Made by a program: the position numbers and the translations under genes. Below, one piece after another: positions 1 through 54,979 of a stretch of DNA of 54,979 bases; position 1 is the first letter of the stretch; each line of letters starts with the position of its first letter. The DNA lies in contig JAJYHZ010000003.1 of assembly GCA_021796335.1 (NCBI GenBank), positions 1 through 54,979 of the forward strand, given 5' to 3'. This DNA comes from a bacterium. GTDB lineage: Bacteria > Patescibacteriota > Minisyncoccia > UBA6257 > UBA9933. The notes beneath the pieces were generated by a model. It was not told the DNA's origin. It ran no database searches and was given only the letters and a program-made list of their open reading frames with translations.

Positions 1-360
1 CAGGGCGGGAATTTATTCTTACGGCCGGCCGGCAACGGAAACTTATGGGCAAATAATTCAATAACTGCCAGTGGTAATGTTTACGGCAATGACATCTGCA
101 CTTTTGGGGGAAAATGCTTGAGTCAGGCCGGAGGCGGGTTAAGTCAAGTAACAACATATAATTTTACTGCAAATGGCTCATATCTGGGTATTCATAAATT
201 CTGCTTTTTAAGTAAAATTCAGTATGGTTGGTATAGTAATATCGGAAATTCTTGGATTGCGGTAAATGGAACATTTAATGGACCATGGTATTTAAGTGTT
301 ACTGGCGCGCATCCTTTAAGTTCCCCTCCGGATCAGGCAAGTGAGATATGTGTTGATTAA
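1..360 (+). CDS. Adhesin-like surface protein, C-terminal part (5' end outside window)
   Basis: The frame is open from base 1 to a TAA at 360, so only the C-terminal 119 residues are present. It begins in a Gly/Asn-rich repeat-like stem and passes through the junction GGKCLS (about residues 36-41). It ends in a distinct C-terminal module of about 75 residues rich in aromatic residues, Ser and Asn. The stem plus GGKCLS recurs in the next gene, where a different C-terminal module follows, so the two are paralogues. Stems of this type occur in tail-fibre-like and extracellular adhesin proteins. A surface or binding role is an inference; no catalytic motif is visible. Confidence 0.6.
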   Translation, partial: QGGNLFLRPAGNGNLWANNSITASGNVYGNDICTFGGKCLSQAGGGLSQVTTYNFTANGSYLGIHKFCFLSKIQYGWYSNIGNSWIAVNGTFNGPWYLSVTGAHPLSSPPDQASEICVD

Positions 361-458
361 ATTTAACTTTTTATCCAAATGTAAGGATTAACACAATCCG
401 GATTCACGGAATTTTATTTATTATTAAATTATAAAAATATAAATTAATAATATAAATT

Positions 459-515
459 ATGGATAACACAATTGCAACCGACAATAAGTCAAAATTAAAT
501 AGAGGAGTTATATAG
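459..515 (+). other. Short ORF preceding the second adhesin gene, possibly its displaced 5' end
   Basis: An ATG at 459 opens 18 codons ending at TAG 513-515. Near base 499 the frame of the next gene takes over and reads upstream of its GTG start without a stop back to a TAA at 496-498. A single-base indel near 499 would join the two into one longer protein. It may therefore be a frameshifted start or chance. Confidence 0.25.
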
Positions 516-555
516 CGATGGCCAATCTGCTCCGGTTTATGACAATGGAACTAAT

Positions 556-1092
556 GTGGGAATCGGAACTACAAACCCCAGTTCCAAACTTGATGTTAAT
601 GGAGATCTTAACGTTAATGGAGCTGCTAGCATCAAACAAAATCTAAATATTGACGGACAAGTTCATGCGAGTGGCGATGTTTGTACGGATGCCGGAGGAG
701 GGAAATGTCTAAGCAATCTTTCCAATTCTTCAAACGTAATCCCAGCCGGCTATTCTTTTGTGCCATTCGGTCAGGAATTGGTTTTATTGAAAAGTAATGC
801 GTATACTCAGGCAGAAAGTAATGGCACGTCTGCTGCCGCGCGAGTTTATAATGGTCAGATTCAAACACGCGTATGGATAAATCAAGCCAATGCCTTTAAC
901 GGAGCATTTGGTTTTAATGGGACAGTATTATGTGATTCCGGGTGGGTGAATGGTTTTAATGCATCCTGCGGCGCTTGGAGGCAGATAACTTATACCACTG
1001 TTTATGGCGCAACTGATATTAATGGGGTTGGCGTGGCTTGGACAAGCAATGGGTTTAATAGTTCATCTGGTTCTAATTATGCATCATGGTAA
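556..1092 (+). CDS. Adhesin-like tail-fibre-type surface protein
   Basis: The 178-residue product opens with a VGIGTTNPSSKLDVNG-type motif. This motif is typical of the coiled or beta-helical stems of tail-fibre-like proteins. A short repetitive stem (DVNGDLNVNG), the junction GGGKCLS (about residue 49) and a C-terminal module rich in Asn, Trp and Gly follow. The start is uncertain. GTG 556 is the first usable codon, but homologous-looking sequence continues in frame upstream to about 499, so the gene may be 5'-truncated or frameshifted. No signal peptide is visible with this start. The shared stem and unlike C-terminus relative to the preceding gene suggest module exchange at the C-terminus. 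Function is inferred only. Confidence 0.5.
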   Translation: MGIGTTNPSSKLDVNGDLNVNGAASIKQNLNIDGQVHASGDVCTDAGGGKCLSNLSNSSNVIPAGYSFVPFGQELVLLKSNAYTQAESNGTSAAARVYNGQIQTRVWINQANAFNGAFGFNGTVLCDSGWVNGFNASCGAWRQITYTTVYGATDINGVGVAWTSNGFNSSSGSNYASW

Positions 1093-1165
1093 TAGCGGCA
1101 ATAATAATTATTATTAATTAATAAAATATTCGGTTCGGTGATTTTAAATAAGAATAATTTTTACG

Positions 1166-1726
1166 ATGCGAAATAAATTTATAAAAATAACAATAATTAT
1201 ATTAATTTTTGTTTTAGGACTTGTTATTGGATTTACGATAGCGGCTAAAGTTTTTTCCACTGCCTTAAATAATCAAAACAGGGATACTATTACTGCTACT
1301 CAAAGCCAAAATAAAATTTGGAACAGCATGATTATTAAAAACATCAATGGACTTGTGGAAAAAATAGACAATAATAAATTAACGGTAAAAATAACACTGG
1401 CAGAACCTTTGGTTGGTTCGAATTCTAATGAAAAAACCGTTGATATTGACGGCAATACCAAATTTTTTCAATTAACCCAAAAAGATTCCAAAGAATACCA
1501 GAAAGAAATCGCCAATTTTCAGGAGTCAATAAAAGCGCCAACCGCCGTTCAAACTACCCAGCCCCCGATTCCTTTTAACAAAACGCAAATCAATTTTTCA
1601 GATATAAAACCCAATCAGCAAGTTTTGATTACTTCTGCCAGCGACATCAAAAATGCCCAAGAATTCAAGGCAACGGAAATCGATATTCTGCCGGATGTCG
1701 GCCAATCTTCAAATACTGGTAATTGA
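1166..1726 (+). CDS. Membrane-anchored hypothetical protein, DUF5666-like
   Basis: This is a 186-residue protein with one N-terminal hydrophobic segment (about residues 7-29), so it is probably anchored in the membrane with the rest outside. The outer part has a small beta-barrel-like pattern: GLVEKIDNNKLTVKI near the start, a VDIDGNTKFF strand, then FSDIKPNQQVLI and ATEI near the end. These resemble single-domain DUF5666-type proteins, but the family call is tentative. It stands alone with a strong terminator directly behind it. No catalytic residues are recognised. Confidence 0.55.
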   Translation: MRNKFIKITIIILIFVLGLVIGFTIAAKVFSTALNNQNRDTITATQSQNKIWNSMIIKNINGLVEKIDNNKLTVKITLAEPLVGSNSNEKTVDIDGNTKFFQLTQKDSKEYQKEIANFQESIKAPTAVQTTQPPIPFNKTQINFSDIKPNQQVLITSASDIKNAQEFKATEIDILPDVGQSSNTGN

Positions 1727-1727
1727 T

Positions 1728-1760
1728 TAAAATGCCTCGCAATGAATGCGAGGCATTTTA
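1728..1760 (+). terminator. Rho-independent terminator
   Basis: A perfect 13-bp inverted repeat (1728-1740 and 1748-1760, loop 1741-1747) has core GCCTCGC/GCGAGGC and is followed by a T-rich tract. It lies just after the preceding stop codon. Confidence 0.9.
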
Positions 1761-1863
1761 TTGTTTTTATTTGTATTTATTTTGAATTAGAAACTTATTC
1801 TGAATACTGAAATAAATTCAGCACAAGTTTTATTTCGGAATTTATTCTCATTGCTGTTTTAGA

Positions 1864-1910
1864 TTTCTGAAATCCCGCGCAAATTAAATTTTAATATGGG
1901 ACAAGCAAGC
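1864..1910. repeat. Degenerate intergenic repeat, copy 1
   Basis: The stretch runs from GAAATCCCGCGCAAATT to GGGACAAGCAAG. It resembles 5598-5645, which has the same order of words (GGGATTTCGCACAAA, AAATTTTGATACGGGACAAG). The gene-free stretch 1761-1945 holds nothing else I recognise. Confidence 0.35.
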
Positions 1911-1945
1911 TTGCTTATCAATAGACAGGTTCAGAATAACAGGAA

Positions 1946-1967
1946 AACCGAGTCTTGAAACTCGGTT
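1946..1967 (-). terminator. Hairpin terminator behind gpmI
   Basis: The inverted repeat AACCGAGT/ACTCGGTT (1946-1953, 1960-1967) lies just downstream of the gpmI stop on the minus strand and has a short T run. Confidence 0.6.
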
Positions 1968-1981
1968 CCAAATCAGCAGTC

Positions 1982-3523
1982 CTAAATTAGCAAATCCAGT
2001 AAATTCTGAGCGGTCATCTCAACCGGTTTAGGAAGGTTCATTAATTCCAAAACAGTGGGGGACACGTCTGCTAGAACTCCCATGGGAGCTCTTTCGGCGG
2101 CATGGATTTCTCCATCGGAATTTTCCGTTTTATATTTATTTCCGATCAGGTAAATCGGGACGGGGCTGGCGTCGTGTTTGGTTTCTATTTCTCCGGTTAA
2201 AGGCTCTATCAGTTTTTCGGCATTGCCGTGATCGGCGGTGATAAGCATTACGGCGTCATTTTCCAAAACAGTTTTCATTAAAATTCCGATTTGTTCGTCT
2301 AAAATCCTGATCGCTTCTTCGGTAGCTTTGAAATTCCCGGTGTGGGCGACCATGTCCGCGTTCGCAAAATTGGCCAGAATAAAATCGTAAGTTTTTTCTT
2401 CAATGGCTTGGACCATGCGGGAACAAATTTCGCGGGCGCGCATTTCGGGATGCTCGTCGTGCTGGCCGGTTTGAGACGGGATTAGAACGCGGTATTCGTT
2501 TGGATAAGGGTCTTCTTTCAGGCCGTTGAAAAAATAAGTGACATGGGCGTATTTTTCGGTTTCGGCGACGCGAAACTGGATTTTACCGCTGTCGGAAAGG
2601 ACCTTCCCCAGGGGTGTGTCGATTTCTTCAGGAGGGAAGACATTCGGAATATCGAATGCGTCATCATAACTGATCATCGAGGCAATAAAAAGATTGTTGA
2701 ATTTTTTCGTCGGAAATTCTTTAAAGTCTTTTTGAATGAAAGCGCGGACGATTTGTTTCATGCGATCTTCGCGGAAATTGAAAAAAATTACGGAGTCGTT
2801 GTCACTAATGGGACGTTTGGGATTTACCAGAGCCGGAACGATGTATTCGTCATTTAATCCTTTGTCATAAGTCTCCTGGAGATGTTTTTGAATATCGCTT
2901 ATGGCGGGACCGTTGCCGATCATGGCATTGTAGCCTTCCTGGACTCGCGTCCAATTCTTCGCCCGATCCATCGTATAGTAGCGGCCGGCTAAGCTGGCAA
3001 CTTGTTCTCGATAAGGAAGTTTTTCGATCAGTTTCATGGCGGATTCCGGTTCGCTGTCGCGCCCATCGGTTATCAGATGAAGATTCAGTTTTTCTTTTGG
3101 AAAATTTTCTTTATCGGCGAAATCGATCAAAGCTTTGAGATGTTCAAATGAAGCATGGACATTAGCTTCGGTCAAAAGGCCGATTAAATTTACGCTAGAA
3201 TTCTTTTCTTTAGCATGGTCAAATGCTCTTTTAATGGTTTCGTTTTGGAAAAATTGCCCGTTTCTGATAGCCAGAGTGATTCGCGGATAATTTTGGTAAA
3301 TGATGCGTCCGGCGCCCATATTTAAATGGCCGACTTCGCTGTTTCCTTCTTCTCCCCAGGGTAGGCCGACGGAAATTCCAGATGCCTGAAGAGCGCCAAT
3401 CGGGAAATTATGCTTTATGTAATTGAAGTTAGGCGGATTAACGAGATAAATCGGATTGGTAAAATCATGAGCTCCGATACCCCATCCGTCGAGAACAACT
3501 AAGATAACTGTTTGCTTATGCAT
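1982..3523 (-). CDS. gpmI: 2,3-bisphosphoglycerate-independent phosphoglycerate mutase
   Basis: The product interconverts 3- and 2-phosphoglycerate in lower glycolysis, in the cytosol. It has 513 residues, the usual length for this Mn-dependent alkaline-phosphatase-superfamily enzyme. The N-terminus carries VLDGWG, the first metal site. EEGNSEVGHLNMGAGR (about residues 58-73) contains the serine that forms the phosphoenzyme. DGRDSEP and the late TADHGNAEK metal site also follow in order. The start at 3523 (MHKQTVILVVLDGWG) is the normal family start, and its leader is A/T-rich with no Shine-Dalgarno. With the aldolase at 26182 it shows that glycolysis is retained. Confidence 0.97.
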   Translation of the reverse strand: MHKQTVILVVLDGWGIGAHDFTNPIYLVNPPNFNYIKHNFPIGALQASGISVGLPWGEEGNSEVGHLNMGAGRIIYQNYPRITLAIRNGQFFQNETIKRAFDHAKEKNSSVNLIGLLTEANVHASFEHLKALIDFADKENFPKEKLNLHLITDGRDSEPESAMKLIEKLPYREQVASLAGRYYTMDRAKNWTRVQEGYNAMIGNGPAISDIQKHLQETYDKGLNDEYIVPALVNPKRPISDNDSVIFFNFREDRMKQIVRAFIQKDFKEFPTKKFNNLFIASMISYDDAFDIPNVFPPEEIDTPLGKVLSDSGKIQFRVAETEKYAHVTYFFNGLKEDPYPNEYRVLIPSQTGQHDEHPEMRAREICSRMVQAIEEKTYDFILANFANADMVAHTGNFKATEEAIRILDEQIGILMKTVLENDAVMLITADHGNAEKLIEPLTGEIETKHDASPVPIYLIGNKYKTENSDGEIHAAERAPMGVLADVSPTVLELMNLPKPVEMTAQNLLDLLI

Positions 3524-3629
3524 TGTTTTATTCTAATTTATGATGATTACTTAAACAAGCATAATCAAAAAATAAAGCTTATAATGTTGTTATGTTCATA
3601 TAAATTAATGCATAATTATAATATTAAAA

Positions 3630-3869
3630 ATGAAAACTCAGAAATATCTTCAACACATAAAAATCCCAAACCATTTAAGATTATTCAAATTGATTCTCAT
3701 CCCCCTTATTTTTATCGGAGGGGTTATTTTCAATGTACAAGTTAAAGCTGCTGCTTCCTATTTTGGCCAAATAACCAAAAATTCCCTTATCCTGTTCCAA
3801 AAATCCAATAATATTTCCCAAACCGGAGTTTTTGATTCTTCCACCAGAGGAGTGATGAATGGGGAGTAA
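3630..3869 (+). CDS. Small secreted protein with one peptidoglycan-binding-like repeat
   Basis: This is a 79-residue ORF with a basic N-terminus and a hydrophobic segment (about residues 20-36) followed by VKAAAS, which fits a signal peptide. The rest, YFGQITKNSLILFQKSNNIS and then QTGVFDSSTRGVMN, matches the rhythm of a PG_binding_1 repeat (FQ..N.LS.TG.....TR..LN). Family members are normally fused to a larger enzyme or repeated. Here the protein stops right after a single repeat, so it may be a stand-alone wall-binding peptide or a truncated remnant. No terminator or partner gene is evident. Confidence 0.5.
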   Translation: MKTQKYLQHIKIPNHLRLFKLILIPLIFIGGVIFNVQVKAAASYFGQITKNSLILFQKSNNISQTGVFDSSTRGVMNGE

Positions 3870-3986
3870 AAAAGAAACTCGGACATAATGCAGAGTGATT
3901 ATCAGATTTCCATTTTGCGTGATTCTTGCTGCAAATTTTTTGACTTTTGATCTTTAAATTTTTATTATTTAGAAAATAAACCCTTC

Positions 3987-5414
3987 ATGAACAATTCAAG
4001 GCAAAAAAAAATAAAAGTCATCGATATTGTCAGGAAATCTCCCGAAGAAAAGTTTGAAAAAATAACAAAAAAGAAAGAACTCGCCAAAAAAATATCTTCC
4101 GAACAAGATTCGGAAATAAAAATAGGGAAAAGAGAATTGATTAATGAATCGATCAAAGAATCGGCGGAAGAAAAACCGCATATTTTAGATAAGAATTTTA
4201 AATTTGAAAAAGAGCCTACATTTCTAGCAGTGAAAAGGGAGGATAAGCGTGAATCTGTTCATCATCGCGAGGTAAAAGAAAAAAATAAAAAATCCCGCAA
4301 ATTTTATTTGATAACCAGTTTAGCAGTAATTTTTTTGATTTTAGTAGGATTTGTGGGAGCAAACGCTTTGCCGAGAGCGGATATAAAAATCACTCTTAAA
4401 ACCGCGGATTGGCAGTGGGGTGGTTCAGTGGGGTTGAATCCGAATATCGCAGAGCCGGACGGAACAAACATACAAATTCCCGTGGCTAATTTTTCACAGA
4501 CGAAGAACGGGACGTTCAGCTGGCCAGCAACCGGCGGAATAAGGCATGTAGAAAATAAGGCAACTGGCCAGATTACAATTTACGACAATTACAGCAATGC
4601 CGATCAGGTTTTGGTGGCAGGAACAAGATTTGAAACTCCGGACGGAAAAATTTTCAGATTGCAGAACAGGATTACGGTGCCGGGAATGAGCAGTATAACC
4701 GCGAGCGTGACGGCAGATCAGCCGGGCAATGCATACAATATCGGTCAAGTTCAAAAATTTACAGTTCCGGGTTTTTCCGGTTCTGCGAAATTCGAGAAAA
4801 TATATGGACAGTCGACTCAGCCAATGGCCGGCGGATTCGTCGGAGACGGAAAATATCCGTCTGATAGCGATATAGCGAAGGCAAAGGCAAATGCGGAAAA
4901 TCAAATTAAAAACGGTCTTGAATCGTATGTTTATTCGCAAATCCCGACTGACGGAGGTTTTAAAGTAATTGACGGGAGTAAGAATTTTAAAATTACCAAA
5001 GAAACCGTGAATAATAACACTGATGCCAGCGGAAATTTTTCGGTTTTCATAGAAGCTCAAGAATCTTTACAGGCTTTTAAAGAAAGCGACCTTACAAAAT
5101 TAATGACTGGATTGATGAGGGTGGCGAACAATAACGATCCCGATTATCAAATAAAAAATTATAAAATCGATTACGGAAGCTTTTCGGCAGATTCAAAAAA
5201 TAGCTCAATTTCGATTAATTTTGACGGGACTTTCTATAAGCCGATTGATCCGGCCGATCTTAAAAAGCAGATTTTGGGGAAATCAGAAACGGATTTGAGG
5301 AATTTGATTTATTCGCTTTCTTCGAAAATCGAAAAGGCGGATATTTCAATAGGTCCGTTCTGGGTAACCAAAGTCCCGACTGATCAAAATAAAGTAAATT
5401 TGGAGATAGACTGA
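3987..5414 (+). CDS. Membrane protein with baseplate-J-like domain
   Basis: The 475-residue product has a highly charged, Lys/Glu-rich N-terminal region (residues 1-100), one membrane segment (about 105-125), and a large outer region. The outer part contains ATGQITIYDNYSNADQ and AGTRFETPDGKIFR near residues 190-220. These resemble baseplate-J/gp47-like proteins found widely as membrane proteins in Parcubacteria. The family role in these cells is not established, so a cell-envelope assembly or surface function is inferred. It ends with TGA, evidence that TGA is a stop here. The gene stands alone. Confidence 0.6.
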   Translation: MNNSRQKKIKVIDIVRKSPEEKFEKITKKKELAKKISSEQDSEIKIGKRELINESIKESAEEKPHILDKNFKFEKEPTFLAVKREDKRESVHHREVKEKNKKSRKFYLITSLAVIFLILVGFVGANALPRADIKITLKTADWQWGGSVGLNPNIAEPDGTNIQIPVANFSQTKNGTFSWPATGGIRHVENKATGQITIYDNYSNADQVLVAGTRFETPDGKIFRLQNRITVPGMSSITASVTADQPGNAYNIGQVQKFTVPGFSGSAKFEKIYGQSTQPMAGGFVGDGKYPSDSDIAKAKANAENQIKNGLESYVYSQIPTDGGFKVIDGSKNFKITKETVNNNTDASGNFSVFIEAQESLQAFKESDLTKLMTGLMRVANNNDPDYQIKNYKIDYGSFSADSKNSSISINFDGTFYKPIDPADLKKQILGKSETDLRNLIYSLSSKIEKADISIGPFWVTKVPTDQNKVNLEID

Positions 5415-5754
5415 ACTTATTGAAAATCAAAGAGTTCGGAGTTTAATCTTTTTATGCGTAATTTGTGAGGAAAACTCTTGAAATACCGAATAAAATCTGC
5501 TTTAATTTTACTAAAGTGATCAGCCTTGCGAGACGGATTGGCGCCGATTGCGAGTGCCACCCCGAATTTGTTTCGGAGTCTTAAGGATTCATTTTTGACG
5601 CCGGGATTTCGCACAAAAATAAATTTTGATACGGGACAAGTAAATTTCGCATGACAAAATCAGTATGACAAAAATAGTTGATTCTGCGGTATTTCTGAAC
5701 AGTGCCTTGACGGGGTTGACCTTTTAAATTTTATAGTTTAGTATAGATTTTTAC
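5415..5754. other. Gene-free stretch before the ribosomal block
   Basis: No convincing gene is seen in these 340 bases. They contain a degenerate repeat (about 5598-5645) shared with 1864-1910, a small hairpin CCGAA/TTCGG (about 5562-5577), and the infA promoter at the right edge. Confidence 0.5.
5716..5744 (+). promoter_or_regulatory. infA promoter placing the transcript start next to the ATG
   Basis: TTGACC (5716-5721), a 17-base spacer, then TAGTAT (5739-5744). The expected start, 6-8 bases downstream, falls at about 5751, only about 4 bases before the infA ATG at 5755. The mRNA should be leaderless or nearly so. Confidence 0.65.
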
Positions 5755-5967
5755 ATGCCAAACGAAAAAAAGCCATTAATTAAAGGCAGAGTTATCGAAG
5801 CTTTGCCGGCCACCACTTTTAAAGTCCAGCTTGAAAAGGGAGAAGAGATTTTGGCTTATTTGTCCGGCAAAATGAGATTGAATTATATTAAAATTCTTCC
5901 GGGTGATTTTGTTTTGCTTGAATTAAGCCCTGACGGAAAGCGCGGAAGGATTACAAGAAGGCTGTAG
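5755..5967 (+). CDS. infA: Translation initiation factor IF-1
   Basis: This is a 70-residue S1-like OB-fold protein that binds the ribosomal A site during initiation. It has the family pattern [31 protein letters not shown] and then [14 protein letters not shown] and a basic end (GRITRRL). Length and start match the family. It heads the ribosomal block, as in many bacteria. Its promoter lies so close that little or no untranslated leader exists and no Shine-Dalgarno can be present. Cotranscription with rpmJ and beyond is inferred from spacing. Confidence 0.97.
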
Positions 5968-6015
5968 CTTTTCAGAGACTTCTAAATACTAATGGTTAAT
6001 AGCTAAATTATTTTA

Positions 6016-6132
6016 ATGAAAGTACGCGCATCGGTCAAAAAAATTTGCAAAGATTGCAAAACAGTTCGACGAAAGGGTCGCGTTTTTATCATTTGCAAAA
6101 AAAATCCAAAACATAAACAACGACAAGGATAA
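6016..6132 (+). CDS. rpmJ: Ribosomal protein bL36
   Basis: This is a 38-codon gene in the usual position between infA and rpsM. The product [20 protein letters not shown] continues to a conserved [11 protein letters not shown] end. It keeps the zinc-binding set (CKDC, then a Cys and a His), so it is the Cys-containing form. The 48-base gap from infA and A/T-rich leader fit an operon without Shine-Dalgarno signals. Confidence 0.97.
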
Positions 6133-6154
6133 AATATATTTTAGTTGTCAGTTG

Positions 6155-6185
6155 TTAGTGATTAGTTTTTAAAACTAATCACTAA
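6155..6185. repeat. Perfect inverted repeat in the rpmJ-rpsM spacer
   Basis: TTAGTGATTAGTTTT (6155-6169), one central T, then its exact complement (6171-6185). The same word TTAGTGATTAGTTTTTA recurs at about 13350 in the rpmI-rplT spacer. There is no T tract, so it is not a typical terminator. Confidence 0.8.
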
Positions 6186-6210
6186 TTGCTAATTACTAAG
6201 TGTTAAATTA

Positions 6211-6594
6211 ATGCGTTTATTAGGTATTAATATTCCGGATAATAAAAAATCAGAATATGCCTTAGGTTATCTTTACGGCATTGGTCATACTTTAGCGGTG
6301 AAAATTTTAACGGAAACCAAAATCGATTTAAATAAGAGAATCAAGGATTTGAATGCGGATGAAGTCAGGAAAATCCAAGATTATATTGAAAAGCATTATA
6401 AAGTAGAAGGAGAACTTCGCCAGATAGTCAAGTCAAATATTTCAAGATTGAAAGATATTCAGGCTTACAGGGGAGTAAGACATATGAGGAGATTACCGGC
6501 TAGAGGCCAAAGAACAAAAACAAATTCCCGAACAATTCGAGGCAATGTCAGAAAGACGGCTGCAAGCGGAAAAAGAAAAGTGGAATTGAAATAA
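6211..6594 (+). CDS. rpsM: Ribosomal protein uS13
   Basis: This is a 127-residue small-subunit head protein contacting the P-site tRNA and the inter-subunit bridge. It shows the family's GINIPDNK start, LGYLYGIGHTLAVKIL helix, and the basic RHMRRLPARGQRTKTNSRT tail. The ATG at 6211 is preceded by a hairpin spacer and A/T-rich sequence without Shine-Dalgarno. Gene order rpmJ-rpsM-rpsK-rpsD-rpoA-rplQ is the classical alpha operon. Confidence 0.97.
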   Translation: MRLLGINIPDNKKSEYALGYLYGIGHTLAVKILTETKIDLNKRIKDLNADEVRKIQDYIEKHYKVEGELRQIVKSNISRLKDIQAYRGVRHMRRLPARGQRTKTNSRTIRGNVRKTAASGKRKVELK

Positions 6595-6686
6595 AATATT
6601 TAATGCTAATATACTAATGCATGTGAATGCAATAAATAATACTAATTATTACAAAACTTGCATATTCGCATTATTTAGCCAAAACT

Positions 6687-7139
6687 ATGGGTAAAAAGAA
6701 AGTTATAAAACAAACAGAAGCAGAAGTGCTGAAAGAAAGCGAAAACCTGGAAAAGGTGATGACTAAGGTTTCAGGGAAGGCATCATCGAAAAAAATCGAA
6801 AACGGCAAGGTTTTCATAAATGCAACATATAACAATACTTTGATAACGGTTACGACCGGCAACGGTGATGTAATCGCCTGGGTTTCGGCTGGAAGCTTAG
6901 GCTTTTCTGGTCCCAAAAAAGCAACTCCATTTGCTTCTTCGAAAGCGATTGCCGCTTTGGCGGAAAAAGTTAAAAAAGTGGGATTGATGAATATCGAAAT
7001 AATCGTTAAGGGGGTTGGATCGGGCCGGGATTCGGCCATTCGGTCTTTAGCGAATCAGGGTTTCAATATAACTTCGGTTAAAGACGTGACTCCGATCCCG
7101 CACAACGGACCGCGGCCGGTCAAGGTTAGAAGAATATAA
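6687..7139 (+). CDS. rpsK: Ribosomal protein uS11
   Basis: This is a 150-residue platform protein of the small subunit. The conserved body runs from GKVFINATYNNTLITVT to VTPIPHNGPRPVKVRRI. About 35 extra charged residues precede it; bacterial S11 is usually near 130 residues. The usual HNGCRPPK near the C-terminus reads HNGPRPVK here. Family assignment is firm. The preceding spacer (6595-6686) is rich in repeated AATGCA/TGCATT words able to pair. Confidence 0.96.
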   Translation: MGKKKVIKQTEAEVLKESENLEKVMTKVSGKASSKKIENGKVFINATYNNTLITVTTGNGDVIAWVSAGSLGFSGPKKATPFASSKAIAALAEKVKKVGLMNIEIIVKGVGSGRDSAIRSLANQGFNITSVKDVTPIPHNGPRPVKVRRI

Positions 7140-7170
7140 TCACAAATTTACACAAATGTGGCACAAATAT

Positions 7171-7186
7171 CACGAATTCGTGAAAT
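7171..7186. repeat. Palindrome in the rpsK-rpsD spacer
   Basis: TCACGAATTCGTGA is a 14-bp palindrome set among CACAAAT words. Related words form a longer hairpin at about 34215-34255 before rpmE. Confidence 0.6.
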
Positions 7187-7212
7187 ACGTGTCTGACTAG
7201 GGAATAATTAGT

Positions 7213-7827
7213 ATGCTAAAAGCAAAAGAAAAAAAAGAAAGAGCGTTAGGTGTCAAGCTTTTTTTGAAAGCGGAACGTTGCAGTTCTCCGAAATGTGCGA
7301 CAGTAAGGCGTCCGGGCAGGCCGGGACAGCATGGAAAGGCTCGAAGAAAAACGATTTCGGAATACGGTCAGCAGTTAATGGAAAAACAAAAAATAATGTT
7401 CAGCTACGGATTAAGAGAGTCTCAGATGAGAAGAATTTTCAAAGAAGCTTTAGGGAAAAAGACAAATGTTATCGATGCAATTTTTGGACTTTTGGAAAGA
7501 AGACTGGACAATGTTGTTTATAGACTGGGAATAGCTCCATCGAGGATAATGGCGCGGCAATTCGTAAGCCACGGGCATATAACGGTGAACGGTAAAAAAA
7601 CAACTATACCGTCTTTTTTGGTAAAAAAAGGGGATATGATTTCAATCCGGGCGTCTTCTGCTGATTTGGCGATATTTAAAGAACTGCAAAATAATTTAAA
7701 GAAATATGAGGCGCCATCATGGCTTTTTATGGATAAAGAAAAATTGCAGGGGACAATGAAAGCAACGCCGGTTGCAAACGAAACAATGTTCGATATTAAT
7801 CTCGTCGTTGATTTCTACAGTAAGTAA
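7213..7827 (+). CDS. rpsD: Ribosomal protein uS4
   Basis: This is a 204-residue primary 16S-binding protein with the S4 fold: KLFLKAERCSSPKCA, GRPGQHGKARRK, an RLDNVVYRLG helix and the S4 RNA-binding HGHITVNGKK loop. The family N-terminus with its first CxxC pair is absent. An in-frame TAG lies 15 bases upstream of the ATG, so it is not merely missed. Only the second Cys pair of the zinc-type site remains. In many bacteria S4 is the autoregulator of this operon; whether it is so here cannot be told. Confidence 0.96.
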   Translation: MLKAKEKKERALGVKLFLKAERCSSPKCATVRRPGRPGQHGKARRKTISEYGQQLMEKQKIMFSYGLRESQMRRIFKEALGKKTNVIDAIFGLLERRLDNVVYRLGIAPSRIMARQFVSHGHITVNGKKTTIPSFLVKKGDMISIRASSADLAIFKELQNNLKKYEAPSWLFMDKEKLQGTMKATPVANETMFDINLVVDFYSK

Positions 7828-7963
7828 TTAAATTAATAAAACACATAGCTCTGAGTGCACGAAACGCAGAAGATGAAAATTAATTAAAAAACATAAATAA
7901 AGCATAATCAGAGATGTTCAAAACTAAAAAATTTGAACGAGGAGCGGTTAATGCTTAAAAATT

Positions 7964-8740
7964 ATGGAATACGCATTATTAAGCGAAAGCGTACAAATTA
8001 AAAAGATTTCAGAAAACGATAATGAAGGCGTTTTCGAAGTGGAGGGCCTTTTCAGCGGTTACGGTTTGACGATCGGCAATGCGTTGCGCAGGGTTCTTTT
8101 ATCTTCTTTGCCGGGAGCGGCGGTAACCCAGGTCAAGATCAATAACGTCAAACATGAGTTTTCCACTATTGACGGCGTTTTGGAAGACGTTGTTGAATTG
8201 ACTTTAAATCTTAAAAAAATGAGGTTTAAATTTTATGCCGACGAGCTGCAGGTTTTAATGTTAGATATAAAAGGAGAAAAGGAAATTACGGCGGGAGATT
8301 TTAAGACGCCTTCCCAGGTTGAAATCGTGAATCCGGATTTGCACATCGCAACTATTACCGATAAGAAAGTCGAATTAAAAATGGAAATTACGGTTGAAAA
8401 AGGATTGGGATATTCCCCGATTGAATCAAGAAAAACGGAAAAACTTCCCATCGGCGTCGTAGCAATTGATGCGATATTCACTCCCATTACCAAAGTTAAT
8501 TTTACAATTGAGAATATGCGCGTGGGAGAAAGGACTGATTATAACAAATTAAGACTAGTTGTTGAGACTGACGGGACTATTGCTCCGTCAGCGGCCTTGA
8601 GAAAAGCGGCCAATATTTTAAAAGACCATTTTGACAAAGTTTCTCAAGTCGAAGTTGTCGAAGAAGCTATTCCAAAAGAGAAAAAAGAAGCGAAGGAAAC
8701 TAAGGAAAAGAAAGAGACTAAGAAGAAAACAAAAAAGTAG
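7964..8740 (+). CDS. rpoA: RNA polymerase alpha subunit lacking the C-terminal domain
   Basis: This is a 258-residue alpha subunit that nucleates assembly of the core polymerase. The N-terminal domain is complete: LTIGNALRRVLLSSLPG near residues 36-52, then HEFSTIDGVLEDV, and the closing LRKAANILKDHF (about 215-226). The next 30 residues are a Lys/Glu-rich tail that ends at TAG. The usual helix-hairpin-helix C-terminal domain (about 80 residues, binding UP elements and activators) is absent, and the next gene follows without room for it. A GAGGAG lies about 24 bases upstream, too far for a standard ribosome site; it instead precedes a 16-codon overlapping ORF at 7951. Confidence 0.95.
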   Translation: MEYALLSESVQIKKISENDNEGVFEVEGLFSGYGLTIGNALRRVLLSSLPGAAVTQVKINNVKHEFSTIDGVLEDVVELTLNLKKMRFKFYADELQVLMLDIKGEKEITAGDFKTPSQVEIVNPDLHIATITDKKVELKMEITVEKGLGYSPIESRKTEKLPIGVVAIDAIFTPITKVNFTIENMRVGERTDYNKLRLVVETDGTIAPSAALRKAANILKDHFDKVSQVEVVEEAIPKEKKEAKETKEKKETKKKTKK

Positions 8741-8760
8741 TTCATAAAGTGAAAAGTTAT

Positions 8761-8793
8761 AAAGTTCATAACGTAGAATATCTTATGAACTTT
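8761..8793. repeat. Hairpin in the rpoA-rplQ spacer
   Basis: AAAGTTCATAA (8761-8771) pairs perfectly with TTATGAACTTT (8783-8793). Related words flank it (TTCATAAAGT, TATAAACTTG). No T tract follows. Confidence 0.8.
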
Positions 8794-8827
8794 AAGCGAA
8801 GTGAATTTTATAAACTTGCAGTTGTTT

Positions 8828-9178
8828 ATGAGGCATTTAGTAAAAACCAAAAAATTTCATAGGAAGACCGGCCAACGAAAAGCTTTATATAAACATTTAG
8901 CGAATAATCTTATTTTGGAGGAAAAAATGACGACTACGGAGGCCAAGGCAAAATACGTGAAATCTTACGTTGAAAAGATGATAACTTTGGGCAAGAAACA
9001 GAATTTAGCCGCCTTGAGACTTTTAATTTCGCGAATTCCGAAAGGAGCGGCTGAGAAGATTTATTATGAATTAGCTCCGAAATATAAAGGTAGAAAGGGC
9101 GGATATCTGAGAATAACCAAAAGCGCGGGCAAAAGGAAAAGAGACGGAGGGGATATGGCGATCGTGGAATTCGTATAA
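8828..9178 (+). CDS. rplQ: Ribosomal protein bL17
   Basis: This is a 116-residue large-subunit protein near the exit-tunnel rim. It starts MRHLVKTKKFHRKTGQRKAL, the family N-terminus, so the ATG at 8828 is preferred over an in-frame ATG at 8801. ALYKHLANNLI and the IPKGAAEKIYYELAPKYKGR segment are also typical. It closes the classical alpha operon, after which tuf and rpsJ follow in the same direction. Confidence 0.96.
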   Translation: MRHLVKTKKFHRKTGQRKALYKHLANNLILEEKMTTTEAKAKYVKSYVEKMITLGKKQNLAALRLLISRIPKGAAEKIYYELAPKYKGRKGGYLRITKSAGKRKRDGGDMAIVEFV

Positions 9179-9327
9179 GCGCAATCCCGATTAATCTCAA
9201 TCTGAAATTTGCACAATTTTGTGTAATTCTGAGAATTCGTATAACACTTGTAAATTCGAGTTATTAATATTGACTAATCACTATTTAATAGTATAAAATC
9301 AAAAAGTCGTTAAAAAACAAAAATAAT

Positions 9328-9422
9328 AATACTAATATACTAATTCGTGCTAATGATACGAATGATACAAATAATTATTCGTAGCCATTAGTATCATTCG
9401 AATGCATTCGTATATTGGTATT
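9328..9422. repeat. Long nested hairpin upstream of tuf
   Basis: The outer stem pairs AATACTAATATAC (9328-9340) with GTATATTGGTATT (9410-9422), 13 bp with one wobble. The inner stem pairs CGAATGATAC (9359-9368) with GTATCATTCG (9391-9400), perfectly. It ends 14 bases before the tuf ATG. Confidence 0.75.
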
Positions 9423-9436
9423 ATAAATTAATCAAT

Positions 9437-10636
9437 ATGGCAGAAAAAGAAAAATTCGAACGTTCTAAGCCGCATGTTAATGTTGGAACCATCGGACATG
9501 TTGATCATGGCAAAACAACTTTAACCGCAGCTATTACCCACGTTCTTCACTTGAAAGGTTTGATTTCCAAAGAAGAAAAAGTGGACCAAATCGACAATGC
9601 GCCCGAGGAAAAAGCTCGTGGAATTACTATCGCATTGCATCACTCCGAATACGAAACGGAGAAAAGACACTATGCTCACGTTGATGCTCCGGGACACGCG
9701 GATTATATCAAGAACATGATTACCGGTGCAGCTCAGATGGATGGCGCCATTTTGGTGGTCGCCGCCACTGACGGTCCTATGCCTCAAACCCGGGAACATA
9801 TTTTGTTGGCAAGGCAGGTCGGCGTTCCAAATATCGTTGTTTTCTTAAATAAGGTGGATATGGTGGATGATCCGGAACTTATTGATTTGGTTGAAGCCGA
9901 AGTGAGGGAACTTTTAAAGAAATATCAGTTTGATGGAGATAATGCTCCGGTTATCCGAGGGTCGGCTTTGAAAGCTTTGGAAGCTTCATCAGTTGATGAT
10001 CCTGCGGTTAAGCCGATTTTGGATTTGGTGCAGGCTTTGGATGATTATATTCCGGAACCGGTTCGCGATACTGACAAACCGTTTCTGATGCCGGTTGAAG
10101 ATATTTTCTCGATCGAAGGCCGCGGAACCGTTGTTACTGGCCGTGTTGAAAGAGGAATCGTCAAAGTTAATGAAGAAGTTGAAATTATCGGCATCAAGCC
10201 GACGGCAAAAACTGTTGTTACTGGTATTGAAATGTTTAATAAATTATTGGATGAAGGAAAGGCGGGTGATAACGTAGGCGTTCTTTTGAGAGGCCTTAAA
10301 AAAGAGGATGTTGAAAGAGGACAAGTTCTTGCAAAACCGGGAAGCGTAACTCCGCACACTGAATTTGAGGCCGAAGTTTATATCCTGACCAAGGAAGAAG
10401 GCGGACGGCACACCCCGTTCTTCAAGGGATACAAGCCGCAGTTCTATATCCGAACAACCGATGTTACCGGCGAGGTTCAAATTCCGGCAGGAATGGAAAT
10501 GGTTATGCCTGGCGATACGGTTAATTTAGCGATCAAATTGATTGCTCCGGTTGCCTTGGAAGAGAAGCAAAGGTTCGCCATCCGTGAAGGAGGTAAGACT
10601 GTTGGCGCCGGCGCAGTTACAAAAATCATCAAATAA
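9437..10636 (+). CDS. tuf: Elongation factor Tu
   Basis: This is a 399-residue GTPase that delivers aminoacyl-tRNA to the ribosome. It has G1 GHVDHGKT, the switch RGITI, G3 as DAPGH, G4 NKVD and G5 GSALKAL, then two beta-barrel domains ending in VTKIIK. Bacterial EF-Tu normally reads DCPGH at G3. Here the Cys is Ala (codon GCT), as in archaeal and eukaryotic EF1A. Length and everything else are ordinary bacterial EF-Tu. Its ATG lies just after a long hairpin and lacks a Shine-Dalgarno. Confidence 0.98.
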
Positions 10637-10646
10637 AAAATGGCCA

Positions 10647-10735
10647 CAGACTACAGATTACGGTCAACAGCAGTTCTTAAAAAATTTAGAAAATTGCAAA
10701 TAGCCGTAGTCAGTAGACGGTAGTCCGTAAGCTAA
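10647..10735. repeat. Imperfect hairpin in the tuf-rpsJ spacer
   Basis: ACAGACTACAG...ATTACGG near 10652-10669 can pair with CCGTAGTCAGTAGACGGTAGT near 10706-10730. A similar GACTACGG/CCGTAG arrangement lies at 21783-21865 after rpsU. Confidence 0.5.
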
Positions 10736-10740
10736 TCAAA

Positions 10741-11073
10741 ATGAACAAGAAGGCAAAAGAAGAAGGACAATCAAAATTGCGTTTAAGGGTTAGGTCATAT
10801 GACCATAAGCTGATTGATAATTCCATCAAACAGATTATTGAAACCGCTATTCGAAACGGGGCGGAAATAATAGGACCGGTTCCTTTTCCAACGGAATTTA
10901 AGCGCTATACTGTGAACCGTTCGACCTTTGTCCATAAGGATGCCAGAGAGCAGTTTGAACTGAGGGTTCATAATCGCATGATTGATATTCTTAATCCAAA
11001 TCAAAAAATTATTGAAGCTTTGAGCAGTTTGAATTTGCCTTCAGGGGTGGATATTGAGATAAAAATGAGGTAA
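10741..11073 (+). CDS. rpsJ: Ribosomal protein uS10
   Basis: This is a 110-residue small-subunit head protein. Conserved parts are KLRLRVRSYDHKLIDNS, then GPVPFPTEFKRYTVNRSTFVH, HNRMIDILNPNQKIIEAL and the final LPSGVDIEIKMR. It usually leads the S10 operon, with tuf before it. Here tuf-rpsJ is retained, but rpsJ is followed by a terminator and an unrelated Nudix gene, so it has been separated from rplC and the rest of that operon. Confidence 0.97.
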   Translation: MNKKAKEEGQSKLRLRVRSYDHKLIDNSIKQIIETAIRNGAEIIGPVPFPTEFKRYTVNRSTFVHKDAREQFELRVHNRMIDILNPNQKIIEALSSLNLPSGVDIEIKMR

Positions 11074-11104
11074 TAAAAATCGCAAGTTAAAGATTTTATT
11101 ACGC

Positions 11105-11130
11105 AAAATCCCGGTTTTATCCGGGATTTT
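11105..11130 (+). terminator. Terminator ending the ribosomal block
   Basis: AAAATCCCGG (11105-11114), a loop TTTTAT, and CCGGGATTTT (11121-11130). This separates rpsJ from the next gene. Confidence 0.85.
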
Positions 11131-11285
11131 GCTTTGAAACATTTTATGGTATATTGAATTATACCTCTGTGGCAATTGCTTCGAGACAATTTTTACACAT
11201 AATTTTTACGCGCGAAATAAGCTTGGTTTACATCAGAATTTATTCTTAGAAGCGCAATACGAGCCGATTGTTTCGTAATTTTATT

Positions 11286-11873
11286 ATGCAAGAAATTTCC
11301 GCCGGTATTATTATTTACCGAAGAACAAAAGATGGATTGAAATTTCTGATTTTGTATCATGGGCACGGATATTGGAATTTTCCGAAAGGAAAAATCGAAA
11401 GCCGAGAGAAAAGTTTCCAGACAGCCCTAAGGGAAATAAGGGAGGAGACCGGTTTGACCCGGTCTGATTTGAAATTCGGCGATTATTTCAAGACCTCGGA
11501 ACATTTTACTTTTTGGAGAGATAAAGAAAAAGTTTCGAAAAACGTGACTTTTTATTTAGCTGAAACCAAGAGAAAAGCGATTAGAATCTCCGAAGTACAG
11601 GAGGGCCAACCCCATGAAGGATTTGCCTGGTTTACCTATAAAGAGGCTTTGGATATTTTGCATCGCCATAAAGATAGCCAGAGAATTTTAAAACAAGCGT
11701 ACCAATTTTTGCAAAACAAAGGAATCGCGCCGGCGGAAAAAATTGAAAAGCCGCAACAGCAATCTCAGCAACTGCAAAAACATCATTACAAAAAATCAAA
11801 TTATCGTAAAAATCCGCAGCAGTCTCCCAACAGATATAAATATTCTTCCAGACCCAGCGCGGAAATTGAATAA
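11286..11873 (+). CDS. Nudix hydrolase, diadenosine-tetraphosphatase type
   Basis: This is a 195-residue protein with a complete Nudix box, GKIESREKSFQTAL followed by REIREETGL, at about residues 36-58. The preceding HGHGYWNFPKGK is typical of the Ap4A/bis-nucleosyl-tetraphosphatase subfamily, so it probably cleaves nucleoside-linked pyrophosphates using Mg. The last 50 residues form a Gln/Lys-rich, probably disordered tail not usual in the family. The ATG at 11286 (MQEISAGIIIYRR) is the natural start rather than an in-frame TTG at 11268. The exact substrate is not determinable. Confidence 0.85.
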   Translation: MQEISAGIIIYRRTKDGLKFLILYHGHGYWNFPKGKIESREKSFQTALREIREETGLTRSDLKFGDYFKTSEHFTFWRDKEKVSKNVTFYLAETKRKAIRISEVQEGQPHEGFAWFTYKEALDILHRHKDSQRILKQAYQFLQNKGIAPAEKIEKPQQQSQQLQKHHYKKSNYRKNPQQSPNRYKYSSRPSAEIE

Positions 11874-12024
11874 ATCAGAATTCAGGATATATGGTAAGCG
11901 TGTTTTAATTGCCACAATAGCGATTAATCCGTTGAAGTTGTAGCAATAAAAACAGGGGTTGCAATAATTTTATTAAGTTTGCTTTAAAATAATAGTTGAT
12001 TGGTAGCCCTAATTTTTAAAAATT

Positions 12025-12705
12025 ATGGACTTATTTTCAAACGGTGCAATTACATTGAGTTTTGATGATGGGTGGAAATGTATTTACGATAATGCCTTCC
12101 CAATCATTAAAAAGAATAAAATTCTAGCAACTTTTTATGTAATAAGCGGTTATCTTGATGACGAACAATTTCCTCGTTATATGAATATTGAAGATATTCG
12201 GGATTTAGAAAAACACGGACATGAAATTGGCTGTCATACAGTTTCACACAAACATCTTTCGCAAGAAAACAAAAATATAATAAAAGAAGAAATTATTTCA
12301 TCTCTTGATTATTTAAAAAACGAAGGTTTTTCAGTCAGTACATTTTCCTATCCCTACGGAGAATTTAATGATGAAATTTTGGAAATAGTAAAAAACGCAG
12401 GATTTATCGGCGCCCGAAGTGTTGAAAGAGGATTTAATGATTTAGAAACCAACCCCTTTTTATTAAAATGTCAGGCTGTTAAGACTTCAACAAAACCAGA
12501 GCAGGTGAAGGAGTGGATTGATTTTGCTAAAGCCAGGAATAAGTGGTTGATTTTAATGCTTCACCAGATAGATCATGATGGAAGAGAATGGAGCACAACC
12601 TCTGAGATTTTAACAGAAATTGTTGATTGTATAAAAAACAGCAACATTAATTCCATTACGCTTAAAGAGGGTTTGAAAATTTTAAATGATGCAGCAACTA
12701 TTTAA
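12025..12705 (+). CDS. Polysaccharide deacetylase family protein (NodB fold)
   Basis: This is a 226-residue single-domain carbohydrate esterase-4-like protein. Motifs in order: LSFDDGW (catalytic Asp pair), HEIGCHTVSH (metal-binding His pair), FSYPYGEFND, and LMLHQID near the C-terminus. It probably removes N-acetyl groups from peptidoglycan or a surface polysaccharide. No signal peptide is visible, which is odd if the substrate is extracellular. Its last 20 bases overlap the next gene, suggesting translational coupling. Confidence 0.85.
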   Translation: MDLFSNGAITLSFDDGWKCIYDNAFPIIKKNKILATFYVISGYLDDEQFPRYMNIEDIRDLEKHGHEIGCHTVSHKHLSQENKNIIKEEIISSLDYLKNEGFSVSTFSYPYGEFNDEILEIVKNAGFIGARSVERGFNDLETNPFLLKCQAVKTSTKPEQVKEWIDFAKARNKWLILMLHQIDHDGREWSTTSEILTEIVDCIKNSNINSITLKEGLKILNDAATI

Positions 12706-12949
12706 ACAAAAAGTTTTTGAAGTTGTTAAGGAAATTTCAAAAGGAAAAACTTTAACTTACAGACAGGTGGCGGAATTAGCAGGGCGGCCAAAAGCATATC
12801 GGGCAGTCGGAAACATCTTGAATAAGAATTCCTATAAAAATATCCCTTGCCATCGGGTTATCCGTTCTGACGGAGAAATCGGCGGATATAATCGCGGCCA
12901 GAAATTAAAAATAAAAAAATTAAGATCTGAGGGATTTAGAATTGAGTGA
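12686..12949 (+). CDS. O6-alkylguanine-DNA alkyltransferase-like protein, single domain
   Basis: This is an 87-residue protein corresponding to the C-terminal domain of Ogt/MGMT: TLTYRQVAELAGRPKAYRAVGNILN, then IPCHRVI with the methyl-accepting Cys, and IGGYNRG. The Cys is present, so it is not a Trp/Ala alkyltransferase-like (ATL) protein. Full Ogt is near 160-180 residues, whereas this is only the active-site domain with the helix-turn-helix. A DNA alkylation-repair role is probable. It overlaps the deacetylase gene by 20 bases. Confidence 0.88.
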   Translation: MMQQLFKQKVFEVVKEISKGKTLTYRQVAELAGRPKAYRAVGNILNKNSYKNIPCHRVIRSDGEIGGYNRGQKLKIKKLRSEGFRIE

Positions 12950-12992
12950 TTTAATCAAAATAATTTGATATCCTTCATTTTTATTTTTTTTC

Positions 12993-13337
12993 TTATTTTG
13001 CCTTAGCAACTATTTGCTCAAAAACTTTAGGTTCTTTTCTTGCGATTTCCGCTAAGATTTTTCTATCAATTATAATGTTTGCTTTTTTTAATCCGTTAAT
13101 TAGTTTGCTATATGTTGTGCCATTGGTTCTGGCTGCGGCATTGATTTGAACCTGCCATAAGCTGCGGTAGTCTCTTTTCTTTTGTTTTCTTCCGGAAAAT
13201 GCGTGTGACATGGAGTGGAGAAGAGCTTCTTTAGCGGCTCTTTCTTTTGATTTCCTTCCCCAGCGGAATCCCTTGGTCTGTTTTAATACTTTTTCTCTTT
13301 TTTTATGGGCTATTGTGCCTCGTTTTACTCTGGTCAT
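12993..13337 (-). CDS. rplT: Ribosomal protein bL20
   Basis: This is a 114-residue large-subunit assembly protein, starting MTRVKRGTIAHKKREKVLKQ, with KGFRWGRKSKERAAKEAL and RRDYRSLWQVQINAAARTNG-like sequence. It is the last gene of infC-rpmI-rplT, the standard order. The spacer ahead of it (13338-13373) carries the word TTAGTGATTAGTTTTTA also seen before rpsM. Confidence 0.97.
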   Translation of the reverse strand: MTRVKRGTIAHKKREKVLKQTKGFRWGRKSKERAAKEALLHSMSHAFSGRKQKKRDYRSLWQVQINAAARTNGTTYSKLINGLKKANIIIDRKILAEIARKEPKVFEQIVAKAK

Positions 13338-13373
13338 AGATTAGTGGTTAGTGATTAGTTTTTAGTAATTAGG

Positions 13374-13550
13374 CTAGTGGCTGGCGTATTTTTGGATATT
13401 TTTTGCTTCAGTAACAAGCTCTCTCATTCCGGATTTTCGATTCATTTCCTTGCTTTTCTTTTTGGCCCGAAAATGGCCCAAGCCCATGGCTCTTCTGAGA
13501 ACCTTGCCGTTTTTGGTGATTCTAATTCTTTTTTCTACGGTGTTTTTCAT
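13374..13550 (-). CDS. rpmI: Ribosomal protein bL35
   Basis: This is a 58-residue divergent L35. RIRITKNGKVLRRAMGLGHF matches the family's RF..TG.GK..R...G..H core, followed by a basic KKKSKEMNRKSG stretch. The start at 13550 (MKNTVEK) is preferred to an in-frame upstream ATG at 13589, which would add 13 unrelated residues. Identity is supported by position between infC and rplT. Confidence 0.88.
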   Translation of the reverse strand: MKNTVEKRIRITKNGKVLRRAMGLGHFRAKKKSKEMNRKSGMRELVTEAKNIQKYASH

Positions 13551-13655
13551 AGCTTCGCTTTTATAATGCCAATCTGCAGATTTATGCAAATCTGTAAATA
13601 ATGCGGATTCGTATTATTTGTTTCATTCGCAATTATTTGCATATTGGTATTGTGA

Positions 13656-14162
13656 TTACTTTTTTGAGATTTGCATCATTAATCCTTTTCCGCCGAATTT
13701 CGGTTCCATGATGATCTTATATTCAAATGGAATCATTTGCAAAAATTCATTTAATTTTTTCATTGCCCACTCGCGGTTGTATTTTTCGCGTCCTCTTAAA
13801 ATTAACGTTATTCCGACTTTATGCTCTTCATCCAGGAATTCCTGGATTTTTTTGATTCGAATTTCCAAGTCATTTTTTGCCGCACGAGCTCCTATTCTGA
13901 TTTCTTTCAATTCGTTGGCCTTTTGGATAGAACGCTGTTTTTTTAACTCTTTTTCTTTTTGATATCGGAATTTGTCAAAATTGATGATTTTGGCTACCGG
14001 GGGCTTGGCCGTGGGAACGATCTCGATTAGATCCAGTCCTTTTTCTTGGGCTAATTTTAAAGCCGCTTCGCGCGGCATTATGCCAAGATTTTCTCCAGCG
14101 TCATCAATTATCCGCAATTCCGGGGCAGTTATTTGATTATTTATTCGTGTTTTATCTACCAA
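13656..14162 (-). CDS. infC: Translation initiation factor IF-3 with TTG start
   Basis: This is a 168-residue factor that keeps subunits apart and checks the start codon. It starts RINNQITAPELRIID, continues with a linker near FDKFRYQKEKELKKQ, and ends with the C-terminal domain (KEIRIGARAAKNDLEIR and FGGKGLMMQ). The only plausible initiator is TTG at 14160-14162; no in-frame ATG or GTG lies nearby. IF-3 genes often use a poor start codon so that IF-3 limits its own synthesis, and the TTG fits that logic. The leader has no Shine-Dalgarno. Confidence 0.95.
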   Translation of the reverse strand: MVDKTRINNQITAPELRIIDDAGENLGIMPREAALKLAQEKGLDLIEIVPTAKPPVAKIINFDKFRYQKEKELKKQRSIQKANELKEIRIGARAAKNDLEIRIKKIQEFLDEEHKVGITLILRGREKYNREWAMKKLNEFLQMIPFEYKIIMEPKFGGKGLMMQISKK

Positions 14163-14276
14163 TGATTTTAAAATTTAATAGAGAAATCTGTATTTACAGC
14201 TTAATATGTGGAGACGGGATTGTCCCCGGATTTATGGTGCTACATAAAGCGCATCATAAATCCTTCAATTCCTAAC

Positions 14277-14298
14277 GCGAGACAAGCAGTTGTCTCGC
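14277..14298 (-). terminator. Hairpin downstream of the tmRNA gene
   Basis: GCGAGACAA/TTGTCTCGC (14277-14285, 14290-14298) is a 9-bp perfect stem 3' of ssrA. There is no clear T tract, so it may be a processing or pausing hairpin rather than a full terminator. Confidence 0.45.
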
Positions 14299-14330
14299 TC
14301 CCTTTCCACTGCACTCATTTCATTCGTTTG

Positions 14331-14696
14331 TGGAGACGGAGGGATTGAACCCTCGTCCAAAAATTTTTCAAAACAATCTCTACAAGCTTGCCTTAATTAG
14401 AATTTAGAATTAAGAAGTAAGAATTAAGGAAAAACTTCAAAATTCTTTTGCCAATTTTGTCTTTGTTGGTTTTGGCATCCAACAAACAAGCTTGATTATA
14501 ACACCCCTTAATTCCGACTCAAGCATTCAGAAGGGATGCCTGTATTAAGCTAAGGCTAATGCAGGAACTGCAGTTTTGTCGGCAGTTATATGTTTTTTGC
14601 CAGATTTATCCCATACTTAAATTTAAGTATGGGGTTGATGAGATGGCGCTCAACTTGCAATTGTTTTGTCCGATTTTTGTCGAGACGTGCGTCCCC
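14331..14696 (-). ncRNA. ssrA: Transfer-messenger RNA (one-piece tmRNA)
   Basis: The 5' end GGGGACG (at 14696) pairs with CGTCTCC at the 3' end (14332-14338), forming the tRNA-like acceptor stem. TCTCGACA near the 5' end matches the conserved tmRNA TTCGACA element. GGACGAGGGTTCAATCCCTC at the 3' end is the T-arm. The discriminator A is at 14331 and the genome continues CAA, so CCA is added after transcription. The tag frame at 14583-14545 begins with GCC and encodes ADKTAVPALALA then TAA, a classic hydrophobic Ala-Leu-Ala degradation tail. It lies between smpB and infC on the same strand, so protein partner and RNA are neighbours. It rescues ribosomes stalled on broken mRNA. Confidence 0.93.
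14545..14583 (-). other. tmRNA proteolysis-tag reading frame
   Basis: GCC resume codon, 12 residues (ADKTAVPALALA), then TAA. The alanine carried by tmRNA precedes it in the tagged protein. The C-terminal ALALA is the type recognised by ClpXP-like proteases. Confidence 0.9.
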
Positions 14697-14742
14697 ATGT
14701 ATCCGAATAGCGCACGTACTAAGAACGCGCCCATCCGAATAT

Positions 14743-15180
14743 TTATTTTTTTGCCTTGCGCATTTCTCTTTTGTCTTCTCGTTTTTTTATCAATTCGCGT
14801 TTGTCAGCTTTTTTTCGGCTCCTTGCAAGGCCTATTTCCAACTTAATCTTATGATTTTTAGTATAAACTTTTAAAGGCACTAAAGTCAAGTTTTTTTCCT
14901 GTATTTTTCCCGCTAATTCCCTGATTTCTTGGCGCTTCAGAAGCAATTTTCGGGTACGTTTTGAGTCATAATTTTTTGGGGTATTTTGAGGTTGGTAAGG
15001 AGGAATATCGGAACCTAAAAGCCAAGCCTCATTATTTTTAACAATAACATAAGATCCGGAAAGATTTATCCGGCCGTTTTTAATTGATTTAACCTCAAAA
15101 CCGAGTAAGGCAATGCCAGCCTCGAACTTTTCGAGGATTTCATAATCATAATATGCGCGTTTGTTGGTAATAGATTCCAT
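14743..15180 (-). CDS. smpB: SsrA-binding protein SmpB
   Basis: This is a 145-residue partner of tmRNA that places its tRNA-like domain in the empty A site. Family features: NKRAYYDYEILEKFEAGIAL, GFEVKSIKNGRINLSGSY, and the basic GLARSRKKADKRELIKKRED tail that reaches the mRNA channel. The start MESITNKRAY at 15180 is chosen. An in-frame extension to 15288 would add an unrelated hydrophobic stretch and run across a terminator. ssrA follows 46 bases downstream on the same strand. Confidence 0.96.
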   Translation of the reverse strand: MESITNKRAYYDYEILEKFEAGIALLGFEVKSIKNGRINLSGSYVIVKNNEAWLLGSDIPPYQPQNTPKNYDSKRTRKLLLKRQEIRELAGKIQEKNLTLVPLKVYTKNHKIKLEIGLARSRKKADKRELIKKREDKREMRKAKK

Positions 15181-15219
15181 ATGAAAAGTATAAAGTAAAA
15201 TGGAAAATGGAAAAAGTAA

Positions 15220-15257
15220 AGTAGGGAGAGATAAAAAAAGTAGGGAGAGATAAAAAA
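15220..15257. repeat. 19-bp tandem duplication in the smpB leader
   Basis: Two exact tandem copies of AGTAGGGAGAGATAAAAAA lie between the upstream terminator and smpB. Confidence 0.85.
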
Positions 15258-15278
15258 GGAGGCGCTCATTGCGCCCCC
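15258..15278 (-). terminator. Strong rho-independent terminator
   Basis: On the minus strand GGGGGCGC (15278-15271), loop AATGA, GCGCCTCC (15265-15258), then TTTTTTAT. It ends the 66-residue gene just upstream. Confidence 0.9.
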
Positions 15279-15284
15279 TCAAGC

Positions 15285-15485
15285 TCAAAAGAACCGATTG
15301 GGGAAGATTTGACCATCGATTTCGATAAAATAGCCCGCTTCTATTTCACTTTTCAGTACTTTACGGGCCAGGGATTTAGTTATGTTCTCATCAGCAATCC
15401 GAAGAAATTCTTCTTCAGATAAGCCCCGCATTCCTTTTTTGGCGATTTCTTGGTCCAAATAATTCAACCACCATCGTGATGACAT
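15285..15485 (-). CDS. Small hypothetical protein with strong Shine-Dalgarno-like leader
   Basis: This is a 66-residue product starting MSSRWWLNYLDQEIAKKG and containing GLSEEEFLRIADENITKSLA. Its alternating helices could be a small helix-turn-helix or protein-binding module; no family is recognised. It is an isolated transcription unit with a strong terminator. Upstream of the ATG is AAAGGTGGTGAG, a clear Shine-Dalgarno-like stretch. That is rare in this window, where most genes have none and the 16S lacks the matching tail. This may indicate acquisition or a special mode of translation. Confidence 0.65.
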   Translation of the reverse strand: MSSRWWLNYLDQEIAKKGMRGLSEEEFLRIADENITKSLARKVLKSEIEAGYFIEIDGQIFPNRFF

Positions 15486-15662
15486 CCACTCACCACCTTT
15501 CGGATATGAATTTTGTAGTTTCTGAATTTATTATATTATTATTTTTTAAAAAATAAAATAATTTTGTGCGGGGTTTTAATTTATAAATCTTTCACTTAAA
15601 ATGAATTATGCATCCGAATAGCGTATTATTCCGCTAAGCGAGGTGTCCATTTGAATTAATTT

Positions 15663-17378
15663 ATGATTAAAGAACGGATTTATTCTTATTTAGTTAAAGC
15701 GACAAATAAAAAAGATATTGAAATTTCCATGCCAGAAAACGGAAAATTCGGGCATTATTCGACTAATATCGCTTTGAAATTGGCTAAAGACTTGAAAAAA
15801 AGTCCTATGGAATTGGCTGAAAACATTGCGGTGGAAATTAAAAAGAAAGCGCCGAATGATTTTTTTAAAAAAGTAGAAGTTATTTCGCCGGGTTTTATAA
15901 ATTTTTTTCTTTCCAATAAAGCGTTTCAGGATGAATTTTGGGAAATATATAAGGAAGGGAAAAAATGGGGTAAACCTAAAAAAAGTAAAAAACAAACAGT
16001 TGTTATAGATTATTCGGCGCCGAATATCGCTAAGCCGATGAGCGTGGGACATTTAAGATCGACCATCATCGGACAAGCGCTTTATAATGTTTTTAAATTC
16101 AGCGGATGGAAAACAATCGGAGATAATCATTTGGGGGATTGGGGAAAACAATTTGGGATTTTAATCGCGGCTTATAAAGAGCGATTAAAAGCTAAAGACA
16201 AAAAACTAAAAAATATTTCGATTGATGAGCTGATGCGGGTATATGTCGATTATAACGCGCAGATGAAAGAAAATCCGGAATTGGAAGAAAGAGCACGTTT
16301 GGAGATTAAAAAATTGCAAAAAGGAAACAAGGAAAATATCGGGATTTGGAATAAATTCCGGAAGATAAGCCTGGATGAGTTTAAAAAGATTTATAAAATT
16401 TTAGGAATCAAGTTTGATTATTGTTTCGGGGAGAGTTTTTATAACAAGATGCTTCCGGGAATCGTGAAAGAAGCCTTGGATAAAAATGCGGCGGTTGAAA
16501 GCGAGGGCGCTACGGTAATTCCTGTCGAGGGCGACGAAACCCCGCTTATGATTCAAAAATCGGACGGAGCATTTTTGTATACAACCACCGATCTTGCTAC
16601 GGTTAAATTTAGGGTTAAAAAATTTAAGCCGGACTTAATTTTATATGCGGTTGGCAGCGAACAGGGGTTTTATTTTTCACAGCTGTTTAAGGCGGTTAAG
16701 AAACTTGATTTTGCCAAAAAAGCAAAATTAACCCATGTTAATTTTGGGTTGTTGCTGGGAGAAGATTTGAAAAAATTTTCGACCAGGGCGGGTAGGCATG
16801 TGTCGCTTGAGGGATTGATAAAGGAATCAATCGATCGCGCCCGGAAAATTGCAGAAGAGAAGCAGCCCGGTATTTCTAAATCAGACAAAGAAAAAATAGC
16901 GAAAATAGTTGGCGTGGGCGCCGTAAAATACAACGATTTATCGCAAAACAGGGAATCGAATATTATTTTCGATTGGGATAAAATGCTGAATTTAGAAGGG
17001 AATTCAGCGCCTTATTTGCAATATACTTACGCCCGTTTGCGCAATGTACTGCGCAAAGCGCGTATGCTAAAAGGCAAAAAGCAAAAGCCAAAAGCGAGCG
17101 CGGAATTTCTAAATGAGCCGATTGAAATAAGTTTAATTTTTCATTTGTCGCAATTTCCGGATGTGATCAAGCGAATAACGGAATTTTATTACCCGCATTA
17201 TTTGGCTGATTATTTGTTTGACTTGGCGAAAATGGCAAATGTATTCTATCAGAATATCCCGGTTCTAAAATCCAATCCGGAGGTTCGGGAAGCCCGTCTG
17301 TCTTTAGTTAAGACTGTCTCAGATGTTTTGAAAACCGGGCTGAATCTTTTAGGGATCGAAGCGCTTGAAAAAATGTAA
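15663..17378 (+). CDS. argS: Arginyl-tRNA synthetase
   Basis: This is a 571-residue class I synthetase. The N-terminal Arg-specific domain is recognisable (NGKFGHYSTNIALKLAK and then SPGFINFFLS). The HIGH-type signature is SVGHLRSTIIG after DYSAPNIAKPM, and the KMSKS-equivalent loop is FSTRAGRHVSLEGL, the divergent form normal for ArgRS. NHLGDWGKQFG and the anticodon-binding helical domain (SAPYLQYTYARL) follow. Only one base separates it from the next gene, so the two are cotranscribed. Confidence 0.97.
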   Translation: MIKERIYSYLVKATNKKDIEISMPENGKFGHYSTNIALKLAKDLKKSPMELAENIAVEIKKKAPNDFFKKVEVISPGFINFFLSNKAFQDEFWEIYKEGKKWGKPKKSKKQTVVIDYSAPNIAKPMSVGHLRSTIIGQALYNVFKFSGWKTIGDNHLGDWGKQFGILIAAYKERLKAKDKKLKNISIDELMRVYVDYNAQMKENPELEERARLEIKKLQKGNKENIGIWNKFRKISLDEFKKIYKILGIKFDYCFGESFYNKMLPGIVKEALDKNAAVESEGATVIPVEGDETPLMIQKSDGAFLYTTTDLATVKFRVKKFKPDLILYAVGSEQGFYFSQLFKAVKKLDFAKKAKLTHVNFGLLLGEDLKKFSTRAGRHVSLEGLIKESIDRARKIAEEKQPGISKSDKEKIAKIVGVGAVKYNDLSQNRESNIIFDWDKMLNLEGNSAPYLQYTYARLRNVLRKARMLKGKKQKPKASAEFLNEPIEISLIFHLSQFPDVIKRITEFYYPHYLADYLFDLAKMANVFYQNIPVLKSNPEVREARLSLVKTVSDVLKTGLNLLGIEALEKM

Positions 17379-17379
17379 T

Positions 17380-18273
17380 ATGAAAAAGAAGATCGCCTTT
17401 CTATTTTTTATCTTACTGGTTTTGCTCCTGGGATTTTTTCTGGTTACTTATCAGAAAAATGATTATTTATTTTTTTCCGGGGCCGATCAGAATCCAAACG
17501 GCATAACTTTTGTTTTGTTCGGAAGGACCGGAAAGGTTATCGGATGGAATATGTCTCCGGATTTGACGGATACAATTATGGTCGTTGATTATCGTCCGAA
17601 TATAGGGGTGGTAAATTTAATTTCTTTACCGCGGGATTTATACGTTAATCTTGACGGAGAAAATTTTAAGCTGAACGAAGTCGTCGAGCGGGGGAAGGTG
17701 GATGATTTTTTAAATAATTTACTGCCTGAGTTAACCGGGCTCCAAACAAACAATTATGCCATTGTCGATATCGGTTTATTGCAGAAAATCGTCGATAATT
17801 TAGGAGGCATAGATGTCGATTTGAAATCACCGTTAACAGACTGGGCAAGCGGATACACTATCCAAGCCGGCAATCAGCATTTGGACGGCACGCAAGTCGT
17901 GTGGCTGGTGCGAAATCGATACGCGCCCAACGGAGATTTTTTCCGTGAAAAAAATCAGCATCAAATAATTCAAACAATCGCCCAAAAAATAGAAGGCTTA
18001 AACGCCTTGGAAAAAACCGCGTTTTTATTCAAACTGACTCCGGATTTGGCAACAAGCATAAATACGAATATGAATCCGCAAATCTTCATTACTCTAATGG
18101 AAAAATTCCACAGTGTGAGGTTTAATGATGTGGTAATGGATTTTGGTTCCGGATTGTTAGAGAGCGCCACAACAACAGCCGGAAGTTCGACAGAAGACAT
18201 TTTATTGCCCGTGAAAGGATCGGATAATTACGACAATATAAGAAATTATATTGAATCAAAATTAGAAAAATAA
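17380..18273 (+). CDS. LytR-CpsA-Psr (LCP) family membrane protein
   Basis: This is a 297-residue protein with one N-terminal membrane helix (about residues 5-25) and an extracellular LCP domain. Motifs: DTIMVVDYRPNIGVVNLISL followed by PRDLYV, then LGGIDVDL and RNRYAPNGDFFREKNQHQ, the Arg/Asp-rich lipid-phosphate site. LCP enzymes transfer glycopolymers from a lipid carrier to the cell wall, so it probably decorates the surface. The ATG at 17380, one base after argS, is preferred to a TTG at 17365 inside argS. Confidence 0.88.
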   Translation: MKKKIAFLFFILLVLLLGFFLVTYQKNDYLFFSGADQNPNGITFVLFGRTGKVIGWNMSPDLTDTIMVVDYRPNIGVVNLISLPRDLYVNLDGENFKLNEVVERGKVDDFLNNLLPELTGLQTNNYAIVDIGLLQKIVDNLGGIDVDLKSPLTDWASGYTIQAGNQHLDGTQVVWLVRNRYAPNGDFFREKNQHQIIQTIAQKIEGLNALEKTAFLFKLTPDLATSINTNMNPQIFITLMEKFHSVRFNDVVMDFGSGLLESATTTAGSSTEDILLPVKGSDNYDNIRNYIESKLEK

Positions 18274-18459
18274 TTTTTAAATTATAATTATTGTACGCTA
18301 TATTATACTGCAGCACGCGTAAAATATTTTAACCCGCCTCCGCATAGTTTTCCAATCAATAAGGCTGCGGGATACAAAACCTTTTCCGCTTCGGTGGATC
18401 TCAGCTTCAATGAACAGTCTAAATAAATTTCTCGACACCGTAGTAATGTCGGTGGAGTT

Positions 18460-19011
18460 TTAATTCGATGCGGACTGGAAAAGCTGAGAAATAATTTGAT
18501 CGAAAGTCTGGTTGATGATTTCCAAATTTTTCTTATTTATAGTATTGAGGACATAACTGTCGGCTTTTAATCTATTTGGAAGGCCGATGCCGATTCTGAG
18601 TCGTCCGAAATTTTTAGTTCCCAGGCTTTTAATTATAGATTCGATTCCCCTATGGCCGGCCGAGCCGCGATCCATATCAAATTTGTATTTTCCCAATTCG
18701 ATATCGACATCATCGTGAGCGATTAAAATTTCTTCCGGTTTTATCGCCGATTTTCCCGCAGAAAAATATTTTAAGGCCGATAAAACCGACCCGCCGGATA
18801 AATTCATAAATGCCAGGGTTTTAACAATAATTGATTTATCGTTATTGATAAATTCAAAATTTTTGAATCTCGGTTTTTTGAATGGTTCATTCGGAGAAAA
18901 ATATTCGGCCAAATAGTCTATAAACATGCTGCCCGCGTTATGGTATGTTCGGCGATATTCTTGGCCGGGATTACCCAGCCCTATGATGATTTTAAAATTT
19001 TGTTTATTCAT
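18460..19011 (-). CDS. pth: Peptidyl-tRNA hydrolase
   Basis: This is a 183-residue enzyme that recycles peptidyl-tRNA dropped from ribosomes. IIGLGNPGQEYRRTYHNAG carries the catalytic His. LAFMNLSGGSV, LIAHDDVDIELGKYKF (conserved Asp) and GSAGHRGIESI follow in order. Length matches the family. It lies convergent with the LCP gene. The spacer 18274-18459 contains GC-rich pairing words (CCCGC/GCGGG) but no gene that I recognise. Confidence 0.96.
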   Translation of the reverse strand: MNKQNFKIIIGLGNPGQEYRRTYHNAGSMFIDYLAEYFSPNEPFKKPRFKNFEFINNDKSIIVKTLAFMNLSGGSVLSALKYFSAGKSAIKPEEILIAHDDVDIELGKYKFDMDRGSAGHRGIESIIKSLGTKNFGRLRIGIGLPNRLKADSYVLNTINKKNLEIINQTFDQIISQLFQSASN

Positions 19012-19132
19012 TCGTCTTATCTTCCAGGTTTTTTCGAAGAAAAATCAATAATCTTGGGGAATAGATTTAAATTATCGGGTTGACTTTAATTAATTTTATA
19101 TTAAAATTATAATAATTAAAACTCAGTAATGA

Positions 19133-19690
19133 ATGAAAATTTTTCTTTATACAATACGTGAGATCCTTGAGATCGTAATAAGCGCCGTTTTAGTTGTTAT
19201 AATCGTTCACCAGTTTCTGGTTCAGCCGGTTTTGGTAAGCGGATCGAGCATGGAGCCGAATTTTGAAAGCGGCGATTATATTCTTGTAAACGAGATTTCT
19301 TACCGTTTTCGAGAACCGCAGAGGGGAGAAGTCATCGTATTTCGTTTTCCTGGAGACAATAAAACTTTGTTTATAAAAAGAGTAATCGGGTTGCCCGGTG
19401 AACACGTTGTTATAACCGACGGCAAGGTGGAAATTTTCAATCAGCAAGACCCCAAAGGCATGGTCTTGGATGAAACCTATCTTCCGGCGAATATAAAAAC
19501 AACGGGAAATGTTGACGTAACCTTAAAAAATGACGAATATTTCGTATTAGGAGATAATAGGCCTGCGAGTTTCGATTCAAGGCAATGGGGAACTGTTAAA
19601 AAAAGCGAAATTATCGGCGACGTGTGGATGCGATTATGGCCGTTAAATAAAGTATCGGCTTTTGAAACGCCTTCATATCAGAACCAATGA
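19133..19690 (+). CDS. lepB: Signal peptidase I
   Basis: This is a 185-residue membrane protease that removes signal peptides. One N-terminal membrane helix (about residues 10-29) precedes VSGSSMEPNFESGDYILVNE with the nucleophilic Ser. FIKRVIGLPGE carries the general-base Lys and GDNRPASFDSRQWG is the conserved box E. Length is typical of the short Gram-positive-like form. It would process the secreted proteins of this window. The gene's end lies 10 bases before hisS. Confidence 0.96.
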   Translation: MKIFLYTIREILEIVISAVLVVIIVHQFLVQPVLVSGSSMEPNFESGDYILVNEISYRFREPQRGEVIVFRFPGDNKTLFIKRVIGLPGEHVVITDGKVEIFNQQDPKGMVLDETYLPANIKTTGNVDVTLKNDEYFVLGDNRPASFDSRQWGTVKKSEIIGDVWMRLWPLNKVSAFETPSYQNQ

Positions 19691-19700
19691 CTTGAAAGAA

Positions 19701-21014
19701 ATGCCAAAAACTACAGCAAAAAAACAAAAATCCGCAAAAGAGAAGAAATTATCTTACCAGTCTCCGAAAGGAATGCATGATATTCTGCCGGAGGATCAGC
19801 CTTTATGGGAAAAACTCAGGCAAACTGCAAAATCAACCGCGGATTTTTATAATTTTTCGCGGATAGACACTCCGATAGTGGAGGTGGCGGAACTTTTCGA
19901 GAGGAGCGCGGGAGTTTCTTCGGATATCGTGGAAAAACAAATGTATTTCGTAAAAACCAAAGGAGGCGATCGATTAGTCTTGCGTCCGGAAGCAACAGCT
20001 CCGGTTGTGCGCGCTTATTTCGAGCACGGATTATCGAGAATGGGCCAGCCGGTGAAACTTTATTATACGGGGCCGATTTTCAGATACGAACAGCCGCAAT
20101 CGGGAAGGTATCGGCAACATTATCAGGTAGGTTTTGAAATTTTGGGCGGAGAGAATGATCCGATTTACGATGCGCAGGCAATTTTGGCGCCGTACAAATT
20201 TCTGGAAGACGTGAAAATTAAGAATGTGATGGTGCATATCAACAGCATCGGATGCCCGAAGTGCAGGCCGAATTACCAGAAAAAATTGGAAGCCTATTAT
20301 AAAAAATATCAGAAAAAAATATGCAAAGATTGCCAGAGGAGGTTGGCGACAAATTCAATGAGGCTTTTGGACTGCAAAGAAGAAAAGTGCCAGCCGGTCA
20401 AAGCCGAGGCGCCGGTTATTTTGGATTACCTTTGCGAATCTTGTAAAAATCATTTTAAGAGAGTTCTGGAATTTTTGGATGAACTCAAGCTTCCTTACAT
20501 GATTGATCCTTACCTTGTCAGAGGGTTGGATTATTATAATAGAACAGTTTTTGAAATGTTCAGCGAAGGATTCAATTTCGCAATTGCAAGCGGCGGGCGA
20601 TATGACTATCTGGCGGAAATGCTGAGGCTCGGAAGATTGTCTGCGGTTGGCGGGAGCTTGGGTTTGGAAAGAATAGTCGAAGTTTTAAAGGAGTCCGGAA
20701 AATCGGCAGCCTTGCAAAAATATCAACCAAAAATTTTCTTCATCCACATCGGCGATGAAGCGAAGAAAAGAGGACTTGTCATGCTGGAAGAGTTTAAGAA
20801 ATCAGGCATAAAGGTTTCCGAATCGTTCGGCAAAGAATCTTTAAAATCTCAATTGCGTCTGGCGGATAAGGATAAAGCTCAGTTGGCTTTAATTCTAGGA
20901 CAAAAAGAAGTGTTTGAGGGAAGCATTATAATTCGTGATATGGTAAATGGCGCTCAGGAAACGGTCCCTTTGGAGAAAGTTGTAGAGGAGGTTAAAAGGA
21001 AGCTGCACAGTTAA
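19701..21014 (+). CDS. hisS: Histidyl-tRNA synthetase
   Basis: This is a 437-residue class II synthetase. Motif 2 is YYTGPIFRYEQPQSGRYRQH. The histidine-specific LVRGLDYYNRTVFEM and the late SGGRYDYLAEMLR follow. A Cys-rich insert (CPKCR, CKDCQRR, LDCKEEKC, CESC) is of the kind normal for bacterial HisRS. The C-terminal anticodon-binding domain begins near residue 345. The start is placed at ATG 19701, just after lepB, with a Lys-rich lead-in before SPKGMHDILPED. Confidence 0.96.
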   Translation: MPKTTAKKQKSAKEKKLSYQSPKGMHDILPEDQPLWEKLRQTAKSTADFYNFSRIDTPIVEVAELFERSAGVSSDIVEKQMYFVKTKGGDRLVLRPEATAPVVRAYFEHGLSRMGQPVKLYYTGPIFRYEQPQSGRYRQHYQVGFEILGGENDPIYDAQAILAPYKFLEDVKIKNVMVHINSIGCPKCRPNYQKKLEAYYKKYQKKICKDCQRRLATNSMRLLDCKEEKCQPVKAEAPVILDYLCESCKNHFKRVLEFLDELKLPYMIDPYLVRGLDYYNRTVFEMFSEGFNFAIASGGRYDYLAEMLRLGRLSAVGGSLGLERIVEVLKESGKSAALQKYQPKIFFIHIGDEAKKRGLVMLEEFKKSGIKVSESFGKESLKSQLRLADKDKAQLALILGQKEVFEGSIIIRDMVNGAQETVPLEKVVEEVKRKLHS

Positions 21015-21044
21015 ATTTCTAATTAATCTATTATTCTAAATTCT

Positions 21045-21084
21045 AATAAGCCGGATTTATATTCAGAAATTAGGATTTAGAAAT
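21045..21084. repeat. Hairpin in the hisS-HIT spacer
   Basis: TTCTAAATTCTAAT pairs with ATTAGGATTTAGAA (one mismatch), with the loop around 21059-21070. It is another spacer hairpin made of local words. Confidence 0.55.
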
Positions 21085-21093
21085 TTTGTTTTA

Positions 21094-21507
21094 ATGCCGG
21101 ATTGTTTGTTTTGTAAAATTATAAACAAGGAAGTTTCCGGAAAAATTATTTATGAAGATGAAGATACAATTGCGGTGTTGGATGTTTTTCCGCGCGCGCC
21201 CGGTCATGCGATGGTGATTCCGAAAGTTCACGCCGAAAATATTTTGGAATTGCCGGATGATAAAGTCGGTCCGGTTTTCGAAACTGTTAAGAAAATGACC
21301 GCCAAAATAAAAAAAGCTTTGAATCCCGACGGCTTTACAATAGGCATCAACCATGGTAAGGTGAGTGGGCAAGCAATTAATCATTTGCATGTCCATATTC
21401 TCCCGAGATGGGAAAACGACGGAGGCGGTTCGGTCCATTCCGTGGTAAATAATCCGCCAAAGGAATCACTGGATGAAATTTTGAAAAAAATAAAACAAAT
21501 ATCGTAA
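21094..21507 (+). CDS. HIT family nucleotide hydrolase
   Basis: This is a 137-residue histidine-triad protein. HLHVHILPR (about residues 96-104) is the HIT motif with the nucleophilic His. The N-terminal CLFCKI is half of the zinc site of the HinT branch, and VLDVFPRAPGHAMVIPK is typical. It probably hydrolyses nucleoside phosphoramidates or AMP-linked compounds. It sits between hisS and rpsU in one direction. Confidence 0.92.
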   Translation: MPDCLFCKIINKEVSGKIIYEDEDTIAVLDVFPRAPGHAMVIPKVHAENILELPDDKVGPVFETVKKMTAKIKKALNPDGFTIGINHGKVSGQAINHLHVHILPRWENDGGGSVHSVVNNPPKESLDEILKKIKQIS

Positions 21508-21568
21508 GCCAAAAGTCAAAATTAAAAATTTAAATAATAATTTTGAATTTTGTCTTTTTAAATTTTTT

Positions 21569-21778
21569 ATGGAAGTCAAAAGAAAAGAAGGAGAATCAGT
21601 CAGCGCATTTTTGTACCGTTTTACGAAAAAAATGCAGCAAAGCGGAGTTTTGCGTGAAGCCAAAAAACGAAGGGCTCATAACAGAACAGTAAGCCGCGTA
21701 AAGAGAAAGGCGGCGGCTTTATACAGAAATAAAAAGCAAGCGGAACTGGGTAAGGCAAAGAAACTTGGGAAAAAGTAA
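21569..21778 (+). CDS. rpsU: Ribosomal protein bS21
   Basis: This is a 69-residue, very basic protein. VKRKEGESVSAFLYRFTKKM and then LREAKKRRAHNRTVSRVKRK match S21. In bacteria S21 sits near the 16S 3' tail and helps mRNA entry, which is relevant because that tail is atypical here. The usual partner yqeY-like gene follows, as in many genomes. Confidence 0.93.
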   Translation: MEVKRKEGESVSAFLYRFTKKMQQSGVLREAKKRRAHNRTVSRVKRKAAALYRNKKQAELGKAKKLGKK

Positions 21779-21872
21779 ATTATCTGACTACGGACCACAG
21801 GCTACGGACTATAGAAATTTAGATCTATTCTTCTATTTTTTCCGTAGATTGTAGGCAGTAGCATGTAAATTT

Positions 21873-22325
21873 TTGTTGGAGCGAATAAATAATAATCTTA
21901 AAGAAGCTTTGAAAGCCGGCAATTCCGAGAAAGCCGGCGTTTTGCGCATGTTGGTTGCCGCAGTAAAAAACAAGGAAATTGAAAAAAGAGGAAAAGGCGG
22001 AGAGCCGATTCTGACTAATGACGAGATTGTCGATGTGCTGTCTCGAGAAGCGAAAAAAAGGAGGGAATCAATCGAGGTTTACAAACAGGGCGGGCGCGAG
22101 GAACTGGCTCAAAAAGAATCAGCCGAGCTGGCGATAATACAGCAATATTTGCCAGAGCAATTATCGGAACAGGAAATTGAAAAAATTATTGATGAGGCAA
22201 TAGCAAAAACCGGAGCAAACTCAATAGGTGATCTGGGAAAAGTAATGGGCGAGGTGACAAAACAAATAAGAGGAAAAGCGGATGGCAAGTTGGTGAGCGA
22301 GATTGTGAAAAGGAAATTACAATAG
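21873..22325 (+). CDS. GatB/YqeY domain protein
   Basis: This is a 150-residue protein starting with a TTG at 21873, the only initiator that keeps the family N-terminus (LERINNNLKEALKAGNSEKA). RMLVAAVKNKEIEKR, then AAKKRRESIEVYKQGGREEL-like sequence and QQYLPEQLSEQEIE match YqeY. The fold resembles the tRNA-binding tail of GatB, and its function is unproved. It follows rpsU across a 94-base spacer (21779-21872) that holds an imperfect hairpin of GACTACGG/CCGTAG words. Confidence 0.88.
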   Translation: MLERINNNLKEALKAGNSEKAGVLRMLVAAVKNKEIEKRGKGGEPILTNDEIVDVLSREAKKRRESIEVYKQGGREELAQKESAELAIIQQYLPEQLSEQEIEKIIDEAIAKTGANSIGDLGKVMGEVTKQIRGKADGKLVSEIVKRKLQ

Positions 22326-22357
22326 CAATGAGTTATTAGTAATTAGAAATTGATAAT

Positions 22358-22379
22358 CGGCGTGCGAACGCCGTTTTTT
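22358..22379 (+). terminator. Rho-independent terminator after the YqeY-like gene
   Basis: CGGCGT (22358-22363), loop GCGA, ACGCCG (22368-22373), then TTTTTT. Confidence 0.9.
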
Positions 22380-22471
22380 GATTCCGTCCATAAATATAAC
22401 TGACGAGCCGAACTTGCATTTGTTTGAAGATGTGTTATAAATAATTCAGAAACTTGAAGGAGGTGAGAAAA

Positions 22472-22645
22472 ATGAATCGAGTTACTGCCTGCGGTTGCGG
22501 GCGGATAAAAGAAAACAGTTTTTGGCGCGATACTGAGCCTAAGCGGGATTATCCCGCTATAGGCCAGTTTGGCGTAAAGTTCGAGCAGTGTGATCGCTGC
22601 TCGGGCCGGAAGTCGGACTCGGCTGAGTCCGCTCCGAAGAAATAA
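22472..22645 (+). CDS. Small Cys-rich protein with a strong Shine-Dalgarno-like leader
   Basis: This is a 57-residue product, MNRVTACGCGRIKENS, with a later EQCDRCSGRKSD. The Cys pairs could form a zinc ribbon; no family is recognised. AAGGAGGTGAG lies directly before the ATG, the best Shine-Dalgarno in the window although the 16S lacks its partner. The coding stretch is GC-richer than its surroundings and contains perfect stems (AGCGGGAT/ATCCCGCT, CGGACTC/GAGTCCG, GAGCAG/CTGCTC). It could therefore be a structured RNA instead of, or as well as, a gene. A strong terminator follows. Confidence 0.55.
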   Translation: MNRVTACGCGRIKENSFWRDTEPKRDYPAIGQFGVKFEQCDRCSGRKSDSAESAPKK

Positions 22646-22666
22646 TTTTCATGTTTTTTGTTCAGG

Positions 22667-22690
22667 GGGGCCGTTTCGGCCCCTTTTTTA
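22667..22690 (+). terminator. Strong rho-independent terminator
   Basis: GGGGCCG (22667-22673), loop TTT, CGGCCCC (22677-22683), then a run of Ts. Confidence 0.93.
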
Positions 22691-22751
22691 TGACAATTAT
22701 GACAATATTAAAATATGATTTTTATTAGAATTTTGGATATAATGCAATATT

Positions 22752-23342
22752 ATGAAAAATTCAAGCGTCGCCAAGATTTTAAAAGTCTTACGGTATAGTA
22801 GTAATATTTGGTATTTAGCAGAAGGAATGCTTGGGCCACTATTTGCTGTTTTTGCCCAGAAAATCGGCGGGAATGTTTTTGATGTTGCATGGGCATGGGC
22901 TTTGTTTCTTATAATCGATGGTTTATTGATTGTTGTTGTTGGGAAAATATCTGATAAATATATCAAGGGCAATATCTTAATGGTCGCAGGCTACGCATTA
23001 AACGCGCTTTTCACATTTGGCTATTTATTTGTTCACTCAACTGCTGAACTATTTTTTATCCAAATCGGCTTAGGTGTCGCCAGTGCTTTAGCTACTCCTA
23101 CTTGGGACGAATTTTATGCTGAATTAGAAGAAGGGCTAGGGGAGCGATATAATGCCTGGGGTTTGGTTGAAGGAGAAAAGGAATTATTGATGGGTGCAGG
23201 ATTACTTGTGGGAGGAGTTATTATTAGCAGATTGTCATTTTATGCGCTATTTATGATAATGGGAATTATTCAAATATTAGCAACAATTTTAGCTACATAT
23301 TGCGTAATTAAAAGCGAGGTTCCCTTAAAAACGCAGATATGA
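22752..23342 (+). CDS. Half-size MFS-type membrane protein
   Basis: This is a 196-residue protein with about six membrane segments, i.e. one six-helix half of a major-facilitator transporter. GKISDKYIKGNILMVAGYAL matches the MFS loop between helices 2 and 3 (usually GxxxDRxGRR). Full MFS proteins have 12 helices, so this would need to dimerise. The substrate is unknown. A TATAAT at 22738-22743 lies only 8 bases before the ATG, implying a near-leaderless mRNA. It overlaps the next gene by 4 bases (ATGA). Confidence 0.7.
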   Translation: MKNSSVAKILKVLRYSSNIWYLAEGMLGPLFAVFAQKIGGNVFDVAWAWALFLIIDGLLIVVVGKISDKYIKGNILMVAGYALNALFTFGYLFVHSTAELFFIQIGLGVASALATPTWDEFYAELEEGLGERYNAWGLVEGEKELLMGAGLLVGGVIISRLSFYALFMIMGIIQILATILATYCVIKSEVPLKTQI

Positions 23343-23755
23343 GAGCCTATTTAGCGCATAAATTTTACTCTGATGGCAGAAATAGAAATCTGGTGGAGTC
23401 TATAGCTGATTCTTTGGAAAAAGAAGGGATTGAAACATTTGTAATGGCTAGAGATTTTGAAGATTGGGGTAAAAACGAGTTTTCTTCCAGCAAACTCATG
23501 GAATTATCTTTTCGGCAAATCGAAGATTGTGATTTTTTAATTGTGGAGTTTTCAGAAAAAGGAGTGGGATTAGGAATTGAGTCAGGCTATGCTTATGCTA
23601 AAGATAAACCGATTTTTATCATTGCTAAAAAAGATTCTGAAATTTCTCTTACACTCAGAGGAATCGCAAATAAAATTATCTTTTATAATAATCCCGAAGA
23701 AGTTGGAAATAAAATTAAATCAGAATTGATAGATATTGGAGTAGCTCAGAAGTAA
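23339..23755 (+). CDS. Nucleoside 2-deoxyribosyltransferase-like protein
   Basis: This is a 138-residue protein with the Rossmann-like fold of the nucleoside 2-deoxyribosyltransferase family. It opens RAYLAHKFYS, and the later DCDFLIVEFSEKGVGLGIES followed by GYAYAKDKPIF carries the typical Glu of this family. Such enzymes swap bases on nucleosides or hydrolyse nucleotides; the related DNPH1 group acts on deoxynucleoside monophosphates. The substrate is not determinable. It starts within the stop of the MFS-like gene. Confidence 0.72.
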   Translation: MRAYLAHKFYSDGRNRNLVESIADSLEKEGIETFVMARDFEDWGKNEFSSSKLMELSFRQIEDCDFLIVEFSEKGVGLGIESGYAYAKDKPIFIIAKKDSEISLTLRGIANKIIFYNNPEEVGNKIKSELIDIGVAQK

Positions 23756-23812
23756 TTTCTGAGCAGCGATAATTTATCCATAAAAAATAGCTTTTTCAAA
23801 AAAATCAAAACA

Positions 23813-24508
23813 ATGGAATTGTATAATTTCAAAGCAGAATCAAAAAAATATTTTCCAGAAATAGAAATTGAACAAGCTTATAAAAATTTTGTTCCCGACG
23901 AGTTTAAAAAAGATCCGATAGGTTATTTTAAATTAAAAGGTAAAAATATAAAATCCGGGGAAATTAAAAGGGATAAAACTGGAAGAGTTCGAGAAGATCC
24001 TACGGCAGTCAGAGAGTTGCCGATTTGGTTTGACGCAAACGGCAACGAACTTAAAACAATCGGAAAAAGAGTGGATATTAGAAAAGGAAAAATCAGAGAG
24101 TCGGCAAATCCGTTTTATGAATATCAAATAATGGAATTAATAAATGATATCGGTTTGCCAGCTTCAAAACCGATAGCTAAAGTAGAGCAAGCGGGTAATT
24201 ATTTGATCGTGATGGAAAAAGTTCAAGGAACCAGTTGGTATGAAAAGAATAATTTACTCCTGAAGGAAAACGGTTATACCGATGAAGAAATAAGAAATCT
24301 GGAGAAACAGGCAGAAGAAAAAATGGCTCAGCTGCGAGCTGAATTTGAAGAAGCGGGGGTTAAAAGGAGCTGGAAATTAAAAGATATGATTTTTGACATT
24401 GATATCGAAAATAAAACTATCCGCAAAATTATTCCTGTCGATTGGGAGAGAACTGAAATTGAAGCGGATAAATTAAATGCATATAGAAAAAATAAATTGG
24501 AACAATGA
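23813..24508 (+). CDS. Kinase-like-fold hypothetical protein
   Basis: This is a 231-residue protein of uncertain family. YEYQIMELINDIGLPASKPI and then NYLIVMEKVQGTSW (about residues 103-142) resemble the N-lobe and hinge of aminoglycoside-phosphotransferase or LPS-kinase-like folds. Near the end, DMIFDIDIENKTIRKIIPVD and WERTEI resemble the metal-binding D-x-E segment. The usual HGD catalytic loop is not visible; WKLKDMIFD stands in its place, so activity is doubtful. The gene overlaps ychF by 4 bases (ATGA), suggesting coupled translation. Confidence 0.45.
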   Translation: MELYNFKAESKKYFPEIEIEQAYKNFVPDEFKKDPIGYFKLKGKNIKSGEIKRDKTGRVREDPTAVRELPIWFDANGNELKTIGKRVDIRKGKIRESANPFYEYQIMELINDIGLPASKPIAKVEQAGNYLIVMEKVQGTSWYEKNNLLLKENGYTDEEIRNLEKQAEEKMAQLRAEFEEAGVKRSWKLKDMIFDIDIENKTIRKIIPVDWERTEIEADKLNAYRKNKLEQ

Positions 24509-25515
24509 AAAATATTTCAATCGGAATAGTGGGTCTTCCGAATGTGGGGAAGTCGACACTTTTTAAAATTCTTACAAATCAAAATATTACAATCGCCAAT
24601 TATCCGTTTGCGACTATTGATCCGAACGTGGGGATTGTGGCAGTGCCGGATGAGCGTTTGGAAAAATTGACGAAGCTGAGTGCGTCTAAGAAAACAATTC
24701 CGGCAGCTGTGGAATTTTACGACATTGCCGGGTTGGTTAAAGGCGCTAATAGGGGCGAGGGATTAGGAAACCAATTTTTATCGCATATCAAAGAAGTGAA
24801 CGCGATTGTGGAGGTGATTCGCTGTTTTAAATCAGACGAGATTATACACGTGGAACAGGGAATTGATCCTGTGCGCGATATTGAAATCATAAACACGGAA
24901 TTGATTTTAAAGGATTTGGACACGGTGGAAAAAAGATTGGCAAAATTGGAAGGAGAGGCGCGAGCGGGAGATAAAAATAAAATTAAAGAAAAAGAAATTG
25001 TTGAGAAAATAAAAGAAGTTTTGAACGCGAATAAATTGGCAAACAGCTTGGGAGAAAAGATTTTAAACGGGCCGGTCGTGAAAGAAATGAATTTATTAAC
25101 AGCAAAAAAACAAATTTATTTACTAAATGGAGATGAGGCTGATGTTGGTGAAGAACTGAAAAATAAAATAAAAGGACTTGGCGCCGATTATCTGATAATG
25201 AATTTAGGGCAGGTAAACAATGTGGATGGACTCATTAAAAAAGCTTATGAAATTTTGGGTTTGATCAGTTTTCTGACAACCGGAGAAGATGAAACTCGGG
25301 CATGGACTATTAAAAAAGGCGAAAAGGCGCCAGAAGCGGCCGGTACGATTCATTCTGATTTTGAGAATAAATTTATTCGAGCTGAAGTTATTAATTGGGG
25401 AAAGTTATTAGAATCTGGTTCTTGGAATGGAGCAAAGCAAAAAGGATGGATAAGAGTTGAAGGAAAAGACTATGAGGTGCAAGATGGCGATGTGATGGTT
25501 ATTCGCCACAGCTAG
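24505..25515 (+). CDS. ychF: Obg-like ribosome-associated ATPase/GTPase YchF
   Basis: This is a 336-residue P-loop protein: GIVGLPNVGKSTLFKILTNQ at the start, then DIAGLVKGANRGEGLGNQFL, a coiled-coil insert, and a C-terminal TGS domain (SFLTTGEDETRAWTI, then GTIHSDFENKFIRAEV). YchF/OLA1 binds ribosomes and hydrolyses ATP. It is slightly shorter than the usual 363 residues. The ATG overlaps the preceding gene's TGA. Confidence 0.95.
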   Translation: MKNISIGIVGLPNVGKSTLFKILTNQNITIANYPFATIDPNVGIVAVPDERLEKLTKLSASKKTIPAAVEFYDIAGLVKGANRGEGLGNQFLSHIKEVNAIVEVIRCFKSDEIIHVEQGIDPVRDIEIINTELILKDLDTVEKRLAKLEGEARAGDKNKIKEKEIVEKIKEVLNANKLANSLGEKILNGPVVKEMNLLTAKKQIYLLNGDEADVGEELKNKIKGLGADYLIMNLGQVNNVDGLIKKAYEILGLISFLTTGEDETRAWTIKKGEKAPEAAGTIHSDFENKFIRAEVINWGKLLESGSWNGAKQKGWIRVEGKDYEVQDGDVMVIRHS

Positions 25516-25789
25516 GAAAAAGATGATGCTTGCCTGATAGTAGAATTTATAAGTTTCTTTACTAAGATGAGATTATGAGTGTAAGGTTGCGGATAATCAG
25601 CATATTTTAGAGTGCTTATACATGTAGCGTTCTGGGTAAATTAAAGCTTGGATTTAAATAATGCCATTGGCCATAAGGCCATGGAGATTTATAGCAGCCA
25701 GGCGTTTGTAAGCATAGAGTTAAAAACAGAAAAAGACTTTTATCCACAATTTATTTTGATTATTTTAGTAAAAGTTTTATTATTGGAAA

Positions 25790-26179
25790 ATGGACGACCA
25801 ACAAATAATTCAAAAATACAAAGAAATTAATCCATGGGGAATGTCTGCCTCCATCGATTTGAAAAATTGCGATCCGGAAATAATTCGGAATGCAGATAAA
25901 ATTAAGCAATTTGTAAGAGATTTGTGCGACCGAATTGAAATGAAGCGGTTTGGGGAAACAATTGTGGTTGATTTTGGAGAAGATCCAAGGGTGTCAGGCT
26001 TTTCGATGACTCAATTAATCGAAACTTCTCTTATTTCCGGACATTTTGCAAACCAAACCAATGCGGTTTATCTGGATGTGTTTAGCTGCAAAGAATATCC
26101 TCCATATGAAACCGCGGAATTTGCAAAAGAATTTTTTAAGTCTGATTATTACGAAATTAATATTACATATAGAAAATAG
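25790..26179 (+). CDS. S-adenosylmethionine decarboxylase-like protein
   Basis: This is a 129-residue protein resembling the prokaryotic AdoMet decarboxylase/SpeH fold: GMSASIDLKNCDPE at the start, then LIETSLISGHFANQTNAVYL and DVFSCKEY. In SpeH the proenzyme cuts itself at a Glu-Ser within an E-S-H motif to form the pyruvoyl group. Here the region reads ETSLISGH, so the Ser is close but not identically placed, and activity is uncertain. If active it would make decarboxylated AdoMet for spermidine, although no partner aminopropyltransferase is in the window. fba follows after 2 bases. Confidence 0.65.
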   Translation: MDDQQIIQKYKEINPWGMSASIDLKNCDPEIIRNADKIKQFVRDLCDRIEMKRFGETIVVDFGEDPRVSGFSMTQLIETSLISGHFANQTNAVYLDVFSCKEYPPYETAEFAKEFFKSDYYEINITYRK

Positions 26180-26181
26180 GC

Positions 26182-27048
26182 ATGAATACGCTGAAACAAT
26201 ACATTCAAGCGGCGGGGGAAAACAAAGTGGCTATCGGCCATTTTAATATTTCGGATCTTGCCGGGTTAAGGGCAATTTTCGAAGCTGCTCGAGAATTAAA
26301 TTTGCCGGTAATGATTGGCACATCGGAAGGAGAAGCGGGGTTTGTCGGATATAAACAGGCGGCCGCTTTAGTGAGAAGCTTAAGGGAGCAATATGATTAT
26401 CCGATTTTCATAAATGCCGATCATACGAAATCTTTGGAAAAAATAAAAGAAGCGGTTGAGGCGGGATATGACGAGGTGCTTTTTGATGCGGGAAGATTAC
26501 TCCTTGAAGAGAATATCGTGAAAACAAAAGAAGTGGTGGAGTATGTTAAATCGGTAAATCCAAATATTTTAGTGGAAGCGGAATTGGGATATCTGGGATC
26601 GAGCTCAAATATTTTAACGGAAATTCCGGAGGGAGCGACAATTAAAAAAGAAGATTTAACAAAACCGGAAGAGGCAAAAAGATTTGTGCAAGAAACCGAG
26701 ATAGATTTATTGGCGCCGGCAGTTGGGAATATCCACGGGATGTTTAAGAATATGCCAAATCCGCGCATTGATACCGAAAGAATAAAAGAATTGCGGCAAG
26801 CGGCAGGAGTGCCGTTGGTTTTGCACGGCGGATCGGGAATTGTGGATAGCGACTTTGTGAGCGCAATTGAATCAGGAATTTCGATTATCCATATTAATAC
26901 AGAGATAAGATTCGCCTGGCGGAAGGGATTAAATGAAGCATTTGCAGAAAAACCGGAAGAAATTGTGCCTTATAAATTATTACCTTACGCAATCGATGAA
27001 ATGAAAAAAGTGATTTCAAGCCGCTTGAAGCTGTTCAATAAGAAATAA
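26182..27048 (+). CDS. fba: Class II fructose-bisphosphate aldolase family protein
   Basis: This is a 288-residue zinc aldolase. INADHTKSLEKIKEAVEAGY keeps the catalytic Asp and zinc His, with EAELGYLG, VGNIHGMFKN and LHGGSGI carrying further zinc and phosphate contacts. The usual NIDTD near the end reads NTEIR here, so fine specificity (fructose versus tagatose bisphosphate) is open. It probably links hexose and triose phosphates in the retained glycolytic route with gpmI. Adjacent genes abut it (2 and 0 bases). Confidence 0.88.
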   Translation: MNTLKQYIQAAGENKVAIGHFNISDLAGLRAIFEAARELNLPVMIGTSEGEAGFVGYKQAAALVRSLREQYDYPIFINADHTKSLEKIKEAVEAGYDEVLFDAGRLLLEENIVKTKEVVEYVKSVNPNILVEAELGYLGSSSNILTEIPEGATIKKEDLTKPEEAKRFVQETEIDLLAPAVGNIHGMFKNMPNPRIDTERIKELRQAAGVPLVLHGGSGIVDSDFVSAIESGISIIHINTEIRFAWRKGLNEAFAEKPEEIVPYKLLPYAIDEMKKVISSRLKLFNKK

Positions 27049-27578
27049 ATGAGTTTTCTTCAAAGAACTGAGCAATTTGTTATAGAAGCTTTCACAAAAG
27101 TTGATAAGCCGACAGACATTTTTCATGCACAAAGGACTGCGTATTGGATTAGACAATTAGAGCCGAATGCAGATGAGGCCTTATTGGTGGCAGGATTAGC
27201 ACATGATATTGAGCGGTCTTTTAATGGTGATTAGAAGAAAGGATCTTCGAATCCTGAAATTCTAAGGAAACATCAAGATCTGAGCGCAGAGGAAATTGAA
27301 AAATTTTTAAAAGCTCAAAATGATCCTAATAATTTCATTGAGAAAGTAAAAAAGTTGGTTTCTTTTCATGAACAGGGAGGAGATAGAGAGCAGAATATTT
27401 TATGTGATGCGGATACGTTGGCTTTTTTTGAAGAAAAGGCTTTGCGAAGAGTAAAAAAATGGAAAGAAGAGGGTAAGCCCAAAGAGGAAATTAGAAAGAA
27501 TATAAATTTTATTTTTCTAGATTTATTTCTGAAAAAGCTAAGCAAATTACTGAGAAATGGCGGGATGAAGCATTAAAA
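27049..27578 (+). pseudogene. HD-domain phosphohydrolase, disrupted
   Basis: The frame starting at 27049 has HAQRTAYWIR and then LVAGLAHDIER, the H...HD pattern of HD-domain phosphohydrolases. It meets a TAG at 27232-27234 right after the HD motif, yet continues in the same frame with sensible sequence (SFHEQGGDREQNILCDADTL) to the end of the domain. Near 27510 a T-rich tract shifts the frame: the natural C-terminus (ISEKAKQITEKWRDEALKEI) lies in another frame ending at about 27590. Two independent lesions argue for a decayed gene rather than readthrough. Confidence 0.7.
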
Positions 27579-27694
27579 GAAATAGAATAAACAGGGGTTG
27601 AAATCTCAGGATTACCTGTTATAATGCTTTTTAAATAAATAGTTTGAATAAAAGTTAGTTTTTAGACTAATTTTTTATTGCTTAATGAAAATTC

Positions 27695-28339
27695 ATGGAA
27701 CTTACAGCGCAAAAAAGAGAAATATTCGGTAAAAAAGTTAAGGCTTTACGAACACAAGGTTTGATCCCGGCAGAACTTTACGGGAATAAAAAGGAAAACT
27801 ATCATTTGAGCGTTCCGGAAAAAGAGTTTGCCGCTGTTTTTAAACAAGCGGGCGAGAGCACTATCGTTACTGTTAATTTTGAAAAGGAAAAAATTCCATC
27901 TTTGATCCACGATGTTGAATTAGATCCGATTTCTCAGAAAATTTCGCATATTGATTTTTATGCGGTTAAAATGGATGAAAAAATCAAAGTGGAAATTCCT
28001 CTGGAATTTATCGGCGAATCATCGGCAGTAAAACAAGGCGGAGTTTTGGTTAAGTCAATGAAAGAAATCGAAGTGGAAGCTTTGCCGACTGATTTACCGC
28101 ATTCATTCGGAATTGATTTAAGCAAGTTGGAAAATATTCATGACAGTATACGCGTCAGCGACTTAAAGATAGACTCAAAAGTTAAGATTTTAGTTGAATC
28201 GGAAACTGTTATTGCTACAGTTATCGAGCCTGCCAAGGAAGAAGAGGTTGCTCCGGCAGTTAGCGTTGAAGATGTTAAAGTGGAAGGAGAAGAGAAGAAG
28301 AAAGAAAGAGAAGCTGTAAAAGAAGAAGAAGCAAAATAA
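27695..28339 (+). CDS. rplY: Ribosomal protein bL25 (TL5/CTC form)
   Basis: This is a 214-residue 5S rRNA-binding protein of the long TL5/CTC type. The N-terminal L25 domain is recognisable (KREIFGKKVKALRTQGLIPA followed by ELYG), then the second beta domain (IDFYAVKMDEKIKVEIPLEF). The end is a Glu/Lys-rich tail. A 49-base-away TATAAT at about 27622 may be its promoter. The long form is normal for many bacteria. Confidence 0.93.
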   Translation: MELTAQKREIFGKKVKALRTQGLIPAELYGNKKENYHLSVPEKEFAAVFKQAGESTIVTVNFEKEKIPSLIHDVELDPISQKISHIDFYAVKMDEKIKVEIPLEFIGESSAVKQGGVLVKSMKEIEVEALPTDLPHSFGIDLSKLENIHDSIRVSDLKIDSKVKILVESETVIATVIEPAKEEEVAPAVSVEDVKVEGEEKKKEREAVKEEEAK

Positions 28340-28502
28340 GGAACATTTCAAGTTCAATGCAGCTAAACGAATGACAAAATGTAAAATTTTTTTGCATTTT
28401 GGCTGAGCAATGCTGCAGCGGAGGTTTTTGAAGTGAAACTCAAAGCCTTTATAAACGTTATAGTCGTAAAGAGTGAATTTATCTCCATATCAGTTTTGTC
28501 TC

Positions 28503-29960
28503 ATGAAACCCAAAGCGCTGATAGACATAAAAGGCGCGCATTCTTCAAAAATAAGAAATGCGCAAATCAATTTACGATATTATCGAATAATCAGAATTCC
28601 TTTAAAGTCAATTATAAGCATCGGACTTTTGATTTTTGTGATTGCTTCTTTCTTTAATTCTGTTATAGCTCCTACTAATGGAGATGCTTTTGCGGCACAA
28701 ACGAATGCCGCTGACGAAAGAAAGGCTTTGGAGGCTCAGCTGACTCAGCTGGAAACGCAAATAGATAATTATCAAGGAAAAATCGACCAATATGAGAAAC
28801 AGGGCAGTTCTTTAAAATCGGAAATCAATACTCTTAACGCGAAAATAAGTAAAATAAATCTTCAAATTAAGGCGATAACTTTAACTCTGCAAAAAGTTAA
28901 TTACGATTTATCGGCTACGCAAACTCAGATTGCGACTACGACAAGTCAAATAGATTTAAAAAGACAAGATATATCTCAAATCCTGCAAGCTATTTATCAG
29001 AATGACAACCAGGGATTTTTAACCATTCTTTTAACGCATGCGCAAATTTCAGATTTTTTCAATGAAATGAATCGGTTAAGCAGCGTACAGGATGAATTAA
29101 GATCAAACGTGGAAGATCTGATGAATTTAAATAACCAGCTGTCGGATCAAAAACAATCTTTGGCCTCAGAGAAACAAGATGTAATGAGTTTAAAGACTTA
29201 TCAAGAAGCTCAGATGCAGGCGATTCAGCAAACGAAAAGCGATAAGAATAATTTATTAGCCGTCACAAAAGGGCAGGAATCGAAATATAAGCAAATTTTG
29301 GCAGTAACTCAGCAGACCGCGGCGCAGATAAGGAGCAGAATTTTCCAATTGATCGGCGGCGGGCAATTGAGTTTCGGAGATGCATACAAATTTGCTCAAA
29401 TTGCGGAATCAAAAACAGGAGTAAAAGCATCTTTGATTTTGGCGGTATTAGACAGAGAATCGGCATTAGGGGCAAATGTCGGGAAATGCCGTTATGATAT
29501 AAACCCGTATTATCCGACGCGCGCCAGCAATCCAACCACAATGAGTCCGACCAGGGATATCCCGATTTTTTTGCAGATTACAAGCGCATTGGGATTGGAT
29601 CCGAAGACCACGCTGGTTTCCTGTCCGATTCCAGCCGACGGAGCTTATGGAGGTGCTATGGGACCGGCGCAATTTATTCCTTCTACTTGGGACATATATT
29701 CAGATCGAATTGCATCATTAACAGGCAATAATCCGACTTCGCCATGGAATGACGAGGATGCGTTTATGGCAACCGCTTTATATCTGAAAGATGCCGGAGC
29801 TGCGGGCGGTTCACTTTATGCCGAAAAAGTGGCAGCGGCAAAATATTATGCCGGAGCAAGATGGTATAACTATATGTCAACTTACGGAGCGGCGGTTATT
29901 GACAGGGCTCAGGAATTTGATCAGGATATTGCTACTCTTAACGGGCAAACATCTTCTTGA
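28503..29960 (+). CDS. Secreted coiled-coil lytic transglycosylase
   Basis: This is a 485-residue protein with a basic N-terminus, one hydrophobic segment (about residues 35-55) acting as signal or anchor, and a long Gln/Leu-rich coiled coil (about 70-270) like EnvC/PcsB. The C-terminal domain is a MltB/SLT type: ILAVLDRESALG with the likely catalytic Glu, and GGAMGPAQFIPSTWDIYSDR. It should cut peptidoglycan, with the coiled coil placing it in division or pilus assembly; that role is inferred. The start at ATG 28503 is chosen because the longer frame adds only 10 residues with no signal logic. Confidence 0.85.
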   Translation: MKPKALIDIKGAHSSKIRNAQINLRYYRIIRIPLKSIISIGLLIFVIASFFNSVIAPTNGDAFAAQTNAADERKALEAQLTQLETQIDNYQGKIDQYEKQGSSLKSEINTLNAKISKINLQIKAITLTLQKVNYDLSATQTQIATTTSQIDLKRQDISQILQAIYQNDNQGFLTILLTHAQISDFFNEMNRLSSVQDELRSNVEDLMNLNNQLSDQKQSLASEKQDVMSLKTYQEAQMQAIQQTKSDKNNLLAVTKGQESKYKQILAVTQQTAAQIRSRIFQLIGGGQLSFGDAYKFAQIAESKTGVKASLILAVLDRESALGANVGKCRYDINPYYPTRASNPTTMSPTRDIPIFLQITSALGLDPKTTLVSCPIPADGAYGGAMGPAQFIPSTWDIYSDRIASLTGNNPTSPWNDEDAFMATALYLKDAGAAGGSLYAEKVAAAKYYAGARWYNYMSTYGAAVIDRAQEFDQDIATLNGQTSS

Positions 29961-30052
29961 GATGAAACTAAATCTAATTTTTTATTGAAAACAGCTTTTT
30001 ACAGAAAAAAAATAGATTAAATTTAAAAGGTCGTTTTAAAAATAAAAATATT

Positions 30053-30286
30053 ATGGAATTCATAGAAAAGGAGCACATGGATTCATTCGATAGGAATTCA
30101 TCGGAAGACAGAGAAAAAGGAATAGAAAAGGCTAATAAATTATTTGAGAGTTTAGAGAAATTGAGATATTCGAATTTCGGAACTGTAGAGGGGAAAACTC
30201 TTTTAGCTGTGATGGAACAAAAAGGAGTTAATGAAGAATTATTAAGAGAATTGCGCGATAAGTTGCGGAACTTAAAACCTTTTTAA
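30053..30286 (+). CDS. Small helical hypothetical protein
   Basis: This is a 77-residue, charged, mostly helical product with no recognised family. Its stop codon overlaps the stop of prfA (TTAA at 30283-30286, convergent). It may be real, as composition is protein-like (KANKLFESLEKLRYSNFG), but nothing indicates a function. Confidence 0.45.
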   Translation: MEFIEKEHMDSFDRNSSEDREKGIEKANKLFESLEKLRYSNFGTVEGKTLLAVMEQKGVNEELLRELRDKLRNLKPF

Positions 30287-31008
30287 TTTCGTTTTTTGAT
30301 TTTATCCAAAATCATGTCCAGGTTTCCTTCAAGCACTTTTTCAATGTTGTGAACTTTTACATTAAAACGGTGATCGGTGATTCTGTCATCCGGGAAATTG
30401 TAAGTCCTGATTTTTTCGCTGCGGTCGGCGGTGCCGATTTGTTCTTTTCTGGCGGCACCCATTTTGGAAATTTCCTGTTGCATTCTCTCATCGTAAATTT
30501 TGGCGCGAAGCATACTCATGGCCGTTTCGCGGTTGGCATGCTGGGAGCGGCCGGCTTGGGAAGCGACAATAACTCCGGTCGGTTTATGGATAATTCTGAC
30601 ACCGGTTTCGACTTTGTTTACATTTTGTCCGCCGGGTCCCGATGACCTAAAAAATGAAATTTCCAAATCCGTCGGATTAATTTGGACTTCTTCGGGTTTT
30701 ACTTCGGGAAGGACAACAACAGAAGCGGTGGAGGTGTGGATGCGGCCAGCTTTTTCAGTTTTTGGAACACGTTGAATGCGATGGACGCCGGATTCCTGTT
30801 TTAAATCATCGTAAATATTTTCTCCTTCCAATTCGGCGATAAAGGTTTTATACCCTTCCAATGTTTCGGCGTTAAAGTCGATAATATCGAATTTCCAGCC
30901 TTTTTTATGGGCATATTTTTGATACATGCGGGCGAGTTCGCCGGCAAAAATAGCGGCTTCATCACCGCCTGCTCCAGCTCTAATTTCAAGAATAATTTTT
31001 TGAATCAT
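30283..31008 (-). CDS. prfA: Peptide chain release factor 1 lacking domain 1
   Basis: This is a 241-residue class I release factor. It keeps ILEIRAGAGGDEAAIFAGEL, the codon-recognition PxT (RVPKTEKAGRIHTS), the catalytic GGQ (SSGPGGQNVNKVE) and the C-terminal segment RTYNFPDDRITDH. Normal RF-1 is about 355 residues; the N-terminal helical domain (about 100 residues, near L11 on the ribosome) is missing. There is a TAA 12 bases upstream of the ATG in frame, and only 94 bases to the next gene, so the domain is truly absent. It should still end translation at UAA/UAG. Confidence 0.9.
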   Translation of the reverse strand: MIQKIILEIRAGAGGDEAAIFAGELARMYQKYAHKKGWKFDIIDFNAETLEGYKTFIAELEGENIYDDLKQESGVHRIQRVPKTEKAGRIHTSTASVVVLPEVKPEEVQINPTDLEISFFRSSGPGGQNVNKVETGVRIIHKPTGVIVASQAGRSQHANRETAMSMLRAKIYDERMQQEISKMGAARKEQIGTADRSEKIRTYNFPDDRITDHRFNVKVHNIEKVLEGNLDMILDKIKKRN

Positions 31009-31102
31009 ATTAGAACCTTAACAAAAGACTTAATTTTTTTCAATTTTTCTCACATTGCAAAAAGGTTTCTAATTTCTATAATTTTAATTATAATTCTTAT
31101 CA

Positions 31103-31525
31103 ATGGAAAGTATTAAACTGTTTGTTGCCACAAAAGCTTTTATTGTGAATGACGGGAAGGTTTTATTGGTCCGCGAATCAAATAAGTATAAGGATGGAGC
31201 TAATGAGGGCAGATATGATGTGGTTGGGGGGAGAGTTAATCCCGGACAAAGATTTGATGACGGTCTAATTCGTGAGATAAATGAAGAAACGGGTTTAAAT
31301 GTAAAAATTGGAAAGCCATTTTTTGTAAATGAGTGGAGGCCGGTAGTTAGAGGAGAAAAATGGCAAATTGTAGGAGTCTTTTTTGAATGATTTTCGGATT
31401 TAAAAGAAATTAAATTAAGCGAAGATCATGATGGATTTTTGTGGATAGACCCGAAGAAGTATAAAGATTATAATGTAATTAATAATTTAAATCCGGTTTT
31501 TGAATCTTATATAAATAATTTTTAA
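31103..31525 (+). pseudogene. Nudix hydrolase interrupted by an in-frame TGA
   Basis: The N-terminal part has a clear Nudix domain: VGGRVNPGQRFDDGLIREIN followed by EETGL. At 31388-31390 a TGA stops it, but the same frame continues with a normal C-terminus (SEDHDGFLWIDPKKYKDYNV) to TAA at 31523-31525, a total of about 140 codons. TGA is a normal stop in this genome (e.g. at 5412), so this is a nonsense-mutated gene or a readthrough case. A TATAAT (31089-31094) lies 8 bases before the ATG. Confidence 0.7.
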
Positions 31526-31526
31526 A

Positions 31527-31934
31527 ATGGCATTACTAATTTGGAAAGAAGAATACGGCGTCGGCGTTAAGGAAATAGACGACCAACACAAAAAAATATT
31601 CGGTTTAATAAACAGGCTTTACAGCGCCATGGTTGACTTGAAAGAAGGAGAAGTGATTAACTCAATAGTGGAAGAATTAGTCGGTTATTCCCATTACCAT
31701 TTCGGTCTGGAACAGGAATATTTTGAAAAATTCAATTATCCGGATAAAAAAAGTCACGAAGCGGAACATGAAAAATTCAAAAACGAATTGATTCATTTTC
31801 AAAAAGATATTAATGATAAAGTGGAAATTTTACCGCGGGAAGTTTTGACTTTTCTGGAAGATTGGTGGGTAAAGCATATAAACGGAACCGATAAAAAATA
31901 CACGGAATTTTTCCATGAACACGGGTTGTATTAA
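31527..31934 (+). CDS. Bacteriohemerythrin
   Basis: This is a 135-residue oxygen-binding di-iron protein. Ligands are visible in order: IDDQHKKIFGLINRL (first His), YSHYHFGLEQEYFEKF (His and Glu), SHEAEHEKF and WWVKHINGTDKKY. All the expected His/Glu/Asp ligands are present. It probably binds O2 for storage, sensing or protection. It starts one base after the interrupted Nudix gene and is followed by a strong terminator. Confidence 0.93.
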   Translation: MALLIWKEEYGVGVKEIDDQHKKIFGLINRLYSAMVDLKEGEVINSIVEELVGYSHYHFGLEQEYFEKFNYPDKKSHEAEHEKFKNELIHFQKDINDKVEILPREVLTFLEDWWVKHINGTDKKYTEFFHEHGLY

Positions 31935-31938
31935 CTGG

Positions 31939-31963
31939 AAGTCCGCTTAAAAAAAGCGGACTT
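31939..31963 (+). terminator. Terminator after bacteriohemerythrin
   Basis: AAGTCCGCTT (31939-31948), loop AAAAA, AAGCGGACTT (31954-31963), then Ts. Confidence 0.93.
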
Positions 31964-31984
31964 TTTAATTTTTAATTATATTAA

Positions 31985-32452
31985 ATGGATAAAAAGGGAA
32001 AAATCATAGATCGGGCTTTTGATATCGGGGTCATTTTGAAAGGAATTGACGGATTTATTGAGATCATCGGCGGGATGCTTCTGTTTTTTATTTCCCCTGC
32101 GCAAATCAACAGCTTTATTCTGTTGATAGCTCAGCACGAGTTAAGTCAGGATCCCAAAGACATTTTGTTTAATTTTTTGATAAAAGCCAGCCAGCAGTTG
32201 TCGGTAAAAGCAGAAATTTTTACAGCCATCTATTTTCTGACTCATGGGATCATAAAAGTCGGTTTGATTGCGGCACTTCTGGGGAAAAAACTCTGGGCGT
32301 ATCCGACAGCAATAATTTTCTTTACAGCTTTCGGAGTTTACCAGATTTACCGTTATTTTTATTCTCATGCGGTTTCAATGTTGATTTTGACCGTATTCGA
32401 TATAGTTATTATTGTTTTGACATGGATGGAGTACAAAAGGATTAAAATATAG
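31985..32452 (+). CDS. DUF2127 family membrane protein
   Basis: This is a 155-residue protein with about four membrane segments. FDIGVILKGIDGFIEIIGG and then FLTHGIIKVGLIAALLGKK match the DUF2127 pattern. The function of the family is unknown. It stands alone between the hemerythrin terminator and a repeat-rich spacer. Confidence 0.75.
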   Translation: MDKKGKIIDRAFDIGVILKGIDGFIEIIGGMLLFFISPAQINSFILLIAQHELSQDPKDILFNFLIKASQQLSVKAEIFTAIYFLTHGIIKVGLIAALLGKKLWAYPTAIIFFTAFGVYQIYRYFYSHAVSMLILTVFDIVIIVLTWMEYKRIKI

Positions 32453-32554
32453 AATTTAGGATATAGGATTTAGGAAATGAAAGGGCGTGGATAACTCCTA
32501 TTGCGGATATATATACTTATATATTTACTTATTTTAAAGCCGGAAAAATATTTA

Positions 32555-32608
32555 CTGAGCTTATCGAAGTTTTAATTTAAAACTTTTAAACCTTTCGACT
32601 TCGCTCAG
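32555..32608. repeat. Inverted repeat of the CTGAGC...TCGAAG type
   Basis: CTGAGCTTATCGAAG (32555-32569) and CTTTCGACTTCGCTCAG (32592-32608) face each other. Similar GAGCTT-TCGAA palindromes are scattered in many bacterial genomes; here only one copy is seen. Confidence 0.6.
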
Positions 32609-32630
32609 AGAATAAAAAATTTTTATAATT

Positions 32631-32924
32631 ATGGAAAAATACGAACCATCAAATGAGGAAATTAAAAAGGCGGAGGAGGGGATAATAGGCGAAGGAGAGG
32701 GGATAAGCAAGAATAGAGAACAAATTATTGAAGCAATGAAAAATTTAAAGGTAGAAGCAGAAAAAACCAAAGGTTGTTCCGGTGGCTGGAACTATGTTAT
32801 ATCGCCACTTCCTTATTTTGGAAAATTGAGAGAAACTGCTGGTGGAGTAAAACCAACTGAATCAGATATACAACGAGTTATTAAACAAACCCAAGAAGGT
32901 CTTGAACGAGCACTCGCGGTTTAA
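32631..32924 (+). CDS. Hypothetical protein, possibly 5' part of a frameshifted gene
   Basis: This is a 97-residue product, charged and helical at first (NEEIKKAEEGIIGEGEGISK), ending QTQEGLERALAV. No family is recognised. It overlaps the next ORF by 23 bases in another frame. The two may be one gene broken by a one-base shift near 32920, since joining gives a smooth ERALAV-FNVEELNKKSF sequence. Confidence 0.45.
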   Translation: MEKYEPSNEEIKKAEEGIIGEGEGISKNREQIIEAMKNLKVEAEKTKGCSGGWNYVISPLPYFGKLRETAGGVKPTESDIQRVIKQTQEGLERALAV

Positions 32925-33270
32925 TGTAGAAGAATTAAACAAAAAATCATTTATTCCTAAGAAATATAAAGAGTATCCTGGAATAGAATGGTTTACGCAT
33001 CTTCCGAAGGATATAATTAAAACAACAGACAGTTTTGGAGAAGTTTTTATAATTGCCCCTGGACATGCCATAGATGACGTGGCAATACATGATAAAAATT
33101 TTGTTGTTAAAAAAGGAGAAACACTATTTTCTTCAGAAAGAGCCCCAAAAGGCGATTTTAATTATCGAATAATATTTTGGGGAGTTCCTGAGGATGATAT
33201 TCGCATTCATCGTTTCCATGCGGATGTTACACATGATCGAGTTGCTTATATAGATCCAGTTGAAAAGTAA
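32902..33270 (+). CDS. Hypothetical protein, possibly 3' part of a frameshifted gene
   Basis: This is a 122-residue product from a TTG start, with no good ATG nearby, which supports its being the 3' part of a longer gene. It contains EVFIIAPGHAIDDVAIHDKN and IIFWGVPEDDIRIHRFHADV, a beta-rich pattern not matched to a family. It ends directly in a long hairpin terminator. Confidence 0.45.
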   Translation: MNEHSRFNVEELNKKSFIPKKYKEYPGIEWFTHLPKDIIKTTDSFGEVFIIAPGHAIDDVAIHDKNFVVKKGETLFSSERAPKGDFNYRIIFWGVPEDDIRIHRFHADVTHDRVAYIDPVEK

Positions 33271-33299
33271 ATCAGAAAACGCCTCAGGCGTTTTCTGAT
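33271..33299. terminator. Bidirectional hairpin terminator between convergent genes
   Basis: ATCAGAAAACGCCT and AGGCGTTTTCTGAT (33271-33284, 33286-33299) form a 14-bp stem with A/T tracts at both ends. It serves the plus gene before it and the minus GreA-like gene after it. Confidence 0.85.
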
Positions 33300-33356
33300 T
33301 GGATAGGATTCTTCTCCCGCTAAGCGGGATCAGAATGGCAAATTAAAATTGTTTTT

Positions 33357-33815
33357 TTAATTGTTAATTATCTTGATTATTATAAATTCTTTTTTGTTTG
33401 TGCCAATTAGGCCAATGCGTTTTTCTCCGGATTTGGCACCCATTAAAATTTTCCCCAAGGGGGAATTATAAGAAATTGCTTTTCCGTCCGCAATAAAATA
33501 ACTTCCAATTTTTATATTTAGTTCTCTGTGTGATTCATCTTTATAAATAACTATACTGCCGATTCCAACTTTTCTACCTTTTGCCGGAGAAATTACCGCA
33601 GCTTTTCTTTTTATCTCTAATAATTCAGAAATGTTGCTGGCTAATTGATTTATTCGTCGAACACCTTCTTCAAAACCGAAATTGTCATGCCAGGTTTCCG
33701 AGGATTGGGTGGTGGCAAGGTGCTTGTCTTTTTGCGCTTCTTTTAATTTATTTTGTAATTTCGAAATAATTCTGTTCAGTTTTTCCAGATCTTTTTTTAA
33801 GAAATAGTAGTTCAT
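33357..33815 (-). CDS. GreA/GreB family transcription factor
   Basis: This is a 152-residue protein with an N-terminal coiled coil (LEKLNRIISKLQNKLKEAQK) and a C-terminal FKBP-like Gre domain (GIGSIVIYKDES, then AISYNSPLGKILMGAKSGEK). Gre factors insert the coiled coil into the RNA polymerase channel to rescue backtracked complexes. The coiled-coil tip acidic pair is not obvious, so it may be a Gre-like regulator without cleavage activity. Confidence 0.75.
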   Translation of the reverse strand: MNYYFLKKDLEKLNRIISKLQNKLKEAQKDKHLATTQSSETWHDNFGFEEGVRRINQLASNISELLEIKRKAAVISPAKGRKVGIGSIVIYKDESHRELNIKIGSYFIADGKAISYNSPLGKILMGAKSGEKRIGLIGTNKKEFIIIKIINN

Positions 33816-33907
33816 AAATTTTATTTTTGCCTACTATCACGCGTGATAGTAAACTTAAAATAATTTTTGTCAGTATTAATGGGGAATATCATTCGACTTT
33901 ATAATTT

Positions 33908-33932
33908 AAAAGGACCCGTTTGGGGTCCTTTT
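33908..33932 (-). terminator. Terminator behind rpmE
   Basis: AAAAGGACCC (33908-33917) and GGGTCCTTTT (33923-33932) form a perfect stem just downstream of the rpmE stop on the minus strand. Confidence 0.88.
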
Positions 33933-33935
33933 GGT

Positions 33936-34199
33936 TTACTTTATTTTCTTTGCTTTTTTTGCCGCTTTTTTCTCCGTTTTTTTTCTGACGGTAATCTTTG
34001 CTCCTTTTTCTTTTCTGGCTTTGAATTTTTCAACGCGTCCGGCAGTGTCAACCAGCTTTTCTTTCCCAGTGTAAAACGGATGGCACTTGTAGCAAATTTC
34101 AACACGAAGCTCTTTTTTGGTTGAGCCTACTGTAAATTCGTTGCCGCAGGCACAATGCACTTTGGCTTGATGATATTCTGGATGAATTCCTTTTTTCAT
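33936..34199 (-). CDS. rpmE: Ribosomal protein bL31
   Basis: This is an 87-residue large-subunit bridge protein of the Cys-containing type: [20 protein letters not shown], then [20 protein letters not shown]. The CxC and CxxC pairs can hold zinc. The final 25 residues are a Lys-rich extension. The upstream spacer holds a hairpin of CACAAAT words (about 34215-34255). Confidence 0.96.
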
Positions 34200-34552
34200 T
34201 TAATCGCGAATAATCACAAATTTGAACACAAATATCACGAATGTATATTTGTGAAATTTGCGACTTATTTATGTAAATTAGTGGAACAATTGTAGCAACA
34301 ATTGATACGCTTGACAAGAGGTTTGAGATGGCTATAATAATTTTATGCACGGTGAGGATTAAAAAAGATTAAGATTGAACATCCGAAATCAACATCTACC
34401 GTCCTAAGATTGGTGGATGTTTTAATTCACTTGTGCTGCACATTTAAAAATCGAGTAATAAATTGACCTATTCTATTCAGAATTTTTTTAGTTATCCCGA
34501 TATTTCATAGAGGTGGATTAACGTCGATTTCAATCTACGTTGATCTGTCTCT
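34200..34552 (+). promoter_or_regulatory. rpmE/16S intergenic region with consensus 16S promoter and structured leader
   Basis: TTGACA (34311-34316), a 16-base spacer and TATAAT (34333-34338) make a full-consensus promoter, expected for rRNA. The leader then runs about 205 bases. AACATCTACC/GGTGGATGTT (about 34391-34421) is a 10-bp terminator-like hairpin followed by TTTAATT. A smaller AACGT/ACGTT stem lies near the mature 5' end. On the left is a stem of ACAAATAT/ATATTTGTG words (34227-34254) ahead of rpmE. Confidence 0.8.
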
Positions 34553-36073
<1,521 letters not shown>

Positions 36074-36088
36074 ATTCAAGTGTCGTTC

Positions 36089-36107
36089 ATCTTGTCGAAG
36101 ACAAGAT
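36089..36107 (+). other. Post-16S hairpin
   Basis: ATCTTGTC, loop GAA, GACAAGAT directly after the mature 16S end. It is probably a processing or spacing hairpin. Another stem (ACGCGGAA/TTCCGCGT, 36138-36162) lies 30 bases further on. Confidence 0.55.
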
Positions 36108-36302
36108 CGCGGAAGGGCGCGAATAAAACGCGGACTGACGCGGAAAATTAAAAATTCCGCGTAGGTCTGTAATAAGTTTGCGTAAGTCAGCGTTCTCGCC
36201 TTCGACGAGATAGAAGGTGTTGATCGTGGAGCCTTTAAGTCACGATTTCGGGATGACTGAAAAAGTTCTGAAGGTTAAATTATATAGAAATAAGCACAAA
36301 TA

Positions 36303-36356
36303 TTTGCGTTATAAACGCAAAAATAAAAGACCCCTTTCATTTTGAGGGGTTTTTTA
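36303..36356 (+). terminator. Terminator of the 16S transcription unit
   Basis: A hairpin TTTGCGTT/AACGCAAA (36303-36321) precedes CCCCT (36331-36335), loop, AGGGG (36345-36349), and TTTTTTT. It closes the 16S transcript with no other rRNA gene inside. The 36108-36302 stretch holds no gene that I recognise. Confidence 0.9.
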
Positions 36357-36406
36357 TTAGAATTTAATTTAAGCTTTATAATTAAGTTTCGATTTTTAAA
36401 TTAATT

Positions 36407-36787
36407 ATGAAAATTTTATTGGTTGAAGATGATCCGTTTTTGTCTTCGCTTTTGAAAAATCGATTACAGAAAGAGGGGCTGGAAATTCTTTTGGCGCGGG
36501 ATGGAGAAGAGGCTATGAATTTTTTGAGAACGGCCGATCCGAATTTGGTTTTGCTGGATCTTATCCTTCCGAAGAAATCGGGTTTCGAAGTTATGGAGGA
36601 AATAAAATTAGATCCGCAAATCAGGAATAAAAATATTCCGATAATAGTTATCTCTAATTTGGGGCAGGAGGAGGATATTATAAAGGGAAAGCAGCTGGGG
36701 GCGATCGAATACTTTATAAAAGCGAAAACTTCAATCGATGATCTGGTTACAAAGATAAAAGAGTTTTTAACACAAAAAACCGCATAG
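36407..36787 (+). CDS. Single-domain response regulator (CheY-like)
   Basis: This is a 126-residue receiver domain without an output domain. VEDDPF is the acidic pocket, LVLLDLILPKKSGFEV carries the phosphorylated Asp (about residue 52), IVISN the conserved Ser, and FIKAKTS the Lys. It lies just ahead of the pilus genes, so a link to pilus control is plausible but not shown. No histidine kinase is in the window. Confidence 0.93.
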   Translation: MKILLVEDDPFLSSLLKNRLQKEGLEILLARDGEEAMNFLRTADPNLVLLDLILPKKSGFEVMEEIKLDPQIRNKNIPIIVISNLGQEEDIIKGKQLGAIEYFIKAKTSIDDLVTKIKEFLTQKTA

Positions 36788-36797
36788 CCGGTTTTTT
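36775..36797 (+). terminator. Terminator after the response regulator
   Basis: AAAAACCG (36775-36782), loop, CGGTTTTTTT (36789-36798), overlapping the stop codon. Confidence 0.88.
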
Positions 36798-36918
36798 TGT
36801 GAATTGTGATAGCCGGAGGAATTATCCACATTTATTTAAGTGTAATCTTTATGTATAATAATTATCAAAATTTGAGGAAAGGTCGAAGGGAATTTGAGCG
36901 GGAAAATTTTTTATAAAA

Positions 36919-37488
36919 ATGATTAATCAAAGAAAATCGGACGAAGTTTTGGCAAAGGGATTTACATTACTAGAACTTTTGATAGTTATCGCGATTTTGG
37001 CAATTCTGGCGACCGCAGTTGTTCTGGTTTTGAATCCGGCCCAATATTTGGCTCAGAGCCGAGATACGCAAAGGATGAACGATCTGGATACGGTAAAAAA
37101 TGCGATAAATTTGTATTTGGCTACGGCAACGAGCGTAAGCTGGACGCCGGTTACTTCTTGTGATCTTTCGGCGGTTGCTTCATGTACTAATCCTCCGACT
37201 GGCTGGACAATTGGTAGCGCAAGCACAAGCACGGCTATCAACGGCACGGGTTGGATAAATGTTCCGTTTAACGCATTACCTAACGGTTCTCCGCTGTCCA
37301 AACTTCCGTTGGATCCGGTAAACGGAATATCGGGAGGCGTTACATATTATTACGGATATAAGAGTTCGGCATCGCAAACGTTTAAATTAGTGGGAAAATT
37401 GGAAAGCTCCAAGTACAGTCCGCTTATGTCGACTGACGGAGGAACCGATAATAATTGGTATGAGGTTGGAACAGATATGAGTCTTTAA
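36919..37488 (+). CDS. Type IV pilin, major-pilin-like
   Basis: This is a 189-residue prepilin with a short basic leader ending KG, then FTLLELLIVIAILAILAT. The peptidase site precedes Phe+1, and Glu is at +5, as needed for assembly. The helix is followed by a globular domain with two Cys and a typical C-terminal segment (SPLMSTDGGTDNNWYEVGTD). It has its own terminator, a common arrangement for an abundant pilin ahead of pilB/pilC. Confidence 0.9.
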   Translation: MINQRKSDEVLAKGFTLLELLIVIAILAILATAVVLVLNPAQYLAQSRDTQRMNDLDTVKNAINLYLATATSVSWTPVTSCDLSAVASCTNPPTGWTIGSASTSTAINGTGWINVPFNALPNGSPLSKLPLDPVNGISGGVTYYYGYKSSASQTFKLVGKLESSKYSPLMSTDGGTDNNWYEVGTDMSL

Positions 37489-37497
37489 TTAAACTTT

Positions 37498-37525
37498 AAA
37501 AACGTCCCTTAAAGGGGCGTTTTTG
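37498..37525 (+). terminator. Terminator after the pilin gene
   Basis: AAAAACGTCCC and GGGGCGTTTTT (37498-37508, 37514-37525), one mismatch, ending in Ts. Confidence 0.88.
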
Positions 37526-37656
37526 ATTGCGTGAAAAATTTAGTGATTGTATAATAACTAACGAGTAGGCATGAATCACCAGCCTGATAAAAACAAATGC
37601 GAATTAGCACTAAAAATATATTCGTGATTGACAGTAATTTATTTTCGTAAATTTTT

Positions 37657-39369
37657 ATGTTGCAACTTCCGCCGGAAAAACTGAAAGAAATATTATTAAA
37701 TGAAAATCTCGTCAGTTCCGATAAATTCGATGAGATTTTAAAAGAATCGGAAAGGCTGAACCAAAGAATTGAAGATATCTTGGTTTCCAAGGGAATTATT
37801 TCTTTTGACTATCTTTATAATTTGCTCTCAAATTATTTGGGAGTCCCTTTGATTGATCTGGGAGCGAGCGGAGCCATCGATGAATCGGTTTTGAACAAGT
37901 TAAGTCTGGATTTGGCAAGGCAAAAAAAGGTCATTATTTTCAAAAACGAGGGAGACGGGGAAATCGGAGCGGCGATGGAAGATCCGAGCGATTTGAAAAC
38001 CATCGAATTTTTAGAGCGGCATTTAAAAGCAAGAATCAGGCCGTATTTGGCCAAGCCGAGCGACCTGGAAAAAGGTTTCGCGATTTACAACAGGGAATTG
38101 ACGGAAGATTTCAAAAAGATCATCGAGGAAAACATCAAGAATAGCCTTCAGATCAAGAACGAAAAAATAGAACAAGTGGCGATGACCGTCCCTATTGTGG
38201 CAATTGTCGATAATTTCATCTCATACGCCAATTCTTTAAAAGCTTCGGATATTCACATCGAGGTGCTGGATGACACTGTTTTGGTGCGATTTCGAATCGA
38301 TGGGATTCTGCATGAAATAACCAAAATTCCGAAAGAAATCGATGCTTCGATATTGGCGCGTATAAAACTTTTGGCGGGACTCAAAATCGACGAGCATTAC
38401 AAACCGCAGGATGGTCGTTTTAAATTTACGGCGGGAGAAGAAAAAATCGACGTGCGCGTTTCGATAATGCCGACGCTTTACGGTGAGAAAACCGAAATGC
38501 GTTTATTACCGGCTGCGCAAAAACCGCTTTCACTGCAGGAAATTGGGATGCTGGACGATATGGCCGATACCATCAGAGAAAATTTGAAAAAAAGTTTCGG
38601 AATGCTCTTAATTTGCGGCCCGACTGGATCCGGAAAAACGACAACTTTGTATTCGATTTTAAATATAATCAATAAACCGGAGGTCAATATAGTTACTATA
38701 GAAGATCCGATTGAATACAACATCAAATACGTGAATCAAACCCAGATTAATCCGCAAGCCGGAATAACTTTCGCAAACGCGCTTCGTGCGTTCCTGAGGC
38801 AGGATCCGAATATCATCATGGTCGGTGAAATCCGCGACGAAGAAACCGCGGAAATTTCCGTGCATGCCGCTTTGACTGGGCATTTGCTTTTATCAAGCTT
38901 GCACACGAACAATTCCGCCTCGGTCATTCCGAGATTGGTTGATATGAAAGTTCCGCCTTTTTTGATTTCCGCCGTTTTGAATGTGGCGATGGCGCAAAGA
39001 TTGGTTAGAAAAATCTGCCTGAATTGCATTGAATCCGTAACGCCCACTCCGGAAATAATTCAAGGCATACAGAAACAAGCCGAAGAAATGGGATTGTCAA
39101 ATAAAGTCAATCCCCCGAAAATTTTATTCCATGGAAAGGGATGTTCGGTTTGCAACGGAACCGGTTATCAGGGAAGAATCGGGATTTTTGAGATTTTAAG
39201 CGTGGATAACGACGTAAGGGAATTAATAAACAGCCCGGAATTTTCTCTGGATGACTTGGATAATTTGTTAAAAAAGAAGGGAATGACTACAATGTTTGAA
39301 GACGGCTTTCGAAAGGCCGAATTGGGGATGACAACAATCGAAGAAGTGTTCAGGGTTATAAGAGAATAA
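37657..39369 (+). CDS. pilB: Type IV pilus extension ATPase PilB
   Basis: This is a 570-residue GspE/PilB ATPase that drives pilin polymerisation at the inner membrane. The N-terminal MshEN-type domain is visible (GIISFDYLYNLLSNYLGVPL). Walker A is CGPTGSGKTTTL, the Asp box VTIEDPIEY, Walker B IIMVGEIRDEETAE, and the His box LSSLHTNNSAS. The late CLNC...CSVCNGTGYQGR is the zinc motif. pilC follows 76 bases later. No pilT-like retraction ATPase is in the window. Confidence 0.96.
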   Translation: MLQLPPEKLKEILLNENLVSSDKFDEILKESERLNQRIEDILVSKGIISFDYLYNLLSNYLGVPLIDLGASGAIDESVLNKLSLDLARQKKVIIFKNEGDGEIGAAMEDPSDLKTIEFLERHLKARIRPYLAKPSDLEKGFAIYNRELTEDFKKIIEENIKNSLQIKNEKIEQVAMTVPIVAIVDNFISYANSLKASDIHIEVLDDTVLVRFRIDGILHEITKIPKEIDASILARIKLLAGLKIDEHYKPQDGRFKFTAGEEKIDVRVSIMPTLYGEKTEMRLLPAAQKPLSLQEIGMLDDMADTIRENLKKSFGMLLICGPTGSGKTTTLYSILNIINKPEVNIVTIEDPIEYNIKYVNQTQINPQAGITFANALRAFLRQDPNIIMVGEIRDEETAEISVHAALTGHLLLSSLHTNNSASVIPRLVDMKVPPFLISAVLNVAMAQRLVRKICLNCIESVTPTPEIIQGIQKQAEEMGLSNKVNPPKILFHGKGCSVCNGTGYQGRIGIFEILSVDNDVRELINSPEFSLDDLDNLLKKKGMTTMFEDGFRKAELGMTTIEEVFRVIRE

Positions 39370-39445
39370 AATAAGTTCATAGTCTTTAGTATTCGGATTT
39401 TAATTAAAACTTAAGATTAACAACTAATTACTAATAACTATTCAG

Positions 39446-40654
39446 ATGAAATTTCACTATATCGCTTCGGAGGCGAATGGAAAAATTAAGGAGGGGGAAA
39501 TGGAGGCAAACGGGGTTGCGGAGGTTCTGGAATTTTTATCGGCGGAAGGACTCAAGCCCGTTTCTTTAAAAAAAGAAGAAGAATCTGTCGTGAAAAAATG
39601 GCATCTTTTTGAATCGTCGATTTCCGCAAGCGACAAGATTTTTCTGACCAAATATTTATCATTAATGTTGAGGATCGGAAGTGATTTATTCAAGGCTGTC
39701 GATATTTTGATTTCAGATTTTGACAAAGAGTCGGTAAGGTCATTTCTGTTTGAAGTCAGGGATAATTTAAGTAAAGGACAGCCGTTTCATGTCGCCTTTG
39801 AAAAATATCCAAAATATTTTTCTCCTGTTTTCGTTAATTTAGTGAGAGCGGGTGAAGTTTCGGGAAGTTTGGATAAAACTTTTGAAAAATTAAGCGAGAC
39901 TTTGCAGAAAGATCAGGAGCTAAGCCATGAGGTCCGAGCAGCTTTGACATACCCGATTTTGCTTGTCATCGTTTCGGTCTTAATAGTATTTTTCATTTCC
40001 ACATTCGCTTTACCGAAGATTGCGAAATTATTCACGGACAGCGGATTCGAACCGCCTCTTTTTTCAAAAATAGTTTTTGCAATCGGTTTATTTTTGAACC
40101 AATATTTCTTAATTATTTTAGCCGTTGTCATCGGCTTGGTTGTCGCTTTCTGGCTTCTGATGACCCAAACAGTCGCTTTTAAAAAAATATTCCAAAGGTT
40201 TATAAGGAAATTGCCCTTGATCGGGCCGTTATTGAAAAAAATCGCTTTGCAGCGATTTGCCGTAACTTTTGCGTCACTGTTGTCTTCTGGCTTGCCGATT
40301 TTGAAATCTTTGGAAATTACCGCCAATGCTGTGGGCGATGAGGAACTGAAGGAATCTTTGATTCGTATCGCCGATGAGGGGATAGCCAAGGGATTGACGA
40401 TAGGAGAAGCTTTCAAAAAAGAACCGGCCTTTCCGAAAATCATATCGAATTTCGTTTCGATTTCGGAAAAAAGCGGGAATCTTTCCGGCATTCTGTTTAC
40501 AATCTCTGATTTTTACGAGATTGAAATAAAATCTTCCATAAAAGTTCTTATTTCTTTTTTGGAGCCGATTCTTTTGTTGTTTATCGGTATTATTGTCGGA
40601 ACGATTGCTTTGGCGGTTATCGTACCGGTTTATCAATTAGTGGGAAAGTTCTAA
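39446..40654 (+). CDS. pilC: Type IV pilus platform protein PilC
   Basis: This is a 402-residue GspF-type inner-membrane protein with an N-terminal cytoplasmic part (KFHYIASEANGKIKEGEMEA), two repeated T2SSF domains (each around FLTKYLSLMLRIG and FAVTFASLLSSGLPI) and three membrane helices. It should form the rotor-like platform contacted by PilB. The domain order and length match the family. Confidence 0.96.
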   Translation: MKFHYIASEANGKIKEGEMEANGVAEVLEFLSAEGLKPVSLKKEEESVVKKWHLFESSISASDKIFLTKYLSLMLRIGSDLFKAVDILISDFDKESVRSFLFEVRDNLSKGQPFHVAFEKYPKYFSPVFVNLVRAGEVSGSLDKTFEKLSETLQKDQELSHEVRAALTYPILLVIVSVLIVFFISTFALPKIAKLFTDSGFEPPLFSKIVFAIGLFLNQYFLIILAVVIGLVVAFWLLMTQTVAFKKIFQRFIRKLPLIGPLLKKIALQRFAVTFASLLSSGLPILKSLEITANAVGDEELKESLIRIADEGIAKGLTIGEAFKKEPAFPKIISNFVSISEKSGNLSGILFTISDFYEIEIKSSIKVLISFLEPILLLFIGIIVGTIALAVIVPVYQLVGKF

Positions 40655-40690
40655 ATTAAAAATCGGAGTATTGAAAATCGAAAGATTAAA

Positions 40691-41221
40691 ATGCGTGAAA
40701 TCAAATACAATAGAAGAAAAAAACAAGAAAATTTCAATTATTCAAATTTTCAATCTTGCAATTTGAATGGCGGTTTTACCCTGGTTGAAACAGTGCTTGT
40801 GATCGTCATTGTCGCGATTTTGGCGACTTTTGCGAGTTTCAATCTTTACGGTTCTTACCAAAATCAGCAATTGCAAAGCGATGCGGAAGAAATCGCTTAT
40901 GCGCTGCGCGGAGCTAGAGACAATTCCGTAAATCAAAAAAATTCCGACGAGTGGGGCGTTCATTTTGACAATGCCGCCAGCCCGACCGGATTTTTCGCCG
41001 TCTTTGAGGGTGCGAATTACGCTTCCGGAAAAAATATCGTCCGTACGAATTTAAGTTCTTCCGTAATTTTTAAAAATCCGCCCGTAGCCAGTTCGACTGA
41101 TATAATTTTTTCGAAAATGGCCGGATTGCCGTCAAGCGCCGCTTCCATTATAATCTCTTTAAATAATTCCTCATCCACCAAGGCAATAACAGTCAATTCG
41201 AGCGGAGAAATAAGTTATTAA
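40691..41221 (+). CDS. Minor pilin, GspH-like
   Basis: This is a 176-residue prepilin-type protein with a long leader ending NGG, then FTLVETVLVIVIVAILATFA. The cleavage site and Glu+5 are intact. The body DAEEIAYALRGARDNSVNQK resembles GspH/FimT pseudopilins, which start the pilus tip. It lies 3 bases before the giant pilin-like gene. Confidence 0.82.
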   Translation: MREIKYNRRKKQENFNYSNFQSCNLNGGFTLVETVLVIVIVAILATFASFNLYGSYQNQQLQSDAEEIAYALRGARDNSVNQKNSDEWGVHFDNAASPTGFFAVFEGANYASGKNIVRTNLSSSVIFKNPPVASSTDIIFSKMAGLPSSAASIIISLNNSSSTKAITVNSSGEISY

Positions 41222-41224
41222 AAA

Positions 41225-44200
41225 ATGAAAAATCAAAACGGCCAGTCGTTAATGGAGATTTTAATAGGTCTGACCATCGGGGCCGCCGTAATAGGCGGAG
41301 TTTCCGCTTTAATTGCCGTCAATATGAGAAGTTCTTCCGACGCGAATTTGATACAAACAGCATCTAATCTGGCGCAGGATGAATTGAACTTGGTAAAATC
41401 GTCGGCGCAATCCGATTGGCACACGGTTTACAATCTGCAAAAAGGGGAAAACAGTCCCTATTATTTTTCGACTTCGACGGCAACCACTTCTTCTTCGACA
41501 CCTTATGATTTTTCCGGCGGGACTTTTGCAAGTACGACAATGAGCGGATCAAGCGTCGTGCTTCAGATAGAATCGCCGAACAATTTCGGTTCCGGAGCAG
41601 ACGGACCTCTGACTATCGCGCCTTCCGCGAATTATAATATAAATACGGACCAGAATTCCGATGCTAATAACAGCGATCCGGAAAAAGGAAATCGCACTTG
41701 CGCGGACGGAGCCGTATATGATGTCAATTCTTTGACTTCAAATTCCGCGACTTTGGCTTCAACTCCGGCAGCCGGCTGTCTGGTCCCGAATGATCTGGTT
41801 TTATTGATTAATGAGCAGGGCAACAGCGGTTCAACGGTTAATGTTGGTAATTACGAAATTTTGTCAGTGAATTCAGTTTCGGGTAATGTTGTTAATTTGA
41901 CCCAAAACAAAAAGTACTATGGCAGCGGAAATAGTGATAATATTGGCGATTGGAAATCTATTTCAAGTGACGACGAATCGACTTTAGCGATTAAAACAGA
42001 TGGCACTCTTTGGGCTTGGGGCGGTAACTGGGATGGTGGATTAGGATTAGGATCGGGGTCAAACATTTATTATTATTCACCTGTTCAAGTCGGTACTGAT
42101 AGCCATTGGGAATCAGTTTCATTGGGAGGCACTTACAGCAGTAAAACTGATAATTTCACTTTGGCAATTAAAACAGATGGCACTCTTTGGGCCTGGGGCA
42201 GTAACAATTATGGACAATTAGGCATAGGAAATACCGTTAATCAATTTTCTCCGGTTGAAGTTGGAACGTCTACTGATTGGAAATCGGTTTCAGCGGGAGA
42301 AGGATTTACTTTAGCAATCAAAACAGACGGCACTCTTTGGGCATGGGGAATTAACGATTGGGGTCAGTTGGGATTGGGTAATAATACGAACTACAATACT
42401 CCGCAACAGGTGGGAACGTCCGCAAATTGGGGGTCAATTTCAGCTGGAGAAAGTTCTAATTGGTGGGTAGGACATGGTTTTGCCTTGGCAACTAAAACAG
42501 ATGGCACTCTTTGGGCTTGGGGATACAATGGAAACGGTCAATTAGGTTTGGGGAATACTAATTCCTATTCTACGCCGCAGCAGGTGGGAACATCCACAAA
42601 CTGGAAGTCAATTTCAGCAGGAGATAATTTTTCTTTAGCGATTAAAACCGATGATACTTTATGGGCTTGGGGATTGAATAATACTGGGCAACTAGGTTTA
42701 GATAATCAAATAAATTATACTTCTCCGCAACAAGTAGGTAACGAGATAAACTGGCAATCAGCTTCAGCTGGAGATGCATTTTCATTGGCAATTAAAACAG
42801 ATGGCACTCTTTGGGCTTGGGGAGGAAATGGTTATGGTCAGCTTGGTTTAGGCAATACCGTTAATCAACTTTTGCCGGTCCAAGTCGGGACAAATAATAA
42901 TTGGCAATTTGCTTTGGCGAGTGGAAACGATTTTTATGATAACTATAGCAGTTCTTCAGCTTTGGGCTCTTCTTTTGCAATCCAAGCCGATAATGTTTTA
43001 TGGGTTTGGGGATCAAATAACGTCGGTCAATTGGGTTTGGGTATTCAGGCAAGCCAACAGTTGCCAACCCCTTTGCCTTACCAAAAAATAATTTTGCAAA
43101 GAATTCCGCAATACACTGATGTTACGGTAAATAGCGGAGGCAGTTTGACTGCCAACACCTGGAGTGGAACTGACGGCGGAATTCTGGCGTTTTTTGCCAA
43201 TGGGAAAATAACTATTGCGGGCAATATCAACATGCAGGGAAATGGGTACAGAACTTTTCCCGATACCGGCAGTTCTTATAGTAGCTTCGGTTCAGGAGAA
43301 TCGCGTTCTGGGCCTGGACTTTTAGAGTCGGGCGCCAATAACGACGGCGGTGGCGGCGGTGGGTATTTTTGGGATATTGGTTCTTATGATAGTAACTATT
43401 CCGGCGGGGGAGGTTACGGTATGCCGGGCGCTGACGGATTAGAAGGCAAAGGTGGAAATCAATACGGAAGTCAAACTTTGTCTTCCCAGATATTTTTGGG
43501 AAGCGCCGGCGGAGCTTATGATGGAGGAGGAGAGCCGCCTTGCTATAATACTTATTATTCCGGAGGAAATGGAGGAGGAATAGTTTTAATTAAAGGAAAT
43601 AACATTTCCATAAGCGGAGCAATTAATAATAGCGGAGGCAATGTTAATTGTCCTGATCCCGGAACCGGTTCCGGAGGATCAATTTACTTAGAAGGCAGTT
43701 CAATTGATGTTGGAAATAAAATAGTGACAGCAATAGCGGGGACAGGCGGAACTACCGGAGGAGTGGGCAGAATACATATAAAATACGGGACATTAAATGG
43801 AACCACGAACCCAAGCGCCTTTATGGAACATGGCTTTTATTATCCGGTCGGAACTTATACTTCAAGCATAATTGATACGCTTAAAAATAATTCAACCGCT
43901 GTTTTCAGCTGGAATGTTACTTTAAACGGAAACAGTTCCATTACCATGCAAGCGCGCGGAGCAAACAGTAATTCCGGAGTTTCATCAAAGCAATGGTGCT
44001 CCGTTACAAACGGAGGGGACATCTTAAGTTTGGGCAGTTCCTGCGCCGACCCCAACAGCAGGTACTTCCAGTTCAAGGCCACTTTATACGCTTCAAGCGA
44101 CAGAACGCAAACGCCTTATTTAAATTCGGTCGCCATAAATAATTTTTACCAGTCCAATTTTATTGCCGGAAAAGAATCGGTCAATATGAACGGGACAATT

Positions 44201-44872
44201 TTTACCAGATATTTTTATCTGGATAACGTTAGCAGGAATGATTGCGGTATCGGCGATATTTCAACAAGCAGTCCGACGGGTTGCATTAATATTCAAGGAG
44301 CGGGCCAAAACGATATTGCCAATGATCCTTCAACGCAAAAAATCACGGTTGTTGTCGCGAAAGGGAGTAACGATATAATCCGCCAAAGCCAATACCTTAC
44401 AATGTTCAAGGATTATGTTTTCAAACAGAACGATTGGAGCGGGGGATCCAAACAAGAATATTTCCCGCCGGTCGTTAATAATAAATTCGCCGCTTTTACG
44501 GGAATTAGCGTTTCTACTCCGGGAAATTTAACAATGACCTCGCCGACAACCACCATATCCTATTTAATTTCGTCGGTTTTTTATTCCGGATTGGCCAATT
44601 TGAACAGCATTTTGTGGCAGGGATTGACAAACGGCGGCAGCGTACAGTTCCAGATAGCTTCTGCGAATTCTTCAGCAGGGCCGTGGAATTATCTCGGTCC
44701 TGACGGGACAAATTTAACTTATTACAGCGCCGGTCCGGGAATTTCCATTCAGCTTAATCCGCAATACAACGGTGGAATTTCTTATTTCCGATACAGGATA
44801 ATTTTGAACCCCGATTCGCAGGAGAAAAATTCGCCTTCGGTGAATAGTATCGTTATAAATTACAATATTTAG
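41225..44872 (+). CDS. Giant minor pilin with seven-bladed RCC1 propeller (candidate pilus-tip adhesin)
   Basis: This is a 1215-residue protein. The N-terminus is a prepilin-like segment: MKNQNG, then QSLMEILIGLTIGAAVIGG with Glu at +5, so it could enter the pilus. Residues about 242-619 hold seven RCC1-type repeats (the AIKTDGTLWAWG core six times plus one degenerate), enough to close a seven-bladed propeller. Next is a Gly-rich region (about 640-870), then beta-rich C-terminal domains (WNYLGPDGTNLTYYSAG). It sits between minor pilins, downstream of pilB and pilC. I infer a pilus-tip adhesin, similar in idea to PilY1 (also a propeller) but of a different fold family. Confidence 0.85.
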   Translation: MKNQNGQSLMEILIGLTIGAAVIGGVSALIAVNMRSSSDANLIQTASNLAQDELNLVKSSAQSDWHTVYNLQKGENSPYYFSTSTATTSSSTPYDFSGGTFASTTMSGSSVVLQIESPNNFGSGADGPLTIAPSANYNINTDQNSDANNSDPEKGNRTCADGAVYDVNSLTSNSATLASTPAAGCLVPNDLVLLINEQGNSGSTVNVGNYEILSVNSVSGNVVNLTQNKKYYGSGNSDNIGDWKSISSDDESTLAIKTDGTLWAWGGNWDGGLGLGSGSNIYYYSPVQVGTDSHWESVSLGGTYSSKTDNFTLAIKTDGTLWAWGSNNYGQLGIGNTVNQFSPVEVGTSTDWKSVSAGEGFTLAIKTDGTLWAWGINDWGQLGLGNNTNYNTPQQVGTSANWGSISAGESSNWWVGHGFALATKTDGTLWAWGYNGNGQLGLGNTNSYSTPQQVGTSTNWKSISAGDNFSLAIKTDDTLWAWGLNNTGQLGLDNQINYTSPQQVGNEINWQSASAGDAFSLAIKTDGTLWAWGGNGYGQLGLGNTVNQLLPVQVGTNNNWQFALASGNDFYDNYSSSSALGSSFAIQADNVLWVWGSNNVGQLGLGIQASQQLPTPLPYQKIILQRIPQYTDVTVNSGGSLTANTWSGTDGGILAFFANGKITIAGNINMQGNGYRTFPDTGSSYSSFGSGESRSGPGLLESGANNDGGGGGGYFWDIGSYDSNYSGGGGYGMPGADGLEGKGGNQYGSQTLSSQIFLGSAGGAYDGGGEPPCYNTYYSGGNGGGIVLIKGNNISISGAINNSGGNVNCPDPGTGSGGSIYLEGSSIDVGNKIVTAIAGTGGTTGGVGRIHIKYGTLNGTTNPSAFMEHGFYYPVGTYTSSIIDTLKNNSTAVFSWNVTLNGNSSITMQARGANSNSGVSSKQWCSVTNGGDILSLGSSCADPNSRYFQFKATLYASSDRTQTPYLNSVAINNFYQSNFIAGKESVNMNGTIFTRYFYLDNVSRNDCGIGDISTSSPTGCINIQGAGQNDIANDPSTQKITVVVAKGSNDIIRQSQYLTMFKDYVFKQNDWSGGSKQEYFPPVVNNKFAAFTGISVSTPGNLTMTSPTTTISYLISSVFYSGLANLNSILWQGLTNGGSVQFQIASANSSAGPWNYLGPDGTNLTYYSAGPGISIQLNPQYNGGISYFRYRIILNPDSQEKNSPSVNSIVINYNI
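41989..43012 (+). repeat. Seven coding repeats in the RCC1 region
   Basis: The core TTAAAACAGATGGCACTCTT followed by TGGGCTTGGGG recurs near 41989, 42166, 42315, 42490, 42640, 42790, with a degenerate copy near 42979. Several copies are almost identical at the DNA level, spaced about 150-180 bp. Confidence 0.9.
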
Positions 44873-44946
44873 TGAAATTATTTGAAACTGTTTTAATTTC
44901 GTCGAATAAATTGGCATATAAGTCATTTTAAGCGGCATTTCAATAA

Positions 44947-45408
44947 ATGAAATTTTCAGAAATTTTTATAATTAAAATCAGGCGGGGATTTGTGGCGTTG
45001 CCGATGATTCTTCTGATAAGCGGGATTGTTTTGGAAATTTCCGTGTCTCTTGCTCTAATAACTTTTTACGTAGTTCAAAACAGCGCGAACGGCAAATATT
45101 CTAATCAAGCCTTGTCCGCGGCGCAAGCGGGTATTGACGACGCATTGATGCAGCTGAAAAGAAATAATAATTTTTCAAATACCAACGGTTATAATTTGAC
45201 TGTTGAAAACAGTTTCGCAACAATCGTGGTTTGCAAGGATTTTTTGTCAACAACGTATGCTCCCTGTTCGGTATCGAATCCGGGAGAAGATGAAATAACT
45301 TCAACCGGGCAATCTTTCGGAAGAAGCAGAAAGATGCGTGCTATTGTTGATGTATCTACAAGTACCGGAGAAATTGATGTAAAATCAATACAGGAGATTT
45401 CGTTGTAA
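44947..45408 (+). CDS. PilX/GspK-like minor pilin
   Basis: This is a 153-residue prepilin-like protein. RRG precedes FVALPMILLISGIVLEISVS, with Pro rather than Glu at +5. This is the pattern of the GspK/PilX type that caps the tip complex. ALSAAQAGIDDALMQLKRNN follows. It lies after the giant minor pilin, and together they look like a tip initiation complex. Only the N-terminal helix is convincingly assigned. Confidence 0.7.
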   Translation: MKFSEIFIIKIRRGFVALPMILLISGIVLEISVSLALITFYVVQNSANGKYSNQALSAAQAGIDDALMQLKRNNNFSNTNGYNLTVENSFATIVVCKDFLSTTYAPCSVSNPGEDEITSTGQSFGRSRKMRAIVDVSTSTGEIDVKSIQEISL

Positions 45409-45542
45409 ATCATGAATTCCGCGTATAGTTTTCCCCGTAACGGGATTATGAGGCGGGAGATGAATTGAAATTAAATTTAACTTCGTAATTGAATTGAATA
45501 AAAAATTTTCTTATTTGATTCAAAAAATGAAGTTATGTGCGG

Positions 45543-47042
45543 ATGAAATTCAAAACTTTTTTAAATTTAATAAATCCTCAGCCTGAAATCGGCGGGTTTG
45601 AAATAAATGATTTTGGAATAAAATTTATCGAGTTAAGGGGGAAAAAGACAAGTCTTGCGTCAATTCAATTGCCGCCGGGGATTATCGAGGAGGGGAAAAT
45701 TAAGGATAAAGATAAATTTTTTGAAATTATCTCCGAATTCCGGAATAAAATAACAAAGAGTAAGCGGAAAAAAATACACATAGTCGCCAGTATTTCAGAT
45801 ACCAATATTTATACGGAATCCTTTGTTCTCCCGCGATCAGTCGGTTCAAAACTTAACGAAGCCGCTGATTTGAACTTGCGGATGATCTCCCCTATTGATT
45901 TTGACGCTTCTTATCATGACTGGCAGCTGGTGGGGGAGCGGCTGGTAAACGGAACAAGTCAGCTGGAAATTTTCGGCGCTTTTATTCCGAAACAGGCAGT
46001 GGACGATTTTGAAGAGATTTTACTTAAGGCTGGATTTGAGGTTGTCGCTTTCGAATTTCCGACTTATGCTTTGACGCGGACGATAATGGAAATCGGGGAA
46101 GGATTTGCGAAAGAAAAAAATTACCTTTTGGTGAAAATCGGATCAGACAATCTGTCCTTTGGTTTGATTAAAAACGGCAATCTTAATTTTCTGCATTTCG
46201 TTTCCTGGAAATCCGTTTACGGAGAAGAGAAAAAAATACCTTTGCAAAGTTTTGAGAATTTGATTGTTGATGAAGTTAAAAAAGTTTTGAAATTTCAGGA
46301 GACTCATTCGACTACGGCAATCGACGGGCTGATTTTATTCTCGCCAAATTTAATAAAAGAGCTTTCAAAAATAATTTCAGATAATTTTCCCAATCTGCCG
46401 TTGATGATGCCGAATATAAACAAATTTAAAGATTTGGCTCCGGCGTGGTTCGGCGTTTTAGGTTCGGCCTTAAGAGGCGCTTTTTTCGCCGATACCTCAA
46501 GCAAGATGATTAATTTGGCGGGTTCGGAAACTACCAAGAGGTTTGACACTTATCAAATCTTAAGTTTTATCAAAATTTGGAGGAGTTTGATCGTGATATT
46601 TTTTGGATTGGTTTTGATTTTTTATGCGGGGCTGGACGTTTTTCTTTATAAATACGCGAGCCAACTGGCCGATCAGAATCAAAATGTAAAAAATCCGGAA
46701 GTTCAGATGTTGGGCCAGCTGCAGAAAGCAGCCGAGGATTTCAATCAAAAAGTGGATAATTATTATCAAATCCGCCAAAATGAGCTTAATTGGTCTTCAT
46801 TCTTCCAGAATGTGGAGAGTTTGGCGGGCGCTGATATAACAATAAAACGCATTTATGTGCAATCGAAAAATTCGCCGGTATTACTATTAGGAGAAGCATC
46901 GAATAATGACGCGATAATTGCTTTTAAAAAAGCGTTGGAGAGCGACAATCATTTCTCAAATATTAATTTTGAACTTTCCAGTATTGTTCCTGACGGGAAA
47001 AACTACGATTTCAGTATAAGTTTTTCCATTATTAAAATTTAA
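45543..47042 (+). CDS. pilM: PilM-PilN fusion-like pilus assembly protein
   Basis: This is about 500 residues, starting MKFKTFLNLI (a GTG two codons upstream at 45537 is also possible). Residues 1-340 resemble the actin-like PilM/FtsA fold: GGFEINDFGIKFIELRGKKT near the start and NYLLVKIGSDNLSFGLIKNG near 200. A single membrane helix (about 353-373) follows, then an outer PilN-like part (SFFQNVESLAGADITIKRIY). PilM and PilN are usually separate; this single chain is a fusion or an unusual form. It closes the pilus locus and ends in a hairpin. Confidence 0.75.
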   Translation: MKFKTFLNLINPQPEIGGFEINDFGIKFIELRGKKTSLASIQLPPGIIEEGKIKDKDKFFEIISEFRNKITKSKRKKIHIVASISDTNIYTESFVLPRSVGSKLNEAADLNLRMISPIDFDASYHDWQLVGERLVNGTSQLEIFGAFIPKQAVDDFEEILLKAGFEVVAFEFPTYALTRTIMEIGEGFAKEKNYLLVKIGSDNLSFGLIKNGNLNFLHFVSWKSVYGEEKKIPLQSFENLIVDEVKKVLKFQETHSTTAIDGLILFSPNLIKELSKIISDNFPNLPLMMPNINKFKDLAPAWFGVLGSALRGAFFADTSSKMINLAGSETTKRFDTYQILSFIKIWRSLIVIFFGLVLIFYAGLDVFLYKYASQLADQNQNVKNPEVQMLGQLQKAAEDFNQKVDNYYQIRQNELNWSSFFQNVESLAGADITIKRIYVQSKNSPVLLLGEASNNDAIIAFKKALESDNHFSNINFELSSIVPDGKNYDFSISFSIIKI

Positions 47043-47043
47043 A

Positions 47044-47106
47044 TTGAAAAATCATCTTTTTGTTGCTATATTAATCCCACACATAAAATTTATGTGCGGG
47101 ATTAAT
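47044..47106 (+). promoter_or_regulatory. tRNA-Gly promoter overlapping a long hairpin
   Basis: TTGAAA (47044-47049), 17 bases, TATATT (47067-47072). A nearly perfect stem ATTAATCCCACACATAAA/TTTATGTGCGGGATTAAT (47070-47106) follows and could also act as the pilus operon terminator. Confidence 0.65.
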
Positions 47107-47115
47107 TTGATTATT

Positions 47116-47187
47116 GCGGGCGTCGTATAGTGGCTATTATGCTAGCCTTCCAAGCTGGAGACGAGGGTTCGATTCCCTTCGCCCGCT
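47116..47187 (+). tRNA. tRNA-Gly (anticodon TCC)
   Basis: This is a 72-base cloverleaf: acceptor GCGGGCG/CGCCCGC, anticodon arm CTAGC-CTTCCAA-GCTGG with TCC, and T-arm AGGGTTCGATTCCCTT. The discriminator is T and CCA is not encoded. It lies 7 bases before the gatB ATG. Confidence 0.96.
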
Positions 47188-47194
47188 CAAAATT

Positions 47195-48622
47195 ATGGCT
47201 GCTTATAAACCAACAATTGGTTTAGAAATTCATACTATTTTAAAAACCCAGACAAAAATGTTTTGCGGGTGTTTAAACGTACCCGATGAAAAACAACCAA
47301 ATGCAAATATTTGCCCGATTTGCATGGCTCATCCCGGGACATTACCGACGATAAACAAAGAAGCAGTTGAGAAGGTTATTAAATTAGGGATTGCTTTAAA
47401 TTCGCAGATTGCAGAAGTATCAAAATTTGATCGAAAAAATTATTTTTATCCTGATTTACCGAAAGCTTATCAACTTTCACAATATGATCAACCTTTGGTT
47501 AGTGGAGGAGAATTAAATGGAATTCGATTGCGCAGAATTCATTTGGAAGAAGATGCAGCAAGATTATTACATGATGAAAAAATAAAATCGACTTTGGTGG
47601 ATTTTAATCGTGCCGGAGTTCCTTTAATGGAATTAGTGACTGAGCCAGATGTGACAAATGGTAAACAGGCAACTGATTTTGCAAAAGAATTGCAGTTGAT
47701 AATGCGATATCTGGGAATTTCGGATGCTGATATGGAAAAGGGTCACATGCGAATTGAGGCAAACTTATCTTTAAGCGCCGATGAGAAATTGGGAACAAAA
47801 GTTGAAGTAAAAAATTTGAATTCTTTTAAGGCGGTGGGAGATGCGATTGATTATGAAATAAAAAGACAGACTGAATTTTTGGATAAGGGAGAAAAAATTA
47901 TCCAGGAAACGCGCGGTTGGGATGATAAAAATAAAAAAACCGTTTCGCAGAGGCTGAAAGAAGAAGCGCACGATTATCGTTATTTTCCGGAACCGGATTT
48001 GCCGTCGCTCAACATTAAAGAATTATTTGATTCGGAGAAAATAAAAATGGAAATGCCGGAATTGCCCGCACAAAAAAGAGAACGATTTGCAAAGCAATAC
48101 GGCCTAAATAAAGATCAATCCGGAATGTTGGTGGAGAATAAATTAATGGCTGGATATTTCGAAGAATCCGCAAGCGAGCTAGAGGAACTAGCTCCCGGGG
48201 CAAATTTTCAGAGTCTTTTCAATTATTTGACATCCGATTTAAAAGGATTGATGAAAGAGGGAGAAGTCGATTTCGGGGAAAAATTAAAAATCAGCCCGGA
48301 ATATTTCGCCCGTCTGATTTTCCTTATCTCGAAAAATGAATTAAACAGCAGAATGACTAAAGATATCTTGGCGGAAATGTTTAAAACAGGACTTAATCCG
48401 GAAGATGTTATAAAATTAAAAGGGTTGGATGAGACTGTGTCCGAGAAATCTTTAAGCGAAATAATCGATTCGGTAATTTCAGAAAATCCAAAAGCAATCG
48501 AGGACTATAAGAAGGGGCAAGAAAATGTCATCCAATTTTTAATAGGGAAGGCGATGCAAAAATTGAAAGGACGCGGTAACCCGGATCAGCTTAGAGATTT
48601 ATTTAAAGGGGAAATAAAGTAA
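47195..48622 (+). CDS. gatB: Aspartyl/glutamyl-tRNA amidotransferase subunit B
   Basis: This is a 475-residue subunit of GatCAB, which converts Glu-tRNA-Gln and Asp-tRNA-Asn to the amide forms. It has the family signature PTIGLEIHTILKTQTKMFCG (tRNA-binding cradle), ICPICMAHPGTLP and FNRAGVPLMELVTEPD, and the C-terminal YqeY-like tail (VIQFLIGKAMQKLKGRGNPD). gatA and gatC are not in the window. The start at 47195 lies 7 bases after tRNA-Gly, so no room exists for a ribosome-binding leader if the tRNA is processed out. Confidence 0.97.
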   Translation: MAAYKPTIGLEIHTILKTQTKMFCGCLNVPDEKQPNANICPICMAHPGTLPTINKEAVEKVIKLGIALNSQIAEVSKFDRKNYFYPDLPKAYQLSQYDQPLVSGGELNGIRLRRIHLEEDAARLLHDEKIKSTLVDFNRAGVPLMELVTEPDVTNGKQATDFAKELQLIMRYLGISDADMEKGHMRIEANLSLSADEKLGTKVEVKNLNSFKAVGDAIDYEIKRQTEFLDKGEKIIQETRGWDDKNKKTVSQRLKEEAHDYRYFPEPDLPSLNIKELFDSEKIKMEMPELPAQKRERFAKQYGLNKDQSGMLVENKLMAGYFEESASELEELAPGANFQSLFNYLTSDLKGLMKEGEVDFGEKLKISPEYFARLIFLISKNELNSRMTKDILAEMFKTGLNPEDVIKLKGLDETVSEKSLSEIIDSVISENPKAIEDYKKGQENVIQFLIGKAMQKLKGRGNPDQLRDLFKGEIK

Positions 48623-48674
48623 ATTTTCCGGTCTGATATACAAATGCAGTTTCCCGACTGTAAGGTCGTGGGAA

Positions 48675-48714
48675 GTCTATTATTTTATCCGCCGCGGCGG
48701 ATAAAATAATAGAC
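48675..48714. terminator. Perfect 40-bp palindrome between convergent gatB and miaA
   Basis: GTCTATTATTTTATCCGCCG (48675-48694) is followed without spacer by its exact complement (48695-48714). The GC-rich centre and A/T flanks suit a bidirectional terminator. Confidence 0.85.
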
Positions 48715-48734
48715 AGGTTATCCATGCTACTTAT

Positions 48735-49715
48735 CTAATCTAAAAAAGATTTTATGAGATTTATCGCCTTATCTGGGCTTTCAACCCAATAGATTTTTTT
48801 ATTCCTTTTAAACCAGGTCATCTGGCGTTTGGCGTATTTCTCACTTTCTTTTTGAATTAAGGCAATCATTTCCTGTTTGGAAATGAGGCCGCGCAAGTAG
48901 CGGGAGATAAAACGGTATTCCAGCCCGAAATCATCCAAACGTTTCCAGCTTATTCCATAGGAAGCAGAAGGCCTTCCTTCGGGGTTTAATGCTTTTCCAT
49001 TATGCAAATTTTCCACCTCTTTAATCATCCCTTGCTTGAGGCGTTTTTTAAGGCGTTTAAAAATCAATTTTCCCGATTCTTCTTTAGATTTTTTTATCCC
49101 TATTATAAGCGTGTTATGGAGTTCGCTATCAGTACTGATAGCGAACGGGATCGGTCTCTTTGTGGTTATCACTATTTCCAAGGCGCGGATAAGACGGCGG
49201 CGGTTATGTGAATCGATATTTCGGCTGCGCACAGGATCAATCTTTTCCAGTTTTGTAAAAAGTTCTTCGGCTGATAATTTTTCCAGTTTCTTGCGAAGCT
49301 TGAGTTGGGGAGGGACTTGGGGGAATCGCGAGCCATAGATAATCGAATCGATATACAATCCGGTGCCGCCGCAAATTATCGGAATTTTGTTTTTTTTCGA
49401 TATTTTTTCAATGGCCTTGTTCGCGAGCTTTTGATATTGGGCAACGGTGAATGTTCTTTTCGGATTTGCGACATCTAAAAGATAATGAGGAATGCCTTTA
49501 TAGAAATAACTGTTAGCTGTTAGTTCATAGTTTTTAGGGGGAAATTTGTCGCGGGGGATTTTACCAGCGCCCAAGTCCAGTCCGCGATAAACTTGGCGGG
49601 AATCGGCCGAAATAATTTCTCCGTTGAATTTTTTTGCTATTTCCACGGCGAGATCGGATTTTCCTGACGCGGTCGGGCCGAGGATTACGATAACTTTTTG
49701 TTTATTTTTAGTCAT
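48735..49715 (-). CDS. miaA: tRNA dimethylallyltransferase MiaA
   Basis: This is a 326-residue enzyme adding a dimethylallyl group to A37 of tRNAs that read U-starting codons. VILGPTASGKSDLAVEIAKK is the P-loop. ISADSRQVYRGLDLGAGKIP and GGTGLYIDSII are conserved, with the anticodon-contact SYGISWKRL near the C-terminus. Length is normal. It is divergent from the RNA region at 49758. Confidence 0.96.
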   Translation of the reverse strand: MTKNKQKVIVILGPTASGKSDLAVEIAKKFNGEIISADSRQVYRGLDLGAGKIPRDKFPPKNYELTANSYFYKGIPHYLLDVANPKRTFTVAQYQKLANKAIEKISKKNKIPIICGGTGLYIDSIIYGSRFPQVPPQLKLRKKLEKLSAEELFTKLEKIDPVRSRNIDSHNRRRLIRALEIVITTKRPIPFAISTDSELHNTLIIGIKKSKEESGKLIFKRLKKRLKQGMIKEVENLHNGKALNPEGRPSASYGISWKRLDDFGLEYRFISRYLRGLISKQEMIALIQKESEKYAKRQMTWFKRNKKIYWVESPDKAINLIKSFLD

Positions 49716-49757
49716 TTTTATTTTATTATTTTAACAGCAATTTTATCTTTTCTAAAA

Positions 49758-49938
49758 GGTCTCGGGCAGGAAAACAGCTTGTTGATATAAGCGCAATTAC
49801 GCGCTTATGTAGAGCTATCCCTATGATGCGCTTCGGGCGCGCCTGAGGGTGCCCCCTATACGATTTTCTATTAAAGAAAGCGCGGAGGGTTTATTACCTA
49901 TCTGCCCCAAAAAAGGGCTCGCAAAGCGAGCCCTTTTT
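49758..49938 (+). ncRNA. Candidate structured RNA 1 with terminator
   Basis: No ORF fits. GGGCAG (49764-49769) pairs with CTGCCC (49902-49907), closing about 145 bases. Inside lie an 8-bp hairpin ATAAGCGC/GCGCTTAT (49787-49808) and a GCGC/GCGC stem-loop near 49827-49842. A perfect terminator, GGGCTCGC/GCGAGCCC then TTTTT (49915-49938), follows. A closing stem with internal loops is reminiscent of 6S RNA but I cannot confirm a family. Confidence 0.55.
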
Positions 49939-50029
49939 AATTTTTACTCACACACCAAATGTCCCGAGTGTAAGCTGCGGGGAGTACTTCACATTTTGAA
50001 ATTTTTAAAAAAATTTATACAATAAAATC

Positions 50030-50280
50030 AGCAAGGGCAAGGTGGCATATGAAAATATCCGGTACTGCTAAAGTAGTGCGGCCGCAGCCGGATGTTGGCT
50101 TGAGCGGATTACGCCCCCTTTCTAATTCCACTCAAAAGCCCGGTAATGCTCCGGGGTATGCCACCGTCATTTTAAAATAATATTTTCAGAGAGGAGGTGT
50201 ATTAAAACCAAAGATCCTCTTAATCGGAGAGCGGATATGACTCTTGGAGAAATCAAAGGGGGCTGAAAGCCCTCTTTTTA
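50030..50280 (+). ncRNA. Candidate structured RNA 2, junction of stems plus terminator
   Basis: A promoter-like TTGAAA and TACAAT spaced 16 bases lies near 49997-50024. GGTGGCATA (50041-50049) pairs with TATGCCACC (50157-50165). Inside are ATCCGG/CCGGAT (50057-50093), GGCTTGAG/CTCAAAAGCC (50097-50140) and CCGG/CCGG (50140-50154), a four-way junction. AGAGGA/TCCTCT (50189-50220) follows, and a terminator AGGGGGCT/AGCCCTCT then Ts (50257-50280) ends it. A 43-codon ORF from 50049 to 50180 lies within it, so an RNA-plus-peptide function is possible. Confidence 0.6.
50049..50180 (+). CDS. Possible 43-residue peptide inside structured RNA 2
   Basis: ATG at 50049 to TAA at 50178-50180 encodes a basic, Gly/Pro-rich peptide (MKISGTAKVVRPQPDVGLSG at the start). 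AAGGTGG precedes the ATG. The start codon lies within the closing stem. Codon use is GC-rich for this genome. Alternatively the frame is open by chance inside the RNA structure. Confidence 0.3.
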   Translation: MKISGTAKVVRPQPDVGLSGLRPLSNSTQKPGNAPGYATVILK

Positions 50281-50364
50281 TCGTATAAATTTTTATGATA
50301 TTTTTTAATAAATTTATTAAAATTTTAAAAATAAATAACAAAAATTTTAAAACAAAACAACCTT

Positions 50365-51078
50365 TTAGATTTTAATATTTTTTGTAAAACTATTTCGATG
50401 GATTTTTGAGAGTCCGTATTTTTTTAAAGCGGCAAAGTGTTTTTTAGTGCCGTATCCTTTGTGCTCGTTAAACCCATATTGCGGGAATTTTTTATGGAGC
50501 AGCGCCATTTTTTTGTCGCGATAAACTTTGGCAATAATGGAAGCCAAAGAAATTTCCGGAATTAATTCGTCGCCTTTAATTATGGTTTTGGACATAACTC
50601 TTTTATTTAAATTTTTGATTTTTTTTGAATCTAGATAAAGTTCGCCGTCAAGATAAATATTGTAAGATTGCGGGATTAGATAATCAGAAGATTCTGAATT
50701 CTGAATTTTCAATTTTTCAATCAGCCTGATCGCGGCGCGAGTGGCCGCTAGGTTGGCGGATTTGGAAATATTCGTCTTATCAATTGTTTTGGGATAGACG
50801 GATGCGATCGTGTGCGGAATCTTGTTCTTTTTTACGAAATCAGCCCATTTTTCCCGCTGTCTGGCAGTTAACCTTTTCGAGTCTCGCAGAGGAATATAAT
50901 TACCATTATCCCTTTTTTGAAAAGGGATAATGGATTTAAGATCGGCCGGAATAATGGCTGCGCAGGCAACAACGGGACCGGCTAAGGGGCCGCGGCCGAC
51001 TTCGTCTATTCCGATTATCCACGCATCAGAGTGTTTTGAGTGTAAATTAAGGAAACGCTTCGCTGTTTTTTTAGCCAT
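50365..51078 (-). CDS. rnhB: Ribonuclease HII
   Basis: This is a 237-residue enzyme that removes RNA from RNA-DNA hybrids. IGIDEVGRGPLAGPVVACAA near the N-terminus holds the Asp-Glu pair. LRDSKRLTARQREKW, YLDGELY, ISLASIIAKVYRDK and HKGYGTKKHFAALKKYG follow in order. It is slightly longer than usual because of an insert around residues 120-150 containing a charged loop. Confidence 0.96.
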   Translation of the reverse strand: MAKKTAKRFLNLHSKHSDAWIIGIDEVGRGPLAGPVVACAAIIPADLKSIIPFQKRDNGNYIPLRDSKRLTARQREKWADFVKKNKIPHTIASVYPKTIDKTNISKSANLAATRAAIRLIEKLKIQNSESSDYLIPQSYNIYLDGELYLDSKKIKNLNKRVMSKTIIKGDELIPEISLASIIAKVYRDKKMALLHKKFPQYGFNEHKGYGTKKHFAALKKYGLSKIHRNSFTKNIKI

Positions 51079-51108
51079 ATTCTTATTATAAAAATTTAAG
51101 CGGAATTA

Positions 51109-51136
51109 TTGAATATTTGAGTTTTATTGCTAAAAT
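51109..51136 (+). promoter_or_regulatory. ftsK promoter placing the start next to the ATG
   Basis: TTGAAT (51109-51114), 16 bases, TAAAAT (51131-51136). The ATG is at 51143, 6 bases after the -10, so the mRNA should be leaderless or nearly so. Confidence 0.5.
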
Positions 51137-51142
51137 TAACCC

Positions 51143-53302
51143 ATGGGCAGAAAGAAAAAGAAAAAGAAGAGCGGGAAAACGGAAACAAAGAACAAAAGAC
51201 AGGAATTAAAAAAAGAGAAAAATTCGGATTTTTTAAACGAACTCAGGCTTCATCCGGAAACCGTAAAAAGCATTTGGGCGGTTATTTTTTTCGGCATTGC
51301 GGTTTTGTCTTTGTTGGCTGATTTTCAAAATGCCGGACCTGTTGGAAATTTCTTTTATGCGATTTTTGGCAAATTGCTGGGTGTTTGGGGTTATTTTCTT
51401 CTGCCGCTTATTTTTTTGGTGATGGGAATCGTATTTCTGACTTCGGAACGCAAGAAAATTTATGGAATTACTTTTTTAGGCGCGGGACTTTTTATACTTT
51501 CCGGTTTGGGATTTATAAATATCGTTTTCAGCGGGAACAAGGCCGGCTGGATCGGAAATATCGTCGGATCAATTCAGAATTTATTCGGATTTTCGGCGGC
51601 TTTGGTTATTATTTCAGTTCTGATAATAATCTCGTTTTTAATAACGCTTAACTTACCTATTAAGCTTAGTTCTTCTTTTGAAAAAGAGAATGCTTCTGAA
51701 GAAGAGATCGGAATTCCGGAAGACGAAGAAACGAAAAATCCGGAAGAAAACCGGTCCGAACAGGAAGAAAGGGTGGAGGCTGAACCCGAAGAAAAAGATC
51801 TGAAAACAAAAATCGTTGAGGCGATTCCCGCACCGATTAAGCCGAGAAAAATAAAAAGCGAAAAACTGGGAGATTATGTTTTTCCGCCTTTGGATTTATT
51901 GAAATCTTCCGTGGAAAAACCAACTTCGGGAGATTTGCGAGCTAATGCCAATATAATCAAAAGAACCTTGGAAAGTTTCGGAATTATGGTGGAAATGGGC
52001 GAGATAAATATCGGTCCGAAAGTTACGCGATATACGTTAAAGCCGGCGGAAGGAGTAAAACTTTCAAGAATTACCGCGCTTTCGCAGGATTTGGCTTTGG
52101 CTTTGGCGGCTCATCCGATTAGAATCGAGGCGCCGATTCCGGGAAAATCTTTAGTAGGAATAGAAGTGCCGAATAAGGCGGCGGCGTTAGTGCGTCTGGG
52201 GAGTTTGATTCATTATCCGGAATTCGAAAGCGCGGGATTATTGGCTTTTGTTTTGGGACGGGATGTAACCGGTGAGCCGATTTTTACCGACATCCAAAAA
52301 ATGCCGCACTTGCTGGTGGCCGGAAGCACGGGTTCGGGGAAGTCTGTGACCATTCATTCGGTTATTCTTTCTTTGCTTTATAAAAATTCTCCGAAGACCT
52401 TGAAGTTGATAATGATCGATCCGAAAAAAGTAGAGCTATCAATTTACGAGAGAATTCCGCATCTGATCGCGCCGGTAGTTACAGAGGCGAAAAAATCTCT
52501 GGGGGTATTTAAATGGGCCATCAACGAGATGGAGCGAAGATATGAAATGTTTTTGAAGGCCGGGTCGCGAGACATAGTAAGCTATAACAAAAAAAATCCG
52601 GAAGACTCCTTGCCGTTTATCGTTATTGTCGTCGATGAATTGGCGGATTTAATGAGTACTTACGGCAGGGAGGTGGAGGGATCAATCGTCCGGCTTGCGC
52701 AGATGGCGCGCGCAACGGGAATCCATTTGATTCTTTCGACTCAAAGGCCTTCCGTTGAAGTTATCACTGGTTTAATAAAAGCGAACATCACTTCGAGAAT
52801 CGCTTTACAGGTGGCAAGTCAAGTGGATTCGCGAACTATCATCGACTCAAGCGGCGCTGAAAAACTTTTGGGCGGCGGCGATATGCTTTTTATTTCCTCA
52901 CAATTATCCAAGCCGAAAAGAATTCAGGGCGCCTTTGTTTCCGAAGACGAAATTTATAAAGTGGCCGATTTTATCCGTACCAAAAATCAGGGAATTATTG
53001 CCGAAGATGAAGAGGTGCCGACTTTCGACAATGGCAACGGGAAAAAAGAGAACGGGGAAAAGGCGGGAGACGTATTCGATGAATTCGCGGGAGGAGATGA
53101 CGATGATGAGTTGTTGCCGCAAGCTGTTGACGTGGTTATTCAGGCCGGAAAAGCTTCCGCTTCTTTGCTACAAAGACGGTTGAAAGTGGGTTATGCGCGG
53201 GCGGCGCGTTTGTTGGATATTATGGAAGAGCAGGGTATCATTGGTCCGGCCGATGGTGCCAAACCTCGTGAAGTATATGATACAATGGGGAAAAGGATAT
53301 AG
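51143..53302 (+). CDS. ftsK: DNA translocase FtsK
   Basis: This is a 719-residue protein: Lys-rich start, about four membrane segments (residues 40-175), an acidic linker (about 190-235), the motor domain and a C-terminal gamma domain. Walker A is VAGSTGSGKSVTIHS. IVVDELADLM and ILSTQRPSVEVITG follow. The gamma winged helix is visible as VIQAGKASASLLQRRLKVGY. It moves chromosomes at the septum. A 96-base gap leads to the RodZ-like gene. Confidence 0.96.
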   Translation: MGRKKKKKKSGKTETKNKRQELKKEKNSDFLNELRLHPETVKSIWAVIFFGIAVLSLLADFQNAGPVGNFFYAIFGKLLGVWGYFLLPLIFLVMGIVFLTSERKKIYGITFLGAGLFILSGLGFINIVFSGNKAGWIGNIVGSIQNLFGFSAALVIISVLIIISFLITLNLPIKLSSSFEKENASEEEIGIPEDEETKNPEENRSEQEERVEAEPEEKDLKTKIVEAIPAPIKPRKIKSEKLGDYVFPPLDLLKSSVEKPTSGDLRANANIIKRTLESFGIMVEMGEINIGPKVTRYTLKPAEGVKLSRITALSQDLALALAAHPIRIEAPIPGKSLVGIEVPNKAAALVRLGSLIHYPEFESAGLLAFVLGRDVTGEPIFTDIQKMPHLLVAGSTGSGKSVTIHSVILSLLYKNSPKTLKLIMIDPKKVELSIYERIPHLIAPVVTEAKKSLGVFKWAINEMERRYEMFLKAGSRDIVSYNKKNPEDSLPFIVIVVDELADLMSTYGREVEGSIVRLAQMARATGIHLILSTQRPSVEVITGLIKANITSRIALQVASQVDSRTIIDSSGAEKLLGGGDMLFISSQLSKPKRIQGAFVSEDEIYKVADFIRTKNQGIIAEDEEVPTFDNGNGKKENGEKAGDVFDEFAGGDDDDELLPQAVDVVIQAGKASASLLQRRLKVGYARAARLLDIMEEQGIIGPADGAKPREVYDTMGKRI

Positions 53303-53398
53303 ATTTTCACGAATAGAAACTAATGAATGCGAATTACGAATTTTAAAAATTATTCGTGATTTGTGGAAATCATTGATTAATTAGTGCAAATTAATTTT

Positions 53399-54040
53399 AT
53401 GAGAAAGGAAGAACTAATTTCAATTAAAGACATTTTAAACGAGGCTTTTGGAAGAAAGAATATCGGCTTGGAAAAATTAGCCGAACTTACGGATATTCCA
53501 GAGCGTTATTTGGCCGCGCTTTATCAGGGTGATTACTACAATTTGCCGGCGCAGCCTTACGTACACGGTTATTTAATGAAAATCGGGGAAGTTTTGGGAA
53601 TCGACGCCGACGGACTTTGGCAGATATACAAAAAAAATTTGGCGCTGAAAACTTCGGGGGGAACGGATAAATTGCCTTATAACAGGTTTGCTTTTAAAAA
53701 GATCAGCAAAAAAAAGATTGTAACGGCGGTTTTAATCCTGGCGATATTGGGATTTTTTGCGATAAATATCGGAAGATTTTTGGGAATTCCTTCCATTAAC
53801 ATAACCAGCCCGAGTTTGGACGGCACAATCGTAAACAACTCAAACATGGATTTAACGGGGAAAATAAATCCGAAAGATAAACTGACTATCAACGGTGAAG
53901 ATGTTCCGGTTGACGGCAACGGGGATTTCGATTACCAATTTTTGTTGCAGCCCGGACCGAATTCTATCGAATTCAAGGTAAAACGATTGCTGGGTAAGAC
54001 AACGACCGTAACAAGGCAGGTGATTTATCAAGCGCAATAA
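53399..54040 (+). CDS. RodZ-like membrane protein with helix-turn-helix
   Basis: This is a 213-residue protein. Residues 1-75 match the RodZ-type HTH_25 domain (GLEKLAELTDIPERYLAALY, then YVHGYLMKIGEVLGID). One membrane helix (about 109-128) is followed by an extracellular Ig-like beta domain (INITSPSLDGTIVNNSNMDL). RodZ links MreB to the wall machinery; no mreB is in view. The ATG at 53399 is preferred over a short upstream in-frame ATG-less lead-in. Confidence 0.78.
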   Translation: MRKEELISIKDILNEAFGRKNIGLEKLAELTDIPERYLAALYQGDYYNLPAQPYVHGYLMKIGEVLGIDADGLWQIYKKNLALKTSGGTDKLPYNRFAFKKISKKKIVTAVLILAILGFFAINIGRFLGIPSINITSPSLDGTIVNNSNMDLTGKINPKDKLTINGEDVPVDGNGDFDYQFLLQPGPNSIEFKVKRLLGKTTTVTRQVIYQAQ

Positions 54041-54102
54041 TAAAATATGGGATTTAAAACTTAAAATTTGGGAAGAATATTTAAAATCAAAAAATAAAAT
54101 CA

Positions 54103-54175
54103 TATAATAAACAAAACAGATTAAGACAAGGAGATATGAAATAGAGGACCCCAACTTCCTATTTCTCGGTCTTAA
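54103..54175 (+). promoter_or_regulatory. recA promoter and structured leader
   Basis: TATAAT at 54103-54108 (a weak TTTAAA 17 bases before). The leader folds into a long hairpin: TTAAGAC/GTCTTAA (54121-54127, 54169-54175), GAG/CTC, GAAATAG/CTATTTC (54138-54144, 54159-54165). Inside it AAGGAG (54128-54133) precedes a two-codon frame, ATG AAA TAG (54136-54144). The stem ends 11 bases before the recA ATG. Confidence 0.6.
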
Positions 54176-54186
54176 ATCATTTAATT

Positions 54187-54979
54187 ATGGCGAAAAAAGA
54201 AACAAAAGAATCAGTAAAGGATTTAAAAAATAAGGATATTGATTCTTTGTTAGAAAGCTTGCAGGAGAAATTTGGAGAAGGATCCATAATGAAACTGGGT
54301 GAAGTGAAAAGAGTGAACGTGGATGCCATTCCTTCCGGGTCATTTTCCTTGGATTTGGCTTTGGGAGTGGGAGGATTTCCCAAGGGGAGAATTATTGAAA
54401 TATTCGGACCGGAAAGTTCCGGAAAAACCACTTTAGCGCTGCATGCGGTGGCTGAGGCGCAAAAAAAAGGAGGAAAAGCCGCTTTCATAGACGCGGAGCA
54501 CGCTATGGATCCCGATTACGCGAAAAGGCTGGGAGTAAAAATAAACGATCTTTTGATTTCCCAGCCTGATAGCGGAGAAGAGGCGTTGAATATTTTAGAG
54601 AGTTTAGTTAAGTCGGGAATTATAGATATTATAATTGTTGATTCGGTGGCGGCGCTTACTCCGCGAGCGGAAATCGAGGGAGAAATTGGCGATCAGCATA
54701 TCGGAAGGCAGGCGCGTTTAATGTCTCAGGCTCTTCGTAAAATTACATCGATAATAGATAAATCGAATTGCACGGTTATTTTTATAAATCAAATAAGAAT
54801 GAAAATAGGAATAATGTTCGGAAATCCGGAAACCACTCCCGGAGGTCTTGCCCTAAAATTTGCCGCGTCCGTAAGGCTTGATATCAGAAGAATCGCCCAA
54901 ATAAAGAAGGGAGAGGAAGTGGTCGGCAATCGAGTCAGAGTAAAGGTGGTAAAAAACAAAGTGGCGCCGCCGTTCAAAG
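54187..54979 (+). CDS. recA: Recombinase RecA, 5' part (continues past the window)
   Basis: The frame is open to the last base, giving about 264 residues of a normal near-350-residue Rec[21 protein letters not shown] is Walker [39 protein letters not shown] and [20 protein letters not shown] follow in order, so the core is intact. It is the strand-exchange and repair protein. Preceded by a long structured leader. Confidence 0.96.

Follow-up and report, generated by a model that had tools for sequence, protein, structure and literature searches.

Two small genes in the 54,979-nt stretch of DNA analyzed here (the window) carry strong Shine-Dalgarno (SD) leaders in a genome whose 16S rRNA lacks the anti-SD sequence, and both leaders belong to a family-wide class of small SD-led genes. 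We consider it somewhat better than an even bet (a probability of roughly 0.55) that this class represents a pool of mobile accessory genes, each organized as a promoter-SD-ORF-terminator unit, the SD of which reflects evolution in SD-using cells.

The leader AAGGAGGTGAG was found at 22457–22467 on the + strand, upstream of the ATG at 22472 that opens a hairpin-rich 57-codon ORF with a CxC...CDRC pattern (22472–22645; P0001). Its promoter is predicted from the sequence to be TTGCAT-16-TATAAA at 22414–22441, and the putative initial transcribed sequence CAGAAACT is located at 22447–22454. On the − strand, AAAGGTGGTGAG is located at 15500–15489 upstream of the ATG at 15485, the start of a gene encoding 66 residues (15285–15485; P0002). 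Here a putative −10-like TATAAT is seen at 15530–15535, and the same CAGAAACT at 15517–15524. Both genes have the purine-rich SD a few nt 5′ of the start codon. The predicted pairing energies with the canonical anti-SD are −18.0 kcal/mol for the 22472 leader and −13.4 kcal/mol for the 15485 leader; among 249 ordinary genes, 0.4% have a predicted pairing below −12 kcal/mol. A single copy of GAGGTGAGNNNNATG was found in 752,648 bases. A simple scan detected the intrinsic terminator of the 66-residue gene (15280–15256, −) and missed the strong one of the 57-codon gene (22665–22689, +), which folding displayed as a stem at ~22667–22683 followed by a T-run. The textbook leaders and the terminators that an initial annotation of this DNA had assigned to the two genes are thus confirmed.

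Both window genes (22436–22454, +; 15535–15517, −) and two more SD-led genes in this genome, a 47-residue gene at L007:3865 (L007:3829–3847) and a gene near L006:12800 (L006:12782–12800), have the same succession of upstream elements, namely a −10 element, CAGAAACT and an SD. The products of the two window genes and of the 47-residue gene are mutually unrelated. Within the order, 22 matches to the pattern CAGAAACT...AGGWGG...ATG were listed, of which three belong to this genome, versus ~8 for the reversed pattern. We also observed a tandem copy of AGTAGGGAGAGATAAAAAA at 15218–15256, directly past the terminator of the 66-residue gene.

The 16S gene spans 34553–36073 and is followed by GTGGATCAATTAAACTATTCAAG as its 3′ end. 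The tail, GGATCAATTAAACTATTC, has no CCTCC, nor does the rest of the gene, and the 3′ region GGATCAATTAAACTATTCAA (36060–36080, +) is without an anti-SD. 16S matches were obtained in 18 of the 22 family genomes and the 3′ region was legible in 17, this genome included (the stretch fetched from G014 did not show the tail). Each of the 17 legible sequences ends in a tail of the AATTAAA type that is free of CCTCC; G012 has a CCTCC farther downstream of the tail, within an apparent hairpin. The missing anti-SD is thus a family trait, and the premise that the 16S tail offers no match is borne out for this genome and 16 relatives. The loss probably predates the family, judging from the 26 matches to GGATCACCTCC that we read elsewhere in the order: 25 were located outside a 16S context and one (G070) in an ordinary-looking 16S gene. 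CCUCC loss has already been published for some CPR lineages (PMC10783764), and genome size, the 16S gene and the literature suggest that this genome, too, is that of a CPR bacterium. A search for a second, anti-SD-bearing 16S gene in this genome found none, and regions upstream of genes showed no enrichment of pairing with the genome's own 16S tail. An internal CCUCC of the 16S rRNA as a substitute anti-SD was rejected, since it was not conserved in the 16S genes read.

Some further features of these 16S genes were seen. In the family tail (window 36028–36080; L035–L052) the GAUCA motif is often gone along with CCUCC, but the strong conservation of the AATTAAA that follows helix 45 gives the impression of a separate role for this sequence. 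The 16S genes in L046, L050 and L051 (G012, G015 and G001) span 2.0–3.0 kb and hold large insertions, possibly introns. The intact anti-SD tail in G070 (L192, G070:C18) is on a 16 kb contig that may be foreign.

Ordinary genes showed no SD excess. The genome statistics were drawn from a sample of 295 kb (39% of the genome), in which GGAGG preceded 5 of 248 ATG genes and was found 5 times in reversed leaders. SD sites are thus scarce genome-wide, as the initial annotation had supposed. The candidate motif AAGGWGGTG was rejected as a genome-wide signal, its count being equal to that of the reversed motif. A pairing with the canonical anti-SD below −10 kcal/mol was predicted for 2.8% of the genes versus 0.4% of shuffled leaders, which indicates a small but real tail of SD-like leaders that includes both window genes.

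To survey the family we used the pattern AGGAGGTG-N2-12-ATG on 22 genomes, all of which gave matches. After setting aside the four noisier genomes of genus g16, we counted 106 sites with AGGAGGTG 2–12 nt before an ATG in 18 family genomes, versus 13 reversed-pattern controls (p = 3e-19). Of the 96 listed sites, 76 have a spacing of 4–7 nt between SD and ATG. In 55 of the 96 the next base after AGGAGGTG is an A, which lengthens the match to the canonical anti-SD. The g16 sites showed neither the spacing nor the next-base pattern.

This class, which the initial annotation did not describe, differs from other genes in several respects. In this genome an intrinsic terminator follows 11 of 16 SD-led genes of at least 80 aa versus 30 of 266 others, and 9 of the 16 are stand-alone genes of less than 170 aa versus 12 of the 266 (p = 9e-8); these counts are approximate because ORF calling relied on a simple script. 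The SD-led genes are mostly small and the majority have no Pfam match; 30 SD-led proteins gave 13 Pfam families, including replication-relaxation and Cro/cI-type HTH proteins, versus 58 families, rich in ribosomal proteins, for 67 ordinary small genes. Their Cys content is 2.3% versus 0.75%, their GC content is 0.036 above that of their neighbors in the family sample, and their coding RNA in this genome is more structured (mean z −1.2 versus −0.1). By Pfam or by our own naming, the members include zinc-ribbon-like proteins, ParB, response regulators, lipoproteins, a graspetide-like precursor paired with an ATP-grasp enzyme, and a nucleotide-synthesis cluster of dcd, thyX and tmk. This cluster is seen in the anti-SD-less genome G004 (L095:1980–6835), where dcd, thyX, tmk (with a weaker SD), a DUF4346 protein gene and a gene of unknown function are five SD-led neighbors. 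In G006 (L100:2471–15118) several neighboring genes, including an ATP-grasp gene, have a weaker purine leader, AAAAGAAAGAGAGGAT....

The initial annotation suggested that the window genes may be recent arrivals. Patchy presence, the stand-alone layout and the GC and Cys shift of the class fit this, as does a non-syntenic SD-led block: in two genomes of a sister genus, which differ in their number of sites (11 versus 2), homology of the graspetide-like precursor and ATP-grasp pair (L123:3033–5053 and L128; 84% identity) sets in precisely at the SD and stops where the second gene ends, and the flanks are unrelated on both sides. The 57-codon gene was found in 1 of 244 order genomes and the 66-residue gene in 1 of 22 family genomes, in each case the genome itself. 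Hence, neither gene has relatives in the family, the 57-codon gene has none in the order, and no leader-less homolog of either occurs in close relatives. No donor emerged from the searches. Phages, plasmids and IMG/VR gave no homolog of either gene, and GTDB contigs gave none of the 66-residue protein; the cellular scope of the donor searches for the window proteins was close relatives. A lone GTDB match of the 66-residue protein, covering 15 residues in a MAG of the Rhodobacteraceae, was discarded as a chance match. For all class members tested we found no SD-using donor, and two SD-led families had no relatives in IMG/VR. Codon usage, a check proposed alongside, was split: GC3 is at the 99th percentile for the 57-codon gene and at the 50th for the 66-residue gene, whose GC content is also ordinary for the genome.

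In the mobile-pool reading, both leaders would be true SD sequences in origin. Small accessory genes would be self-contained units of a promoter, a short SD leader, a small ORF and a terminator, which would circulate between genomes and would have been shaped where ribosomes read the SD. As the 16S tail of this lineage cannot pair with it, the SD would here most likely be a leftover signal that goes unread, and any translation of these genes here would follow the SD-less route used by the rest of the genome. If the SD marks imports in anti-SD-less lineages, the leader alone would be a simple tag for foreign or mobile genes, many of which encode unannotated small proteins. Homologs across several family genera mostly retain the SD at roughly 30–45% protein identity, and homologs outside the family mostly lack it. 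This would fit a gene pool living mainly where the SD matters, but would also fit a reader other than the 16S tail. Most relatives entered the sample by matching the pattern, and SD conservation in several gene families is therefore subject to ascertainment bias, from which the A2 family and the homologs found without SD bait are exempt. The A2 family counts against a dead relic. Its genes occur in four family genera and have kept the SD in each of them, at roughly 30–45% identity; two of them were identified from their protein sequence without recourse to the SD, and a relic should have decayed in four anti-SD-less genera unless the genes arrived separately.

A less likely alternative is that the SD is still used, i.e., that the class is an endogenous gene set under separate translational control, its leader being read not by the 16S tail but by, for instance, a CCUCC-bearing RNA or a protein. 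Besides A2, SD-led homologs of the ATP-grasp, lipoprotein and DUF4346 genes, found without SD bait in other genera or as paralogs, point in this direction, as do the full-length match to the canonical anti-SD and the common CAGAAACT, which suggests joint control. Against it, there is no conserved CCUCC in any 16S sequence read and no candidate reader was found; one homolog within the family (L101) and, in a different gene family (f9), three of four homologs lack the SD, and the number of sites varies strongly even within a genus. If selection does keep the SD in these cells, a reader other than the 16S tail would imply a new mode of translation control. The anti-SD-less lineage probably lives on a host cell, and we regard as unlikely the further reading that in such bacteria a special set of small genes retains functional SDs because these genes are translated under other conditions, be it through a hidden CCUCC-bearing RNA in the same cell or, after transfer, through the ribosomes of an SD-using host. 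The initial annotation had also raised the possibility of RNA elements in which the purine stretch has another role. This gained support for the 22472 locus, which may be a structured RNA: hairpins run through the entire ORF, and the whole transcript has a much more stable fold than shuffled sequence (z −7.7). Its own reading frame is not the best by codon score, the product gave no confident structure model (pLDDT 45), and the GC content of 0.53 exceeds the 0.40 of the genome. However, the ATG is suitably spaced from the SD, the ORF fits between the SD and the terminator with its stop just before the latter, a CxC...CxxC pattern like that of other SD-led proteins is present, and Rfam gave no match. 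The locus is thus ambiguous between a protein gene and a structured RNA, and that it and possibly a few others are non-coding is, in our judgment, rather improbable. The idea does not extend to the 66-residue gene, which has the same leader and a confidently predicted protein fold: single-sequence AlphaFold2 modeled a winged helix with three helices and two strands (pLDDT 82, pTM 0.64). The structural neighbors include DtxR, LexA and MCM8 winged-helix domains (TM 0.6–0.7; no PDB E-value below 0.1), and we found no match to a known sequence family. The model suggests that the product is probably a small DNA-binding protein. Finally, some listed sites fall within coding sequence or belong to fragmented assemblies, where they are on short contigs, as would be expected from chance matches or contamination. 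We consider this explanation highly improbable given the 8-fold excess and the spacing peak; moreover, both window genes share their contig with the 16S gene and are flanked by smpB/argS and by yqeY and an MFS gene, in a genome of 3 contigs with 0.11% contamination.

Phage "morons" and single-gene accessory cassettes are small genes with their own promoter and terminator and a patchy distribution. The window genes resemble them in all these respects, but there is no recognizable prophage at either gene and we identified no insertion signature. In Bacteroidota, the bS21 gene has a strong SD, and the anti-SD is present but occluded. In both cases the genome makes little use of SDs in general but has a few strong ones; the difference is that the anti-SD is absent here. 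Autoregulation of bS21 is discussed in PMC10783764. "SD-scarce" bacteria without CCUCC in the 16S rRNA include Campbellbacteria, Wolfebacteria, SR1 and Flavobacteriia (PMC10783764; PMC6107228). The present genome is similar to this group in its 16S tail and in having no genome-wide SD. In contrast to those surveys, in which the SD is absent genome-wide, a small class with a full, well-spaced SD persists here; the literature searched did not describe a class of this kind.

A third purine site had been placed inside a separate structured RNA termed RNA 2 (z −3.3 and −3.2). The sequence is indeed present, as GAGGAGGTG at ~50191, but it is not an SD-type site. A predicted hairpin containing GAGAGGAGGTG (50188–50221, +) pairs it with CCUCUU, and it has no start codon at a usable distance; it is therefore not of the same kind as the two leaders. 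A comparison of RNA 2 with Rfam gave noise only and no family. In the body of RNA 2 (50036–50180), a closing stem formed by GGUGGCAUA and UAUGCCACC buries AAGGTGGCATATG, which would otherwise be a possible start of a 43-codon ORF.
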